DNA of 64,000 nucleotides from an uncultured Bacillota bacterium. GTDB taxonomy: Bacteria > Bacillota_I > Bacilli_A > Culicoidibacterales > ZOR0006. The notes under the pieces are model-generated. The model was not told where the DNA came from and searched no databases. It was given only the letters and a program-made list of their open reading frames with translations. Positions 1 to 64,000 of the stretch are shown in pieces. Every line of letters begins with the position of its first letter. The first letter of the stretch is position 1. Both the position numbers and the translations under genes were made by a program. The stretch lies in NCBI GenBank assembly GCA_945956935.1, contig CAMFJD010000006.1, positions 1 through 64,000 on the forward strand, written 5' to 3'.

Positions 1-52
1 CACATGCCTTTCACGCATGCATACACGGGTTCGAATCCCGTACGGGTCACCA
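1..52 (+). tRNA. tRNA-Glu (TTC), 5' end missing
   Basis: The window starts inside this tRNA. The anticodon arm has a 5 bp stem (3-7 with 15-19) around the loop CTTTCAC, giving anticodon TTC at 10-12. The T arm has the GGTTCGAATCCC pattern, and the acceptor 3' strand ends with a discriminator A and encoded CCA at 50-52. The acceptor 5' strand and D arm lie upstream of the window. Confidence 0.93.
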
Positions 53-69
53 TTTTATATTATTTTATT

Positions 70-145
70 GGAGGATTAGCTCAGCTGGGAGAGCATCTGC
101 CTTACAAGCAGAGGGTCGGCGGTTCGAACCCGTCATCCTCCACCA
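70..145 (+). tRNA. tRNA-Val (TAC)
   Basis: A complete 76-base cloverleaf. The acceptor stem GGAGGAT pairs with ATCCTCC, the anticodon stem TCTGC/GCAGA encloses CTTACAA (anticodon TAC), the T loop is canonical, and CCA is encoded. It is the second member of a closely spaced array and is probably co-transcribed with it. Confidence 0.97.
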
Positions 146-153
146 TAAAATAA

Positions 154-229
<76 letters not shown>

Positions 230-239
230 TTTATTTTAT

Positions 240-315
240 GTCCTGTTAGCTCAGCTGGTAGAGCATTTGACTTTTAATCAAAGGGTCACAGGTTCGAATC
301 CTGTACAGGACACCA
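240..315 (+). tRNA. tRNA-Lys (TTT), copy 1
   Basis: A complete 76-base cloverleaf with acceptor GTCCTGT/ACAGGAC and anticodon loop CTTTTAA (anticodon TTT). CCA is encoded. It is identical to the copy at 536-611. Confidence 0.97.
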
Positions 316-325
316 TTTATATTGT

Positions 326-409
326 GCGGATGTGGCGGAATTGGCAGACGCGCTAGATTTAGGCTCTAGTGTCTTTGACGTGCAGGTTCAAGTCCTGTCA
401 TCCGCACCA
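326..409 (+). tRNA. tRNA-Leu (TAG)
   Basis: An 84-base type II tRNA with a long variable arm. The acceptor stem GCGGATG/CATCCGC and anticodon stem CTAGA/TCTAG enclose TTTAGGC, giving anticodon TAG. CCA is encoded. Confidence 0.96.
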
Positions 410-449
410 ATTTTTTTTATTGGTGTAAATATATAAAAATGACAAAAAT

Positions 450-525
<76 letters not shown>

Positions 526-535
526 TTTATTTTAT

Positions 536-611
536 GTCCTGTTAGCTCAGCTGGTAGAGCATTTGACTTTTAATCAAAGGGTCACAGGTTCGAATCCTGT
601 ACAGGACACCA
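536..611 (+). tRNA. tRNA-Lys (TTT), copy 2
   Basis: Identical in sequence to 240-315. It is the last tRNA of the array and is followed 13 bases later by a clear intrinsic terminator. Confidence 0.97.
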
Positions 612-624
612 TTTTAATAATAGT

Positions 625-651
625 AACACATACTCTGTATGTGTTTTTTTT
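625..651 (+). terminator. Terminator of the tRNA array
   Basis: A perfect 9 bp stem (AACACATAC with GTATGTGTT), a 3-base loop TCT and a T-run follow the last tRNA. Confidence 0.9.
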
Positions 652-675
652 ATTTTTCAATATAACGTAGGAATG

Positions 676-726
676 AAAAACATCAAATCAATGGTTAACT
701 ACCGTCATTGTACTGATGTTTTTTTT
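676..726 (+). terminator. Second terminator-like hairpin
   Basis: The outer stem AAAAACATCA pairs with TGATGTTTTT, and an inner CAATG pairs with CATTG. A run of T follows. It may be a back-up terminator insulating the exporter genes from the tRNA array. Confidence 0.65.
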
Positions 727-748
727 AATGTTCAGTATCGTAAATAAC

Positions 749-781
749 TTTAAGGTTCATTTAAGTGTCACTAGATATACT
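749..781 (+). promoter_or_regulatory. Promoter with TTTAAG-N5-TTTAAG response-regulator repeat
   Basis: TTTAAG (749-754), GTTCA, then TTTAAG (760-765) form a direct repeat with an 11 bp period, followed 10 bp later by TATACT (776-781) as the -10. No good -35 is present, as expected for an activator-dependent promoter. This layout matches the established CiaR-type (OmpR family) site TTTAAG-N5-TTTAAG. An OmpR-family regulator is encoded nearby at 5690-6379, and its own promoter carries a related repeat in the same position relative to its -10. Confidence 0.7.
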
Positions 782-804
782 TTAATCAACAAAAAAGAAA
801 GGGT

Positions 805-2364
805 TTGATTTCATTGTATATTTTAAAACACGCATGGAAAAACATTTGGCGAAATAAGGGACGAAATGGATTGATTACTGCAATTTTATTTGCAATTTTA
901 ACGACAACGGTTGTGACATTAATGATTAACGATACAGCATCGACTTTGATTGATGATTATACATCATTATTTTCATCACAAGTAGTGATTAATCCAGACA
1001 TGGAACAATTACGCCAAGAAGCAACAACAGATGCGAATGGATTATTGACAAAAATTAATCGACCAGAATTAGAACCGGAACTTTTGTTGAGTTTCACTGA
1101 ATCTGATTATCTAAAAGAGAGTGTGATAAATGCATCATTACGTGCATCAAGCGATTCAATTATAGCAATTGATGAGACAACAACTGCGACACAACAGCCG
1201 ATGAATGGAATGGTGACAGGCAACTTTAACTTACTCGGTGATGATTATACAGCATTTACAGAAGGAAATCGTGTGCTAAGTGACGATGGTAGTTCAGTCT
1301 ATCCAGGTAGTGAAAATGAGGCAATTATTAGTACAGATTTAGCACTCCAAAATGGCTTAACAGTTGGAGACACAATTTCATTATCTTCAACGATGTCGAG
1401 AACAATTCCAGATACAATTGATACGAGTGAGTTAACGGCTGGAGATATAGTGACGATTGATGAGTTTCCATACACACTTGTTAGTGATCAGCGGTCAAAA
1501 ACATTGAATGCACAACGAATAGTAACATATGAATTGGTAATTGTTGGACTGTATGAAGATATTCGAGATGAATATGTCGATGAAAATATGCCACAAAGTG
1601 CAGCATTTAACAATCGAAATGAAATTATTACATCATTAGCAACGTTATTAGCAATTCGTGAGACAGATGAAACAGGTGTTTCAATTAATGTTGAATATTA
1701 TTTGCAAAATCCCAATGACATTGCATCATTTGAAACAGAAGTACGTGAAAAAGGCTTACCAAACACATTTACGGTGACAACGGATTCATCAACATATGAC
1801 AAACTCGTGACACCCCTCACAAGTATTCGTAATATTGCGGTTACATTCTTAGCTATCGTGTTAGTACTTGGTGCAATCATTATTATGTTGTTAACATCAA
1901 TATCGATTCGTGAAAGAAAATATGAAATAGGTGTTCTTCGTGCAATGGGAATGAAAAAAAACTTACTTGCACTAAACTTTTGGCTCGAGTTAGTTATTAT
2001 TACTGTTGCTTGTGTTGTCTTTGGGATAGGAGCAGGGTCATTTATCGCAAAACCAGTCAGTAATTCATTACTTGCGTCACAAACAATAACGAGTAATCAA
2101 ATGGCTAGTAGTGGACAAATGCCTGGCCAGTCTGTAAATAATGCAGGGAATGGATCAGAACAAATACAGCCACCATCATCAGGAATGGTTGTAGGTGGTA
2201 AAAATCGACAAACTCAAACTGTTACAATGAATCCAACTTTAACTTTATTGACAATGCTACAGATTTTTATTATCTCTTTACTTCTCTCATCATTCGCAGG
2301 TTTTATCGCAGTAAAGCAAATTACTCGCTACGAACCAATGAAAATTTTATCAGAAAGGAATTAA
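805..2364 (+). CDS. FtsX/MacB-type ABC transporter permease
   Basis: 519 residues. A membrane segment near 19-41 is followed by a large extracytoplasmic domain (about 42-335) and then three more membrane segments (about 338-362, 385-410 and 475-500): the MacB/FtsX four-helix plan. The cytoplasmic loop after helix 2 contains the conserved ERKYEIGVLRAMGM stretch of this family. The loop between helices 3 and 4 is unusually long and rich in Gly, Ser, Asn and Gln. The gene has two possible TTG starts; 814 lies at better distance from the AAAGGG ribosome binding site than 805. The ATPase gene follows 6 bases later. The substrate is unknown; such transporters export peptides or lipoproteins, or transmit force to cell wall hydrolases. 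Confidence 0.88.
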   Translation: MISLYILKHAWKNIWRNKGRNGLITAILFAILTTTVVTLMINDTASTLIDDYTSLFSSQVVINPDMEQLRQEATTDANGLLTKINRPELEPELLLSFTESDYLKESVINASLRASSDSIIAIDETTTATQQPMNGMVTGNFNLLGDDYTAFTEGNRVLSDDGSSVYPGSENEAIISTDLALQNGLTVGDTISLSSTMSRTIPDTIDTSELTAGDIVTIDEFPYTLVSDQRSKTLNAQRIVTYELVIVGLYEDIRDEYVDENMPQSAAFNNRNEIITSLATLLAIRETDETGVSINVEYYLQNPNDIASFETEVREKGLPNTFTVTTDSSTYDKLVTPLTSIRNIAVTFLAIVLVLGAIIIMLLTSISIRERKYEIGVLRAMGMKKNLLALNFWLELVIITVACVVFGIGAGSFIAKPVSNSLLASQTITSNQMASSGQMPGQSVNNAGNGSEQIQPPSSGMVVGGKNRQTQTVTMNPTLTLLTMLQIFIISLLLSSFAGFIAVKQITRYEPMKILSERN

Positions 2365-2370
2365 TAGAGT

Positions 2371-3027
2371 ATGGCAATTTTACAAATACATAATATTAGT
2401 TACACATATGAAGGAATGTCTACTCCTGTTCTTTCACATGTGAGTGCAGAATTTAGTACAGGAATCGTGCAGACAATTATTGGTAAATCCGGATCAGGTA
2501 AATCAACGCTACTTTCTCTATTAGCTGGTCTTGATACATGTCAAGAAGGATATATTTCATATCGAGATCAAGATTTAAAAGTTATTGATCGTGATAAGTA
2601 TCGTGCAAATAGTATTGGCGTAGTTTTTCAAAGTTTCAATTTACTTACGAATACGACTGCGTTAGAAAATATTTTATTATCAATGGATATAAGTCAAATA
2701 AAGCACAGTGACAATACAGCACACGCCTTATTATTACTTGAGAAAGTGGGAATAAACCAAGAAAAAGCTGAACGTCCTATTTTAAAACTTTCTGGTGGTG
2801 AACAACAACGAGTTGGTATTGCTCGAGCATTGGCTCATAATCCTGATGTTATTATTGCTGATGAACCAACAGGTAATTTAGATAGCGAGACAGAGACAGA
2901 TATCTTAAAGATTTTTACTGATCTTGCACATGTTGATCAAAAATGTGTTATTTTAGTGACACATTCTCAAAAGGTGACTGCAATTGCAGATCGTGTATTC
3001 ACGATGAATAAAGGTTGTCTTGAATAA
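2371..3027 (+). CDS. ABC transporter ATP-binding protein (MacB/LolD/FtsE-like)
   Basis: 218 residues, the usual length for this subfamily. Walker A is GKSGSGKST near residue 38, the Q-loop is in VVFQSFNLL, the signature is LSGGEQQR, and Walker B with the family hallmark is ADEPTGNLDS. The H-loop is in LVTHS. It powers the permease encoded just upstream (6-base gap, same operon). No sequence feature defines the substrate. The amidase gene follows after 49 bases, which contain only a weak hairpin. Confidence 0.93.
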   Translation: MAILQIHNISYTYEGMSTPVLSHVSAEFSTGIVQTIIGKSGSGKSTLLSLLAGLDTCQEGYISYRDQDLKVIDRDKYRANSIGVVFQSFNLLTNTTALENILLSMDISQIKHSDNTAHALLLLEKVGINQEKAERPILKLSGGEQQRVGIARALAHNPDVIIADEPTGNLDSETETDILKIFTDLAHVDQKCVILVTHSQKVTAIADRVFTMNKGCLE

Positions 3028-3076
3028 TTTGTGTGAAAGGAGCAACTGTTCAATTGCTTTTTGAATAGGATAATAT

Positions 3077-4270
3077 ATGAAAATTCCCCGGATTATTTTA
3101 ACCGCAATGGTTATGATTGGTATTTTTATACTTGGTATGAAAACAGTGATACATTTTTTAGGAACGGCAAGCCAAACAGTGCAAGTAACACGTATGAGTA
3201 GTACAACGACCAGTTCTTTAGCTTATGAACAACATCGTTTTTATGGAGAATCACTTCATTTTGATAGTACTGTCCATTTTACAGAGTACATCTTGCAAAA
3301 TATGCACACCAACATGCAATATGTATTTGCTCATGATTCATTGAATGATGAAGGAATTGAGCTTTCAACATTATCTGCTGGAGTTTATCAAATTTTATTT
3401 GATTCGTACCCAGTTGAGGCATATGAGTTCGAGTCACAGACGTGGTACACAATTATGCGTAATAACGAGGCTAATGAAATTAATTTGTTTTCGAGTGATA
3501 ATCTACTCTATTTACAGGTAAATATCGTAAATGAACTTCCAGAGAATGTGTATGATATTATGATTGATCCTGGTCATGGTGGGCTCGATAGTGGTGCAGT
3601 TGCATATGGATTGTATGAAAGTGATGAAGTACTACAATTTAGCCAAGTATTGGCAACATATTTAACAACTGAATACGGCTTGAAAGTGAAGCTCACACGA
3701 GAAACAGATAGCGATCCAGCAGGGAATGATGATTATAGTTTAGAAAAATCTCCGTATTATCAAGATGGTCGTGTTGAGCAAACATACCAATACCAGCCGA
3801 AATTACTTCTTTCTAATCATCTTAATACGACAGCAAGTGGGACCGCGAGTGGTTTTCAAATTTATTCTTCGTTTGAAACAACTAACACGCTTGCTTTACT
3901 TTTAAGTGATGCACTCCAGATGGCCGGATTATCTCCATCTCTCTTAGATAGTGAAGCATCAATGGGTGCTGGAACATATAAACAAGTTGACTATTGTGAG
4001 GAACGAATCGCACATGTGACAACTTGTACACAAATATATGAAGATTATTTCTTTATCATTCGTGAGACAGGTGGGATTTCGACATTTGCACAAAATATTG
4101 TGAATTATAATTATAATTATGTAACTGTTCCAAATTACGGTGCACAAGCATTCTTACTTGAATATGTCTTTATTGATAACTATAGCGATAATTTAGCTTG
4201 GCAAACGAATTGGCAGCTATATGCGAAAAATGTTGGGGATGCTATCGCAACCTATTTACAAATTTTATAG
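3077..4270 (+). CDS. Membrane-anchored N-acetylmuramoyl-L-alanine amidase (Amidase_3)
   Basis: 397 residues. A single N-terminal hydrophobic segment (about 5-28) anchors or exports it. Residues 30-155 form an unrecognised extracytoplasmic region. The amidase_3 domain starts near 158 with DPGHGGLDSGA (zinc ligand H167); E181 or E184 and H248 (in SNHLN) are the other expected ligands, and E330 in RETGG is the likely catalytic glutamate. It would cleave the bond between muramic acid and the stem peptide. The gene follows an FtsX-like ABC pair and is probably in the same operon, which suggests that transporter and hydrolase work together, as FtsEX does with its hydrolases; this link is inference. 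Confidence 0.85.
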   Translation: MKIPRIILTAMVMIGIFILGMKTVIHFLGTASQTVQVTRMSSTTTSSLAYEQHRFYGESLHFDSTVHFTEYILQNMHTNMQYVFAHDSLNDEGIELSTLSAGVYQILFDSYPVEAYEFESQTWYTIMRNNEANEINLFSSDNLLYLQVNIVNELPENVYDIMIDPGHGGLDSGAVAYGLYESDEVLQFSQVLATYLTTEYGLKVKLTRETDSDPAGNDDYSLEKSPYYQDGRVEQTYQYQPKLLLSNHLNTTASGTASGFQIYSSFETTNTLALLLSDALQMAGLSPSLLDSEASMGAGTYKQVDYCEERIAHVTTCTQIYEDYFFIIRETGGISTFAQNIVNYNYNYVTVPNYGAQAFLLEYVFIDNYSDNLAWQTNWQLYAKNVGDAIATYLQIL

Positions 4271-4275
4271 TATTT

Positions 4276-4320
4276 ATCGTTGTAGCTGTCTGCTCCTTTC
4301 AGGCACTACAGCGATTTTTT
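4276..4320 (+). terminator. Terminator of the ABC-amidase operon
   Basis: ATCGTTGTAG pairs with CTACAGCGAT (10 bp, one G-U), followed by a T-run directly after the amidase stop codon. Confidence 0.88.
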
Positions 4321-4345
4321 ATGCATATTTAGGTAAATGTAACAT

Positions 4346-4377
4346 AAAAACACAGTAGTTCTATTTGAAATACTGTG
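4346..4377 (-). terminator. Terminator of the two-component operon
   Basis: Read on the minus strand, CACAGTA pairs with TACTGTG across a 13-base loop and is followed by TTTTT. It lies just after the kinase gene and faces the amidase terminator, so the two convergent operons are insulated. Confidence 0.75.
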
Positions 4378-4390
4378 TGAAATATCGTTC

Positions 4391-5686
4391 TTATGCTAGA
4401 GGGAATTGAATTGTAAATGAGAGTATGTTGTTTGTTGACGTTGCGTGAATTGCCCCTTGATGTTGTGTAATGATTTGTTGAGCAATTGAGAGACCTAATC
4501 CATAACTCCCCGTGTATTCACGTGCACTATCGCCGCGATAAAATCGATCAAATAAGCGATTTACTTCCGTCTGAGTAAGCGTTGGAAATGAATTGCTGAA
4601 TGTTAGTACAGCAGCCTGTTTTTCTTTTGTAAAATTAATTGATATATAGCCGGGAGTAGTAGTGTACTTTAAGGCATTATCTAAAAAGATATAACAAAGT
4701 TGCTTAAATGTAGCAGGATGAATATAAAGGGAAATATCTTGATGAATTGTAGGGTGAATGACAAGCCCTTTTTCAAAACTCAACACTTCAAATTCTGAAA
4801 GTGTTTGGAGAAGTAGATTGCTGCAAATGGTTGCATTAGTTGGTGTCAGCATTGTTGCGTGATCGTTTTTGGCTAAGGTGAGCAGATTAGTAATTAATGT
4901 ATTCATTCGTTGCGTTTGATCATGAATATAGTTGAGCCATTGTATTTGGTTTATAATCGTATCCTTTTGATTTGCGATAAGAGCATCAGTATTAGCACTA
5001 ATAATTGCCAATGGTGTTTTTAATTCATGAGAAGCATCCGAAATAAATTGCTGCTGCTTCTCAAATGCTTCTTCAATTGGACGAATTGCCTGTTTGGCGA
5101 AATAATAACTGATAGCTAAAACAATGAAAAACATAGCACCGCTAATTCCGAGTAATGTTAACGATAAATCACGCAAAATGATGATTGATTGAGTTATATC
5201 TAAAAAAGCAATTTGATAATGTGTAGTTGCTGGGAATTTTGTGATTGTATCGCTTGATATATGTTTTGGTGCGAAATAATCAGAGATAAACTGTTTCTCG
5301 TATAACCATATTTTATCGTTGAGATAGATGAACCCAGTCACCTGTGTCGGTTGAATACTATCAAGAGCCTGTCTATATGTCTCTTCATTCATGATAAGAA
5401 ATGATGAATAACTGATTGGAGTATCATCATGCTTAAAAAAAATCTTGAATGATTGGGCAAAGCCTTTTGGTTGATTCAAAGCATCAGTTTTCTTTTGTGG
5501 TGGAGCAGAGTGGGTTAATGTGAGTTGAGGAGATTGTAACAATTGTTGCATGTCTTGCTTGGCACCTGCATATAAATTTGAGCAAGTAATTGTGAAAATA
5601 CCAATGAAAGCAACAAGAAGTACAGCAGAAATAATGAGTAAGTGTAAAGTTAATATTTTCTTATGGAGTTTGGCAAACATAGACAA
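4391..5686 (-). CDS. Sensor histidine kinase
   Basis: 431 residues. TM1 is at about 14-34, an extracytoplasmic sensor region spans about 35-172, and TM2 is at about 174-196. The H-box has the phosphorylated His at 220 (DASHELKTP), the N-box Asn is N337 (FLDNALKY), and the G2 box is GLGLS at 396-400. The start is TTG at 5686: the AAGGAG ribosome binding site overlaps the end of the regulator gene and the gap is 3 bases, so the two genes are translationally coupled. The sensor region matches no ligand domain I recognise. The nearby wall-active exporter and amidase suggest a cell-envelope signal; that is inference. Confidence 0.93.
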   Translation of the reverse strand: MSMFAKLHKKILTLHLLIISAVLLVAFIGIFTITCSNLYAGAKQDMQQLLQSPQLTLTHSAPPQKKTDALNQPKGFAQSFKIFFKHDDTPISYSSFLIMNEETYRQALDSIQPTQVTGFIYLNDKIWLYEKQFISDYFAPKHISSDTITKFPATTHYQIAFLDITQSIIILRDLSLTLLGISGAMFFIVLAISYYFAKQAIRPIEEAFEKQQQFISDASHELKTPLAIISANTDALIANQKDTIINQIQWLNYIHDQTQRMNTLITNLLTLAKNDHATMLTPTNATICSNLLLQTLSEFEVLSFEKGLVIHPTIHQDISLYIHPATFKQLCYIFLDNALKYTTTPGYISINFTKEKQAAVLTFSNSFPTLTQTEVNRLFDRFYRGDSAREYTGSYGLGLSIAQQIITQHQGAIHATSTNNILSFTIQFPLA

Positions 5687-5689
5687 TTG

Positions 5690-6379
5690 TTATATTTCTC
5701 CTTCCTGTGTATTTCGCAAACAATACCCAAGACCACGAACTGTTTGAATTTGTACAGCGGCATTAAGGAGTAATAATTTTTTTCGTAAGAAACTAATATA
5801 TACTTCGACATGATTATCTTCTGCTTCAGAATCATAGCCCCAAATTTTCGTGATGAGTAATTCCTTTGAGACAATTGTTGTTTGATTTTTTAATAAAAGT
5901 TCCAGAACTTGAGCTTCTTTTAATGTCAATTGTAAATGAGTATGTGGTGTTTGCACTAACAATGTTTGTGGATTTAAACTTAAATTTGAAAATGTAAGGA
6001 GATTTGTGGCAACAATGTGCCCAAAGCGGCGACTAAGTGCACGCAGCCTAGCAAGGAGTTCTCCCATAACAAAAGGCTTCGTTAAGTAATCATCGGCACC
6101 GCAATCAAGTCCGATAATTGTTTCATCACTATCCGTTTTAGCTGTTAGAATTAAAATTGGAATTTGGATGTTTTGAGAGCGAAGTGCACGAATAATTGCA
6201 TAACCATCTAATCTTGGTAGCATCAAATCACAAATAATCAGATCATGAATCTGAGTAATAGCGAAGGCAAGACCAGTTTCACCATCATGGCACACATCAA
6301 CTGTATAATTTTCTTTTTGTAACACAGCAGCTATTGCAGTAGCGAGCTGATGTTCGTCTTCAATAATTAAAATACGCAT
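5690..6379 (-). CDS. OmpR-family response regulator
   Basis: 229 residues from the ATG at 6379, chosen because GGAGG sits 4 bases upstream; a longer reading from 6409 would begin too close to the promoter. The receiver domain has the acidic pair E7/D8, phospho-acceptor D51 (CDLMLP) and K101 (LTKPF). The C-terminal half is a winged helix with the usual ESKEL-like and VRGLGY segments. It is transcribed with the downstream kinase. A direct repeat upstream of its promoter resembles the one before the ABC-amidase operon, so it probably controls both itself and that operon, in the manner of CiaR or VncR systems. Confidence 0.95.
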   Translation of the reverse strand: MRILIIEDEHQLATAIAAVLQKENYTVDVCHDGETGLAFAITQIHDLIICDLMLPRLDGYAIIRALRSQNIQIPILILTAKTDSDETIIGLDCGADDYLTKPFVMGELLARLRALSRRFGHIVATNLLTFSNLSLNPQTLLVQTPHTHLQLTLKEAQVLELLLKNQTTIVSKELLITKIWGYDSEAEDNHVEVYISFLRKKLLLLNAAVQIQTVRGLGYCLRNTQEGEI

Positions 6380-6420
6380 AAAACCTCCAATAATAACTAA
6401 AATAGACAAGATGTGATTGT

Positions 6421-6453
6421 ATTATAACAAAAAAAGCTGAAATCAACCTGAAT
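6421..6453 (-). promoter_or_regulatory. Autoregulated promoter of the response regulator (direct repeat plus -10)
   Basis: On the minus strand ATTCAG-GTTGA-TTTCAG (6453 down to 6437) precedes TATAAT (6426-6421) by exactly 10 bp. This is the same layout as 749-781, and 13 of the 17 repeat bases agree with TTTAAG-GTTCA-TTTAAG. The transcript would start about 35 bases before the ATG. Confidence 0.68.
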
Positions 6454-6544
6454 AATCAAAAAAAATAAAAAAGCAAGCGTTATCATATAAGGTGGAGTAT
6501 GAACTGTGATAAAATGAAAAAAGAACAGAAAGAGGAGTATGTAT

Positions 6545-6826
6545 ATGGAAACAACTTATATTTATGCTGTGATTTTGAATAAATTGGAAATCGTAGTTGA
6601 TAAAAACGATCAGATTAAAGATATCTTAACTGATATGAAACATTTTGGTTTTTATTATCAGCTCAATGATGCAAAAAAAATGTTTGTACAAATGAAAGAA
6701 TTATATCTAGGTAACGCAGAAGTATCATACCGTGATTTTGAGATTATTGAAACGGATGAAACACTTGTTATTCGCGATGAATTATTAAATATCACATTAG
6801 CATTGAAAAAATATGAAATACAATAA
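6545..6826 (+). CDS. Small protein of unknown function
   Basis: 93 residues from the ATG at 6545; the GAGGAG ribosome binding site is 7 bases away, whereas the earlier ATG at 6539 is only one base away. The product is soluble, with no signal peptide or membrane segment, and contains alternating charged and aromatic stretches such as HFGFYYQLND. I do not recognise a family. The gene has its own strong terminator, so it is probably a single-gene unit between the regulator operon and the carotenoid operon. Confidence 0.7.
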   Translation: METTYIYAVILNKLEIVVDKNDQIKDILTDMKHFGFYYQLNDAKKMFVQMKELYLGNAEVSYRDFEIIETDETLVIRDELLNITLALKKYEIQ

Positions 6827-6831
6827 CTATT

Positions 6832-6862
6832 AGGCCTAAGTACAGCATACTTAGGCCTTTTC
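6832..6862 (+). terminator. Terminator after the small unknown gene
   Basis: A perfect 11 bp stem, AGGCCTAAGTA with TACTTAGGCCT, a 5-base loop and a short T-rich tail. Confidence 0.85.
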
Positions 6863-6948
6863 TTGTACATATTTAGTTTTTTTTGACTGAAAATTCACAT
6901 AATACTCGGTATAATAAAGATATATTATGAAAAAAAGAGGGGAAAGTC

Positions 6949-8448
6949 ATGAAAAAAGTCATTGTGATTGGGGCAGGACCGGGGGGATTAAGTGCTGCTA
7001 TGTTGCTCTCACATCAAAATTGCGAAGTGCACGTCTATGAACAAGAAGCGTGTGTTGGAGGAAGAAATCGAGGCATTCATTTAAATGGATATACGTTTGA
7101 TCTTGGACCGACATTTTGGAGTATGGTGCATTTAGCACAAGAACAATTTGCACTGATTGATCGAAATGTTGAGGATTATTTGAACTTAATTGAATTACCA
7201 CATATGTATGATTTATATTTTGCCAATGGAAAGCAGTTGTCCATGACTAGTAATAGTCAGATAATGCATAAACGCTTAGCGGAACAGTTTCCAGGCAATG
7301 AGGAAGGATTTCAGCAATTTTTGTTGGAAAATCGCAAACGCTTAAATACATTAACACCAATTTTGAGGCAACCAATGCAGAAAACAGGTGATTATTTTCG
7401 ACCACATGTATTGAAAGCTGTTCCACAATTACGATTAGGTTCAACATTAGCAGATGAATTGAAACGTTGGTTTCCGACATTTGAAGTTCAGTTAGCTTTT
7501 GGGTTTCAATCAAAATATTTAGGTATGTCACCACAAAATTGTCCAGCAGCATTCAGTATTTTATCATTTATGGAGCATGAATATGGAATTATGCACGTTC
7601 AAGGTGGATTGCATAAGTTATCTGAAGCAATGGCAAAAATTGTTGAAGAGGGGATGGGAAGTATCCATTTGCAGACGAAAGTAGCACGTATTTTAGTTGA
7701 AGATAGAAAAGCTATAGGTGTAGAATTGGAGGATGGTCGGATTGAGAAGGCGGATTATATTGTATTAAATGAAGATTTTGCACATGCTATGTTGCATCGA
7801 TTCGATGCAAATGTACTAAAAAAATATACGCCAAAAGCAATTCAAAAAAAGGAATATTCATGCTCTACATTAATGTTTTATATTGGTTTAGATTGTCAGT
7901 TTGCGCACATTGCACATCATAACATTATTTTTAGTGATGATTACGAAAAATCGTTGTGTGAAATTTTTGGCACATATACTCTGCCTAAATCACCGTCTAT
8001 ATATATGCAAAATGCTTCGATAATAGATAAGACACTGGCTCCAATAGGTCATTCAACATTGTATATATTAGCACCAATGCCAAATAATTGTAGTGGTGAA
8101 AAATTTACAGATAAGCAAATTAAAGATTATAGAACGTGGATTTTTGAGCGTATTGAGACAAAACTAGGGATTGAATTTCAGTCACATATCCAAGTTGAAA
8201 AAATTGTGACACCAATTGATTGGGAAAGAGATTATTCAATATATAAAGGAGCGGTATTTAACTTGAGTCACCGCCTATCGCAGATGATGACTTTTCGACC
8301 ACATAATCAATTTGAAGATGTCAAAGGGGTATATCTGGTTGGTGGTGGGACACATCCTGGAAGTGGATTACCAACAATATTAGAATCAGGTAGAATCAGT
8401 GCACAACTAATTTTACAAGCAACAGGAAGTGAGAGTAATGAAGGATAA
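6949..8448 (+). CDS. CrtN/CrtP-like carotenoid desaturase or oxygenase (paralog 1)
   Basis: 499 residues. The N-terminus is an FAD-binding Rossmann motif (VIGAGPGGLSAAMLL) followed by the GG-R segment VGGRNR, and the C-terminus has the family motif GVYLVGGGTHPGSGLP. Length and motifs fit the phytoene desaturase family, including CrtN (diapophytoene desaturase) and CrtP (diaponeurosporene oxygenase); sequence alone does not say which. The gene overlaps the next one by 11 bases, and a squalene/phytoene synthase gene ends the operon, so the substrate is expected to be a C30 carotenoid. The start follows a GAGGGGAAAG ribosome binding site. The enzyme is probably membrane-associated. Confidence 0.88.
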   Translation: MKKVIVIGAGPGGLSAAMLLSHQNCEVHVYEQEACVGGRNRGIHLNGYTFDLGPTFWSMVHLAQEQFALIDRNVEDYLNLIELPHMYDLYFANGKQLSMTSNSQIMHKRLAEQFPGNEEGFQQFLLENRKRLNTLTPILRQPMQKTGDYFRPHVLKAVPQLRLGSTLADELKRWFPTFEVQLAFGFQSKYLGMSPQNCPAAFSILSFMEHEYGIMHVQGGLHKLSEAMAKIVEEGMGSIHLQTKVARILVEDRKAIGVELEDGRIEKADYIVLNEDFAHAMLHRFDANVLKKYTPKAIQKKEYSCSTLMFYIGLDCQFAHIAHHNIIFSDDYEKSLCEIFGTYTLPKSPSIYMQNASIIDKTLAPIGHSTLYILAPMPNNCSGEKFTDKQIKDYRTWIFERIETKLGIEFQSHIQVEKIVTPIDWERDYSIYKGAVFNLSHRLSQMMTFRPHNQFEDVKGVYLVGGGTHPGSGLPTILESGRISAQLILQATGSESNEG

Positions 8449-9916
8449 ACATGTATGTATTGTTGGTGGTGGGATTGGCGGAATGATGAGTGCACTCATT
8501 TTGACACACAAAGGTTATCGTGTAACAATCATTGAAAAGAGTGCACATTTAGGTGGGCGACTCACATATCGTACGAATGGTACATATAAAATTGACCGTG
8601 GGCCAACAGTGATGCTACTACCACATCTCCATCGTGAAATTTTTGCACAAGCAGGTCTAGACTTTGATGAATTGTTGATTGAGCGATGTGATCCTACAAC
8701 AATTATGCAGTTTCATAATGGTACTCACTTTGTGAAGATGAGTGATTGTCAGTTGCAAAAAGCGTATTTTGCTCGGCATTATCCTGAGGATTTTGTAGGA
8801 TTTGAATACTATCTAGAAGATATGCAGAATTTGTATAGACGAAGTGAGGCACATTTGTTGACGAGACCACTCCCTTCAATTAAAAGTATTTGTAATAAAG
8901 AAGTATTGCAAATATTAAAAGATATGCAACTTTATCGTTCAACTCGGTCGTTTCTTAAAAATTATTTTACGAATAATCAGCTATTAGATGCCTATTCATT
9001 ACAAACGCTTTATGTTGGTGGCGGACCGACACTTGCCCCATCTTTGTATTCACTCATAGGATTTAGTGAACATGAACATGGGGTGTGGTATGTCCATGGA
9101 GGATATGCTAGTCTCACTGATCATTTAGTAAACAAGTTAGAACAACGAAATGTGCGAATTATATATGAAGAGACTGTTATTGGTGTTGAAAAAATGGGTT
9201 CAACTGTTTCTAAAGTGAATACGAATAATCAGCAAATTCCGTGTGATGCAGTTATTTTCAATACAGAATACCCACTAATTGCCGATTTGTTAGAGCGTCG
9301 ATCAAAAAAATATGAGCCGAGTAATGGTTGTGTAACGATATATTTAGGCATAAATCGACAGTATTTACAAAAACCGGTGCATAGCTTTTATTTGCCTGAG
9401 AATTTTGATATACTATTTGCAAATTTATTTAAAAAACAACAATTACCAGAAGAAGTAGCTATATACGTTTTTAACCCAAGTGTGATTGACGATACACTTG
9501 CACCAAGTGGACATAGTAGCCTTTATGTACTCGTTCCTGTTCCAAGTCAAACCCAACAAATTAACTGGGACGATGTAGTATTTTTACAAGCATTTGTACA
9601 TCAAGTGATGCAAATTTTAGAAAGTGATGCGGGGTTTAGTGGTATTTGTGATGCTATTCAATGGCAAGAGATATTAACACCAGCAGATTGTGAACGTGAA
9701 GGGCTGTATTTAGGTGGAAGTTTTGGCATTGCACCCCACCTTTGGCAAAGTGGCCCATTTCGTCCGCAAGCGAAAATCCCCAAATTATCAAATGCTTATG
9801 CGGTAGGGGCAAGTGTACATCCGGGTGGTGGAATACCGATTGTCATGCAGAGTGCGAAATTTGCATGTGAGGAAATACAAAGGGGAGATATGAATGACAA
9901 CACAAGAAGCATATGA
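8438..9916 (+). CDS. CrtN/CrtP-like carotenoid desaturase or oxygenase (paralog 2)
   Basis: 492 residues from the ATG at 8438; AGGAAG lies 8 bases upstream, while the GTG at 8429 has no usable spacing. It has an FAD motif (IVGGGIGGMMSALIL), then LGGRLTYR, and a C-terminal AYAVGASVHPGGGIP stretch, parallel to the upstream gene. The two products are related but clearly diverged, so they probably carry out different steps, for example one desaturating diapophytoene and the other oxidising a later intermediate. It overlaps the upstream gene by 11 bases and crtM by 23, so translation is probably coupled through all three. Confidence 0.87.
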   Translation: MKDKHVCIVGGGIGGMMSALILTHKGYRVTIIEKSAHLGGRLTYRTNGTYKIDRGPTVMLLPHLHREIFAQAGLDFDELLIERCDPTTIMQFHNGTHFVKMSDCQLQKAYFARHYPEDFVGFEYYLEDMQNLYRRSEAHLLTRPLPSIKSICNKEVLQILKDMQLYRSTRSFLKNYFTNNQLLDAYSLQTLYVGGGPTLAPSLYSLIGFSEHEHGVWYVHGGYASLTDHLVNKLEQRNVRIIYEETVIGVEKMGSTVSKVNTNNQQIPCDAVIFNTEYPLIADLLERRSKKYEPSNGCVTIYLGINRQYLQKPVHSFYLPENFDILFANLFKKQQLPEEVAIYVFNPSVIDDTLAPSGHSSLYVLVPVPSQTQQINWDDVVFLQAFVHQVMQILESDAGFSGICDAIQWQEILTPADCEREGLYLGGSFGIAPHLWQSGPFRPQAKIPKLSNAYAVGASVHPGGGIPIVMQSAKFACEEIQRGDMNDNTRSI

Positions 9917-10736
9917 AATTTGTGAACAGATAATTCGTAAACATTCGGCAACTTTTTATAGTACGTTTCGTTTGCTTGAGAAACAAGATCGTCAAGCGGT
10001 GTATGCAATTTATGCGTTTTGCCGAATTGTTGATGATATTGTTGATGAAGGGCGAGATGTTCGAGTTGAATTAGAGCAATTTAAAGACGAATTTGAGTCT
10101 TTCTTACTGGGGGAATATTCGCATCATCAAGCGCATTGGGTTGCCTTACATGATGTATTCGTAAAATATCCAATGGATTCTAAACCGTTTTACGATATGA
10201 TTGTTGGCCAGGAAATGGATATTACCATTTCAAGATATGAAACGCTTAAAGAGTTGGAAACATACTGCTATCATGTCGCGACGACAGTGGGACTAATGCT
10301 TTTACCAGTTCTCGTAACACAAGTGACTGATGAAACAATTCAAAGTGCATACGACATTGGATATGCACTACAGTTAACAAATATTTTAAGAGACATTGGT
10401 GAAGATTTAGGGCGTAATCGTATCTATATTCCAAATGAGATATTGTATGCATATGGATTAGATGTGAAAGCAATTGAACAAAAAGTAGTGACACCTGAGT
10501 TTATCGAAGTGTGGGAGTCGCTAGCAAAAATAGCAGAATTTCATTATGATCGTGCAAAACGGTACGCAGATGCATACCCACGACGTGCTCGCATTGTTGT
10601 TTTCGGTGCAGCACAAGTATATCGTGCTATTCTAACAGAAATACGCCGAAAAAATTATGATGTTTTTACAACTAAAAATTTTGTCAGTGTGGATGAAAAA
10701 CAACAAATTATTCAAATGATTCAAGAAAAATGGTAG
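9894..10736 (+). CDS. crtM: Dehydrosqualene/diapophytoene (squalene/phytoene family) synthase
   Basis: 280 residues. It has both aspartate-rich motifs of head-to-head prenyl synthases: DDIVDEGRD (D47, D48, D51) and NILRDIGEDLGRNRIYIP (D167, D171). These bind the diphosphates of two farnesyl diphosphates through Mg2+ and condense them to a C30 product. The length is that of CrtM. The C30 assignment rests on linkage to two CrtN-like genes and not on a residue I can see; a squalene or C40 phytoene synthase is less likely. GGGGAG lies 7 bases before the ATG. The last gene of the operon, with a terminator overlapping its stop. Confidence 0.9.
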   Translation: MTTQEAYEICEQIIRKHSATFYSTFRLLEKQDRQAVYAIYAFCRIVDDIVDEGRDVRVELEQFKDEFESFLLGEYSHHQAHWVALHDVFVKYPMDSKPFYDMIVGQEMDITISRYETLKELETYCYHVATTVGLMLLPVLVTQVTDETIQSAYDIGYALQLTNILRDIGEDLGRNRIYIPNEILYAYGLDVKAIEQKVVTPEFIEVWESLAKIAEFHYDRAKRYADAYPRRARIVVFGAAQVYRAILTEIRRKNYDVFTTKNFVSVDEKQQIIQMIQEKW

Positions 10737-10766
10737 AAGGACGGTGTCTTTCTATCATTTTTTTTA
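10730..10766 (+). terminator. Terminator of the carotenoid operon
   Basis: A 13 bp stem with two G-U pairs (10730-10742 with 10746-10758), a 3-base loop and T8. The 5' arm includes the crtM stop codon. Confidence 0.92.
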
Positions 10767-10851
10767 ATCTTTTAGAAAATAGGGATTGATTCATAGAGAC
10801 AGAGATAAAAATTTGTTATAATAAAAACGATATTGAAATGAGGATGATTTT

Positions 10852-11937
10852 ATGCGAATAGTATTAACAGGCGGAGGAACAGGCGGTCATATTTATCCGG
10901 CACTAGCCTTTGCATCATATATTGAATCAGTTGATGAAAAATCAACATTTTTATATATTGGTTCTAGTGATCGAATGGAAGGAGAGATTGTTCCTAAAAC
11001 AGGTATGCCATTTAAAAATTTAAAAGTGAAAGGTATTTCACGGAGCTTGTCGCTAAGTAACATTAAAGCAATGGCACTGTTTATTCAAGGTGTTATAAAA
11101 GCACGTAAGTATTTACGTGAGTTCAAACCAGACTTTGTATTAGGGACAGGAGGATATGTGAGCGCACCAGTAGTTTATGCAGCAGCGCAAATGGGGATTC
11201 CAACAGCTGTTTATGAACCGAATTCTCATGCCGGTGTAGCGAATCGCTTTTTAGGTAGATATGTTGATCATGTTTTTTTATGTCTTGACGATACAAGAAA
11301 ATATTTTGATGAGAAAAAAATTATTATGACTGGTAGTCCAAGAGCAACACAAATTGCTTTGTTGTTAGAAAATGAACCTACAGTAATCAAGCCTTATGAA
11401 AAGCATATTTTATGTTTTGGTGGGAGTTTAGGTGCAAAAAAGTTAAATGAAGCATTTGTAGAAGCTTTACCGTTACTTGTTGATAAATCATATGATATAA
11501 CCTATGTAACGGGTAAAAAATATTATGATGAAGTACTACAAGCAGCAACACCGTACGTGAGGGATCATATACACATCGTACCATTTGTCGATGATATGCC
11601 AACGATGATGCGTAGTGCTGATGTATTAGTGGCTCGTAGTGGTGCTACAACATTAGTTGAAGCCGCTATGTTTGGCGTTCCGACTATTTTTGTACCGAGC
11701 CCAAATGTAACTGGTAATCATCAATTGAAAAATGCGCAAAGTTTTGTTAAGGCAGAGGCGGCTAGTTTGTTGGAAGAACATCAATTAACTGGACAAAGTT
11801 TTGTAGATGCTATTGATCAACTCATGAATGATGATATAAAACGTGAAAAAATGAGACAGGCAGTTTCTGCACTAGCACAACCAGAAGCAGCAGTACTCAT
11901 GTATGAAGCAGCATGCAAGCTGAAAAAAGGAGAATAA
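10852..11937 (+). CDS. murG: UDP-GlcNAc:lipid I N-acetylglucosaminyltransferase
   Basis: 361 residues, the usual length. It begins with the G-loop GGGTGGHIYPA, has GTGGYVSAP and YEPNSHAG in the acceptor half, and GGSLGA plus ARSGATTLVEA in the donor half that binds UDP-GlcNAc. It converts lipid I to lipid II on the inner face of the membrane. It is preceded by a -10-like TATAAT at 10817-10822 and a GAGGATG ribosome binding site. It opens a murG-murB-divIB run and is followed by murB after 2 bases, a known dcw-cluster order. Confidence 0.97.
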   Translation: MRIVLTGGGTGGHIYPALAFASYIESVDEKSTFLYIGSSDRMEGEIVPKTGMPFKNLKVKGISRSLSLSNIKAMALFIQGVIKARKYLREFKPDFVLGTGGYVSAPVVYAAAQMGIPTAVYEPNSHAGVANRFLGRYVDHVFLCLDDTRKYFDEKKIIMTGSPRATQIALLLENEPTVIKPYEKHILCFGGSLGAKKLNEAFVEALPLLVDKSYDITYVTGKKYYDEVLQAATPYVRDHIHIVPFVDDMPTMMRSADVLVARSGATTLVEAAMFGVPTIFVPSPNVTGNHQLKNAQSFVKAEAASLLEEHQLTGQSFVDAIDQLMNDDIKREKMRQAVSALAQPEAAVLMYEAACKLKKGE

Positions 11938-11939
11938 GT

Positions 11940-12830
11940 ATGGTAGAACAATTAACGCACTATGGAACAGTACTTGAACAAGAGCCACTTAGTCGACACA
12001 CAACATTACGTGTCGGTGGTTGTGCTAGATACTTAATTTATCCTAAAGACGTTGAAAGTATTCAAGGGATAATTGACTTTTGTTGTGAACATAGTATGAA
12101 ATTCAAAGTGATTGGCAGAGGATCTAATTTGTTGGCGAGTGATCAAAATTTTCTTGGCGTTGTTTTAAAATTGGATCGTTCATTTAACCATATTCAGTTT
12201 GAAGGGAATGAAGTAACTGTAGCGAGTGGTTATTCAATGATGCGTCTAGCAAAAGAAGTTGTTAAGCGAGGATTTACCGGATTTGAGTGGGCGAGTGGTG
12301 TTCCAGGGAATATAGGTGGTGGTGTGTACATGAATGCAGGTGCGTATGGACGTGATATCTCGCATAACTTGTTACGTGTCCAAGTGATAAATCGTGATGG
12401 CCAATTATTTTGGCTAGACAATCATGAATGTCAGTTTAGCTATCGGACATCTATTTTTCAAACAAGAAAAGATCTGGTTGTCCTTCAAGCAGTATTCAGT
12501 TTTGAAATAGGAAATATAGAAAAAAGTATACAACAAATGGATAGTTGGCGAGAATATCGACAGTCAACACAACCATTACAATTACCGAACTGTGGGAGTA
12601 TTTTCCGAAATCCACCGAATCAATCAGCTGGGAAAATGATTGAAGATTTAGGCTTGAAAGGTAAGCGAATTGGTGGTGCTCAAGTAAGTGAAAAACACGC
12701 GAATTTTATCGTTAATGTTGATCAGGCAACAGCTCAAGATATTGCAGATTTAATAGCATATGTGCAGAAAGCAATACAAGACCACTATCATATTGAACTG
12801 CATCAAGAAGTGGAGTATTTTAATTGGTGA
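11940..12830 (+). CDS. murB: UDP-N-acetylenolpyruvoylglucosamine reductase
   Basis: 296 residues from the ATG at 11940, which has AGGAG 7 bases upstream inside the murG stop region. FAD-binding segments GRGSNLLA and GVPGNIGGGVYMNAGAYG are clear, as is the type II block PNCGSIFRNP with the catalytic Ser, and the C-terminal Glu in HQEVEYF. It reduces the enolpyruvyl ether to UDP-MurNAc in the cytoplasm. Its stop codon overlaps or directly abuts the divIB start. Confidence 0.97.
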   Translation: MVEQLTHYGTVLEQEPLSRHTTLRVGGCARYLIYPKDVESIQGIIDFCCEHSMKFKVIGRGSNLLASDQNFLGVVLKLDRSFNHIQFEGNEVTVASGYSMMRLAKEVVKRGFTGFEWASGVPGNIGGGVYMNAGAYGRDISHNLLRVQVINRDGQLFWLDNHECQFSYRTSIFQTRKDLVVLQAVFSFEIGNIEKSIQQMDSWREYRQSTQPLQLPNCGSIFRNPPNQSAGKMIEDLGLKGKRIGGAQVSEKHANFIVNVDQATAQDIADLIAYVQKAIQDHYHIELHQEVEYFNW

Positions 12831-13603
12831 TGAGTAAGCCAAAAGCATATGCCTATGTTGTCCCTGATGAGCAATTAACAAAACAAGAACCTGTTCGTGT
12901 AGAAGCTTTTGATAAAATACGGCAAAAGAAGCAATTAAAACGAAAAAAACGTTTGAAAATGATGCGAAACATTAGTTTAATCATTGTTGGTGTGACAATT
13001 TACTTGAACTCTCCATTAGCCAGTGTTAAATCAATCCGCGTTACGGGAAATAATTATGTAACACAACAGTACATTATAGATCAATCAACAATTTCGACAG
13101 AAAGCCATTATTTTTGGTTGAATCCGTGGGAAATTGAGCAGAATTTAGAATCTCAACCATTAATTGAAACTGCAAAAGTGAAGCGTGCGATGTGGAATTC
13201 AGTTGAAATTCAAGTAATGGAAGCAGAAATTATGGGTGTCATGCAGCAAGACGAAGGGAAGGTATGGTTACTTGAGGATGGAACAAGTGTCCCTGTTCAA
13301 CAAGACATTAGCGTAAATGTTCCCTATTTTCGCAATTGGGATGAAGAAAAAGGGAAGCTGCTTTTCACAAATCTAGCAAAAATACCTGATGATGTTCAGC
13401 GTCAAATTTCCGAAGTAGCGTTCAGCGGAAATGAAACGGATGCGGAGCAAATTCAACTATACATGCGGGACGGTAATGTTGTTACAATTAGTATTCGACA
13501 AATACCTGAAAAGCTCGTCTTTTATTTTTCGATTGTTGAAGTGCTCGGGAATCAACGCATGCATATTCATCTAGAAGCTGGAAACTATGCAGTAGCATTG
13601 TAA
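12824..13603 (+). CDS. divIB: Cell division protein DivIB/FtsQ
   Basis: 259 residues. A basic cytoplasmic tail (KKQLKRKKRLK, about 35-45) precedes one membrane segment (about 48-66), then a POTRA domain beginning VKSIRVTGNNYVT and a C-terminal beta domain. This is the DivIB/FtsQ arrangement. The TTG at 12824 has TGGAG 8 bases upstream; the ATG at 12830 is an alternative with poorer spacing that overlaps the murB TGA. Together with DivIC and FtsL it regulates septal wall synthesis. The gene ends before a hairpin and a new promoter for ftsA. Confidence 0.92.
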   Translation: MVMSKPKAYAYVVPDEQLTKQEPVRVEAFDKIRQKKQLKRKKRLKMMRNISLIIVGVTIYLNSPLASVKSIRVTGNNYVTQQYIIDQSTISTESHYFWLNPWEIEQNLESQPLIETAKVKRAMWNSVEIQVMEAEIMGVMQQDEGKVWLLEDGTSVPVQQDISVNVPYFRNWDEEKGKLLFTNLAKIPDDVQRQISEVAFSGNETDAEQIQLYMRDGNVVTISIRQIPEKLVFYFSIVEVLGNQRMHIHLEAGNYAVAL

Positions 13604-13612
13604 ATAGTCATA

Positions 13613-13658
13613 AAAATGATATAAAATACTTGTTTAGTGTTTTTATATCATTTTGAAT
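13613..13658 (+). terminator. AT-rich terminator-like hairpin after divIB
   Basis: AAAATGATATAAAA pairs with TTTTATATCATTTT (14 bp). The stem is weak in GC and its 3' arm supplies the T residues. A TATAAT at 13663-13668 just downstream probably serves ftsA. Confidence 0.6.
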
Positions 13659-13714
13659 GTAGTATAATAAAACAGATAATATAATTAAAATTAAAAACAT
13701 GAGGGGGTCTTATT

Positions 13715-14950
13715 GTGGCAAATGGAAATGCCTATGCAGCTTTAGAGATTGGTAGTAGCACAATAAGACTTGTAGTAGCTGAAATTGTCAATGGAAGATT
13801 GAACGTTGTAGCAGCCAATAGCACACCCACTAAAGGATATTCAAAGGGTAGTGTCAACGATAGTGATGCTTTAGCTGAAACAATAAAAAAACTAACAATA
13901 CAAACACAACAATTTATCAATAAAGAGATTACAAGTGTTGTGGTCAGTGTTCCAAGTAATCAAGCAACGATTATTCCTATTGAATTGACAATTGCCATAG
14001 AAAACCAAGCGAATGAAATAACGAGTGAAGACATTTTGAAACTCTTTGCAAATGCAGCAGGACAGTTGCGATCAAGACATGATGAGTTTGTTAATGTTTT
14101 CCCGATTGATTTTCAAGTTGATGGTGTCGGTGGGATAAGTGATCCAAAAGGATTGCTAGGCTTACAGCTTGGTATGCAAGGAATGATTGTGACGACCCCA
14201 AAAATGCTGCTTATTGAATTATTGACAGCTGTTGAAAAAGCTGGTTTGCAAATTATTGACACATTTCCAGCGTTTTTAGCAGATGCAACACAGATATTAA
14301 GTGATAGTGAAGCATTGAAAGGTGTTATTACAATCAATATAGGCCATGAAATGACAAGTATTACTTTATTTGATAATGGTTATGCTCAAAAAATTCGTAC
14401 AACAAAAATTGGTTCACAACTGATTGACAATGATATTGCCTATGTTTATGGAGTCAATAAGGAAATGGCTCGAAAAATTAAACTTGATTATGGATATGGC
14501 AATATCGAACAGGCAACAAAATATAAAGTGTGTGATTTGATTGAAGAAGATGAATTGATGAAAATTAGTGAATTTGATCTTTCTCAAATCATTGAACCAC
14601 GAATGGAAGACATGTTATTGAATATAAAAAAAGAAATTGATAAGATGGCTCTACTCGATCAATATCCTGTCGTTTTTACTGGTGGAGCAGTTGAAATGCT
14701 TGGAATTCAACCAGTAATTCATACAGTATTTACAAATGCACGTGTATTTCAGCCGACTGTTCTTGGAACGAGGACAAACGAGTATACTACGGCATTAGGT
14801 ACAATTGAACTAGCACATCAACGTGCAAAACTAACGAATAGAACACTTTGTTCAATCCAATTTAATCAAGCCATCCGCAAAAAAGAACAAGTAGAGGAAC
14901 CAAAAGATGATAAATTTTGGAATCGAATTGTGAATTACTTTTTTGATTAG
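13715..14950 (+). CDS. ftsA: Cell division protein FtsA
   Basis: 411 residues starting at GTG with a strong GAGGGGG ribosome binding site. It is an actin-fold ATPase: the phosphate-1 segment reads AALEIGSSTIRLV, and later segments give VITINIGHEMTSITLF and VFTGGAVEMLG. The C-terminus FWNRIVNYFFD is an amphipathic helix that anchors FtsA, and through it FtsZ, to the membrane. It lies 22 bases before ftsZ. The phosphate-1 loop has E in place of the usual D (typically GLDIGT); whether this alters ATP use is unknown. Confidence 0.95.
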   Translation: MANGNAYAALEIGSSTIRLVVAEIVNGRLNVVAANSTPTKGYSKGSVNDSDALAETIKKLTIQTQQFINKEITSVVVSVPSNQATIIPIELTIAIENQANEITSEDILKLFANAAGQLRSRHDEFVNVFPIDFQVDGVGGISDPKGLLGLQLGMQGMIVTTPKMLLIELLTAVEKAGLQIIDTFPAFLADATQILSDSEALKGVITINIGHEMTSITLFDNGYAQKIRTTKIGSQLIDNDIAYVYGVNKEMARKIKLDYGYGNIEQATKYKVCDLIEEDELMKISEFDLSQIIEPRMEDMLLNIKKEIDKMALLDQYPVVFTGGAVEMLGIQPVIHTVFTNARVFQPTVLGTRTNEYTTALGTIELAHQRAKLTNRTLCSIQFNQAIRKKEQVEEPKDDKFWNRIVNYFFD

Positions 14951-14972
14951 TGAACAATAGGAGGAAGAATAG

Positions 14973-16133
14973 ATGAATGATTACAATCCAATGACGTCTT
15001 TTATGTCATTTGATATACAAGATGAAAATGTATTAGCAAAAATTAAAGTTGTTGGAGTTGGTGGTGGTGGAAACAACGCCGTTGACCGAATGATTGAAGA
15101 AGGTGTTCGCGGTGTTGAATTTATCAATTGTAATACAGACTTGCAAGTATTACACCGTTCAAATGCCCAACATAAAATCCAACTAGGAAAAGACTGTACA
15201 CGTGGTCTTGGAGCAGGAGCGAATCCTGATTTGGGAAAACGTGCTGCCGAAGAAAGCCGACAAGAAATTGAACAAGTCCTCGAAGGAGCAGATATGGTCT
15301 TTGTTACTGCTGGAATGGGTGGTGGAACAGGAACAGGTGCTGCGCCGGTTATTGCAACAATCGCACGTGAACTAGGAATTTTAACAGTAGGTATTGTTAC
15401 GCGTCCATTCTCATTTGAAGGACGTAAGCGTTATGAACATGCAATGTCAGGGCTACAAAATTTGAAACAAAGTGTGGATACATTAATTGTCATTCCCAAC
15501 GACCGTCTATTAGAAATTGTTGATCGTACAACACCTATTTTACAAGCTTTTAAACATGCGGATAAAGTATTATTACAAGGTGTGCAAGGATTGTCTGAAA
15601 TCATCGCTGTCCCAGGACTTATTAACCTTGACTTTGCGGATGTTCGTACGGTTATGTATGATAAAGGTGCAGCACTAATGGGTATCGGAAGTGCAACAGG
15701 TGAAAATCGTGCAATTGAAGCTGCCAAACGTGCTATTTCATCACCACTGTTAGAAATTTCAATGGAAGGTGCAACAGATGCGATTGTTAACGTAACTGGA
15801 GGATTGGACCTAACGTTATTTGAAGCTGAAGAAGCTGCTCAAGTAGTTGCACAATCATCAAGTACAACTGAAATTAATACAATGTTAGGTGTTGCAATTA
15901 ATCCTGATCTTGGTGAAGAAATTATGGTTACGGTAGTAGCAACAGGATTTGAAGATGATCGTCAGCCACAAGAATTTTCAAGTCAACGTCCGGGCGCAAC
16001 GATGAATCCAGCAGTGCGTAGTGAGCGTGCAGAACAACCAGTGGCTACTGCAAGTGCACCTAAACCAGCTGCTAAACAATCAGAAGATGATTTGGAAATC
16101 CCGGTCTTCTTACGAAATAGAAATAACATCTAA
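14973..16133 (+). CDS. ftsZ: Cell division protein FtsZ
   Basis: 386 residues. The tubulin signature GGGTGTG lies at 116-122, with the N-terminal [10 protein letters not shown] and the T7-loop [11 protein letters not shown] Pro/Ala/Glu-rich linker leads to the conserved tail [11 protein letters not shown] that binds FtsA and SepF. It polymerises with GTP to form the division ring. AGGAGG lies 7 bases before the ATG. sepF, usually close by, lies about 14 kb downstream. Confidence 0.98.
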
Positions 16134-16201
16134 GAGTCTGACACTAATTTTGCATACATAAGAATACTCAAGCAAAAACGAAAGTCAAGAAAGAAACAAA
16201 G

Positions 16202-16250
16202 AAATCCATTCCATGCTGTAATAAGTAGAGCACTGTAATGGATTTTGGCT
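16202..16250 (+). terminator. Probable terminator after ftsZ
   Basis: AAATCCATT pairs with AATGGATTT, with a weaker inner TGCT/AGCA pairing; short T-rich tracts follow. Confidence 0.6.
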
Positions 16251-16344
16251 TATTTTAAATGTTTCATAGGTGAAGGTTTGTTAGTGTGAGTGTGGTGCTA
16301 CAAGAAAAGATAGCATCAAGTAATTGGATACTTGTAAGTAAATA

Positions 16345-16395
16345 AAAAAGAAAAGCATCACGTTGTGTAATTGACAATACAAGTGATGCTTTTTT
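16345..16395 (-). terminator. Terminator after proC (bidirectional)
   Basis: AAAAGCATCAC pairs with GTGATGCTTTT. On the minus strand it follows proC and ends in a T-rich tail; on the plus strand T6 also follows, so it could stop ftsZ read-through. Confidence 0.82.
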
Positions 16396-16399
16396 CATA

Positions 16400-17203
16400 T
16401 TAACTTTGTAATTTTTGATCTTTTTCAATACATGCATCAACAGCATTTAAGATTGTTGATACGAATCCGTCAGCCTCTAATGATGCGATGGCAGCAATTG
16501 TTGTACCGCCTGGTGAAGATACTTGATCCATTAACACACGAGGGTGCTTTTGTGTTTCTAAAATCATTTTTGCACTACCAAGTAGTGTTTGGGATGCGAT
16601 AGCAATAGCTTGGTCTTTAGGAAGCCCATTCTTTAACGCAGCTTGCGCAAGTGCATCAACGAATAAATAGGCATAGGCGGGAGCAGAACCAGCAATAGCA
16701 ATAAATGTACTCATATGCTCTTCACCAATAGCATACGTTTCACCGAGTGCACTAAATAAATTAGTAACAGCAGCTAAATTGACATCATCCACCCATTTAT
16801 TTGGACAAATTGCAGTTGTTGCTGCGAACACGGTTGCATTAATGTTTGGCATAACACGTACAATAGGGATATTAGCACTAAAAAGTGATTGTAAGTCAGC
16901 TAAGCTCACACCTGCGGCAATTGAAATAACTGTTTTATTTGTTTGAATGATATGATCACGAATTTCATCAATAACACTAGCTAAATGAAGTGGTTTGACA
17001 GCAAGTAAAATAATATCAGCAAATTCAGTGACAGCAATATTATGATTTGCAATATCAACATCATATTTTGTTTGGAAATGTAATAATCGATCAAGATTAC
17101 GATCAGAAATCATGATTTGATTGCGATCTAGTATATTTTCGTGCAATAAGCCGTGAATAATTGCTGTAGCCATATTCCCGGCACCAATAATACCTAATTT
17201 CAT
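16400..17203 (-). CDS. proC: Pyrroline-5-carboxylate reductase
   Basis: 267 residues. The N-terminal Rossmann motif GIIGAGNMATAI binds NAD(P)H, and the C-terminal half holds the family segment DQVSSPGGTTIAAIASLE. It reduces pyrroline-5-carboxylate to proline, the last step of the pathway. It is divergent from proBA across 139 bases, so all three proline genes are together but in two transcripts. AGGAT precedes the ATG. Confidence 0.97.
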   Translation of the reverse strand: MKLGIIGAGNMATAIIHGLLHENILDRNQIMISDRNLDRLLHFQTKYDVDIANHNIAVTEFADIILLAVKPLHLASVIDEIRDHIIQTNKTVISIAAGVSLADLQSLFSANIPIVRVMPNINATVFAATTAICPNKWVDDVNLAAVTNLFSALGETYAIGEEHMSTFIAIAGSAPAYAYLFVDALAQAALKNGLPKDQAIAIASQTLLGSAKMILETQKHPRVLMDQVSSPGGTTIAAIASLEADGFVSTILNAVDACIEKDQKLQS

Positions 17204-17274
17204 AAAAATATCCTACCTTTCAAAGACATACTTCCACTATAGCGATTTTTTTTTCATAATACAAGTGTGCTGAA

Positions 17275-17303
17275 TTGAAAAACCAAGTCAAAAATGATAT
17301 GAT
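17275..17303 (+). promoter_or_regulatory. Promoter of proBA
   Basis: TTGAAA (17275-17280), 17 bp, then TATGAT (17298-17303): a good sigma-A promoter about 40 bases before the proB ATG. No leader structure is evident. Confidence 0.78.
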
Positions 17304-17342
17304 GAATATCCTATTATTGGAGCGGATTAAAGGAGTAAATAC

Positions 17343-18461
17343 ATGCGGAAATTTAAAGAAATGAATCGGGTAGTCGTAAAGGTTGGAACATCAACATTGA
17401 CGAATGAAAATGGAATGCTGAATCAAGTGAAAATCAGTCATCTTGTTACACAATTAGCAACATTAATGCACGGGGGGAAAGAAGTGGTTCTTGTTACATC
17501 TGGAGCGATTGGTGCTGGTATGGGTGTGCTTGGATTGACGAAACGACCCGAAACGATTCCGCAAAAGCAAGCATGTGCAGCAGTAGGCCAAGTATATTTG
17601 ATTGATTTATATCAGCAATTATTAGCACAGCATGGTTTATATTGTGCACAAATGTTACTCAATCACGATGATTTTACAAATCGGGAACGACTTTTAAATA
17701 TGACGAATACGTTTCATGCTTTATTTGAACAAAAAGTGATGCCAATTATTAATGAAAATGATGCTGTAAGTGTTGATGAAATTAAGATTGGCGATAATGA
17801 TACTTTAGGTGGATTGGTAGCTTCTGTAGTTCGTGCTGATATGTATATGATCTTGTCGGATATTAATGGTTTGTATACAGCAAATCCGCAAACAAACGCA
17901 GATGCGAAATTGTTATCGCATATTGACGGATTAACTGATGAAATTTATCAAATGGCTAGTGGGAGCGGATCGGCATTAGGTACAGGTGGTATGATAACAA
18001 AATTGCATGCAGCCAAAATTGTTATTAAATCAGGTGGTCAAATGTTATTACTCAATGGAAGCCAACATAATGCAGTTTTAGATAGTTTAGCAGGTAAAGA
18101 ATTGGGGACATTGTTTGTGGATACAAAGGAAAAACCGCTACATGCTAGAGAACATTGGATTGCATATCGTTCAAAAGCCAAAGGGTTTATTTGTGTAGAT
18201 GACGGAGCAAAAGATGCTCTGATGAAGCATCGGAAAAGTTTATTACCAAAAGGTGTGCTGAGCGTAGAGGGTGAGTTTTTAGTTGGTGAAATTGTCGAAG
18301 TCGTTGACGAGCAAGGGACTGCGTTTGCGAAAGGCATTGTACAATATTCAAGTCAAGACATCCAATTGATTAAAGGTGTACACTCACAAGCAATTACCGA
18401 TATTTTACATGAGAAACATTTTGATGAAATTATTCATGCGAATAATCTTGTCATTTTTTAG
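17343..18461 (+). CDS. proB: Glutamate 5-kinase
   Basis: 372 residues. The amino acid kinase domain begins VVKVGTSTLT and contains LVTSGAIGAGM and the NENDAVSVDEIKIGDNDTL substrate loop; a C-terminal PUA domain (about 280-365) is present, as in full-length ProB. It phosphorylates glutamate as the committed step to proline and is normally feedback-inhibited by proline. AAAGGAG precedes the ATG. proA follows after 9 bases. Confidence 0.97.
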   Translation: MRKFKEMNRVVVKVGTSTLTNENGMLNQVKISHLVTQLATLMHGGKEVVLVTSGAIGAGMGVLGLTKRPETIPQKQACAAVGQVYLIDLYQQLLAQHGLYCAQMLLNHDDFTNRERLLNMTNTFHALFEQKVMPIINENDAVSVDEIKIGDNDTLGGLVASVVRADMYMILSDINGLYTANPQTNADAKLLSHIDGLTDEIYQMASGSGSALGTGGMITKLHAAKIVIKSGGQMLLLNGSQHNAVLDSLAGKELGTLFVDTKEKPLHAREHWIAYRSKAKGFICVDDGAKDALMKHRKSLLPKGVLSVEGEFLVGEIVEVVDEQGTAFAKGIVQYSSQDIQLIKGVHSQAITDILHEKHFDEIIHANNLVIF

Positions 18462-18470
18462 GAGGATACC

Positions 18471-19721
18471 ATGGACTACCGTCAAGAATTAATTGAATTG
18501 GCACTTAGTGCAAGACAAGCCGCTCGTGAACTAGCAGTTGCGAGTACTGAAACGAAAAATGCAGCAATTATGGCAATTTCGGACGCGTTAATTACACAAC
18601 AAGCGGAGATTTTAGCAGCAAATGAAAAAGATATTCAAGCAGGAGAAAAAAAGGGATTAACTCAAGCATTGCTCGATCGGTTATTGTTAACACCAGAGCG
18701 CATTGTAGCAATTTCCCAAGCTGCAAAGGAAGTTGTTGAGTTACCCGATCCAATCGGTAGCGTTATTCGTGGTTCGAAACGTCCAAACGGTTTGCAAGTA
18801 AATCAGGTACGTGTACCATTAGGCGTTATTGGGATGATTTATGAAGCACGGCCAAATGTAACTGTCGATGCAGCAATTTTAGCAATTAAAAGTGGGAATA
18901 CGTGCCTTTTAAAAGGGGGATCAGAAGCTTTTGAAACGAATATGGTGTTAGCACAAGTTATTCAAGGAGCAATTGCCCCATTTATACCGAAAACAGCGGT
19001 TAATTTTATTGCTCATACAGATCGTGCAGTTGTCACAGCACTTATTCAATTACATGGATATATTGATGTTGTTGTACCACGTGGATCACAACGATTAATT
19101 TCAGCAGTTGTTGAAAATGCTACAGTACCAACAATTGAAACAGGAGTCGGAATTTGTCATACATTTGTTGATGAAAGTGCTGATCTTACAATGGCTTTGA
19201 AAATAGTTGAAAACGCAAAAGTGCAACGACCTGCTGTATGTAATTCACTGGAAACCATTTTAGTACATGAAGGCGTAGCGAGAAATTTTTTACCACAACT
19301 TATAGAAAATTTTAGTCATCATCGAGTTGAAATTCGTGGTTGTGAGCGTGTACAAGCAATGATTGATGTGAATCTCGCAACAGATGAAGATTGGGATACA
19401 GAGTATTTAGATTTAATAGTTTCAGTAAAAGTTGTTGATACGCTTGATATGGCGATGCAACATATTCATGAGCATGGGAGCCATCACTCAGAAGCAATTA
19501 TTACGAATGACTTTGCTAATAGCCAGCGATTTTTAACTGAAGTTGATGCAGCGGCAGTATATGTTAATGCATCAACACGTTTTACGGATGGTGGAGAATT
19601 AGGATATGGTGCAGAACTTGGAATTAGTACTCAAAAACTTCATGCTCGTGGTCCACTTGGGCTAAGTGAACTGACAACAAATAAATATCAAATAATTGGA
19701 AACGGCCAAATTCGTTCATAA
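18471..19721 (+). CDS. proA: Gamma-glutamyl phosphate reductase
   Basis: 416 residues, an aldehyde dehydrogenase-fold enzyme. It contains IYEARPNVTVDAA, LKGGSEAFETN, VPRGSQRLI and the catalytic cysteine region RPAVCNSLETILVH. It reduces glutamyl-5-phosphate to glutamate-5-semialdehyde using NADPH and probably forms a complex with ProB. GGAGG precedes the ATG by 6 bases; it is co-transcribed with proB. No clear terminator follows; the next 115 bases hold only AT-rich inverted repeats. Confidence 0.97.
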   Translation: MDYRQELIELALSARQAARELAVASTETKNAAIMAISDALITQQAEILAANEKDIQAGEKKGLTQALLDRLLLTPERIVAISQAAKEVVELPDPIGSVIRGSKRPNGLQVNQVRVPLGVIGMIYEARPNVTVDAAILAIKSGNTCLLKGGSEAFETNMVLAQVIQGAIAPFIPKTAVNFIAHTDRAVVTALIQLHGYIDVVVPRGSQRLISAVVENATVPTIETGVGICHTFVDESADLTMALKIVENAKVQRPAVCNSLETILVHEGVARNFLPQLIENFSHHRVEIRGCERVQAMIDVNLATDEDWDTEYLDLIVSVKVVDTLDMAMQHIHEHGSHHSEAIITNDFANSQRFLTEVDAAAVYVNASTRFTDGGELGYGAELGISTQKLHARGPLGLSELTTNKYQIIGNGQIRS

Positions 19722-19836
19722 TTGATAAAAGCAAAGGTTAAGGATTTGTGATATCATGACTCATATATGATATATGAAGAAGAAGGTGGAAGTTTCATAC
19801 ATTTGTTGAACCATCACTATTTCTAGTTATTAGTAA

Positions 19837-20115
19837 ATGTGTGGTGTTTTCTGCGGAGGAAGAGTTAACTGCAGTAGTACTGTACTAGGTTACCCTGCCA
19901 TAACAATTTGGTATGCAACTGTAGCAGCATATAAGTGGGTGAATTTGTGCTGTGTTTTAGTTGGAACTTTAGTTGCATGTGCTATTTCGTTGGCTGATCT
20001 GCTAAAATCAGGATTTGATATGTGGATGTGCATCTATGCTATTATTTTTATCATCACTTATGGGGCAGCAAGATTCATTGTTAAAGCCAATAATCGAATT
20101 CAACAGCTAATATAA
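19837..20115 (+). CDS. Doubtful small Cys-rich membrane protein
   Basis: 92 residues with two hydrophobic segments (about 34-54 and 61-81) and cysteines clustered at the N-terminus (MCGVFCGG) and at 39-40 and 64. No ribosome binding site precedes the ATG at 19837, and no family is recognised. A GGAGG does occur inside the ORF near 19856, but no in-frame start follows at suitable distance. A good terminator directly after the stop codon argues that something is transcribed here. It could be a real small protein, the end of a decayed gene, or non-coding. Confidence 0.3.
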   Translation: MCGVFCGGRVNCSSTVLGYPAITIWYATVAAYKWVNLCCVLVGTLVACAISLADLLKSGFDMWMCIYAIIFIITYGAARFIVKANNRIQQLI

Positions 20116-20118
20116 TGG

Positions 20119-20146
20119 AAACATGACAAATTTGGTCATGTTTTTT
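20119..20146 (+). terminator. Terminator upstream of the pyr operon
   Basis: AAACATGAC pairs with GTCATGTTT (9 bp) across a 7-base loop and is followed by T6. Confidence 0.85.
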
Positions 20147-20229
20147 AATTATGAATGAGAATATTGATTTGTAGATGAATTGACTCAAATAAAATATTCA
20201 TATTTAATGTGAAAAATGAAGAAAAAGTC

Positions 20230-20258
20230 TTGAAGAAATGAGGTCAAAATGATATCAT
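20230..20258 (+). promoter_or_regulatory. Promoter of the pyr operon
   Basis: TTGAAG (20230-20235), 17 bp, then TATCAT (20253-20258). The transcript would start near 20265, leaving a leader of only about 40 bases before pyrB. That is too short for a PyrR-binding loop plus attenuator. Confidence 0.68.
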
Positions 20259-20305
20259 AGCGAAAGTATAAAAAATGTAAAATGCAATTGAAGGAGGAAC
20301 CCAAT

Positions 20306-21211
20306 ATGAAAAACAAACACTTATTGACTATGGATGCACTAACAGTAGCTGAAATTGATGCTATTTTATTTGACGCTCATTTATTTTCAACAATTTATAA
20401 AGATTGGCAATTTCCCGATAATCATCGTGTTGCCAATCTTTTTTTTGAGCCTAGTACGCGAACACAGTACTCATTTGAGTCGGCTCAGCATCAACTCAAT
20501 TGTAAAGTGACAACATTTAATGAACAAACATCAAGTGTCCAAAAAGGGGAGACACTTTATGATACAGTAAAAACATTTGAAGCAATTGGAATGGAAGCAC
20601 TCGTTATTCGTCATCCAGAAAATGAGTATTTTAAACACCTTGTAGATAAAATTAATATTCCAATATTAAATGGTGGGGATGGAAGTGGTAATCATCCGAC
20701 ACAGTGTTTACTTGATTTAATGACAATTAAAGAAGAATTTGGTGATTTTACTGGATTAAAGGTTGCGATTGTTGGGGATATTCAGCATAGTCGTGTTGCA
20801 AGTTCAAACTTGCAAGCAATGGAGAAACTTGGAATGATTTCTTATGTGTGCGGTCCAAAAGAGTGGTCAAAAAATCTAACTAATTATCATCCATTAGATG
20901 AAGTTATTGAAGAAATTGACGTGCTAATGTTATTACGTATTCAACATGAGCGTCACGAAGCAACAATGCAAATGACAAAAGCAGAGTATTTATCGGCGTA
21001 TGGACTTACAAAAGAACGCATGAATAAAATGAAACCAGAAGCAATTGTGATGCATCCAGCCCCATTTAATCGTGATGTAGAAATTGACAGTGATCTTGTT
21101 GAACATCCGAAGTCACGAATATTTAAGCAAATGGAAAATGGTGTCTATGTACGAAAAGCGGTATTAAAACGTGCATTTGGTTATGAATTTCCAACTGAAA
21201 TAACAAAATAA
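20306..21211 (+). CDS. pyrB: Aspartate carbamoyltransferase catalytic chain
   Basis: 301 residues from the ATG at 20306, with AAGGAGG 8 bases upstream; an upstream reading from 20282 lacks one. It carries the carbamoyl-phosphate motif FFEPSTRTQYSFE, the HPTQCLLDL loop and the AIVMHPAPFNRDVEI segment. It condenses carbamoyl phosphate with aspartate. No pyrI regulatory subunit is present, as usual in Bacillota. It is the first gene of an eight-gene UMP operon. Confidence 0.97.
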   Translation: MKNKHLLTMDALTVAEIDAILFDAHLFSTIYKDWQFPDNHRVANLFFEPSTRTQYSFESAQHQLNCKVTTFNEQTSSVQKGETLYDTVKTFEAIGMEALVIRHPENEYFKHLVDKINIPILNGGDGSGNHPTQCLLDLMTIKEEFGDFTGLKVAIVGDIQHSRVASSNLQAMEKLGMISYVCGPKEWSKNLTNYHPLDEVIEEIDVLMLLRIQHERHEATMQMTKAEYLSAYGLTKERMNKMKPEAIVMHPAPFNRDVEIDSDLVEHPKSRIFKQMENGVYVRKAVLKRAFGYEFPTEITK

Positions 21212-21241
21212 TGACTTGGATCTTAAAGGAGGTATACATGA

Positions 21242-22513
21242 ATGCTTTTATTACAAAATGCTCAAATAGTAGATGAAACAGGACAGTTAAAAAAACAAGA
21301 TATTCTCATCAGTAATGGGAAAATTACAGCGATAGCACATGTAATTGAAGTCACTAGCGAAATGGAAGTTATTGATGTAGCAAGTAAATTAGTAGCACCT
21401 GGATTTATCGATGTTCACGTTCATTTACGTGAGCCTGGGTTTGAATACAAAGAAACAGTAAAGACAGGAACACTTGCTGCGGCTAAAGGTGGTTTTACAA
21501 CAATTGCACCTATGCCAAATGTTGATCCAGTACCGGATTCTCAAGAGCACTTAGCACATTTGGAAGCAATTATTACAAAAGATGCGTGCATTAAAGTAGT
21601 ACCGATTGCTTCGATTACAGTTGATGAACAAGGTGATACATTAGTACCGATGGAACAGTTAGCTAAGCGAGTGATTGGTTTTAGTGATGATGGTGTCGGA
21701 ATTCAAGATGCAGGAACAATGTACCAAGCAATGTTAGCAGCAAAAGCAGTAAATAAGCCAATTATTGCTCATACTGAAGATGATTCATTGAAAAATCGTG
21801 GATTTGTACATGAAGGAGTATACGCAAAGTCAAAGGGATGGCGAGGTATTCCATCAATTTGTGAAAGTAGCCAAATAGCACGTGACCTAATGTTAGCACA
21901 GGCGAGTGGTTGTCACTACCATGTCTGCCATATTAGTGCTAAAGAAAGTGTACAATTGATCCGTGAAGCACAAGCAAAGGGAATTCAAGCGACTGCCGAA
22001 GTAACACCGCATCATTTAGTATTAATCGATGAAGATGTGATCGATAGTCAAGGCAAGATGAATCCTCCATTACGATCAAGCGCAGACCGTGATGCATTAA
22101 TTGGAGGGATTAACGATGGAACAATTGCAATGATTGCAACAGACCATGCTCCACATAGCGATGAAGAGAAAGCCCGAGGAATTGAGTTAGCACCATTTGG
22201 AATAGTGGGACTTGAAACAGCATTTCCATTATTGTATACGCAGTTAGTAAAAACAAATCAGACGTCGTTATCAAATTTAATTGCTTTGATGACAAAAAAT
22301 CCAGCAAACATCTTCAATATGAGTGATCGTGGAGAACTAGCTGTTGGTAAACAAGCAGATATCACAATCATTGATTTAGAAAAAAAAGCAAGAGTTGATT
22401 CAAATACATTCGTATCATTAGGAAAAAATACCCCATTTAATGGGATGGAATTACAAGGGTGGCCAGTTTGTACAATTGTCGATGGTCACATTGTGTATCA
22501 GGAAAAGGAGTAG
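21242..22513 (+). CDS. pyrC: Dihydroorotase
   Basis: 423 residues, class I dihydroorotase length. Metal ligands are in DVHVHLREPGFEYKETV; the segments APMPN and IATDHAPHS are also present. It cyclises carbamoyl aspartate. The in-frame ATG at 21242 lies 10 bases from the AAAGGAGG site; a second ATG at 21238, at closer spacing but out of frame, would give only a 12-residue peptide. carA follows after 3 bases. Confidence 0.97.
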   Translation: MLLLQNAQIVDETGQLKKQDILISNGKITAIAHVIEVTSEMEVIDVASKLVAPGFIDVHVHLREPGFEYKETVKTGTLAAAKGGFTTIAPMPNVDPVPDSQEHLAHLEAIITKDACIKVVPIASITVDEQGDTLVPMEQLAKRVIGFSDDGVGIQDAGTMYQAMLAAKAVNKPIIAHTEDDSLKNRGFVHEGVYAKSKGWRGIPSICESSQIARDLMLAQASGCHYHVCHISAKESVQLIREAQAKGIQATAEVTPHHLVLIDEDVIDSQGKMNPPLRSSADRDALIGGINDGTIAMIATDHAPHSDEEKARGIELAPFGIVGLETAFPLLYTQLVKTNQTSLSNLIALMTKNPANIFNMSDRGELAVGKQADITIIDLEKKARVDSNTFVSLGKNTPFNGMELQGWPVCTIVDGHIVYQEKE

Positions 22514-22516
22514 AAA

Positions 22517-23605
22517 ATGATGAAAAATCGCGTGTTAATCTTAGAAAACGGTCTGGTTTTTTATGGAACTGGATTTGGAAGTACGAAAGAACAAGTAGGA
22601 GAGCTTGTTTTTAATACAGGGATGACTGGATATCAAGAAGTATTAAGTGATCCATCATATTGTGGACAAATCGTGACAATGACCTATCCATTAATAGGAA
22701 ACTACGGTATTAATCGTGATGATTTTGAAAGTTTACAACCTGCCGTATTTGGATTTGTAGTACGTGAGTACTGTGAAATACCATCAAACTTTCGTGGAAC
22801 GATGACATTAGATGCGTATCTAAAGTTAAAAGATATTCCGGGGATTAGTGGAGTAGATACGCGAGCATTGACGAAAGTATTACGCAGCAGTGGAACAATG
22901 AAAGCAATTATGTGTCCAGCAGATGTTAATATTGATGAAAAAATTGCTATGTTAAAGGGACACACAATGTTTACAAACCATGTTGAGCAAGTATCAACAC
23001 AACGTCCATATGCTGTACCGAATCGTGGGAAAAAAGTAGTGATGCTTGATTTTGGAGCAAAACTTGGAATTACACGTGAGTTGAGTGCACGAGGGTGTGA
23101 TATCATGGTGGTTCCACATGATACGTCAGCAGCACAAATCTTGGCATTGAATCCAGATGGAGTTATGTTATCAAATGGTCCAGGAGATCCAAAAGATGCG
23201 ATACAACCAATTCAAACAATACAACAACTATTAGGAAAAGTACCGATGTTTGGAATTTGTTTAGGACACCAATTATTAGCACTTGCATGTGGTGCTGATA
23301 CACAAAAATTGAAATTTGGACACCGTGGATGTAACCAACCAGTTAAAAATTTGCAGACAAATAGAGTCGAAATCACATCACAAAATCATGGATATGAAGT
23401 AAACGAAGTGAGTCTTGAAGGAACTGGTTTAGTTGTGACTCATGTTGCATTAAATGATAAGAGTGTTGAAGGGATTGCTCACACAGTATATCCAGCATTC
23501 TCAGTACAATATCATCCAGAAGCAGCCCCAGGACCGACAGATCCAAATTATTTATTTGACCAGTTTATGACAGTAATGGATACAAAATCACCAGTTGTAA
23601 AGTAA
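22517..23605 (+). CDS. carA: Carbamoyl-phosphate synthase, glutamine amidotransferase subunit
   Basis: 362 residues. The N-terminal CPSase small domain (TGMTGYQEVLSDPSY, ISGVDTRALT) is followed by a class I glutamine amidotransferase with nucleophile motif MFGICLGHQLLA and the His/Glu end SVQYHPEAAPGP. It supplies ammonia from glutamine to CarB. AAAGGAG precedes the tandem ATGATG. Its place in the pyr operon suggests the pyrimidine-dedicated enzyme (PyrAA); no second, arginine-linked copy is visible in the window. Confidence 0.97.
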   Translation: MMKNRVLILENGLVFYGTGFGSTKEQVGELVFNTGMTGYQEVLSDPSYCGQIVTMTYPLIGNYGINRDDFESLQPAVFGFVVREYCEIPSNFRGTMTLDAYLKLKDIPGISGVDTRALTKVLRSSGTMKAIMCPADVNIDEKIAMLKGHTMFTNHVEQVSTQRPYAVPNRGKKVVMLDFGAKLGITRELSARGCDIMVVPHDTSAAQILALNPDGVMLSNGPGDPKDAIQPIQTIQQLLGKVPMFGICLGHQLLALACGADTQKLKFGHRGCNQPVKNLQTNRVEITSQNHGYEVNEVSLEGTGLVVTHVALNDKSVEGIAHTVYPAFSVQYHPEAAPGPTDPNYLFDQFMTVMDTKSPVVK

Positions 23606-23624
23606 TTAAGAGGAGGACAAAGCG

Positions 23625-26600
23625 ATGCCAAAACGCACAGATATTCAAAAGATTTTAGTAATTGGATCAGGACCAATCATTATTGGTCAAGCAGCAGAAT
23701 TTGACTATGCAGGTACACAAGCATGTCAAGCTTTAAAAGAAGAAGGGTATGAAGTAGTTTTAATTAATTCTAACCCAGCAACGATTATGACTGATCGTGT
23801 TGTTGCCGATGCTGTTTATATTGAACCATTGACATTAGACTTTGTCAGCCGGATTATTCGCAAAGAACGTCCAGATGCTGTGTTGCCAAGTTTAGGTGGA
23901 CAAACAGGATTAAACTTAGTTGTTGAACTACATGAAAGTGGTGTTTTAGCTGAATGCGGTGTTGAGATTTTAGGAACAGCTTTATCAGCAATCGAACAAG
24001 CAGAAGATCGTGATTTATTCCGTTCGTTAATGAATGAGCTTGGAGAGCCAGTACCAGAAAGTGATATCGTTCATACTGTAGAAGAAGCGTTAGCCTTTGT
24101 AGAAGAAATCGGTTATCCAGTTATTGTTCGTCCAGCATTTACGCTTGGTGGAACAGGTGGTGGAATCGCAGAAACACGTGAGAAATTTATCGACATCGTC
24201 AGCAACGGATTGAAATTGAGCCCAGTGACACAATGTTTAATTGAGCGCAGTATCGCGGGATTTAAAGAAATTGAATATGAAGTGATGCGTGATAAAAATG
24301 ATAATGCAATTGTGGTATGTAATATGGAAAATATTGATCCTGTAGGAATCCATACAGGAGATTCAATGGTTGTTGCTCCAAGTCAAACATTATCAGATCG
24401 TGAATATCAAATGTTGAGAAATTGTTCATTAAAAATTATCCGTGCGCTTGGAATTGAAGGTGGGTGTAACGTTCAACTAGCATTAGATCCACATTCATTT
24501 GATTATTATATTATCGAAGTAAACCCTCGTGTGAGCCGTTCATCAGCACTAGCATCAAAAGCGACAGGTTATCCAATAGCTAAAATTGCCACGAAAATAG
24601 CGGTTGGATTTACATTAGACGAATTAATGAATCCAGTAACACAAACAAGTTATGCGTGTTTTGAACCAGCACTTGATTACATCGTAACAAAATTGCCGCG
24701 ATTTGCTTTTGATAAATTCAACAGTGCGGATCGTCGCTTGGGAACACAGATGAAAGCAACAGGTGAGGTTATGGCAATTGGTCGTAACTTTGAAGAATCA
24801 TTTTTAAAAGCAATCCGTTCAATGGAAATGAAGACAGATCACTTAGAGATGAAAAGTTTTAAAACATGGACAAAAGAACAGTTGTGGGAAAAAATGTTAC
24901 AAGCAGATGATGAACGTTTATATGCGATTGCTCAATTGTTACGCTTGGGAGTTGAAGCAGAAGAGATTCATCAGACAACACTTGTTGATCGTTTTTTCTT
25001 AGCAAAACTTATGCATATTATTGAATTAGAACAACGCTTAAAAGAAAACATTGGAGATGTTGAAACGTTAGAACTTGTGAAACATTATGGGTTTGCAGAT
25101 TCTTACATCGCACGTCAATGGAACATGAGTGAGCAAGCGGTATATGAATTACGTCATGAACACAAAATTGTACCTGTATATAAAATGGTTGATACATGTG
25201 CTGCCGAATTTGAATCAGCAACACCATATTTTTATAGTACATACGAACAATACACTGAATCGGAGCGTAGCGAACGTGAATCAGTCATTGTATTAGGATC
25301 AGGACCAATTCGCATCGGGCAAGGAGTAGAGTTTGATTATGCAACTGTACATTGTGTACAAGCGATTCGTGAAGCAGGACTAGAGGCGATTATTATTAAT
25401 AATAACCCTGAAACAGTATCAACAGATTTCTCAATCTCAGATAAATTATATTTTGAGCCACTGACAATTGAAGATGTTATGCACATTATTGATTTAGAAA
25501 AACCAAAAGGTGTTGTTGTACAGTTTGGAGGTCAGACGGCAATTAATCTCGCAGATGGATTAGCAGCACGTGGTGTGAAAATTTTAGGAACAAGTCTTGA
25601 AAATATTGATCGTGCTGAAAATCGTGATAAATTCGAAGCAACATTGCGTGAATTAGATATTCCACAACCGCTTGGAAAAACAGCGACAACGCCTGATGAA
25701 GCTGTTGTAATCGCAACTGAAATTGGCTATCCAGTACTAGTTCGTCCATCATATGTACTTGGTGGTCGTGCAATGGAAATTGTTCAAAATGAAAAGGACC
25801 TACGTCATTATATGAAAACAGCTGTGGAAGAAGTAAGTAATGACGAACCAATTCTTGTTGATCGCTATTTAACCGGAAAAGAAGTTGAAGTTGATGCGAT
25901 TAGCGATGGAATAAACGTATATATCCCAGGGATTATGGAACATATTGAACGTGCAGGAGTTCACTCGGGTGACTCAATCTCAATGTATCCATCACAGACA
26001 TTAAGTCAAAAAGTAAAAGACGCTATTATTGATTATACAATCCGTATTGGGGTTGGATTTGAAATTATTGGTTTATTTAACATTCAATTTATCGTTACTG
26101 CAGATGAAGCAGTTTATGTACTTGAAGTAAACCCGCGCTCAAGTCGCACAGTCCCATTCTTGAGTAAAATTACGGATGTACCAATGGCAAATTTAGCAAC
26201 ACGGTCATTACTTGGTCAAACATTACCACAGTTAGGGTACGAAACAGGGTATCATCCAGAAACGACTGGAGTATATGTAAAAGCACCAGTCTTCTCGTTT
26301 GCTAAGTTACGTTCAGTTGATACGACATTAGGTCCTGAAATGAAATCAACAGGTGAGGCACTTGGAATGGATATAACGGCAGAAAAAGCATTGTACAAAG
26401 CACTTGTCGCATCAGGAATTAAAGTGCCATTCCAAGGGAATGTGCTATTAACTGTAGCAGATGAAGATAAAGAAACGGGATTGGCATTAGCAAAACGTTT
26501 TGCCGCAATTGGATATGGAATTTTAGCAACTGCTGGGACAGCAAAGTTCTTGAGTGAACAAGGTTTACGTGTACAGTCAGTAGCCAAAATTGGAAGTATT

Positions 26601-26813
26601 GATGAAGAAACAGTTATTGATGTAATACGTCAAGGTAAAGTAAATTTTGTCATTAATACGATGAGTACAACACGTGAAGTCGCGTTAGATGGGTTTTTAA
26701 TCCGTCGTGAATCGGCAGAAAACAATTTACCTTGCTTTACATCACTGGATACAGTACAAGCAATTTTACGTGTAATTGAAGCACATTCATTCACAACACA
26801 AACTATTAACTAA
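23625..26813 (+). CDS. carB: Carbamoyl-phosphate synthase, large subunit
   Basis: 1062 residues, standard length. Two homologous ATP-grasp halves are evident: the first opens [21 protein letters not shown], the second [20 protein letters not shown] near residue 557. The C-terminal MGS-like allosteric domain follows about residue 935 ([19 protein letters not shown]). It makes carbamoyl phosphate from bicarbonate, ammonia and two ATP. The allosteric domain is the usual site for UMP inhibition. GAGGAGG precedes the ATG. Confidence 0.98.
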
Positions 26814-26835
26814 AAAATAAAAAGGAGTATCGAAC

Positions 26836-28491
<1,656 letters not shown>

Positions 28492-28492
<1 letters not shown>

Positions 28493-29193
28493 TGAGTGAA
28501 GTTATTGTAGCATTGGATTTTTCTACTGAGAAAGAAGTCGTTCGTTTCTTACGGGATTTTCATGAGCCAATTTATACAAAAGTAGGAATGGAGTTATTGT
28601 ATGCATATGGACCACAAATTATTGATGTGATTCAATCGTTAGGTCATCAAGTATTTTTGGACTTGAAATTGCATGATATCCCTAATACAGTTCAAAGTGC
28701 AATGAAAAATTTAGCACGTCTTGAAGTTGATATGGTCAATGTTCATGTTGCAGGTGGAAGCAAAATGATGGAGGCTGCAATTGAAGGTTTAGAAAGTGGA
28801 ACACGTCCTGGTATGCAAAGACCAACATGTATTGCAGTGACACAGTTAACTTCAACAAGTCAAGAAATGATGCAAAATGAATTACTCATCGCAAATTCAT
28901 TAGATGAAGTCGTGCTTGAATATGCAAAACTAGCGAAAAATAGTCATCTTGATGGAGTGGTATGCTCAGTACATGAAGCAAAAGCCATTCATGCAAATTG
29001 TGGAAATGACTTCCTAACAATTACACCAGGAATTCGTTTGGCAAACGACAGTGTCGATGATCAAGTGCGAATTGCAACGCCAGTGTATGCGAAAGAACAA
29101 GGGAGTGACTATTTAGTAATCGGACGCTCAATTACACAAAGTGAAAACCCATTAGAAACGTACCAAAACATCCAAAAGATGTTAAGTGTCTAA
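28492..29193 (+). CDS. pyrF: Orotidine 5'-phosphate decarboxylase
   Basis: 233 residues. The catalytic Lys/Asp array is in FLDLKLHDIPNTV, the N-terminus has VALDFSTEKE, and the phosphate-binding end is LVIGRSIT. It decarboxylates OMP to UMP, the last step. AAGGAG precedes the ATG; it overlaps pyrD by one base. A 60-base gap without visible structure separates it from pyrE. Confidence 0.97.
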
Positions 29194-29253
29194 ACACGGT
29201 TAAAAGAGCAAATAAGAGTTAGAACATCGCTTGAATGATGGAGGAAGAAAGAA

Positions 29254-29892
29254 ATGGAAATCAAAACACAAGTAGCAAAATCATTACTCGATATTGAAGC
29301 AGTATTTTTACGTCCAAATGACCCATTTGTTTGGACAAGTGGTATTCATTCGCCAATTTATTGTGATAACCGTTTAGTATTATCATACCCTGATGTGCGC
29401 ACGCTAGTACGTAACGGATTAGTTGAAGTGGTAAAACATGCATATCCTGAAGTAGAAATGATTATGGGAACAGCCACAGCAGGAATCCCAATGGCTGCTT
29501 TAATCGCTGATCAAATGAACCTGCCTATGGGATATGTTCGTGGTGATGCAAAAAAACACGGAAAACAAAATCAAATTGAAGGACGTGTATTTGAAGGGCA
29601 AAAAGTTGTTGTTGTTGAAGATCTCATTTCAACGGGTGGGAGTGTAGGTGTTGCAGTCGAAGCATTACGTGCAGCAGGTGCGGATGTATTAGGTGTCGTA
29701 GCAATCTTTACATATGGTTTACCAAAAGCAACAACATTAGCGAATGAATTGCAAGTACCATTCCATACATTAACGGATTATCCAACTTTAATTGAAGCAG
29801 CAGTAGCAAATAATTATATTGCTGAAAGTGATGTAAATAAATTACACGTTTGGAGTCAAAATCCAGCAGACCAAAATTGGATGAATTTATAG
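29254..29892 (+). CDS. pyrE: Orotate phosphoribosyltransferase
   Basis: 212 residues. The PRPP-binding motif is [17 protein letters not shown], and the orotate site contains [16 protein letters not shown]. It attaches ribose-5-phosphate from PRPP to orotate. GGAGG precedes the ATG. It is the last gene of the operon and is followed by a strong terminator, so the operon encodes every step from glutamine and bicarbonate to UMP. Confidence 0.97.
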
Positions 29893-29899
29893 ATAAGTG

Positions 29900-29933
29900 A
29901 AAAAGCGACTCCACTATAGGAGTTGCTTTTTTT
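29900..29933 (+). terminator. Terminator of the pyr operon
   Basis: AAAAAGCGACTCC pairs with GGAGTTGCTTTTT (one G-U) across a 6-base loop, with a long T-run. Confidence 0.93.
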
Positions 29934-30131
29934 GTGGATAAAGAAGATTAGGAGTATCAAGAGGAAGAGTTTAAGGTGAAACCAAGTTTTTTTCCACAAG
30001 TTTTTTGAATTTCTGTGGATTACTACTGAATTTTTTATAAAAATTAAACTACTGACTAGGTTTATTATAGTAAACTTGTTATAATTGATTGTAAGCAAGT
30101 AGATGCTAGTAACCTAAAGGAGGATAATTGA

Positions 30132-30590
30132 ATGGGTTTAACAGATAAAATCAAAAACATGTTCATCGATGATGAGGACGATATGGAAGAAGAGTATTAT
30201 GAAGAGCAGGAACATCAGCATGCACAACAAGTGCAAGCGACAACGACTGCTCAAGTAAATGAAAAAGCACTCCATGCGCCATCGGCAACGAGTGAGTCAT
30301 TATTAGCTGCAATGCAAGGTAAAGGTGCACAAATGATTCTATCAGAACCAAAAGCGTATTCTGAATCTCAAGAAATTGCAGACCATTTATTGAATCAACG
30401 TGGTGTGATTGTGAACCTACAACGCTTAAGTCCTGATCAAGGAAAACGCATCATCGATTTTTTAAGCGGTACAGTTTATGCAATTAAAGGGGATATTCAA
30501 AAAGTTGGGCATAATATTTTCTTATGTACACCAAATTCATTTGGAATTGCTGGAACAATTTCAGATGAAGATGCGAAACGAGCGTACTAA
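30132..30590 (+). CDS. sepF: Cell division protein SepF
   Basis: 152 residues. An N-terminal amphipathic membrane-binding helix (MGLTDKIKNMFI) is followed by an acidic, Gln-rich linker (about 14-65) and the SepF domain with VNLQRLSPDQGKRIIDFLSG. It bundles FtsZ filaments and tethers them to the membrane. AAAGGAGG lies 7 bases from the ATG, and a TATAAT at about 30079 may be its -10. It heads a sepF-ylmG-ylmH-divIVA run. Confidence 0.95.
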   Translation: MGLTDKIKNMFIDDEDDMEEEYYEEQEHQHAQQVQATTTAQVNEKALHAPSATSESLLAAMQGKGAQMILSEPKAYSESQEIADHLLNQRGVIVNLQRLSPDQGKRIIDFLSGTVYAIKGDIQKVGHNIFLCTPNSFGIAGTISDEDAKRAY

Positions 30591-30592
30591 TA

Positions 30593-30853
30593 ATGAGTCT
30601 AGTATTTGAATTTTTAATGTGGTTGTTGGACATATACGCATATGGCTTGCTAATTTATGTATTAGCAACATGGGTTCCACCAATTTATCGCTTCATTTAC
30701 CCGTTTTTTAGTCCGTTATATAAAAAACCGCTTGAAATTGTGGGACGGATTATTCCACCGTTTGGTATGTTGGATTTTTCGCCAGTTATTTTGTTTGTTG
30801 CGATTCAATTAGTAATGAGAGGACTTGCATTCTTATATGTATTCTTCTTATAG
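30593..30853 (+). CDS. ylmG: YggT family membrane protein YlmG
   Basis: 86 residues with two membrane segments (about 5-27 and 62-84) joined by a loop rich in Pro and aromatic residues (WVPPIYRFIYPFFSPLYKK), the pattern of YggT/YlmG proteins. Its cellular role is poorly defined but linked to division or membrane organisation. It starts 2 bases after the sepF stop, so translation is probably coupled. Confidence 0.9.
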   Translation: MSLVFEFLMWLLDIYAYGLLIYVLATWVPPIYRFIYPFFSPLYKKPLEIVGRIIPPFGMLDFSPVILFVAIQLVMRGLAFLYVFFL

Positions 30854-31601
30854 AATGTTACAACTTAGTGCTGAAGAAAAAGAATGGCAAAAACAGATTC
30901 GAAATCGAGCACAACAAGCGTATCAAAGAAATCGTCCTGAACAACTACCCTTTTTGACGCTGCGTGAACAGTTAATTGTTGCACAAAGTATTCAAGAGCA
31001 CGTGATGTTTGATGGTGGTTTTGAAGATGCACAAAGAAAGCGAGCGATTATTGGCACGTACGCACAGCAAGCAGATATTGTTTTGCTTGAAGCGACGTAC
31101 AATAATCGTTTTTATACATTAGGACATCGTGATGTATTAGGTGCTTTAATGAGTCATGGGGTTGATCGTGAACAATTCGGTGATATTCGAATTTTTGAAA
31201 ATAGAATTCAATTAGTGTGTACAAAAACAATGAGTCACTATATTCAACAACAATTCACGCATATTCATAAAGTTCCAGTAATTTTTCAACTGCAGCAGTT
31301 TGAACAGGCATTGGAAAATAATGAGCAGATTGTGGAACAAGAGCTAATTGTCCCTTCATTTCGACTTGATGCAATTGTCGCTGAATTACTTTCATGTTCA
31401 AGAAAGCACGCACAGCAGCAAATCCAAGGGCAGTTAGTTCAATGTAATTATCAATTTATGACCAAAAATGATTTTGAATGTCAAATTGGTGACATGATTA
31501 CAATTCGTCGTTTTGGTCGTGTGAAATTACTTGAGCATCGTTCAATAACGCGAAAAGGAAATCTCGTTTTGTGTGTTGGGCGGTATCAAGACCGAAAATA
31601 A
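30837..31601 (+). CDS. ylmH: S4-domain RNA-binding protein YlmH
   Basis: 254 residues from the ATG at 30837, which overlaps the end of ylmG. The start is uncertain: AGAGGA is 13 bases upstream, and the ATG at 30855, with no ribosome binding site, would give MLQLSAEEKEW. The C-terminal third is an S4 domain (VPSFRLDAIVAELLSCSRKHAQ). YlmH homologs bind ribosome-associated RNA. Its position between ylmG and divIVA is conserved in Bacillota. Confidence 0.9.
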   Translation: MYSSYRMLQLSAEEKEWQKQIRNRAQQAYQRNRPEQLPFLTLREQLIVAQSIQEHVMFDGGFEDAQRKRAIIGTYAQQADIVLLEATYNNRFYTLGHRDVLGALMSHGVDREQFGDIRIFENRIQLVCTKTMSHYIQQQFTHIHKVPVIFQLQQFEQALENNEQIVEQELIVPSFRLDAIVAELLSCSRKHAQQQIQGQLVQCNYQFMTKNDFECQIGDMITIRRFGRVKLLEHRSITRKGNLVLCVGRYQDRK

Positions 31602-31615
31602 AGGGAGATATCATA

Positions 31616-32221
31616 ATGGGGATGTATAAAAAACAACTATTTGGATATAACCAAAGTGCAGTTGAGCAACAACAAAAACAAACTGAAACATTGTTGAAAG
31701 AACGCGATATTCAACTTTTTGATCAACAAGCTCAGGTGCAAAAGCAACAAGAAGAAATCGTGTTGTTAGAAGCAAAAATTGCCAAGCAACAGATTGAAAA
31801 TGAAGAATTAACTAAAAAGGTTGAAAAGCTCTCGCATGAAGTCGCAAATTATGATAATATAGAGCAGACCTTATCAACTGCACTCGTTGTTGCTCAAGAA
31901 GCGGCACAAAATTTACGAGTAATGGCAGCAAAAGAGGCTCAATTGATTGTACAGCAAGCTCAGGAGCAAGCAAAAGCAGAAACACAAGCAGCACTGAAGC
32001 AAGTTGAAACAATTCAATTGCAAGCAGAGCAATTAAAACGTGAATCGCATGTATTTAAAACGCGGATTCGCATGTTACTTGAAGCACAGCTAGAATTGAA
32101 CGCCGATGAAGTATGGAATCAAATTTTTGAACCAATACAACATGAAGCGAATACAAGCATTGAAGGAGAACAAGTAAATCAAGCCCAATCTTGTAGCGAA
32201 CTAGGGATGGTGGAAGCCTAG
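31616..32221 (+). CDS. divIVA: Divergent DivIVA-like coiled-coil protein
   Basis: 201 residues from the ATG at 31616 (AAGGGAGA 7 bases upstream). The N-terminal lipid-binding domain is much reduced: instead of the usual TPLDIHNKEF plus GYDEDEVNEFLD, only KKQLFGYNQSAVEQQ remains. Long Gln/Glu/Lys-rich coiled coils (about 15-95 and 105-150) follow. Identification rests on gene position and the coiled coil more than on sequence, so the function at curved membrane may be altered. Its last 18 codons overlap the 5' half of stem I of the ileS T-box RNA. Confidence 0.8.
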   Translation: MGMYKKQLFGYNQSAVEQQQKQTETLLKERDIQLFDQQAQVQKQQEEIVLLEAKIAKQQIENEELTKKVEKLSHEVANYDNIEQTLSTALVVAQEAAQNLRVMAAKEAQLIVQQAQEQAKAETQAALKQVETIQLQAEQLKRESHVFKTRIRMLLEAQLELNADEVWNQIFEPIQHEANTSIEGEQVNQAQSCSELGMVEA

Positions 32222-32402
32222 GAAGATTTGTTGATTGAACGTATCACTCCTGAGCTCATGCAAGAACCAATAATGGTGTAGACGCATGCGGAGTGGCGAA
32301 CGTTATTTCGCTTTAAGAGGCAACTTTTTTACAAAGTTGTGAAGTAAGGTGGTACCACGGAACTTTTTCGTCCTTATCAAGTGATTGATAAGGGCGTTTT
32401 TT
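32165..32402 (+). promoter_or_regulatory. T-box leader of ileS (specifier ATC, isoleucine)
   Basis: The stem I pairings are GGAG/CTCC (32165-68 with 32247-50), AATCAA/TTGATT, AATCTT/AAGATT and CTAGG/CCTAG. The specifier loop has AGTA (32173-32176) on one side and ATC followed by A (32243-32246) on the other; an AG bulge (32195-32196) and a GATGGTGGAAG apical loop are canonical. The T-box sequence AAGGTGGTACCACGG is at 32346-32360. The terminator CGTCCTTATC/GATAAGGGCG plus T6 is at 32369-32402. Uncharged tRNA-Ile would favour the antiterminator and ileS expression. Stem I starts inside divIVA. Confidence 0.95.
32369..32402 (+). terminator. Conditional terminator of the ileS T-box
   Basis: CGTCCTTATC pairs with GATAAGGGCG (10 bp, one G-U), followed by a T-run ending 27 bases before the ileS ATG. 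It competes with the antiterminator formed by the T-box sequence. Confidence 0.92.
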
Positions 32403-32428
32403 ATTTATCTACTAGGAGGAATATGAGC

Positions 32429-35170
32429 ATGGATTACAAAAGTACATTATTAATGCCAAAAACAGACTTCCCAATGCGTGGGAATTTGCCAAAACGTGAA
32501 CCGATGATGCAGGCCCAATGGGAAGAGCAAGGATTATATAAAAAAATACAAGCAAAAAATGAAGGGCGTCCATTTTTTATCTTACACGATGGGCCACCAT
32601 ATGCGAATGGAAATATTCATATGGGGCATGCATTAAACAAAATTTTAAAAGATTTTGTTGTGCGTTATAAGTCGATGAATGGATTCCAATCACCATTTAT
32701 TCCTGGTTGGGATACACATGGATTACCAATTGAGAGTGCGGTCACAAACAGTGGTGTTGATCGTAAATCATTATCAGTGGCAGCATTCCGTGAATTATGT
32801 GAAGCATATGCACTTGAACAAGTTGCAAACCAAAAAGCTCAATTTAAACGTTTAGGTGTTAGTGCAGATTGGGAAAATCCGTATATTACATTACATAAAA
32901 CATTTGAATCGCGCCAAATTGAAGTGTTTGGTAAAATGGCTGAAGCAGGATTGATCTTCAAAGGATTAAAGCCAGTGTATTGGTCACCATCATCTGAATC
33001 AGCATTAGCTGAAGCAGAAATCGAATACCAAGATAAGCGTTCTGCTTCAATTTATGTTGCTTTTCAAGTAGCAGATGGGAAAGGAATTGTTCATCCAGAC
33101 GAAGCATTTGTTATTTGGACGACGACACCTTGGACACTACCAGCAAATTTAGGAATCTCAGTCAACCCTGAATTAGAGTATGCTGTTGTGAAAACAAATG
33201 AGAAAAAATATATCGTGTTAGCACAACTTGTTGAATCATTAACTGCTGAACTAGATTGGGAAAATGTTCAAATCGATCGTGTTATTAAAGGACAAGATCT
33301 GGAGGGCGTATTGGCACAACATCCATTCTATGAGCGTACATCATTAGTTATGGTTGGTGATCATGTTACAACTGATGCCGGAACAGGATGTGTTCATACA
33401 GCACCTGGGCATGGTGAAGATGACTTTATCGTTGGAAAGAAATACGGATTAGATGTATTATGTCCAGTCGATGGTGAAGGGAAAATGACGGCTGAAGCAC
33501 CTGGTTTTGAAGGTTTATTTTATGAAGATGTGAATAAACAAGTAACAGAATTACTTGAATCAAAAGGTGCATTATTGAAATTAGCATTTATTAAACATTC
33601 ATACCCACATGATTGGCGTACGAAAAAGCCAGTAATCTACCGAGCAACCAATCAATGGTTTGCTTCAGTTGATAAAATTCGTGATGAATTATTAGCACAA
33701 GTAAAAGCAACAAATTGGTTACCGAATTGGGGAGAAACGCGTCTAGGTAATATGATGCGTGATCGTGGAGATTGGTGTATTTCACGTCAACGTGTTTGGG
33801 GTGTGCCAATTCCAATTTTCTATGCGGAAGATGAAACACCGATTATGACTCCTGAAACAATTGCACATGTTGCTAGCTTATTCCGTGAGCATGGATCAAA
33901 TGTTTGGTTTGAACGTGAAGCAAAAGATTTATTACCCGAAGGATTTACACATCCTAATTCACCAAATGGAAAATTCAGTAAAGAGACAGATATTATGGAT
34001 GTTTGGTTTGATTCAGGAAGTTCACACACAAGTGTTTTAGTTGAACGTGGTTTACCATATCCAGCAGATCTTTATCTAGAAGGAAGTGATCAGTACCGTG
34101 GGTGGTTTAATTCATCACTTATTACTGGTGTCGCAACACAAGGAGTTGCACCGTATAAGAGTGTGTTAAGTCATGGGTTTGTCCTTGATGCAAAAGGAAA
34201 TAAAATGTCAAAATCTGTTGGGAACGTCGTTGATCCATTGAAAATGATGAACCTCTTCGGTGGGGATATTTTACGTCTTTGGGTAGCAACAGTTGATTAT
34301 CAATCAGATGTGCGTATTTCTGATGATGTTGTGAAACAAGTCGCGGAAAGCTACCGTAAAATCCGGAACACATTCCGTTTCTTACTTGGAAGCACAAGTG
34401 ACTTCACACCGATAACAGATAGTGTCGCAGTTGAAACAATGCCAGAAGTTGACCAATATATGTTAGCATTACACCACCGTCTAATGACGCAATTGCATGT
34501 AGCTTATGAAGCATATGATTTCGTCGAAGTGTACCGTCAAGTGATTAACTTTATCACAAATGAATTAAGTGCCTTCTATTTAGATTTCACAAAAGATATT
34601 CTTTATATCGAACGTGAAAATGATCATGCACGTCGTAGTGTCCAAACAGTATTGTATACAATTTTAGTTGATTTTGCGCAAGTGTTAGCACCATTCATCC
34701 CACATACAAGTGATGAAGTTTGGGAATTCATCCCAGGTGTTGAGGCAGAAAGTATCCACTTAACTGATATGAATACATACGAAGTAACAGCAGACCAAGT
34801 AGCGTTAATTGCGAAATGGGATGTATTCATGAACGTGCGTCATGATGTGTTAAAAGCCTTAGAAATCGCTCGTAGCGAAAAAGTAATAGGAAAATCATTA
34901 GAAGCAAAAGTGACAATGTTCATCAAAGATGAAAAAACACGTACATTCTTCCATGAAATTCCAAACTTAAAACAATTATTCATCGTTTCAACAGTTGAAC
35001 TTGTTGATGTGAATGGGATTGAAGGTTACGAAAGTGAAATAGCAGTGATTACCGTTGTACCATTTGGTGGCGAAACATGTGAACGTTGCTGGAACCATTT
35101 TGAAGCTGAAGAAATGGCGAACGAACACATCTGTACCCGTTGTAATGAAGTGCTAGCATCGGTACAATAA
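32429..35170 (+). CDS. ileS: Isoleucyl-tRNA synthetase
   Basis: 913 residues from the ATG at 32429; AGGAGG is 9 bases upstream, and an ATG at 32423 is too close. The HIGH motif is in [14 protein letters not shown], the CP1 editing region contains [16 protein letters not shown] is in [10 protein letters not shown], and a C-terminal zinc finger has CERCWNHF and CTRC. It charges tRNA-Ile and edits misactivated valine. It is controlled by the T-box upstream. Length and C-terminal zinc domain fit the bacterial type I enzyme. Confidence 0.98.
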
Positions 35171-35202
35171 AAAAAGCAATCAAAATTGCAGCAATTGGCG
35201 TA

Positions 35203-35255
35203 CAGAAATAAACGCCTTTGACACACAAAAGTGTGAGGTGAAAGGCATATTTCTG
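35203..35255 (+). other. Long imperfect intergenic hairpin without a T-run
   Basis: CAGAAATA pairs with TATTTCTG, GCCTTT with AAAGGC, and CACAC with GTGTG around an AAAA loop, with small internal loops; flanking CAATTGG/CCATTG may extend it. No T-run follows, so it is not an ordinary terminator. It may be a processing site, a small RNA or the trace of a mobile repeat. No second copy was noticed in the window. Confidence 0.5.
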
Positions 35256-35336
35256 ATGGACCATTGAAGTCAGTAGCATATTGATGTGAGTCTTGCATAA
35301 GCAAGTAATGAATCAGTAGTTGAAAATAATAAAGTT

Positions 35337-35375
35337 AAACGAACAAGAATGAATTCAATCTTGTTCGTTTTTTTG
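35337..35375 (+). terminator. Terminator downstream of ileS
   Basis: AAACGAACAAGA pairs with TCTTGTTCGTTT (12 bp), followed by a T-run. It lies 167 bases after the ileS stop, so the hairpin at 35203-35255 would be in the ileS transcript. Confidence 0.92.
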
Positions 35376-35475
35376 TAGATAGTAATTAATTATAAATTTT
35401 AAAAAAGATTATGCAAGAACAAAGTAGTATATCTAAAGTTTCATACTTAACAGATTTAGACTAATAATTAAAAGA

Positions 35476-35510
35476 ACGAGGTATTACAAAATTGTAATAT
35501 CTTGTTTTTT
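35476..35510 (+). terminator. Terminator just before the MFS remnant
   Basis: ACGAGGTATTAC pairs with GTAATATCTTGT (two G-U pairs), followed by T6. It sits immediately upstream of the pseudogene, where no complete gene precedes it; it may belong to a deleted gene. Confidence 0.75.
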
Positions 35511-35524
35511 AAAAAGTTGATATT

Positions 35525-36347
35525 ATGACTAGACGAACGGCTATTAGTGTGATGATGAATACAGTTCAAATTATCGGTTACGCATTAGCGGGTGTTGTCA
35601 TTAGTACTAGTGGTGTTGTGATTTGCCTTATCCTTGATAGTATGACTTTTCTAATTACCGGATATTTCTATGGTCGAATTGAGCAACAAGAAATATTGAT
35701 GAAGCCAAGTAAAATGACAACTTTAAAAGCAGATGTCCAAGCCGGATATCAATTTGTTGCGAAAAAAGAAATTTTGGTATATATTCTTGGAATTACGATA
35801 GTAGGGAATTTTTGATTGCCCGGCGAGATGCGTATAGTGGTTTGTATTTTTCGCAATTGAATGCGGTAATCGGGTTTTCACTATTTATGACAATTATGGC
35901 AGTTAGTTCGGTTGGTGCTGGTTTAATTTTAAGTAAGGTTCAAAATATTGGCAAATATATGTTTTTGGTTTCGCAATTGGAGCAATTGGTTTTCTACTCT
36001 TGAGTTCAACAGCAATGCTTGTGTATCTTTCCGGTATTTGCTTTGGAATTTCGAATGTTTTTGTTTCTGTTTCAAATGCAACGTTGATTCAAGTACATAC
36101 ACCTAAAGAATTAATCGGGCGCGTTTTTAGTATTTTCAGTAGTGTTGGCAATTTAATTGCCCCGCTCAGCTTAGTAGTCGTTGGTATCATTGGTCAAGTC
36201 ATCTCTTTAGCAATCATTTTCTGTAGTCTTGGATTATTGATGGGGAGTTTAAGTCTTATCACCTCACTTGCTTTAAAACGAGCAGAGCACATCAGAGAAA
36301 CTGATGAGGATAGTAGCCGAACAACTGAAATAAATGCTACTATTTGA
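35525..36347 (+). pseudogene. Decayed MFS transporter (MFS_3-like)
   Basis: Three consecutive reading-frame pieces together resemble the middle and end of a major facilitator drug or siderophore exporter. The N-terminal third (about the first four helices) is missing. Piece 1 (35525-35815) ends at a stop after VGNF; piece 2 continues in another frame to about 35958; then a further shift restores YVFGFAIGAIGF, joined to a long piece with LIQVHTPKELIGRVFSIFSS, a motif typical of the family. There are thus a 5' truncation, at least one deletion or frameshift near 35815 and another near 35958. It is not expected to make a functional protein. Confidence 0.85.
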
Positions 36348-36384
36348 TAAATAATGAGAAAATTTTTAAATTTTTTTGTTTTTT

Positions 36385-36413
36385 TTGACAGAATAAATTC
36401 ACTTGGATGTTAT
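36385..36413 (+). promoter_or_regulatory. Promoter of the secreted unknown gene
   Basis: A consensus TTGACA (36385-36390) is followed after 17 bp by TGTTAT (36408-36413), about 48 bases before the ATG at 36461. Confidence 0.65.
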
Positions 36414-36460
36414 GTATTAATATAATGTACAGAGATGGTAAATATTTTAGGGGGATTAAG

Positions 36461-37564
36461 ATGAAGAAAATCATTTTAATAGTCATCACTTTAATCGTGG
36501 TAGTGGGTACGAGTATCGTGTATCAGGATAAATCCACATATTTCCAACCCCAGGCAAATGATGTCATTGCTTTTTCGGAAAATTATAACGGACCGATTGT
36601 CACGACAAGTGCCTATATTTTACGTGAAGATAGTGAATTAGGGGAACAAATCCGAGAAATGAAAATTCCACCGGAACTACAAAAAAGTCGAATGAATGGT
36701 AAATATTATGATAGCACATCACAAACATTGTTTTTCACAAACGAGGTAGGTTTTTTTGCGTATAATCTCAAGCGAAATAAGGTAAAAACAATCAATCAAG
36801 GGATTACGGGTTATACATTTAAAGTTGATAACGGAATAATTTTTTATAACTTGGATATTGGAATTGATCAGATTAATCCGAGTGACGGTTATCAAAATCA
36901 AATTTGTGAATATACATTAGCGACAACAAAGCATCATTGTTATGATTTGATCAATATGCAAGCTTTTGATGTTCTTCCGAGTAACGATTTGTATTATGTT
37001 GTTGGCTATACGAGTGACTTGACAGGCTATACGAATATGGTGAATAGCTTGCAAGTATATGAACGAGAAACAATGACATTAGTCAATGTAATTGAAATTG
37101 AACAAGAGAAATTAGAAGGCCGCTGGTTTCCGACAATTTTCATCAATGATAAAGGTTCACTAATTATTAATAATGATGGTGTCTCATACCACGAATATGT
37201 CGATGAGACAGTGGTAACGTTAGCTGATTCAACGTATCAAATGAATTTCAGTCATAGCACAGCTGACTATATGTTCTATGGTGGTGGTTTCGGTGATTAT
37301 GATGCGAATCAAGATTGTACATTTATTGCACGAACGTTAGATGCAATTACATGTGAGCCAGGAATGTTAGCAATTGTGCCAATGTATGGTGGGAATCAAA
37401 TGATACCTGATAACAATGGACTTTTAAGTAAATCAACATGGTTTGAAACTGGTGAAATGTATATCAATGTCATCGATTTAACAATATTGCAAGAAGTGCG
37501 ACGAATTCAACTTGATGAAACTCATAATTTCACGCGACACTTTATTTATCTCAGTGATTTTTGA
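36461..37564 (+). CDS. Exported or membrane-anchored protein of unknown function
   Basis: 367 residues from the ATG at 36461, which has AGGGGGA 5 bases upstream. One N-terminal hydrophobic segment (about 2-20) acts as signal or anchor. The rest is hydrophilic, rich in Tyr, Asn and Asp, with repeated beta-strand-like runs (such as TLFFTNEVGFFAYNLKR and LYYVVGYTSD), suggesting a beta-propeller-like outside domain. Cysteines are few and could pair. I do not recognise a family. It has its own promoter, and the next gene's promoter overlaps its 3' end. Confidence 0.7.
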   Translation: MKKIILIVITLIVVVGTSIVYQDKSTYFQPQANDVIAFSENYNGPIVTTSAYILREDSELGEQIREMKIPPELQKSRMNGKYYDSTSQTLFFTNEVGFFAYNLKRNKVKTINQGITGYTFKVDNGIIFYNLDIGIDQINPSDGYQNQICEYTLATTKHHCYDLINMQAFDVLPSNDLYYVVGYTSDLTGYTNMVNSLQVYERETMTLVNVIEIEQEKLEGRWFPTIFINDKGSLIINNDGVSYHEYVDETVVTLADSTYQMNFSHSTADYMFYGGGFGDYDANQDCTFIARTLDAITCEPGMLAIVPMYGGNQMIPDNNGLLSKSTWFETGEMYINVIDLTILQEVRRIQLDETHNFTRHFIYLSDF

Positions 37565-37589
37565 TTTTCATTGCGAAAAGTGATATGAT
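37561..37589 (+). promoter_or_regulatory. Promoter of the VanZ-like gene
   Basis: TTGATT (37561-37566), 17 bp, then TATGAT (37584-37589). The -35 overlaps the stop codon of the upstream gene, and the ATG follows about 28 bases after the -10. Confidence 0.75.
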
Positions 37590-37616
37590 AAACAGGAAAT
37601 AATGGGGGAATTTAAA

Positions 37617-38204
37617 ATGCTAGGAATGTTATTACAGTTGGTAGCGAGTGTTATCTTAGGATTTGGTGTGAATTATGTGGTGACGAGTGAGATTATTGTC
37701 AGTGTTTTTGGGGGAAGCCAGCAGGCATATATGATTGTCAGTATCCTCGCATTGATTATCCAAATTTTCGTGATTTTTATCATCATGCGCCTGATTGTGA
37801 GCAAGCGGATCAACAAGCCAACGTTGATTGCGATTAGTGTTGCGTATGTGAGTATGTTAATTGTTTTGCTCTTTGGTCGTGTTGTGATGGAGCCAACGTT
37901 CAATTTCAATCTGGGTTATCTTTTCGATTTCAGTGGGATGAATGTGATGCAAAATTTGTTGAACTTCATGTTCTTTATACCACTTGGTTGGTTTGCATGT
38001 ACGTTGAATCAGCGCTATGCGGTTTCGCTTCCGATTGTGATTGCTTGTGTTGTCGCGAGTGTCATTGGTATCGAGTTGATCCAGTATTTTAGCTTGCGTG
38101 GAATTTTCGACATCGTCGATATCGTTCTAAATGTCGCTGGAATCATGAGTGGTTATTACCTCACACGTTATACGATCCAAACACTTCGGCTGAAAAAAGT
38201 ATAA
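37617..38204 (+). CDS. VanZ-like family membrane protein
   Basis: 195 residues with about six membrane segments. The second half matches the VanZ pattern: NLLNFMFFIPLGWF, then IGIELIQYFSLRGIFDIVDIVLNVAGIMSGYY. VanZ proteins are linked to low-level teicoplanin resistance, but most members have no known role. The ATG at 37617 has GGGGG 8 bases upstream; the ATG at 37602 has only AGGAAAT. It has its own promoter and terminator, so it is a single-gene unit. Confidence 0.8.
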   Translation: MLGMLLQLVASVILGFGVNYVVTSEIIVSVFGGSQQAYMIVSILALIIQIFVIFIIMRLIVSKRINKPTLIAISVAYVSMLIVLLFGRVVMEPTFNFNLGYLFDFSGMNVMQNLLNFMFFIPLGWFACTLNQRYAVSLPIVIACVVASVIGIELIQYFSLRGIFDIVDIVLNVAGIMSGYYLTRYTIQTLRLKKV

Positions 38205-38206
38205 AC

Positions 38207-38245
38207 TAAAAGCCAAACACAACGATACGTGTTCGGCTTTTTTTG
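38207..38245 (+). terminator. Terminator of the VanZ-like gene
   Basis: AAAGCC-A-AACAC pairs with GTGTT-C-GGCTTT with one internal mismatch and is followed by a T-run. Confidence 0.85.
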
Positions 38246-38289
38246 ATCTGCAAACTTTGAGCAAACACATCACTGTAGCAAAAAATAGT

Positions 38290-38425
38290 ATCTTACGGAG
38301 AAGAATACTGCTAGCGTATGCAAAAACAAGCAGTAATAAAATGAACGATTAGTTATTAACAGGTATTGTATCAATTGAATACTAGCGGTGTACACACAAT
38401 TGGCAATTAGCGGTACAAGTGCTAG
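38290..38425 (+). other. Two intergenic hairpins upstream of mgtE
   Basis: The 270-base gap before mgtE holds AGTATCTT/AAG-ATACT (about 38297-38319) and a longer hairpin pairing CTAGC (38382-38386) with GCTAG (38421-38425) and TGTAC (38389-38393) with GTACA (38413-38417). The sequence GAATACT...TAGCG occurs near both. The conserved blocks of the M-box (ykoK) Mg2+ riboswitch are not recognisable. The likely mgtE promoter lies downstream, so these may belong to a separate small RNA or be incidental. Confidence 0.35.
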
Positions 38426-38477
38426 GGGAATTTTAAATCTTCACTTTTTGAGATGCTAGGCAGTGTCTTTGCAGTTA

Positions 38478-38486
38478 TGCTATAAT
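38478..38486 (+). promoter_or_regulatory. Extended -10 promoter of mgtE
   Basis: TGC followed by TATAAT (38481-38486) is an extended -10 element about 30 bases before the start codon. No convincing -35 is seen. The resulting leader would be very short. Confidence 0.55.
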
Positions 38487-38515
38487 AACTCAAGAAGGAA
38501 AGGTGGCAAGTGGCG

Positions 38516-39889
38516 ATGAATCATGCTCAAAAAAAACGTGGAATGCAATTGAAACGTGTCAAAGACTATATGAAAACAGAACAAATGGAGCATTTCCGAG
38601 ATTATTTTCTTGGATTACATCCATTTGACCAATTTGTTATTTTTAAAGAGATAGATGAGGCAGATCAACATTATTTTTATGAATGGCTATCGCCTGATGA
38701 AGTGGCGGAGTTTATCAGATATTTTGAACCGGAAGACCGCATAAAAAAATATTTTGATAAAATGTTACCAACATATGCTTCCGCAATTTTAGGTGCAATG
38801 CCATCAGATGACGCGGCTGATTTATTACAGCAACTGCCAAAAAGTCAAAAAGAACATTATTTGAAGTTTTTACACCGTACGGATCGTGAAGATATTGTTG
38901 ATGCATTGACACATGAACAACAGTCTGCTGGTGGAATTATGACGTATGATATGATTGTAGTTGAAGCACATTTGAATGTACGCGAAGCATTAGAACTTGT
39001 TGTTGAGAAAGCACCAGAAGCAGATATGATTTATGTTATTTACGTTGTCGATGAATATGATCGACTTGTTGGTGTATTATCGCTACGTGAATTACTCGTT
39101 GCCAAAGCAGATCAAACAGTTGGAGAAATTATGAGCTATGATGTCGTTAGTGTAAGCGAAGATACAGATCAAGAAGAAGCGGCACGATTAATGCAAGATT
39201 ATAATTTATTGGCATTGCCTGTATTAGATGAACACGAGCATTTAAAGGGAATTATTACAGTTGATGATGCAATGGATGTATTAACTGAAGAATATGAAGA
39301 AAATTTATTGAATTTACAAGGTATTGGTTCGGAGACTATTCAATCAACGTTGTTATATAGTATGAAGAATCGGTACAAGTGGTCACTCGTATTTACGGTA
39401 CTTTCACTCGTTGTCGCATTTATTATTAGTCGATTCGAAACTATTTTTATCGGATTACCAGTATTAGTTGCATTTGTTCCAGTTATCTCTAATGTCGGTG
39501 CAGCGAGTGGAAATCAAACGCTCGCAGTTGTACTATTAGCTCTTGATCGTGATGAGGATCCGTTTACATGGAGAGAGATTATGAAATTGCTTGGACGACA
39601 ATTATGTATTACATTACCGATAGGATTAGCGATGAGTATTGTCGCGAGTGCTGTTGCAAGTACATTTTCTGATATGCATATGTTTACGTTACTTGTCGGC
39701 GTTACAATTTTATGTGCAACGTTGTTGAGTAATGGACTTGCAGTATTAATTCCAATTATTTTGAAAAAATTAAACCGAAACCCGCATGTCCTTGCGAGTA
39801 CGATGATTACGATTAGTGTCGATGTTTGTATTTTCGCACTGTATTTATTTAGTGCACAAGTATTGCTTGAACGTGGATTCCTTGGATAA
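38516..39889 (+). CDS. mgtE: Magnesium transporter MgtE
   Basis: 457 residues from the ATG at 38516 (AAGGTGG 9 bases upstream); a GTG at 38510 is an alternative. The N-terminal helical MgtE_N domain (about 20-125, with FEPEDRIKKYFDKML) is followed by two CBS domains (about 135-260) that sense Mg2+ and nucleotide, and a C-terminal pore with five membrane segments containing PVISNVGAASGNQTLAVV, the conserved Mg2+ path. It imports Mg2+ as a homodimeric channel. The small membrane protein gene follows after 22 bases. Confidence 0.95.
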   Translation: MNHAQKKRGMQLKRVKDYMKTEQMEHFRDYFLGLHPFDQFVIFKEIDEADQHYFYEWLSPDEVAEFIRYFEPEDRIKKYFDKMLPTYASAILGAMPSDDAADLLQQLPKSQKEHYLKFLHRTDREDIVDALTHEQQSAGGIMTYDMIVVEAHLNVREALELVVEKAPEADMIYVIYVVDEYDRLVGVLSLRELLVAKADQTVGEIMSYDVVSVSEDTDQEEAARLMQDYNLLALPVLDEHEHLKGIITVDDAMDVLTEEYEENLLNLQGIGSETIQSTLLYSMKNRYKWSLVFTVLSLVVAFIISRFETIFIGLPVLVAFVPVISNVGAASGNQTLAVVLLALDRDEDPFTWREIMKLLGRQLCITLPIGLAMSIVASAVASTFSDMHMFTLLVGVTILCATLLSNGLAVLIPIILKKLNRNPHVLASTMITISVDVCIFALYLFSAQVLLERGFLG

Positions 39890-39911
39890 CAGTTGAAATA
39901 GGAGATAATCT

Positions 39912-40340
39912 ATGAAAAGATTGATAGGTATAGGGATTATTATTGTATTGCTCTGTATAGGAATGATGAGTTTATTGTATGAGGGATACGTTATTGAAAT
40001 AGTTGCTAAGACGTCTCGTGTGAGTGAAGCGACATTGATGGGTGGAAATTTTTGGGAGCTTGGCAATTTTACTCGCTTCATTGTAAGTAGCAGTCTTATT
40101 TTTCTTGTTTTAATCGACTATATTTTATATAAGCAAAATAAATACAGTAGTATCTATACACATACGACATTTTTGGTAATAGCATTATTGCTCATTTTAT
40201 TGACAATCACACTAGCAACGCAATTTACGCAAACAATGCGAATGTTTGATATTATTGATAGTGGTATAATTGTCATAAATATTGTCTATGGAGTAGTCGT
40301 TTTCATGATGATTATTACGAAAAAAATGACAGAAAAATAG
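39912..40340 (+). CDS. Small integral membrane protein of unknown function
   Basis: 142 residues with four predicted membrane segments (about 4-24, 53-73, 82-102 and 115-136). There are no charged or metal-binding motifs I recognise. TAGGAGA precedes the ATG, and the 22-base gap and shared terminator suggest co-transcription with mgtE; a role in Mg2+ handling would be only inference. Confidence 0.65.
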   Translation: MKRLIGIGIIIVLLCIGMMSLLYEGYVIEIVAKTSRVSEATLMGGNFWELGNFTRFIVSSSLIFLVLIDYILYKQNKYSSIYTHTTFLVIALLLILLTITLATQFTQTMRMFDIIDSGIIVINIVYGVVVFMMIITKKMTEK

Positions 40341-40345
40341 GATAA

Positions 40346-40393
40346 AAGCACACAGTTAATTGTTTGAAAAATAGTTAACTATGTGTTTTTTTA
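40346..40393 (+). terminator. Terminator of the mgtE operon
   Basis: CACA-C-AGTTAA pairs with TTAACT-A-TGTG with one mismatch, followed by a T-run. Confidence 0.8.
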
Positions 40394-40591
40394 ATGTGTG
40401 AAAGCAGCTAGCGCAACTAAAAATAACAACAAAACGGTCAAAACTGACAAACGTATATACAAGTTTTGGAAAATATGATGAAATAAATGCGAGGCAGGTA
40501 GCGAACAAAACGCTGTACTTGCAAAATAAAAAAACAATAATACACGTGATGTGAAATGAACACAGTGACCACATGTTAGGAGAATGAAATA

Positions 40592-43500
40592 ATGGAAACG
40601 AAAAAAATGAAGAAAGCATATCCGATGCGTAAAGTATTAACAACATCGGCAGTTGCTGCGTTACTAGCAACAACATTTGCACCAACGCTACAAGCATTCG
40701 CATATACAACGCAAGATAGTGTTACAACAACACAAACAGCAACAAAAATGAAACGTAATGTTATGTATTATGGTGATTGGTCAATTTGGGGTGGACAAGG
40801 AAACTTCTATCCAAAAGATATTCCAGCTGATCAATTAACACATTTAAACTTTGCTTTTATGGACTTCGATGCAAATGGAGATTTAGTATTCACTGATAAA
40901 GATGCCGCAGTAGGAGCACCAGTTGGACAAGAAGGCGTACAATGGGATGCACCTAATGCAGGTATTTTAATTGCTTTACAAGAATTACGTGAAAAAAATC
41001 CCAACTTAAAATTAGGTATTTCAGTTGGTGGTTGGTCAAAATCAGGTGATTTCTCAACAGTGGCGGCAGATCCTGTGAAACGTGCGAACTTTATTGCTAA
41101 TATTATTCAATTTGTTGAATATACAAATATGGATTTCATCGATCTTGACTGGGAATTTCCAGGAGAAGTTCGTGAAGGTGATTTAGTTGATAACAAAAAT
41201 GATGAAGGAACACCGAATGCCACAGCAGCAGACAAAGAAAACTACATTATTTTACTTGAAGAATTACGTATTGCAATGAATGAAAAAGGAATTGATAATG
41301 GTAAGTATTATGAATTATCAGTTGCTTTACCAGCACCAAAAGCAAAGGTAGATAATGGTATTGATGTTGATCGTTTATTTGATGTTGTTGATTTTGCTAA
41401 CATCATGACATATGACTTACGTGGAGCTTGGGATGATACAAGCGGCCACCAAACAGCATTGTACAATGACCATGATCCATACAATGATAATAACTTATCG
41501 ATTGATGAGTCTGTTGATTATTTAATTGCACAAGGAGCACCGTCAGATAAAATCGTCATTGGTGCGGCATTTTATACACGTGGATGGAATGAAGTTGAAT
41601 CTGGAACAAATACGGAATTACCTGGTTTATTTCAATCAGCAACATTATCAGGAAAAGATGCTGATCAAACGCCATCATATGGAGCAGCAAACGAGGCACC
41701 ATTAAGTGTTGGTGACAGTGGGCGTGCAGCTGGTGTTTGGTCATACCGTAGTCTTGATAAATTGAAAGCGACATATCCTAATTTAACTGAGTATTGGGAT
41801 GATTATGCAAAAGCACCATATTTATATGATGCTACAACAGGGAAGTTTTTCACATATGATAATGCACGTTCAATTACTGAAAAAGCGAATTATGTGTTAG
41901 AGAATGATCTTGGTGGAATGATTGGTTGGATGGCATCACAAGATGCACCAACGGATGGAAGTGCACGTCGTGATGAATTAACAACAGTCATGAAAGAAGG
42001 GCTATATGGTCAAGCTGAATTACCAACACACGAAATTGTGTATGACGAATTAGATGTAACAGCTACTATTTCGACATTTACACAAGATTGGGGAACTGGT
42101 GGTGGTTATGAAATCACAATCAAAAATAATGAAGTTGCTCAAGAAAGTAATAGTGTTTTGAAACAAGTAGAACGTGGTTCGGAAACGATTAAAGCACCAA
42201 AGTTATATATTAAATCAGATACTGCTCTTTCACGTGGAGACCATATGGCAGGAACAGTAACGTATGAAAATGGATATACTGTTGTTGATCTTCAATCAGT
42301 TTGGGAAGGAAAAAATATTGAACAAGGACAAACATATACATTTAAATTAAGTGGTGAAGCAACAATTGAAAGCATTGAGCTTGTGCAACGTATGTCAACG
42401 AATGGTCCTGACATGTATCGTCAAACAATTTTTGGTGATTCAACACAGAAACCAGAAGTCAATACAGCACCAGTATTCAGCGGATTAGCAAATAAAACAA
42501 TTACTCTTGGAGATACATTTGATGCGCTAGCAGGAGTCAGTGCGACAGATAAAGAAGACGGTGATTTGACAAATGAAATTCAAGTGTCAGGAAGCGTTGA
42601 TACGACTGTGGCTGGTGCATATACATTAACGTATACAGTAGCTGACTCAAAAGGATTAACAACAACTGTGAGTCGCATTATTACTGTGGAAGAAGAATCG
42701 GCTCCTGAACCAGAAGTGAATACAGCTCCAATGTTGAATGGTGTAGTAAATATGACAATTACTCTTGGAACTGCATTTGATGCGTTAGCAGGAGTCAGTG
42801 CAACGGATAAAGAAGATGGAGATGTAACAGATAAAATTCAAGTATCAGGAAGCGTCGATACAAATGTTGAAGGTGCATATACATTAACGTATACAGTAGC
42901 GGACTCACAGGGATTAACGACAACAGCAACACGTGTGATTACTGTCAAAGCGATGGAAACGGAAGATAGCTTAGATTTTGGAGTTGGGCAAGGAATTGAA
43001 TGGCCAGCACAAGTAAATGCACCATTTGTTGATATGACTGCATGGGTAGGCGATTCAGTATTTGGAAATAATGGAGCCGCAAATTTAGCGAAATTATCAT
43101 TGGATACAGGAGTTCAATTCTTCAACCTTGGATTTATTCAAGCAGCATCACATACAATTAAAGATGGAAAAGTTGAATGGGGATTCGGTGGATACGCAGT
43201 ATTAAATGAAGCGAATAATGATAACACACAATATCAAGGAATAAAAAAATCTATCCGTGAATTACGTGAACTTGGTGGAGATGTAACAATTTCACTGGGT
43301 GGTTTAAATGGAACAGCATTTTGGGAAGTAACACAAGATGTTGATGTGTTGTATAACACATACCTTGAATTAGTTGATGGATTTAACTTAACACGTTTAG
43401 ATCTTGATATTGAGGGTGGTGCACAAGATAAGGCTAAAAATATTGCGAATGCGAAAGCAATTAAAAAATTACAAGATGCAACAGGTGTTGATATTGTTTT

Positions 43501-44662
43501 AACATTACCTGTCTTACCTAGTGGATTAACATCAGTACAACTAGATGTGTTAGAAGCATATTTATCACAAGGTGTTGATGTTGAAGTTGTTAATATCATG
43601 ACAATGTGCTATGGAAATGGAACGTTGTTACCAGGTGAAAACTACGGGACTGCTTCATTGCGTGCAGTTGATAGTACAATGGAACAGGTGAAACAATATT
43701 TCCAAAAATATGCAAATAGTACATTAACGACACAGCAAGCATACGCAAAAATTGGAACAACACCATCAATTGGATTTGAAGGTTCTGCACATCCAATTTT
43801 TACAACTGAATGGTCACAGTTAGTCGTTGATCATGCTATCGAAAAAGGTTTAGCAATGACATCATTCTGGTCAATGAACCGTGATGCAATGTTAGAAAGT
43901 AATCAAGGCGTATCAACTCAGTATGAATTTACAAATATCTTCAAAGCATTTGGAACAACAATTGAAAATCCAAATCCAGAAGGAAATACTGCACCTGTAT
44001 TCAGTGGTGTTACAAACAAAACCATTACAGTTGGTGATACATTTGATGTATTAGCAGGAGTAACTGCAACAGATAAAGAAGACGGAGATTTAACAAGTAA
44101 AATTCAGGTGGATGGAAACGTTGATACAAACAAAGTTGGAGCATATACAGTAACGTATACTGTTTCAGATTCAAAAGGATTAACAACAACAGCAACACGT
44201 GTAATTACTGTTCAAGCAAAACCAACTGTGGATGGAGATACATTTGATATTAATACAATCTATTATGGTGGTGAAACAGTAGTTTACAAAGGTGTAGAGT
44301 ACACAGCAAAATGGTGGGTACAAGGAGAATATCCAGACCAATCAGCTGCTTGGGAGCGTCAAGTTGAGATGAACCCTGACGGAAGTCAAGATTATATTCC
44401 AGGTGGAACATATACAGAAGGTATGATTGTCAACTATAATGGGGAGCAATATAAAGCGAACTGGTGGACACAATCAATTCCAGGAAGTGATTCATCATGG
44501 ACAAAATTAACGAATAATGATGGCGGATCAACGAGCAACGAATATGTACCAGGTGGAACATATGTTGGTGGAGACATCGTAACGTATAATGGGGAGCAAT
44601 ATAAAGCGAACTGGTGGACACAATCAACACCGGGAAGCGATGATTCTTGGACAAAATTATAA
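40592..44662 (+). CDS. Secreted multidomain chitinase with two GH18 domains
   Basis: 1356 residues. An N-terminal signal peptide (about 1-38, ending near QAFAYT) is followed by GH18 domain 1 (about 51-470) with D181-xx-D184-x-D186-x-E188, E188 being the proton donor. A beta-rich module of carbohydrate-binding type spans about 485-620. Two Ig-like (HYR/DUF5011-like) repeats lie at 623-705 and 709-790. GH18 domain 2 (about 800-1125) has LDLDIEG with E941 and resembles the Pyrococcus ChiA type. A third Ig-like repeat spans 1131-1210, then three CBM5/12 chitin-binding modules (1218-1356). It has no sortase motif, so it is released. It would degrade chitin, perhaps combining different endo and exo modes. 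AGGAG precedes the ATG. Confidence 0.93.
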   Translation: METKKMKKAYPMRKVLTTSAVAALLATTFAPTLQAFAYTTQDSVTTTQTATKMKRNVMYYGDWSIWGGQGNFYPKDIPADQLTHLNFAFMDFDANGDLVFTDKDAAVGAPVGQEGVQWDAPNAGILIALQELREKNPNLKLGISVGGWSKSGDFSTVAADPVKRANFIANIIQFVEYTNMDFIDLDWEFPGEVREGDLVDNKNDEGTPNATAADKENYIILLEELRIAMNEKGIDNGKYYELSVALPAPKAKVDNGIDVDRLFDVVDFANIMTYDLRGAWDDTSGHQTALYNDHDPYNDNNLSIDESVDYLIAQGAPSDKIVIGAAFYTRGWNEVESGTNTELPGLFQSATLSGKDADQTPSYGAANEAPLSVGDSGRAAGVWSYRSLDKLKATYPNLTEYWDDYAKAPYLYDATTGKFFTYDNARSITEKANYVLENDLGGMIGWMASQDAPTDGSARRDELTTVMKEGLYGQAELPTHEIVYDELDVTATISTFTQDWGTGGGYEITIKNNEVAQESNSVLKQVERGSETIKAPKLYIKSDTALSRGDHMAGTVTYENGYTVVDLQSVWEGKNIEQGQTYTFKLSGEATIESIELVQRMSTNGPDMYRQTIFGDSTQKPEVNTAPVFSGLANKTITLGDTFDALAGVSATDKEDGDLTNEIQVSGSVDTTVAGAYTLTYTVADSKGLTTTVSRIITVEEESAPEPEVNTAPMLNGVVNMTITLGTAFDALAGVSATDKEDGDVTDKIQVSGSVDTNVEGAYTLTYTVADSQGLTTTATRVITVKAMETEDSLDFGVGQGIEWPAQVNAPFVDMTAWVGDSVFGNNGAANLAKLSLDTGVQFFNLGFIQAASHTIKDGKVEWGFGGYAVLNEANNDNTQYQGIKKSIRELRELGGDVTISLGGLNGTAFWEVTQDVDVLYNTYLELVDGFNLTRLDLDIEGGAQDKAKNIANAKAIKKLQDATGVDIVLTLPVLPSGLTSVQLDVLEAYLSQGVDVEVVNIMTMCYGNGTLLPGENYGTASLRAVDSTMEQVKQYFQKYANSTLTTQQAYAKIGTTPSIGFEGSAHPIFTTEWSQLVVDHAIEKGLAMTSFWSMNRDAMLESNQGVSTQYEFTNIFKAFGTTIENPNPEGNTAPVFSGVTNKTITVGDTFDVLAGVTATDKEDGDLTSKIQVDGNVDTNKVGAYTVTYTVSDSKGLTTTATRVITVQAKPTVDGDTFDINTIYYGGETVVYKGVEYTAKWWVQGEYPDQSAAWERQVEMNPDGSQDYIPGGTYTEGMIVNYNGEQYKANWWTQSIPGSDSSWTKLTNNDGGSTSNEYVPGGTYVGGDIVTYNGEQYKANWWTQSTPGSDDSWTKL
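44435..44477 (+). repeat. Direct repeat in CBM modules, copy 1
   Basis: 43 bases identical to 44585-44627, offset by exactly 150 bases (50 codons). It encodes the aromatic core YNGEQYKANWWTQS of a CBM5/12 module. Confidence 0.9.
44585..44627 (+). repeat. Direct repeat in CBM modules, copy 2
   Basis: Identical to 44435-44477. Identity at DNA level, including third codon positions, indicates recent module duplication or gene conversion. Confidence 0.9.
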
Positions 44663-44704
44663 AAACTCGAACATAGAAATCAAATCATTCATCATTCGAA
44701 AAAT

Positions 44705-44747
44705 AAAGGCTGTATCATATAACATGGTACAGCCTTTATTGTATTTA
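44705..44747 (+). terminator. Terminator of the chitinase gene
   Basis: AAAGGCTGTA pairs with TACAGCCTTT, with an inner CAT/ATG, followed by a T-rich tail. The remaining bases up to 44887 hold nothing I recognise. Confidence 0.85.
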
Positions 44748-44887
44748 AAAGATAGATTTTGCATAGCATCTGGGTATTTATTGACGCTTCTCTATCAAAA
44801 ATCAAGCCTTTGGTCTCCAATCCTTAGCGTGTATTGGGAAACTAATGATTATGCGTACTTCTTTCGTTGGCTAAATTGACAAAGAAC

Positions 44888-44942
44888 AGCACTAAAAAAT
44901 GACTGAACTCATACAATGTGAGGTCAGTCATTTTTTAGTGCT
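44888..44942 (-). terminator. Strong bidirectional terminator after prsA
   Basis: AGCACTAAAAAATGACTGA pairs along its length with TCAGTCATTTTTTAGTGCT, with a further CTCA/TGAG inner stem. The stem carries T6 on either strand. It ends the prsA transcript and blocks read-through from the chitinase side. Confidence 0.92.
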
Positions 44943-44988
44943 TCATATCATTTTTAAAGCTATTAAAAGTGATTGAGTCTGTAAGTTT

Positions 44989-45969
44989 TTATTCTGTAGG
45001 TGTTTCAAGGTTTACAAGGTATTCATCATACGCTGTTTTGAATGCTTCATCTGTAAAGACGATTGTTGCTTCATTCCGTAATTCACTCATGAATTTTGTA
45101 TAGTTTGCTTGTGTTTTATCAGCACTACGCAGTTCATCTGTAATAGTTTGTGTTAATGTCTCATCTAATTCAGGGTTTTTTGTATCGTAGACATTAATGA
45201 TATGATAACCAAAATCAGTTTGTACGAGTTCAGATGATGTTTTACCTATTTCCAAAGCAAAAGCAGCTTCTTCAAATGGTGCTACCATTTTACCTTTTCC
45301 AAAGCAAGAAAGATCACTAGCTTCTTTAATTGTGATTTCTTCACCAACAATTGATTTGTCAGCAACGACATCTTCTACACTGTATTCGCCAGCACTAATT
45401 GCATCTAGCACAGTTTGTGCTTGGGTTTGATCTTCAATTAAAATGTGACGTGCACATACTTGATTTTCATAACCTTCAGCGTATTTTGCTTGAATTTGTT
45501 CTTCTGTAATTGGTAAGAATTCGTTGAATAATTGTTCTGTGTAAAGGCTTAATGCTAAATAATCACGAATATCTTGTTCGTTTGTAATAGGATAACCAAT
45601 AATTTGTTCGGCAGTTGTTAAATAATCGTTTCCATATGTCGATTTGAAATTATCGATTGTTGAGTTAATTGAGGATGTATTGACTTTGGCATAACGTGCC
45701 TTGAGTAATGCTAAGTCGATTTTATCAGATACTTTATTGATTCCTTTTTCGGCATCTAATAACGTATTAGTATTTTCTATTTTAATTGTAGTATCGTTTA
45801 CTGTAACGACAGCTTCACCGCTTGGTTGTTCGATCATAGCACCAATAATAAAAACGGCAACGACAACAATAGCAACAGCTGCTGTAATAATTGCAATTGT
45901 TTTTTTAGATTGTGATTGTACCGGCTTATGGCTATTAGGACCACTCGCTTGTTTTAAATGTGTTTTCAT
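44989..45969 (-). CDS. PrsA-like peptidyl-prolyl isomerase, membrane-anchored
   Basis: 326 residues. A short basic tail and one hydrophobic segment (about 24-46) anchor it facing outward; there is no lipobox cysteine, unlike classical PrsA lipoproteins. A SurA-like N-terminal chaperone part (about 50-165) precedes a parvulin rotamase domain (about 171-263: [20 protein letters not shown] and [10 protein letters not shown]). It should help fold exported proteins, such as the neighbouring secreted chitinase, though that link is not shown. AAAGGGAG precedes the ATG. The hit gene lies 23 bases upstream on the same strand, an association also known in Bacillus subtilis. Confidence 0.85.
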
Positions 45970-45992
45970 GTTGATAAAAGCTCCCTTTATTT

Positions 45993-46418
45993 TTATTTAT
46001 TTGCTACGTATAAGGTGGTAGCAAGTGTTTGCAATTGTTCTTGATTATATTCATGCATATTGTTGTGCCAATGCGCATTGTATCCATCGTTTGTTGCATC
46101 AAAGCGTGGAACTATGTGTGCATGAAAATGAAAGACAGCTTGTCCAGCAACTTCATGCGAATTATTGACGATATTTACCCCAGTGGCACCAACAAGTGGT
46201 ACAATATGTTTAGCTAATTTTGTTGCTACCGCAAAGCAGTGAGCAGCGAGGTGTTCATCGAGTTCGAAAATATCACGGATATGCACTTTTGGAATAACTA
46301 ACGTATGTCCAGGTGTTGCTTGTGAAATATCAAGGAAGGCGATGACGTGCTCATCTTCGTAAATTTTATAGCTTGGAATATCATTTGAGATGATTTTACA
46401 GAAAATACAGTCGTTCAT
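45993..46418 (-). CDS. hit: HIT family hydrolase (Hit)
   Basis: 141 residues from the ATG at 46418 (GGGAG 8 bases upstream). A longer ORF to 46484 lacks a ribosome binding site. The histidine triad is HFHAHIVPR, and the N-terminal CIFCKI pair with a later His forms the zinc site of many bacterial Hit proteins. The family hydrolyses nucleoside phosphoramidates or AMP-lysine. It is co-transcribed with the prsA-like gene and divergent from the SUF operon. Confidence 0.93.
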
Positions 46419-46548
46419 AACTTCAACTCCCTTCATTTTAGTGGATAATAATAAAAAATTCATCGTCATTTCTAAGTATATCATTTTAAAACAGGTAGTA
46501 TCTATAGTAAAATAAAGAATGTAAAAAAATATTTAAGGAGGTACTCGT

Positions 46549-47406
46549 ATGAGTCAGCCAACGTTAACAATAACTGATTTACAAGCATCAGTTGAAGATA
46601 AGCAAATTTTAAAAGGGATTAACCTTACAGTCAAAGGTGGAGAAATCCATGCCATTATGGGACCAAATGGAAATGGGAAATCAACACTAGCGGCAGCTTT
46701 AATGGGAAACCCTAAATATGCAGTAACAAAAGGAACAGCAAATCTTGATGGTGAGTCGTTACTTGATTTAGAAGTAGATGAACGTTCAAAAGCAGGATTA
46801 TTTTTGGCAATGCAGTACCCAAGTGAAATTGGAGGTGTCACAAATTCAGATTTTTTACGCTCGGCAGTGAATGCTCATCGCGGTGAAGGGAATGAAATTG
46901 GACTGTTTCCTTTTGTGAAAAAACTAAATCAAAGCGTAAAAAAACTTGAAATGCGTGATGACTTACCACATCGTTATTTAAATGAAGGTTTTTCAGGGGG
47001 AGAAAAAAAACGTAATGAAATTTTACAAATGTTAATGCTCGAACCCAAAATTGCTATTTTAGATGAAATTGATTCAGGTCTTGATATTGATGCATTACGT
47101 ATTGTTGGAACAAATATAACAGAAATGGTGAAAGAGCGAAATCAAGAAATGGGTGTTATTTTAATTACTCATTATCAACGGTTACTCGACTATATTGAAC
47201 CAGATTTTGTACATGTATTAATTGATGGGAAAATCGTTAAAACTGGTGATGCGTCATTAGCACGTCGTTTAGAGACAGAAGGATATGAGTGGTTAAAAGC
47301 AGAACTTGGCTTACAGACTTTAACAATTGAGGAAGAAGCGACAACAGCAATGTCACGCCCAGCGAATATTGGGTCATGTGGAACACGCCAAAAATTAGGA
47401 TTGTAG
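46549..47406 (+). CDS. sufC: Fe-S cluster assembly ATPase SufC
   Basis: 285 residues. Walker A is GPNGNGKST, the signature is FSGGEKKRNE (SufC type), and Walker B with the family end is AILDEIDSGLDIDAL. It drives the SufBCD scaffold. It is about 30 residues longer than the usual SufC: after GYEWLKAELG a tail with TIEEEATTAM and IGSCGTRQK is added. TAAGGAGG precedes the ATG. It is the first gene of a sufCDSUB operon. Confidence 0.96.
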   Translation: MSQPTLTITDLQASVEDKQILKGINLTVKGGEIHAIMGPNGNGKSTLAAALMGNPKYAVTKGTANLDGESLLDLEVDERSKAGLFLAMQYPSEIGGVTNSDFLRSAVNAHRGEGNEIGLFPFVKKLNQSVKKLEMRDDLPHRYLNEGFSGGEKKRNEILQMLMLEPKIAILDEIDSGLDIDALRIVGTNITEMVKERNQEMGVILITHYQRLLDYIEPDFVHVLIDGKIVKTGDASLARRLETEGYEWLKAELGLQTLTIEEEATTAMSRPANIGSCGTRQKLGL

Positions 47407-47421
47407 GGAGAGTGACAGCAG

Positions 47422-48471
47422 ATGTTACCAAAACATTTACAAGCATATCTTGGTGAGGATGCAAGTTTAGCACTTGTATTGAGCGAAGACTGTGTACAAT
47501 TTAATAATACACCGTTAACAGTGAATACTTTAGGTGATACAACTCATGAAAATCAAGCGTATTTTCAACGGGTGATGCAAGCAACTGTCCAACCACTTGC
47601 GACATACCGCAGTGCTGACGATATACTAGTTGTAGAGTTAGATGCAAAGCGGGTAGTTGATCAACCAATCCATATTATTCATTTACATAAAGAAGCCTTA
47701 TTTAGACGCCACGTCTTAGTTATTGCACAACCATTGAGTGAAATGAAGATTATAGAGCATCATTTGAATGCTGAAGACAATCAACCAATGTTGATTGAAC
47801 AAACGCTCGAATTGATCGTACGTGATCAAGCTAAACTTGATTATGTGAGTTTTGATGCATTTACTCAAGCAGCACAAGTACAGATGAGTCGATTTGGATT
47901 AGTCGAACGCTATGGTGAGTTGACATGGGTATTAGGATCATTGAGTAGTGGTGATACACAAACAGAGAATATTACACAACTTATAGGTGAAGGTGCAACA
48001 AGTCAAAGTACGTTATTGACAGTAGGTGTAGGACTACAAAAACAACACCATTTAGTAAGAATTGATCAGCATGCAGCGTATACGAAAGGGAATATTATCA
48101 ATCATGGTGTCGTGAGAGATCAAGCGCAAGGTGTTTTTGATGGCATTGGTTATATTAAAAATGGAGCAGTAAAAGCAGATGCACAACAAGAAAGTCGTTT
48201 TATGGTATTAGATGATTTAGCACGAGCAACAACGAATCCAATTTTACTCATTGATGAGCATGATGTAACGGCTGGTCATGCGGCCAGCGTTGGTCGTGTT
48301 GATGCAGAAACGTTGTATTACTTACAAAGTCGTGGGTTAACGATTGAACAAGCACAGTCACTTGTAACATTGGGGTTTTTAATGCCACTTATTGAAACTG
48401 TTAGCGATGTAACATTACGTGAAAAATTGTTAACAATTATTGAAACAAAGGTGGTTCAGCATGGAGCATAA
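47422..48471 (+). CDS. sufD: Fe-S cluster assembly protein SufD
   Basis: 349 residues, shorter than the roughly 430 of many SufD proteins, but with the conserved SufBD core: the end of the protein contains GHAASVGRVDAETLYYLQSRGLT. The N-terminal helical part is reduced. It pairs with SufB and SufC in the scaffold complex. GGGAG precedes the ATG. It overlaps sufS by 11 bases. Confidence 0.93.
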   Translation: MLPKHLQAYLGEDASLALVLSEDCVQFNNTPLTVNTLGDTTHENQAYFQRVMQATVQPLATYRSADDILVVELDAKRVVDQPIHIIHLHKEALFRRHVLVIAQPLSEMKIIEHHLNAEDNQPMLIEQTLELIVRDQAKLDYVSFDAFTQAAQVQMSRFGLVERYGELTWVLGSLSSGDTQTENITQLIGEGATSQSTLLTVGVGLQKQHHLVRIDQHAAYTKGNIINHGVVRDQAQGVFDGIGYIKNGAVKADAQQESRFMVLDDLARATTNPILLIDEHDVTAGHAASVGRVDAETLYYLQSRGLTIEQAQSLVTLGFLMPLIETVSDVTLREKLLTIIETKVVQHGA

Positions 48472-49687
48472 TGAATTCATCAATGATTTTCCCATTTTAA
48501 ACGAAGAAATGAATGGCCATCGCTTTGTTTATTTAGATAGTGCGGCAACGAGTTTAACACCGGAATGTGTTCTTGAAAAAATGAATGAATATTATCGTCA
48601 TTATGGTGTGAATGTACATCGTGGTGTGTACGCATTTGGTGCTAAAGCCGATGCTGAATTTGAAGCAGTTCGCGATCAAGTACAGTGTTTTATTCATGCG
48701 GGAAGTCGTGAAGAAATTGTTTTCACAAGAGGAACGACAACTGCCATTAACCAAGTAGCATTTGGATACGTATTACCAAAATTACAACCAGGTGATGAAA
48801 TCGTGACGAGTATGAGTGAACACCATGCGAACTTCGTTCCATGGCAAGTTATTGCTCAAAGAAGTGGTGCAACGTTAAGATTTGCGCCACTTGATCAAAG
48901 TGGAGCAGTAACAGCTGAGGCATTACGGAGTGTAATGAGTGAAAAAACACGTTTTGTGGCATTAAATCATATGTCAAATGTTATGTCGGCATTGAATGAT
49001 GTCCAAGCATTGAGTCAAGTAGCACATGAATTTGGTGCAGAGATTCTCATCGATGGTGCGCAAGCAATCCCACATTTGCGTGTCGATGTGCAAGCAATTG
49101 ATTGTGATTTCTATGCATTCAGTGGCCATAAAATGTTTGGTCCAACAGGTGTTGGTGTATTATATGGGAAATTAATATGTTTGCAAGCAATGGAGCCATT
49201 TGAATATGGTGGTGCAATGATTGATCAAGTATGTCAAGTATCGACGACGTATAAAGATGCTCCTTATCGATTTGAAACTGGAACACCGATGATTGCTGAA
49301 GTCATTGGTTTAGGAGCAGCAATTCGTTATGTAGAATCACTTGGATATGAATATATTCAAACACGCATTGAAATGTTACGAGCGTATGCGATGGAACAAT
49401 TAGCACAAATGCCACATGTCCATGTATATAATCCACATAACTATGAGTCAGCAACAATTGCTTTCAATATTGTTGATGTTCATTCACATGATGCTGTGAC
49501 AGTGTACGATTTGGAAGGTGTGGCGATTCGAGCTGGACATTTATGTGCTCAACCGATGTTAAGTGAGTTAGAGCAAGGATCGTTATTACGAATGAGCTTG
49601 CAAGTGTATAATACGAAAGCGGATATTGATCGATTTATTGCCGCGACAAAGAAAGCGAGTGACTTTTTAGATGTCTTATTCTTATGA
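48461..49687 (+). CDS. sufS: Cysteine desulfurase SufS
   Basis: 408 residues from the ATG at 48461 (AAAGGTGG upstream). The PLP lysine is K224 in SGHKMFGPTG, and the catalytic cysteine is C362 in RAGHLCAQP: group II desulfurase features. It removes sulfur from cysteine and hands it to SufU. It overlaps sufD by 11 bases and sufU by 17, so translation is coupled. Confidence 0.97.
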   Translation: MEHNEFINDFPILNEEMNGHRFVYLDSAATSLTPECVLEKMNEYYRHYGVNVHRGVYAFGAKADAEFEAVRDQVQCFIHAGSREEIVFTRGTTTAINQVAFGYVLPKLQPGDEIVTSMSEHHANFVPWQVIAQRSGATLRFAPLDQSGAVTAEALRSVMSEKTRFVALNHMSNVMSALNDVQALSQVAHEFGAEILIDGAQAIPHLRVDVQAIDCDFYAFSGHKMFGPTGVGVLYGKLICLQAMEPFEYGGAMIDQVCQVSTTYKDAPYRFETGTPMIAEVIGLGAAIRYVESLGYEYIQTRIEMLRAYAMEQLAQMPHVHVYNPHNYESATIAFNIVDVHSHDAVTVYDLEGVAIRAGHLCAQPMLSELEQGSLLRMSLQVYNTKADIDRFIAATKKASDFLDVLFL

Positions 49688-50141
49688 TGAACAAATGCTT
49701 CGGCAAATAATTATGGACCATTACAAAATGCCAAGACACAAAGGGTTAGTAGATGATGCTAGCTATGTAACGGTGCATTTAAAAAACCCATCATGTGGTG
49801 ATGATATGCGTGTTCAAACAAAGATTGAAGCAGATGTTATTACTGATATTCACCATGATGGTAGTGGGTGTTCAATTTGTTGTGCATCAGCTTCAATGAT
49901 GGCTGAACTGGTGAAAGGCGAACATATTGAGCAAGCACAAGCAAAGAAAAAAGCCTTTTATCAGATGGTGAGCGGACAAGGAATAGATGAAGAATTATTA
50001 GCAGATGCTATTAGTTTGCAAGGTGTAGCAAAGTTACCCCCACGTATAAAATGTGCAACGTTAGGTTGGAAAGCATTTGAGCAAACACTTTCAGTTGACA
50101 CAGTTGAATATGATGAAGGTGTTACACGTATAGATGAATAA
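49671..50141 (+). CDS. sufU: Sulfur-transfer protein SufU
   Basis: 156 residues. It has the IscU/SufU fold with zinc and sulfur-accepting cysteines in NPSCGDD, GSGCSICCASASMM and RIKCATLGW, plus the insertion that distinguishes SufU from IscU. It accepts sulfur from SufS through its zinc site and passes it to SufBCD. It starts within the last codons of sufS. Confidence 0.96.
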   Translation: MSYSYDEQMLRQIIMDHYKMPRHKGLVDDASYVTVHLKNPSCGDDMRVQTKIEADVITDIHHDGSGCSICCASASMMAELVKGEHIEQAQAKKKAFYQMVSGQGIDEELLADAISLQGVAKLPPRIKCATLGWKAFEQTLSVDTVEYDEGVTRIDE

Positions 50142-50159
50142 GAGAGAAGGTGTCAAAGA

Positions 50160-51554
50160 ATGGAACATGTACCAGTAAATGAAGAGTACCAATATGGGTT
50201 TAATGATGGTGATGTTGGTATCTTAAAACTCGATAAAGGTTTAAATGAGGCAGTTGTTCGTGAAATTTCGCGAATTAAAGGAGAGCCAGAATGGATGACG
50301 GAATTTCGTGTGAAAGCATATCACCATTTTATGAAAACACCGATGCAAACATGGGGTGCTGATTTAAATACGCTCGATTTTGATAATATTCGTTATTATG
50401 TGAAACCGTCTGAACGAGCTGAAACAAGTTGGGATGAAGTGCCAACAGAAATTAAAGATACATTTGATAAACTTGGTATTCCAGAAGCGGAGCAAAAATT
50501 TTTAGCTGGGGTGTCAACACAGTATGAATCAGAAGTTGTATATCACAGTATTCACAAAGAACTCGAAGAAAAAGGTGTTATTTTCTTAGATACTGATTCA
50601 GCGTTGAAAGAGTATCCTGATTTATTTAAGAAATATTTTGCGAAAATTGTCCCTTATACAGATAATAAATTTTCTGCATTAAATACAGCTGTTTGGAGTG
50701 GTGGATCATTTATTTATGTGCCAAAAGGTGTGAAGTTAGATCAACCATTACAGTCATATTTCCGTATTAACTCGGAGAATATGGGGCAATTTGAGCGAAC
50801 ATTAATTATTGTTGATGAAGGAGCAGATGTTCATTATGTTGAAGGGTGTACAGCTCCAACATACTCTACTGATTCGCTGCACAGTGCTGTTGTTGAAATT
50901 TATGTTGAGAAAGGTGGACGTTGTCGTTATACGACAATCCAAAACTGGTCGAATAATGTCTACAACTTGGTGACAAAACGTGCATTATGTGAAGAAGCAG
51001 CCTCAATGGAATGGATTGATGGGAACATAGGATCAAAAGTAACAATGAAATATCCAGCTGTTGTGTTGAAGGGAGACTATTCAAAAGGAACGACAATTTC
51101 CATTGCTGTTGCTAGTGCTGGTCAGCACCAGGATGCTGGGGCAAAGATGATTCATTTAGGAAAAAATACGTCATCAACAATTGTCTCAAAATCAATTGCA
51201 CGCAATGGTGGAAATGTGACTTATCGTGGTATCGTTGAACATGGTCCAAAAGCGATAGGTGCCAAAACAAATGTTGAGTGTGATACGATTATTATGGATG
51301 CAATTTCCAAATCCGACACAATTCCATACAATAAGATAAAAAATGGGTTATCGACACTTGAACACGAAGCAAAAGTATCAAAAGTTTCGGAAGAACAATT
51401 ATTTTATTTAATGAGCCGTGGACTGAGTGAAGAGAAGGCAACCGAAATGATTGTTATGGGATTCATTGAGCCATTTGCACGAGAATTACCAATGGAATAT
51501 GCTGTGGAATTAAATCAATTAATGAAAATGGAAATGGAAGGTTCAATTGGTTAG
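50160..51554 (+). CDS. sufB: Fe-S cluster assembly scaffold SufB
   Basis: 464 residues, standard length. Conserved segments include [46 protein letters not shown] and the end [22 protein letters not shown]. It binds the nascent cluster in a complex with SufC and SufD. It is the last gene of the operon, with a strong terminator downstream. Confidence 0.97.
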
Positions 51555-51613
51555 ATGAATCAGTAGATATGTTTGTAAACTTTAAAAAGTAAAGAAGTTA
51601 TTGACAGTAAAAT

Positions 51614-51663
51614 AAAAAAAGCAAATTTTATGCCTAGCAAAAGGTTGGAATTTGCTTTTTTTA
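51614..51663 (+). terminator. Terminator of the suf operon
   Basis: AAAAAAAGCAAATT pairs with AATTTGCTTTTTTT (14 bp) and ends in T-rich sequence. The following 325 bases to 51988 are AT-rich and hold no gene I can support. Confidence 0.9.
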
Positions 51664-51988
51664 TTTATAATTTTATATAAGACTGTTTTTTGTTATGTTG
51701 ATTTTATTTTGATGATACTCAACATTTCTGAGATTTACGTGATGGGAGAAACAGGTGTACAAAATATAAGTATGTACAAATAGTGGTAAATACGATGTAT
51801 TTCTCATTTCATAATAAACTACTGGCAATAAAGAAACAGAGCAAAGTATGCCTTTTGTTTGAGTAAAAGCTCATATATTGATTTTGAATTGTGTCGGACT
51901 ATGAAAATCTTCAATTGGGATTCACAAACACTTATATAAAATATGATAAGCTATAAGAGAATGAATCAAATAATATGGAGTGAATAAG

Positions 51989-52258
51989 ATGGTAGAAACA
52001 ATACTTGGCTATGTAGCTATGATGAATATATTAGGATTTTTGATAATGTGGATTGATAAAGAAAAAGCGAAGCGGAATAGGTGGCGTATTCCAGAAGCAA
52101 CGTTACACAGTATTGCTTGGTTAGGTGGAGCACCAGGAATGCTGCTAGCTCGTCAACAGTTAAGGCATAAAAGTCGTAAAATGATTTTTGCCATCAGTTT
52201 TATTGCTGCAACATTTATATGGATAGGTATGATTGTTGTGATAAGCGTAGGTGTATAA
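51989..52258 (+). CDS. DUF1294 small membrane protein
   Basis: 89 residues from the ATG at 51989 (GGAG 8 bases upstream; a GTG at 51980 lacks spacing). It has membrane segments at about 2-20 and 66-86, and the family pattern IDKEKAKRNRWRIPEATLHSIAWLGGAPG ending in LRHKSRKMIF. The DUF1294 family has no established function. It is a single gene upstream of the folate genes. Confidence 0.85.
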   Translation: MVETILGYVAMMNILGFLIMWIDKEKAKRNRWRIPEATLHSIAWLGGAPGMLLARQQLRHKSRKMIFAISFIAATFIWIGMIVVISVGV

Positions 52259-52366
52259 TGTATGTAAAATAAAGAATAGAAACAACGAACTTCAAAGCTT
52301 TGTCATAGAATTGTCAAAAAAAATTGGTATAATAAAAAAGAAGCAAAAGTTTAGAGGAGAGGTAGT

Positions 52367-53485
52367 ATGTCAGTTTTATTTTTAGGCGATAGCCTTGTTA
52401 CAGGATATCCACATCAACATTCTTTTGTGAGTGAAGTTGAACGTCAATTGCACCAATCATGTATGATTGAAGGTATTCCAGGTCAAACAACAGCAGAATT
52501 ATTAGTAAAAGTGCCTGATTTATTGGCAAAACACACGCCAGAAAGTGTTGTCATATTGATTGGAACAAATGATATTGCACATCATATAGATTTCAATCAA
52601 TATGAACATTTATTGCAAGAAATGGTCACACTTATTCAAGCGAATAATATCGAAGTTTTTTTAGCTGAGGTTCCGTATTTTGAAGCTGTACAAAACCCAT
52701 TTTTTTCAAGCTTGAATTTAGAGGTGTTAAATAGAGGAGTTGTTCAAGCAAATATTCGGATCCATCGAATAGCTACAGTTGCACAAATACCGGTTATTCC
52801 TCTTTCTCAACATTTAACGACACACAAACAAAATCATGGCTTGGATTTTGTCACAACAGACGGAATTCATTACTTTTCAAAATACGCAGAAGTGTATGCA
52901 CGTGTATTTTCGCAAAAACTCGATGATTTCCAGCGCGGTGATAGTAAACAAGAAATTCGTCAACGGATGTTGGAACGTCGAAAAACGATGGATGTTGGTG
53001 AAAATATGAGCCTTTCAACTCAAATATGCCAACGCGTGCGAGAGCTTTCGTGTTGGAAAGAGGCTAAAGTTATTGGATTATATGCTCCAACCCAAAATGA
53101 GGTTAATGCAATGTTACTGATGCAAGATCATGAAAAATCGTTTGCCTTTCCAAAGATACTAGGAGATGGACTTATGCGCTTTTACGATGGCGAAGGAGAT
53201 TTAGCGATTGGAGAATTCGGTATTTTAGAGCCAATTCATACAAGACTTGTTGAACCTGATTTAATTATTGTTCCAATCGTTGCATTCGATCATGAGAATG
53301 ACCGACTTGGATTTGGAAAAGGGTATTATGACCGCTATTTAGAACGTTTTCCGGCGAAAACCATTGGTCTTGCATTTAATTTTCAAAAAGTTGATGACAT
53401 TCCAAAACAAAATAAAGATGTTCCGTTAGAATTGATTGTGACACAGACACATGTTTATACAGGAAGAAGTGAAGAACAGGAGTAA
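52367..53485 (+). CDS. Fusion of SGNH/GDSL hydrolase and 5-formyl-THF cyclo-ligase
   Basis: 372 residues. Residues 1-185 form an SGNH hydrolase: GDSL with nucleophile S9, GTND at 66-69, and the D165/H168 catalytic pair in DGIHYF. Residues about 193-372 form 5-formyltetrahydrofolate cyclo-ligase (MTHFS/YgfA): KQEIRQRMLERR, then GFGKGYYDRYL at 315-323. The second domain salvages 5-formyl-THF into 5,10-methenyl-THF with ATP, which fits the neighbouring fhs and folD. The first domain's substrate is unknown. No stop or frameshift separates the halves and no signal peptide is present, so both should be cytoplasmic. AGGAGAGG precedes the ATG. Confidence 0.9.
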   Translation: MSVLFLGDSLVTGYPHQHSFVSEVERQLHQSCMIEGIPGQTTAELLVKVPDLLAKHTPESVVILIGTNDIAHHIDFNQYEHLLQEMVTLIQANNIEVFLAEVPYFEAVQNPFFSSLNLEVLNRGVVQANIRIHRIATVAQIPVIPLSQHLTTHKQNHGLDFVTTDGIHYFSKYAEVYARVFSQKLDDFQRGDSKQEIRQRMLERRKTMDVGENMSLSTQICQRVRELSCWKEAKVIGLYAPTQNEVNAMLLMQDHEKSFAFPKILGDGLMRFYDGEGDLAIGEFGILEPIHTRLVEPDLIIVPIVAFDHENDRLGFGKGYYDRYLERFPAKTIGLAFNFQKVDDIPKQNKDVPLELIVTQTHVYTGRSEEQE

Positions 53486-53490
53486 ATGAC

Positions 53491-53519
53491 TTGCCATATG
53501 ACTTGTTTTCATGTAAAGT
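53491..53519 (+). promoter_or_regulatory. Promoter of fhs
   Basis: TTGCCA (53491-53496), 17 bp, then TAAAGT (53514-53519). Transcription would start near 53526, right at the 5' strand of riboswitch P1 (53528). Confidence 0.65.
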
Positions 53520-53527
53520 TAAGCTAT

Positions 53528-53598
53528 CATCGTATAGTGGCAAGGAAAAATGGCTTGCGAGTTTCTACCTGTTGACCAATTTTCAACAGACTACGATG
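53528..53598 (+). promoter_or_regulatory. Purine riboswitch (guanine type, variant loops) before fhs
   Basis: P1 is CATCGTA/TACGATG (53528-34 with 53592-98), P2 is GCAAG/CTTGC, and P3 is CTGTTGA/TCAACAG. The junction has the invariant GTTTCTACC, and C53591 is the base that pairs with the ligand, predicting guanine. The loops deviate: L2 is GAAAAATGG (9 bases, usually 7 as in GATATGG) and L3 is CCAATTT rather than CCGTAAA, though the GG/CC kissing pairs remain possible. A terminator at 53641-53675 would stop fhs when ligand binds. Confidence 0.88.
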
Positions 53599-53640
53599 CT
53601 ACCTATGCTTTTTTAGTATAGGTAGCAAGTTTGGAAACGA

Positions 53641-53675
53641 AAAAATAACTGTCGATGGTGATAGTTATTTTTTTT
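53641..53675 (+). terminator. Terminator of the fhs riboswitch
   Basis: AATAACTGTC pairs with GATAGTTATT (10 bp, one G-U), followed by T8, 45 bases before the fhs ATG. A preceding hairpin GCTACCTAT/ATAGGTAGC (53598-53625) overlaps P1 and could act as the alternative fold. Confidence 0.85.
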
Positions 53676-53719
53676 ATTATATGATAAAGGACAATCAAGT
53701 AAGGATGGTACAAAGAAAA

Positions 53720-55384
53720 ATGAAGACGGATTTACAAATTGCCCAAGCAAATGAAATGGTTGATATTCGTGAAATTGCACAACAAATTGGTTTAACAGAA
53801 GCAGATTTAGAGTTATATGGGAGATATAAAGCAAAAATCAGTCACCATGTAATGGATCGTGTTCAAAATAATCAAGATGGAAAATTAGTTTTAGTTACAG
53901 CGATTAATCCAACACCTGCTGGTGAAGGGAAATCAACGGTAACAATCGGATTAGCTCAGGCATTACAACGTTTAGATAAAAAGGCAATTGTCGCATTACG
54001 TGAACCATCATTAGGACCAGTTATGGGAGTTAAAGGTGGTGCAGCAGGAGGTGGACATGCTCAAGTTGTACCGATGGAAGACTTAAACTTACATTTTACA
54101 GGAGATATGCATGCAATTACGACAGCGAATAATATGATTAGTGCCTTTATTGATAATCATATTTTTCAAGGAAACGACTTGTCGATTGATCGTGTTGTAT
54201 GGCGTCGGTGTGTTGATTTAAATGATCGCTCATTACGTGAAGTTGAAATTAATTTAAGTCGTTTGACACAAGATTTCAAGCGTAATGATGGTTTTGATAT
54301 TACTGTTGCTTCAGAAATTATGGCTGTCCTTTGTTTAGCCAATGATTTAGATGATTTAAGAATGCGTATCGGACGTATTGTTGTTGCGTACAAAGTGGAC
54401 AATACACCGATTACTGTTGCTAATTTAGGAATTGAAGGTGCAGTGACGCTTATTTTACGTGATGCATTGTTGCCAAACCTTGTACAAACGTTAGAGAAGA
54501 CACCAGCAATTGTACATGGTGGACCATTTGCGAATATTGCCCATGGGTGTAATTCAGTTCAAGCAACAAAACTAGCATTGAAACTTGGTGATTATGCAGT
54601 GACAGAGGCTGGATTTGGTGCTGATTTAGGTGCAGAAAAATTTATGGACATCAAATGTCGTATGGCTGATTTAAAACCAGATGCTACAGTTATCGTTGCG
54701 ACAATTCGTGCTTTGAAAATGCATGGTGGAGTCGAAAAAAGTGAATTAACACATGAAAATGTTACAGCACTAAAAGCAGGTTTAGTTAACTTAGAAAAAC
54801 ACATTGAAAACATGCAAAAATTTGGTGTGCCATTTGTTGTTGCAATTAATAAATTTGTGACTGATACAGATGCTGAAGTACAGGCACTTCAGGCATGGGC
54901 ACAACAACATGGTCATCCAATTGCACTATGTGAAGTGTGGGAACATGGTGGTGCTGGTGGAGAGGCATTAGCGAAAAAAGTGATTGAAATTTGTGATACA
55001 GTTGAATCAAACTATGCACCGATTTATGAATTATCATCAAGTATTGAAGCAAAAATTGAAACGATTGCGAAAGAAATTTATGGTGCCGATCATGTTGAAT
55101 TTAGTGAGGAAGCTCAAGAGCAAATGATTCAATTCAAAGCGAATGGTTGGGATACATTACCAATCTGCATGGCAAAAACACAATATTCGTTTTCTGATGA
55201 TCCAAAGTTATTGGGACGGCCAAGTGGATTTACTGTAACAATTCGTCAACTCCGTGCAAGTGTTGGAGCTGGATTTATTGTTGCTCTAACCGGAGCTGTC
55301 TTAACAATGCCTGGCTTACCAAAACAACCTGCAATGCTACAAATGGATGTGGATGCAGAAGGGAAAGCAATTGGATTATTCTAA
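53720..55384 (+). CDS. fhs: Formate-tetrahydrofolate ligase
   Basis: 554 residues from the ATG at 53720, matching the family length; an upstream reading from 53681 would start inside the terminator. The P-loop is [18 protein letters not shown], and the family blocks [21 protein letters not shown] and [11 protein letters not shown] are present. It makes 10-formyl-THF from formate, THF and ATP, the one-carbon donor for purine synthesis. AAGGATGG lies 11 bases before the ATG. The purine riboswitch upstream ties its expression to purine supply. Confidence 0.96.
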
Positions 55385-55394
55385 ATAAAATTGT

Positions 55395-55436
55395 AACCTA
55401 TAAGCACGGGAAAATTCTCTAGCTTATAGGTTTTTT
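55395..55436 (+). terminator. Terminator of fhs
   Basis: AACCTATAAGC pairs with GCTTATAGGTT (11 bp), followed by T-rich sequence. The next 290 bases have only a weak hairpin (GAACT/AGTTC near 55550-55575) and a TATAAT at about 55691. Confidence 0.9.
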
Positions 55437-55727
55437 AGTACATAAAAAATAACTGTCAGATAACAAATCAAAGACAAGAGATGTGGAGAAAAGTTAGCAT
55501 TATTCAACAGCGAACTTCAACAAACAAGTAAAAAAGATCCGTACTGGTCTTGAACTGAATAATTTTTTAGTTCTTTTGATACAGAACCCTTTTTTATTTA
55601 CAAAACAAATAAAAAGTGCGAGAGATAGAATAGGTATTACTAAGGAAAGTAGAGAAGAACATTACCATGTAAAATATTTTTTTCTGTAGTATAATAAAAA
55701 TAATTCAATGTAAGGAGGTTTTTTGAA

Positions 55728-56015
55728 ATGAAAATAGGAATTATGAGTCATGGTGGTATTTCAACACATATTTTTATGCAAGCATTGCAAAAACAAGTAA
55801 CTGATGGGCAATTTGAATTCATGATTTTTACGCGTGACCAAATAGAAAAATTACCTCAAGATATCAAAATAGCATTAATAGAACCACAAGTTGATTGGTT
55901 TGGTGTATCCAATATTGTGCAACTTGAAATACCATTAGAAGCGTATGCACCAGATGGAGCAAGAGAGATGGTTGCTCGTTTGCAAGAAGCGATGTACGAA
56001 TTAGAGAGTGAATAA
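55728..56015 (+). CDS. EIIB-like protein (lactose/cellobiose PTS fold) lacking the active cysteine
   Basis: 95 residues. The N-terminus MKIGIMSHGGISTHIFMQAL aligns by eye with the PTS IIB-cellobiose P-loop region, where the phosphorylated Cys is followed by AAGMSTSLLV; here Ser7 replaces that Cys. IALIEPQVDWF matches the later LLGPQVRY-type segment, and IPLEAYAPDGAREMV the closing motif. Without Cys it cannot carry out normal phosphotransfer. No EIIA or EIIC gene is near. AAGGAGG precedes the ATG. It could be a regulatory relic or a repurposed small protein; the family assignment is by pattern only. Confidence 0.6.
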   Translation: MKIGIMSHGGISTHIFMQALQKQVTDGQFEFMIFTRDQIEKLPQDIKIALIEPQVDWFGVSNIVQLEIPLEAYAPDGAREMVARLQEAMYELESE

Positions 56016-56018
56016 AAG

Positions 56019-56040
56019 AAACTGCTATCCGCAGTTTTTT
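56019..56040 (+). terminator. Short terminator after the EIIB-like gene
   Basis: AAACTGC pairs with GCAGTTT (7 bp) across TATCC, followed by T6. Confidence 0.8.
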
Positions 56041-56102
56041 CTATTTTGGAATATATGAAATTTATACATGAAAATAGTTTGATACAAAAGGAGATAGAGA
56101 AG

Positions 56103-56933
56103 ATGAACATAATTGATGGACGTGCCCATGCACAGGCAATTTACCATGACTTAGCACAACAAGTACAACAATTAAAAAGGCAGCCTAAATTGGTAATTAT
56201 TCAAGTAGCAAACCACCAAGCAAGCGAGGCGTATATTCGTGGGAAGATTAAAGCAGCAGAAGCAGTTGGGATTTATGCTGAAGTACAAAATTTTCCAGAG
56301 TCGATAGAGCAAAACCAATTGTTAACAGTTATTGCACAATTAAATGAAGATCGAACAGTTGATGGAATAATTGTTCAGCTCCCGTTACCAGGACATTTAG
56401 ATGAATTTATTGTTGCACGAGCAATTAAACGTTCGAAAGATGTTGATGGATTTCATCCGGAAAATTTAGGTGAGCTACTCATTCATGAAACGCTATTAGA
56501 GCCATGTACACCAAAAGGAATTATGACATTACTAGAACGTGAAGGCATTGAGTTGACTGGAAAACACGTGTGTATCATTGGCCGTAGCAATATTGTAGGA
56601 AAACCAATCGCATTATTAGCATTACAAGCGAATGCTACAGTTACTATATGTCATTCGCGAACAAATAATTTACATCAACACACACAACAAGCAGATATAG
56701 TAATTGTTGCGGTGGGTATTGCTAATTTTTTAACTGACGATATGATTCGAACTGGAGCAATAGTTATTGATGTTGGAATTAACCGTTTAAATGGAAAACT
56801 TGTTGGTGATGTGGATTATGATTCAGTTTCACAAAAAGCGAGTGCATTGACACCAGTCCCAGGTGGTGTTGGACCAATGACAGTTGCAATGTTGATGAGT
56901 AATACTGTGGTAGCTGCCACAAATCAACAATAA
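56103..56933 (+). CDS. folD: Methylene-THF dehydrogenase / methenyl-THF cyclohydrolase
   Basis: 276 residues from the ATG at 56103 (AAAGGAG 9 bases upstream). It contains the substrate-lysine region EAYIRGKIKAAEAVG, DGIIVQLPLPGHL, the NADP-binding GRSNIVGKPIALL and the end TPVPGGVGPMTVAML. It interconverts 5,10-methylene-, methenyl- and 10-formyl-THF. It fits the cluster of folate genes (cyclo-ligase, fhs) next to purine genes. Confidence 0.97.
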   Translation: MNIIDGRAHAQAIYHDLAQQVQQLKRQPKLVIIQVANHQASEAYIRGKIKAAEAVGIYAEVQNFPESIEQNQLLTVIAQLNEDRTVDGIIVQLPLPGHLDEFIVARAIKRSKDVDGFHPENLGELLIHETLLEPCTPKGIMTLLEREGIELTGKHVCIIGRSNIVGKPIALLALQANATVTICHSRTNNLHQHTQQADIVIVAVGIANFLTDDMIRTGAIVIDVGINRLNGKLVGDVDYDSVSQKASALTPVPGGVGPMTVAMLMSNTVVAATNQQ

Positions 56934-57077
56934 AGAAAACGATATCATTTGTGCATCGTCACAAAAAAAATGAAAATGTATGTAAAAACAGAAAAAAGAC
57001 TTGTTTAGAATGTTTAATATTGTTATTATCATAGGTGAAAAAAGTATTAATAAAATATACTTTTGATAAAAGAATAA

Positions 57078-57144
57078 TTCGTATAATAGCAAGGATATGG
57101 CTTGCAAGTTTCTACCGATTTCCCGTAAAGAGATCGACTACGAT
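57078..57144 (+). promoter_or_regulatory. Guanine riboswitch in the purE leader
   Basis: P1 is TTCGTA/TACGAT, P2 GCAAG/CTTGC with canonical L2 GATATGG, P3 CGATTTC/GAGATCG with canonical L3 CCGTAAA, and the junction is AAGTTTCTACC. C57138 is the ligand-pairing base, which predicts guanine or hypoxanthine. A TATACT at 57056-57061 is the likely -10. Downstream, GATGT...ACACT can pair with AGTGT-ACATC (57142-57199), which would compete with P1. Confidence 0.95.
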
Positions 57145-57220
57145 GTATCACACTTTTTAGATTGCTTTTTAGTAATATGAAAATTTTCAGTGTACATCGC
57201 GAATTCATAGGAGGATGACC

Positions 57221-57289
57221 ATGAACGCAATGACAACACATAAACAATCGAAACAAGAATTTTACGCAGCAGAAGTATGTGCTTTTTAA
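57221..57289 (+). CDS. 22-residue ORF in the purE leader
   Basis: ATG at 57221 with a perfect AGGAGG 6 bases upstream and TAA at 57287-57289. The peptide contains MTTHKQSKQEF and ends AAEVCAF. It has no run of one amino acid, so it does not look like a classical amino acid attenuator. The stop codon lies inside a larger hairpin that ends in T6 before purE. It may be a leader peptide whose translation affects that hairpin. No family is known to me. Confidence 0.5.
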   Translation: MNAMTTHKQSKQEFYAAEVCAF

Positions 57290-57317
57290 GTACCGTACAT
57301 TTGCTGTGTTTTTTGTT
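57264..57317 (+). terminator. Terminator-like hairpin overlapping the leader ORF
   Basis: ACGCAGCA (about 57264-57271) pairs with TTGCTGTGT (about 57301-57309), with an inner ATGT/ACAT, and is followed by T6. It is imperfect. Its 5' arm is inside the 22-codon ORF, so ribosomes could block its formation. Confidence 0.55.
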
Positions 57318-57360
57318 TATGTAGCATGCGCCTAGGTCATAACGAAGGAGCGTAATCAAA

Positions 57361-57858
57361 ATGGAACAAAAAATTGGTATTATTATGGGTAGCCAATCAG
57401 ATTATCAAACAATGCAAGCGACAACATCGGTGCTCGATGAACTCGGAATTGCATATGATGTACGAGTGATTTCAGCACACCGTACACCGGAAGCGATGAT
57501 CGAATATGCAAAATCAGCTCGTGACAAAGGGCTACATGTGATTATTGCGGGAGCAGGGGGCGCAGCACATTTACCGGGAATGGTTGCAGCTTGTACGACA
57601 CTACCAGTTATTGGGGTGCCGGTTCAATCGCGTGCATTAAATGGTTTGGATTCTTTGCTATCAATTGTCCAAATGCCAGCTGGTGTGCCAGTTGCGACAG
57701 TTGCAATTGGTGAAGCAGGGGCGAAAAACGCAGGGTTATTAGCAGCTCAATTACTTGGAATGACAGATAAAGCGATTGCACAACAACTAGAGGCTTATAG
57801 ATTAGTCATGAAACAGGCAGTTGAAGCAACAGCCGATTTGTCGGAGGTTCGCAAATGA
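57361..57858 (+). CDS. purE: N5-carboxyaminoimidazole ribonucleotide mutase
   Basis: 165 residues. It has [22 protein letters not shown] and the [15 protein letters not shown] loop of class I PurE. It moves the carboxyl group from N5-CAIR to C4 to give CAIR, working with PurK. GAAGGAG precedes the ATG. Its stop overlaps purK. Expression is under the guanine riboswitch and probably the leader hairpin. Confidence 0.97.
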
Positions 57859-59003
57859 TGATTCAAGCGTACCAAACGATTGGAATTATCGGGGGTGGAC
57901 AGCTTGGACAAATGTTAACCATTGCCGCAAAATCGATGGGATTTTATGTTATTATTTTAGATCCAACGCCAAATTGTTGTGCTTCTCAAGTAGCAGATGG
58001 ACATATTGTTGCTGCATACGCTGATGAGGAAGCACTTGGACGATTAGCACAACAATCAGATGTCATAACATATGAGTTTGAAAATATACCAGCACAAGCA
58101 ATTGAGCAATTATCAAAGCAAGCATATCTTCCGCAAGGAGCTAAACCATTAGCGTTAACACAACATCGTTTACAAGAAAAGCAAGCATTACAAACACTTG
58201 GGATACCAGTTGCCCCATTTATCGGTGTTCAAACACAGGAGCAATTGTTAGAGGCAGTAGCACAGCTCGGATATCCAGCAATTCTAAAGACATGTCGTGG
58301 TGGTTATGATGGGAAAGGGCAAGTTGTTTTAAGAAGTGAAGCAGATATAGTGGAAGCAGCAAAGCTTCTACCGAACGATTGTGTTCTTGAAGCGTTTGTT
58401 TATTTTGATTACGAAGCCTCTATTATTGTAACAAGAAGTGTTCATGGAGAAATGACAACATTTCCTATCGCACAAAATATTCACCGAAACCAAACACTCG
58501 CATGCTCAATTGTACCGAGTCAATGTTCAAAAGAAGTAGAACAAACTATCCAAGCATTTGCTCAAACATTTATGCAAACGCATAACCTTGTGGGGACAAT
58601 GGCCATAGAATGTTTTGTTTCTGGTGAAAATGTATATGTGAATGAACTTGCACCAAGACCACATAACTCAGGTCATTATACAATTGAAGGGTGTTGTGTG
58701 AGTCAATTTGAGCAACATATACGTGCTATCTGTGGATGGCCACTCGCAGCAACGACATTACGACAACCAACAGTCATGCTCAATTTATATGGAGAGGATA
58801 TAGGACGAGTTCATCAGCTTATCCCAACATTACCAAATAATGCGTACGTGCATTGTTATCAAAAGGGTGAGGCAAAGCAAGGGCGTAAAATGGGACATAT
58901 TACATTTATCGAAACAACACAGATGAATGCCCAAAAAAGTGCAGAAATCGTGTATAATAAACTAGGATATAGTGATTCAAGTATTGGAGGAAATGAAAAA
59001 TGA
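57855..59003 (+). CDS. purK: N5-carboxyaminoimidazole ribonucleotide synthase
   Basis: 382 residues. An ATP-grasp enzyme with N-terminal [22 protein letters not shown], and [13 protein letters not shown]; the end has [18 protein letters not shown]. It carboxylates AIR using bicarbonate and ATP. GGAGG lies 7 bases from the ATG at 57855, which overlaps the purE stop; the adjacent ATG at 57858 is equally in frame. Confidence 0.97.
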
Positions 59004-60298
59004 TTAGTCGTTACACACGTGAAGAAATGGCCAAAATATGGAGTGATGAAAATCGTTACCAAGCATGGTTAGAAGTTGAAATTTTAGCAGCGGAAGCTTT
59101 CTCAGAAATGGGTGAAATTCCAACTGAAGATGTAAAAGCATTACGTGAAAATGCACGTTTTGATATTGAGCGTATTTTAGAAATAGAAGAAGAAACGCGT
59201 CATGATGTAGTTGCTTTTACTCGTGCAGTCAGTGAATCATTAGGCGAAGAAAAGAAATGGGTACATTATGGATTAACTTCAACGGATGTTGTTGATACGG
59301 CATACGGATACCTATATAAACAAGCAAATCAAATTTTACAAGCAGATCTTGAAGCATTATTAACAGTATTAGGACGTCGAGCAAAAGAACATAAATATAC
59401 GGTTATGATGGGTCGTACTCATGGTGTACATGCTGAACCAACAACATTTGGTTTGAAATTAGCGCTGTGGTATGACGAAATCCGTCGTCAAATTGCACGT
59501 TTTGAATTAGCAAGTCAAGATATTGAAGTAGGAAAAATTAGTGGAGCAGTCGGAACTTTTGCCAATACACCACCATTTGTTGAAGAATACGTATGTGAAC
59601 AATTGGGAATTCAAAATGCAAATATTTCAACACAAACATTACAACGTGATCGTCATGCATTCTATATGGCAACACTGGCAGGAATTGCAACAACATTAGA
59701 AAAAATGGCTGTTGAAATTCGTCATTTACAACGTAGTGAAGTTCGTGAAGTTGAAGAATATTTTGCAAAAGGACAAAAAGGTTCGAGTGCAATGCCGCAT
59801 AAACGAAACCCGATCGGTTCTGAAAACATTACAGGGTGTGCACGTGTTATTCGCGGGTATATGGTAACAGCGTATGAAAATGTACCATTGTGGCACGAAC
59901 GTGATATTTCACATTCAGCAGCAGAGCGTATTATTGTACCTGACGCAACGATCTTACTTGATTATATGTTAGGTCGTTTTACACGTATTGTTGATCAATT
60001 AACAGTATTTGAAGATAATATGCGTCAAAACATGGATAAAACGTTAGGATTAATTTTCTCACAACGTGTCATGTTAACGCTTATTGATTCTGGATGGGCA
60101 CGTGAACGTGCGTACGATACGGTACAGCCATTAGCTATGCAAGCATGGGAATCTCAAGTTCCATTCCAATCACTCGTTGAAGGGAATGCTGATATTGTAT
60201 CAACATTAACAGTAGAACAAATCGCTGATTGTTTTAATCCGCAGTACCATATTAAAAATGTGGATGCTATCTTCAACCGTTTAGGTTTAGGAGAATAA
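59000..60298 (+). CDS. purB: Adenylosuccinate lyase
   Basis: 432 residues. The fumarase/aspartase superfamily signature is [25 protein letters not shown] and TSTDVVDTA are also present. It acts twice in purine synthesis, releasing fumarate from SAICAR and from adenylosuccinate. It overlaps purK by 4 bases (ATGA) with GGAGG upstream. It ends the purEKB unit; a separate riboswitch follows for purL. Confidence 0.98.
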
Positions 60299-60317
60299 TA
60301 CTATCTTATATATACGA

Positions 60318-60385
60318 CTACATATATCTTCAGAAATTGGTCTGAAAGTCTCTACCCCCACGCCGTAAACAAGGGGACTATGTAG
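60318..60385 (+). promoter_or_regulatory. Guanine riboswitch before purL
   Basis: P1 is CTACATA/TATGTAG (60318-24 with 60379-85), P2 TTCAG/CTGAA, P3 CCCC/GGGG with CCGTAAA in L3, and the junction has GTCTCTACC where GTTTCTACC is usual (one substitution). C60378 is the ligand-pairing base. A strong terminator follows at 60448-60473. Confidence 0.93.
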
Positions 60386-60447
60386 AAGTGTTTTTCGTAC
60401 ACGCAAAAATGATGTTTTTGGGTGTAAAAAGAGTACTTCTGCAAGAG

Positions 60448-60473
60448 AAAGCGACCATTTGGTCGCTTTTTTG
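60448..60473 (+). terminator. Terminator of the purL riboswitch
   Basis: AAAGCGACC pairs with GGTCGCTTT across ATTT, then T-run. The intervening TAGAAGT...ACTTCTG (60383-60441) can pair and overlaps P1, fitting an antiterminator. Confidence 0.92.
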
Positions 60474-60497
60474 TTTAACTTAAGGAGGAACGAACTT

Positions 60498-63400
60498 ATG
60501 CGTACGACACGCTTATTTGTAGAAAAAAAATCCGGATATGATACGCAAGCACAAGCGTTAAAACATGACTTGCAAACATTTTTACAGGTACCGATTACGA
60601 ATGTCCGCTTGTATGTGATTTACGATATTCAACATATTTCAGAAACATTATTAGCAACAGCTAAAGCAAGTGTGTTTGCTGAAGCAGTAACAGATACAAT
60701 TTCAGAAACAGTTGATACAACAGGTTACTTTGCCTTTGCACAAGAATTACTACCTGGACAATTTGATCAACGTGCTGATAGTTCGATGCAATGTTTACGC
60801 TTAATTGAAGCGACAACACAAGCAAAAGTAACATGTGGCCAACTCGTATTAATCGAAGGTGAGTTAACAAAACAACAACAAAGTGCAATTCAAGCATATT
60901 GTATCAATCCAATTGAATCACAATTGAAAGATTGGGAAGCACCAATTCAAGAGCAAGCACAACCAACAATTGAAGCAGTCCCGACATTAGCAGGATTTAT
61001 TGATGCAAATGAGCAACAACTCCAAGAAGTATTAGCACAGTACCAATTAGCAATGACTTTTGCAGATTTATTACATGTTCAAGCATATTTTCGAAGTGAA
61101 AAACGTAATCCGACTGAAACAGAATTAAAAGTACTTGATACATATTGGTCAGATCATTGTCGCCATACAACATTTGAAACACATATCACAAATGTTACAA
61201 TCGCAGAAACTGCGATGATGGATGCGGTAAAAGCAGCATATGAGCAGTATACGGAACTACGTACAACAGTACACAATAATAAAAAACCAATGTCATTAAT
61301 GGACATGGCAACAATTGTCATGAAACACCAACGTCAAACAGGACAATTAGCAGATCTTGAAGTTTCAAGTGAAATAAATGCATGTAGTATTTTCGTTGAT
61401 GTTGATATTAATGGTGAAAATGAGCCATGGCTCGTAATGTTTAAAAATGAAACACACAATCATCCAACTGAGATTGAACCTTTTGGTGGAGCATCGACAT
61501 GTATTGGTGGAGCTATTCGTGATCCACTATCAGGACGTTCGTATGTATACCAAGCAATGAGAATTACTGGAGCTGGGGATATTACCAAACCGCTATCAGA
61601 AACATTAGCAGGTAAATTACCACAGCGTACAATCTCTAAGACGGCAGCACATGGTTATTCATCATACGGGAATCAAATCGGATTAGCAACAACATATGTG
61701 AAAGAAATTTTTCATGAAGGTTATGTAGCGAAACGCATGGAAGTTGGAGCAGTTGTAGGAGCAGCACCAGCAAGTCATGTCCAGCGTTTAGAACCGATAG
61801 CTGGTGATGTTATCTTAATGTTTGGTGGACGTACCGGACGCGATGGTGTCGGTGGGGCAACTGGTTCGTCAAAAGTACACACAACAGAATCATTAACTGT
61901 TGCAAGTAGTGAAGTACAAAAAGGAAATGCACCAGAAGAACGTAAAATCCAACGATTATTCAGAAATCCTGAAGTTACGCGCTTAATCAAAAAAGCAAAT
62001 GATTTCGGAGCAGGTGGAGTAAGTGTTGCAATAGGGGAATTAGCAGACGGATTAATTATTGATTTAGATAAAGTCCCTACGAAATATAGTGGATTAAATG
62101 GAAGTGAATTAGCAATTTCAGAGTCTCAAGAACGTATGGCAGTTGTTGTTTCACCAAGTGATGTTGAAACATTTATGCAAGCTTGTGCTATCGAAAACCT
62201 TGAAGTAGTTCAAGTTGCTACAGTGACTGATCAAGCACGTTTAGTGATGCATTGGCAAGGTCAAACATTAGTTGATATGAGTCGTGAATTTTTAGATACA
62301 AATGGTGCACACCAAGAAACAACAATTGAAGTAACAGCCATTGATGAAACAGTTTCACCATTTACATCACAATTTGATGGATCACTGACAAAGAATGTAC
62401 AAGCAAGCCTACAGGCATTAAATAGTGCCAGCCAACAGGGTATGGTTGAAATGTTTGATTCAACGATTGGAGCATCGACAGTTCTATTGCCATATGGTGG
62501 AAAATACCAGTTAACTGAAGCAGAGTGTAGCGTGCAAAAAATTCCAACATTACAGGAAACAACAACAGCGACGTTATTAGCACATGGGTTTGATCCAGTT
62601 GTTTCACAGTGGTCGCCATTTCATGGTGCGAGTTATGCAGTTGTAGAAGCTGTGAGTCGACTTGTTGCAACAGGTGGTGAGTGGCGTCAAACTCGTTTCT
62701 CATTTCAAGAATATTTTGAACGTCTGAACAATGATCCAAAACGTTTTGGAAAACCTTTTGCAGCTTTACTTGGAGCAGTACAAGCACAAATGGCATTTAA
62801 ATTACCAGCTATTGGTGGAAAAGACAGCATGAGTGGAAGCTTCGAAGATTTAGATGTACCACCAACTTTAATTGCATTTGGTTTAACGACAGGGAAAACA
62901 ACAGCGATGATGTCACCTGAATTTAAATCAGACAATGAATATATTTATTATATCAAACATGAGCGTCAAGCGGATGAGACACCAAACTATGAACAATTGA
63001 AGTCGAATTTTGATTTTGTTGCAAAATTAATTCAAATGCAAGCAGTGAGTGCTGTAGCAAGTGTTAAAACAGAAGGATTATTTCCAACATTGGCAAAAAT
63101 GACATTTGGAAATAAAATTGGGATGACAATTCAAACGACTGCAGATTTATTTACACGTGAATTTGGAAGTTTTATTGTTGTTAGTGAAACACCATTAACA
63201 GATAAACGTTGTCAATTATTAGGTCGCACAGGTGGAAACGATATTATTATTAATGAACACACATTTGCTATTGAAACACTGATTGAATGGTGGCAAGCAC
63301 CATTCAATCCAATTTACCCATTAGTAAGTGAACAAACGGAACTTGTGAAACCAACTCAACAATTATACACAGGAGCAACATTCCTAAAAGCAACTGAATC

Positions 63401-64000
63401 AGTGAAACCACATGTCTGCTTACCTGTTTTCTATGGAACAAACTGTGAATATGATAGTCAATACGCATTCACAAAAGCTGGAGCAACAACACAACAAGTT
63501 GTTATTGCTAATCAAACACCCGAACAATTACAAGCGGCGATTGCTCAATTTGCGGATGAAATTCGCCGTTCACAAATTTTAATGTTATCGGGTGGATTCT
63601 CGGCAGGAGATGAACCAGATGGTAGTGGAAAATACATTGCCACTGTATTACAAAATTTAGAAGTTGCTCAAGCAATCGAAGATTTATTACAACGCGATGG
63701 GTTAGTACTAGGTATCTGTAATGGATTCCAAGCGTTAATTAAATCAGGATTATTACCACATGGTAAAGCACAATTAGTACAGTCAAGTGATCCAACACTA
63801 TTCCGTAATGATAGTAACCGTCATGTTGCGAAAATGGTACGCACACGCGTTACATCAACGAAATCGCCTTGGTTACAACAATGTGAATCAGGAGCAATTC
63901 ATGATATTGCAATTTCTCATGGTGAAGGGAAATTTGTGGCTGATGAAACGACAATTGCACAGTTGTTTGCTAATGGTCAAGTCGCAACACAGTACGTTGA
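60498..64000 (+). CDS. purL: Phosphoribosylformylglycinamidine synthase, single-chain form (3' end outside window)
   Basis: At least 1167 residues, still open at the window end. The N-terminal PurS-like part (FVEKKSGYDTQAQALKHDL) is followed by the linker with TYWSDHCRHTTFE, the two AIRS-like halves (FKNETHNHPTEIEPFGGA; IGGKDSMSG) and a C-terminal class I glutamine amidotransferase with GICNGFQAL and HGEGKF. So PurS, PurL and PurQ functions are in one chain, as in streptococcal and clostridial enzymes rather than Bacillus. It makes FGAM from FGAR, glutamine and ATP. AAGGAGG precedes the ATG. By comparison with the family about 70 residues are missing. Confidence 0.97.
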   Translation, partial: MRTTRLFVEKKSGYDTQAQALKHDLQTFLQVPITNVRLYVIYDIQHISETLLATAKASVFAEAVTDTISETVDTTGYFAFAQELLPGQFDQRADSSMQCLRLIEATTQAKVTCGQLVLIEGELTKQQQSAIQAYCINPIESQLKDWEAPIQEQAQPTIEAVPTLAGFIDANEQQLQEVLAQYQLAMTFADLLHVQAYFRSEKRNPTETELKVLDTYWSDHCRHTTFETHITNVTIAETAMMDAVKAAYEQYTELRTTVHNNKKPMSLMDMATIVMKHQRQTGQLADLEVSSEINACSIFVDVDINGENEPWLVMFKNETHNHPTEIEPFGGASTCIGGAIRDPLSGRSYVYQAMRITGAGDITKPLSETLAGKLPQRTISKTAAHGYSSYGNQIGLATTYVKEIFHEGYVAKRMEVGAVVGAAPASHVQRLEPIAGDVILMFGGRTGRDGVGGATGSSKVHTTESLTVASSEVQKGNAPEERKIQRLFRNPEVTRLIKKANDFGAGGVSVAIGELADGLIIDLDKVPTKYSGLNGSELAISESQERMAVVVSPSDVETFMQACAIENLEVVQVATVTDQARLVMHWQGQTLVDMSREFLDTNGAHQETTIEVTAIDETVSPFTSQFDGSLTKNVQASLQALNSASQQGMVEMFDSTIGASTVLLPYGGKYQLTEAECSVQKIPTLQETTTATLLAHGFDPVVSQWSPFHGASYAVVEAVSRLVATGGEWRQTRFSFQEYFERLNNDPKRFGKPFAALLGAVQAQMAFKLPAIGGKDSMSGSFEDLDVPPTLIAFGLTTGKTTAMMSPEFKSDNEYIYYIKHERQADETPNYEQLKSNFDFVAKLIQMQAVSAVASVKTEGLFPTLAKMTFGNKIGMTIQTTADLFTREFGSFIVVSETPLTDKRCQLLGRTGGNDIIINEHTFAIETLIEWWQAPFNPIYPLVSEQTELVKPTQQLYTGATFLKATESVKPHVCLPVFYGTNCEYDSQYAFTKAGATTQQVVIANQTPEQLQAAIAQFADEIRRSQILMLSGGFSAGDEPDGSGKYIATVLQNLEVAQAIEDLLQRDGLVLGICNGFQALIKSGLLPHGKAQLVQSSDPTLFRNDSNRHVAKMVRTRVTSTKSPWLQQCESGAIHDIAISHGEGKFVADETTIAQLFANGQVATQYV

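Follow-up and report, generated by a model that had tools for sequence, protein, structure and literature searches.

The DNA analysed here, referred to as the window, is a stretch of 64,000 nucleotides from an uncultured Bacillota bacterium. It contains purE, the first gene of the controlled operon, with purK behind it; the purE leader combines a purine riboswitch aptamer, a short ORF, and a terminator-like hairpin. The features of this region are as follows.

57001..57029, + strand: promoter-like element TTGTTT-17-TATTAT, read from the sequence; its counterpart in the congener G001, TTGTCT-17-TATTAT, is at the equivalent place
57059..57160, + strand: guanine-type purine riboswitch aptamer (RF00167, 82.2 bits against a cut-off of 37)
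57079-57083 pairing with 57139-57143, + strand: P1 of the aptamer
57141..57199, + strand: anti-P1 hairpin (-15.3 kcal/mol), also present in the congener
57190..57239, + strand: alternative hairpin over the Shine-Dalgarno (SD) site and AUG, obtained in the fold with P1 imposed; putative function
57209..57214, + strand: SD sequence AGGAGG of the leader ORF, read from the sequence; SD to AUG is identical in the congener (15/15)
57221..57289, + strand: leader ORF of 22 codons, ATG at 57221 and UAA at 57287-57289, MNAMTTHKQSKQEFYAAEVCAF
57264..57320, + strand: terminator T2, hairpin 57264-57309 plus U tract (-21.8 kcal/mol)
57361..57858, + strand: purE, with SD sequence AAGGAG upstream

The transcript is expected to start near 57036, given the promoter-like element. 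The covariance match to RF00167 is full length (1-102) with an intact core, and the sequence GACUAC is read at 57136-57141, with C at 57138. In purine riboswitches, a C at the J3/1 specificity position confers guanine specificity; C57138, which we take to be that position, would make the aptamer guanine type, in agreement with the initial annotation. The hairpin competing with P1, which had been placed at 57142-57199, is found at 57141-57199 and takes up the P1 3' strand by pairing CGAUGUA (57141-57147) with UACAUCG (57193-57199). The initial annotation had also described a 22-codon ORF with an AGGAGG site and a stop in a terminator-like hairpin before purE, and this anatomy is confirmed: the UAA lies within the apical loop of T2, which begins inside the ORF at 57264 and overlaps it by 26 nt. 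The program-made ORF list starts the frame two codons further upstream, too near the SD sequence, and ATG 57221 is used here. A simple terminator scan did not report T2, which is longer and interrupted and probably falls beyond the limits of the scan.

As initially remarked, an obvious riboswitch terminator with a T-run is missing; in the window, no terminator of the riboswitch's own (T1) passes the scans of the segment from the aptamer to the ORF. The sole candidate there, an inner hairpin at 57154-57183, nested in anti-P1 and followed by four T, folds at -6.1 kcal/mol and is nearly all A-U. In the minimum-energy fold, ACAUAAACAA (57238-57247, within the ORF) pairs with UUGUUUAUGU (57313-57322, past the T2 U tract). 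This helix would lengthen T2, and the congener is capable of a similar helix with other bases; because it forms past the U tract, it would form only after termination has been decided.

The leader can be read as a two-stage attenuator, in which the guanine riboswitch governs translation of the leader ORF, translation governs T2, and T2 governs transcription of purE; we give this reading somewhat more credence than its negation. Transcription of the operon probably hinges on the ribosome on the leader ORF. For stage 1, the likeliest output of the riboswitch is translation of the ORF, since it has no terminator of its own in the window. Without guanine, the anti-P1 hairpin would hold the arm 57190-57199, leaving the ORF start site reasonably accessible. 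In the presence of guanine, P1 would form and the freed arm would fold over the SD sequence and AUG through the pairs 57190-57193/57236-57239, 57195-57197/57230-57232, 57199-57201/57226-57228, and 57204-57208/57221-57225; the segment 57186-57241 folds at -12.7 kcal/mol. The ORF would then go untranslated, T2 would stop transcription, and the operon would be off. We infer that guanine represses the operon, which is what one would expect for genes of purine synthesis.

Forced folds are consistent with stage 1. The cost of opening the SD sequence and AUG is 5.0 kcal/mol with P1 forced versus 2.4 with anti-P1 forced in the window, 5.3 versus 3.3 in G001, and 6.8 versus 4.4 in G068, and the SD sequence is still partly paired in the anti-P1 state. 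The two states differ by less than 1 kcal/mol in the window and G001 at the length folded. Under a stricter control, in which P1 is only forbidden, the difference is 0.8 (window), 1.0 (G001), 3.4 (G068), and 1.2 (G272) kcal/mol, values reached by 38/150, 35/150, 7/150, and 15/150 shuffles, respectively. The sign of the effect is alike in all four leaders; leaders with self-terminated riboswitches scatter around zero. Different base pairs cover the start region in the window and G001, so the comparison gives no proof by covariation. The chance that the guanine riboswitch gates ORF translation in this genus is put at a little better than even.

For stage 2, a ribosome arriving at the stop codon before RNA polymerase has left T2 would occlude the 5' arm of this terminator, block the hairpin, and allow transcription to continue into purE; if the ORF were not translated in time, T2 would form and transcription would end. 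A mask of 30 nt representing a ribosome at the stop changes the T2 fold from -21.8 to -3.3 kcal/mol. The anatomy is that of a pyrBI-type attenuator, in which the terminator overlaps the ORF and a ribosome near the stop covers the 5' arm. Since T2 is a strong intrinsic terminator, Rho would not be needed. A ribosome at a nearby stop is known to abolish an intrinsic terminator (PMC4824070; PMC5021804): in E. coli, termination fell from ~90% to <10% when the stop was shifted from 28 to 5 bp upstream of the terminator, and the ribosome effect was lost without translation (PMC4824070). Stage 2 has been deduced from anatomy and from the comparison with relatives described below, which supports it well.

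The arrangement is unique within the window. Both strands were scanned, yielding 79 and 77 terminator-like hairpins; among these 156, a single one, that of the purE leader, has an SD-preceded short ORF stopping in it upstream of a gene. A stop-in-terminator ORF is also absent from 15 other purine-riboswitch leaders, drawn from this genome, the congener, and two other genomes within the order. Two further purine riboswitches lie in the window, at 53510-53613 before a formate-tetrahydrofolate ligase-like gene and at 60300-60400 before the gene after purB, each with a plain terminator and no leader ORF.

G001, the only congener compared, has a PurE 88% identical to that of the window. The order of leader parts is unchanged and the ORF again has exactly 22 codons, conservation of ORF length in relatives having been a check suggested initially; the bases of codons 2-22 are 49% identical, against 97% for the aptamer. 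A terminator-like hairpin is present upstream of the ORF in G001 and G068, so that only the window and G272 clearly lack T1.

PurE was located in 395 genomes of the class and in 273 genomes of family f19, and the stretches upstream were retrieved. For 92 purE leaders of the class, terminator-like hairpins and SD-preceded ATGs were mapped, and the first in-frame stop was counted as positive when it fell anywhere from 6 nt before the hairpin to the hairpin end. By this measure, 55 of the 69 ATG sites that have a terminator downstream of them have an in-frame stop in or abutting the terminator, versus 3 and 6 when the same ATGs are read in the +1 and +2 frames; weighted by peptide cluster, the figures are 24.4 of 33 in frame versus 2.5 and 1.7 in the other frames. 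Among proximal cases the stop lies inside the hairpin itself in 28 of 41, and the distance from the end of T2 to purE is 20-61 nt (median 26). A promoter could hardly fit into this gap, so purE must be reached by readthrough.

The leader peptides (median 20 residues) fall into about 33 mutually unrelated groups, which rules out peptide conservation as the explanation of the leader ORF. The leader L166 carries AAGAAGATTCACAAAAC, common to its neighbours, in another reading frame, and its stop is still within the terminator. Because the peptides are unrelated and this frame switch keeps the stop, selection appears to act on the reading frame and the position of its stop rather than on the peptide. 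Where the ORF start is strongly conserved (GGAGGTCTTACTTATGGTCTTAAG), as it is in one group, this element occurs once per genome, before purE, the exception being an extra match with three mismatches in G546. In four leaders of family f19 (L160, L163, L167, and L177) and their relatives, GGAGGTCTTACTTATGGTCTTAAGAAGA is conserved across the SD sequence, the spacer, and the first codons, with GGTCTTA occurring twice; here conservation at the level of bases goes beyond the peptide.

The ORF-terminator unit occurs in several relations to the aptamer. According to script counts, which are approximate, the 92 leaders comprise 29 with ORF and terminator but no aptamer, 25 with the aptamer only, 13 with the aptamer followed by ORF and terminator, 10 with ORF and terminator followed by the aptamer, 6 with an ORF running through the terminator, and 9 with neither element. 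Aptamers were recognised by pattern; the G068 aptamer lies outside the stretch examined, L156 is cut by a contig end, and the G242 ORF was missed owing to its SD sequence. Some of the riboswitch-less leaders with ORF and terminator are too short to accommodate a sensor RNA, and no known RNA family in Rfam lies over the riboswitch-less leaders, even at E 0.5. In G075, G194, and L149-L152 of family f19, a riboswitch with its own terminator is followed by the ORF unit as a second barrier. Elsewhere in f19 (L184, L189, L191, L196, L198, L207, and L208), as in G126 and others, the unit lies upstream of a purine aptamer; the f19 leaders of this kind have two attenuators in series, in the order opposite to that of the window. 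Found without an aptamer, after a self-terminated riboswitch, and upstream of an aptamer, the ORF-terminator unit, as read from these leaders, is a module of its own and not a riboswitch accessory, and the window is one of several combinations.

The chain from riboswitch through ORF translation to purE, as originally proposed, is therefore upheld in part. The conservation of the ORF, its SD sequence, and the position of its stop goes well beyond chance, and the forced folds agree with the first link; as a general rule this link is not supported, the unit being found without or apart from the aptamer, and under the stricter folding control the window effect is small. Relatives that keep the riboswitch and lack the ORF had been named as evidence against the proposal. 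They occur in families f4, f8, f13, and f22, where a plain riboswitch is usual before purE, but the cases viewed by eye have a riboswitch terminator before purE, which is missing from the window. The named relatives inspected, too distant for a close comparison, showed either a plain riboswitch leader or no riboswitch at all, and by eye none had an upstream ORF with terminator. A stop-in-terminator attenuator of purE that is independent of the riboswitch is both wider and better supported than the first proposal.

Regulation by PurR was considered as an alternative for purE. The PuR_N domain has no match in the window genome (G000), G001, G068, G272, and others, while the B. subtilis control was positive; its lack in the window genome and the congener speaks against PurR there. 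Some genomes (f19, G003) have weak PuR_N matches; most of these fall in frames of about 500-690 aa and probably represent other helix-turn-helix regulators.

The independence of the module raises an alternative to the two-stage reading that is unlikely but deserves the most weight, namely that the leader contains two separate layers. The ORF and T2 would form a pyrBI-like attenuator of ribosome-polymerase coupling, in which a slowing of the polymerase when nucleotides are scarce lets the ribosome close in and keep T2 open, and the riboswitch would contribute guanine sensing separately and not mainly through the ORF. This analysis by layers accounts for units seen without an aptamer, in short leaders, and before or after complete riboswitches, and agrees with the lack of both a conserved peptide and an enriched amino acid and of a PurR N-domain in G000 and G001 with a positive control; the pyrBI terminator likewise lies within a leader ORF and goes unsuppressed at normal UTP (PMC4824070). 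It would deprive the window's riboswitch of any visible output, and the composition of the ORF (A 37%, T 33%, G 17%, C 13%) reveals no purine tract to sensitise the polymerase. This base composition gives no support to a purine-rich ORF serving as an ATP/GTP-sensitive pause.

It is very improbable that the riboswitch acts on T2 directly by long-range pairing, with the ORF incidental in this genus. The helix 57238-57247/57313-57322 of the minimum-energy fold indicates that long-range contacts are possible, but it forms only once the T2 U tract has been passed, and no pairing of the aptamer arms that would oppose T2 appears in the folds. An incidental ORF is also at odds with the retention of its length and of SD to AUG while the codons diverge, and with the in-frame stop rule across families.

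Even less credible is a trp-type attenuator, in which charged tRNA would be sensed through regulatory codons in the ORF. A short ORF with its own ribosome site upstream of a terminator fits such a device, but no amino acid is enriched among the peptides of the 33 groups (Gly 2.3%, Gln 3.3%, Asp 2.2%), and the stops lie in the hairpin or ≤6 nt from it, whereas in amino-acid attenuators the terminator is >20 bp from the stop (PMC4824070); composition and stop position together argue against amino-acid sensing by the leader ORF. Genes often end shortly upstream of terminators, but that the ORF is a small independent gene ending at its own terminator, with purE as a separate unit, is just as hard to credit given the stops within the hairpin, the unrelated peptides, a purE left without a promoter in the remaining 20-61 nt, and the conserved-start ORF that is single-copy before purE save for the one extra match in G546.

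The two-stage reading of the window can be set beside several known systems. RF00167 purE leaders of Bacillus relatives resemble it in the aptamer, the gene, and anti-P1 as the ligand-free alternative. An ordinary guanine riboswitch has a single intrinsic terminator about 60-75 nt past the aptamer (G009, G042, G390, and others); the window has no such terminator and would instead use a translated-ORF stage. The closest likeness in the second stage is to the pyrBI operon of E. coli, whose intrinsic terminator overlaps the leader ORF pyrL and is suppressed by a close-following ribosome (PMC4824070, PMC5021804). pyrBI differs in being a pyrimidine operon with UTP-sensitive pausing and a terminator within the 135-bp pyrL, whereas the purE unit has an ORF of about 20 codons with the stop inside the hairpin and is often joined with a riboswitch. 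In M. tuberculosis, the Mbox-rv1805A and B12 riboswitch-ppe2 systems have short upstream ORFs controlled by a riboswitch with a translational platform (PMC12810186, PMC11260477). As proposed for the window, translation of the upstream ORF matters for downstream transcription or expression; these systems differ in their use of Rho-dependent termination or reinitiation, in their ligands, and, for Mbox, in a conserved peptide, whereas the window has an intrinsic terminator overlapping the ORF. The ilvB and fthC motifs have an upstream ORF before an intrinsic terminator, and the fthC stop is often in a hairpin (PMC11109978); they have no aptamer and precede other genes, the stop in fthC is located in P2 rather than the terminator, and ilvB has regulatory codons. 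The initial annotation knew of no described purine leader of this order; likewise, the literature covered, which mostly excludes subscription journals, yielded no leader ORF for purine genes or purE, and for purine operons neither a riboswitch-controlled upstream ORF nor a terminator suppressed by a ribosome within a leader ORF.

More widely, it is possible, though we hold the view only tentatively, that a class of low-GC Firmicutes relatives, mostly without recognisable PurR, relies on an undescribed attenuator to control de novo purine synthesis. In it, an ORF of free sequence, with the stop in the terminator as the sole conserved property, would read ribosome-polymerase coupling and hence the supply of purine nucleotides; its combinations with the guanine riboswitch would differ in order, and one of them would be the riboswitch-driven ORF of the window. 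Ribosome-polymerase coupling in Firmicutes relatives is generally thought to be weaker than in E. coli. If the wider view is true, coupling control of the pyrBI type would extend to purines and to Firmicutes relatives, which suggests how purE is controlled where no PurR is detected. If the two-stage reading of the window is true, a ribosome positioned at an intrinsic terminator would serve as the readout of a metabolite riboswitch, joining two separately known principles. The comparative set constitutes a natural series, with the attenuator on its own, upstream of the riboswitch, downstream of it, and under its control.

Other leaders depart from these layouts. In L093 (G003, of the same order as the window genome), the 3' arm of the riboswitch terminator contains GGAGTT, which resembles an SD sequence for a TTG-started frame; this frame passes through a second terminator and stops over the start of purE (ATGCGTAA). 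In L110 (G052), tandem purine aptamers at 1137-1238 and 1352-1453 precede one purE, and each is followed by a terminator-like stretch. The window itself also contains a T-box leader at 32151-32378 (RF00230, 103.6 bits).
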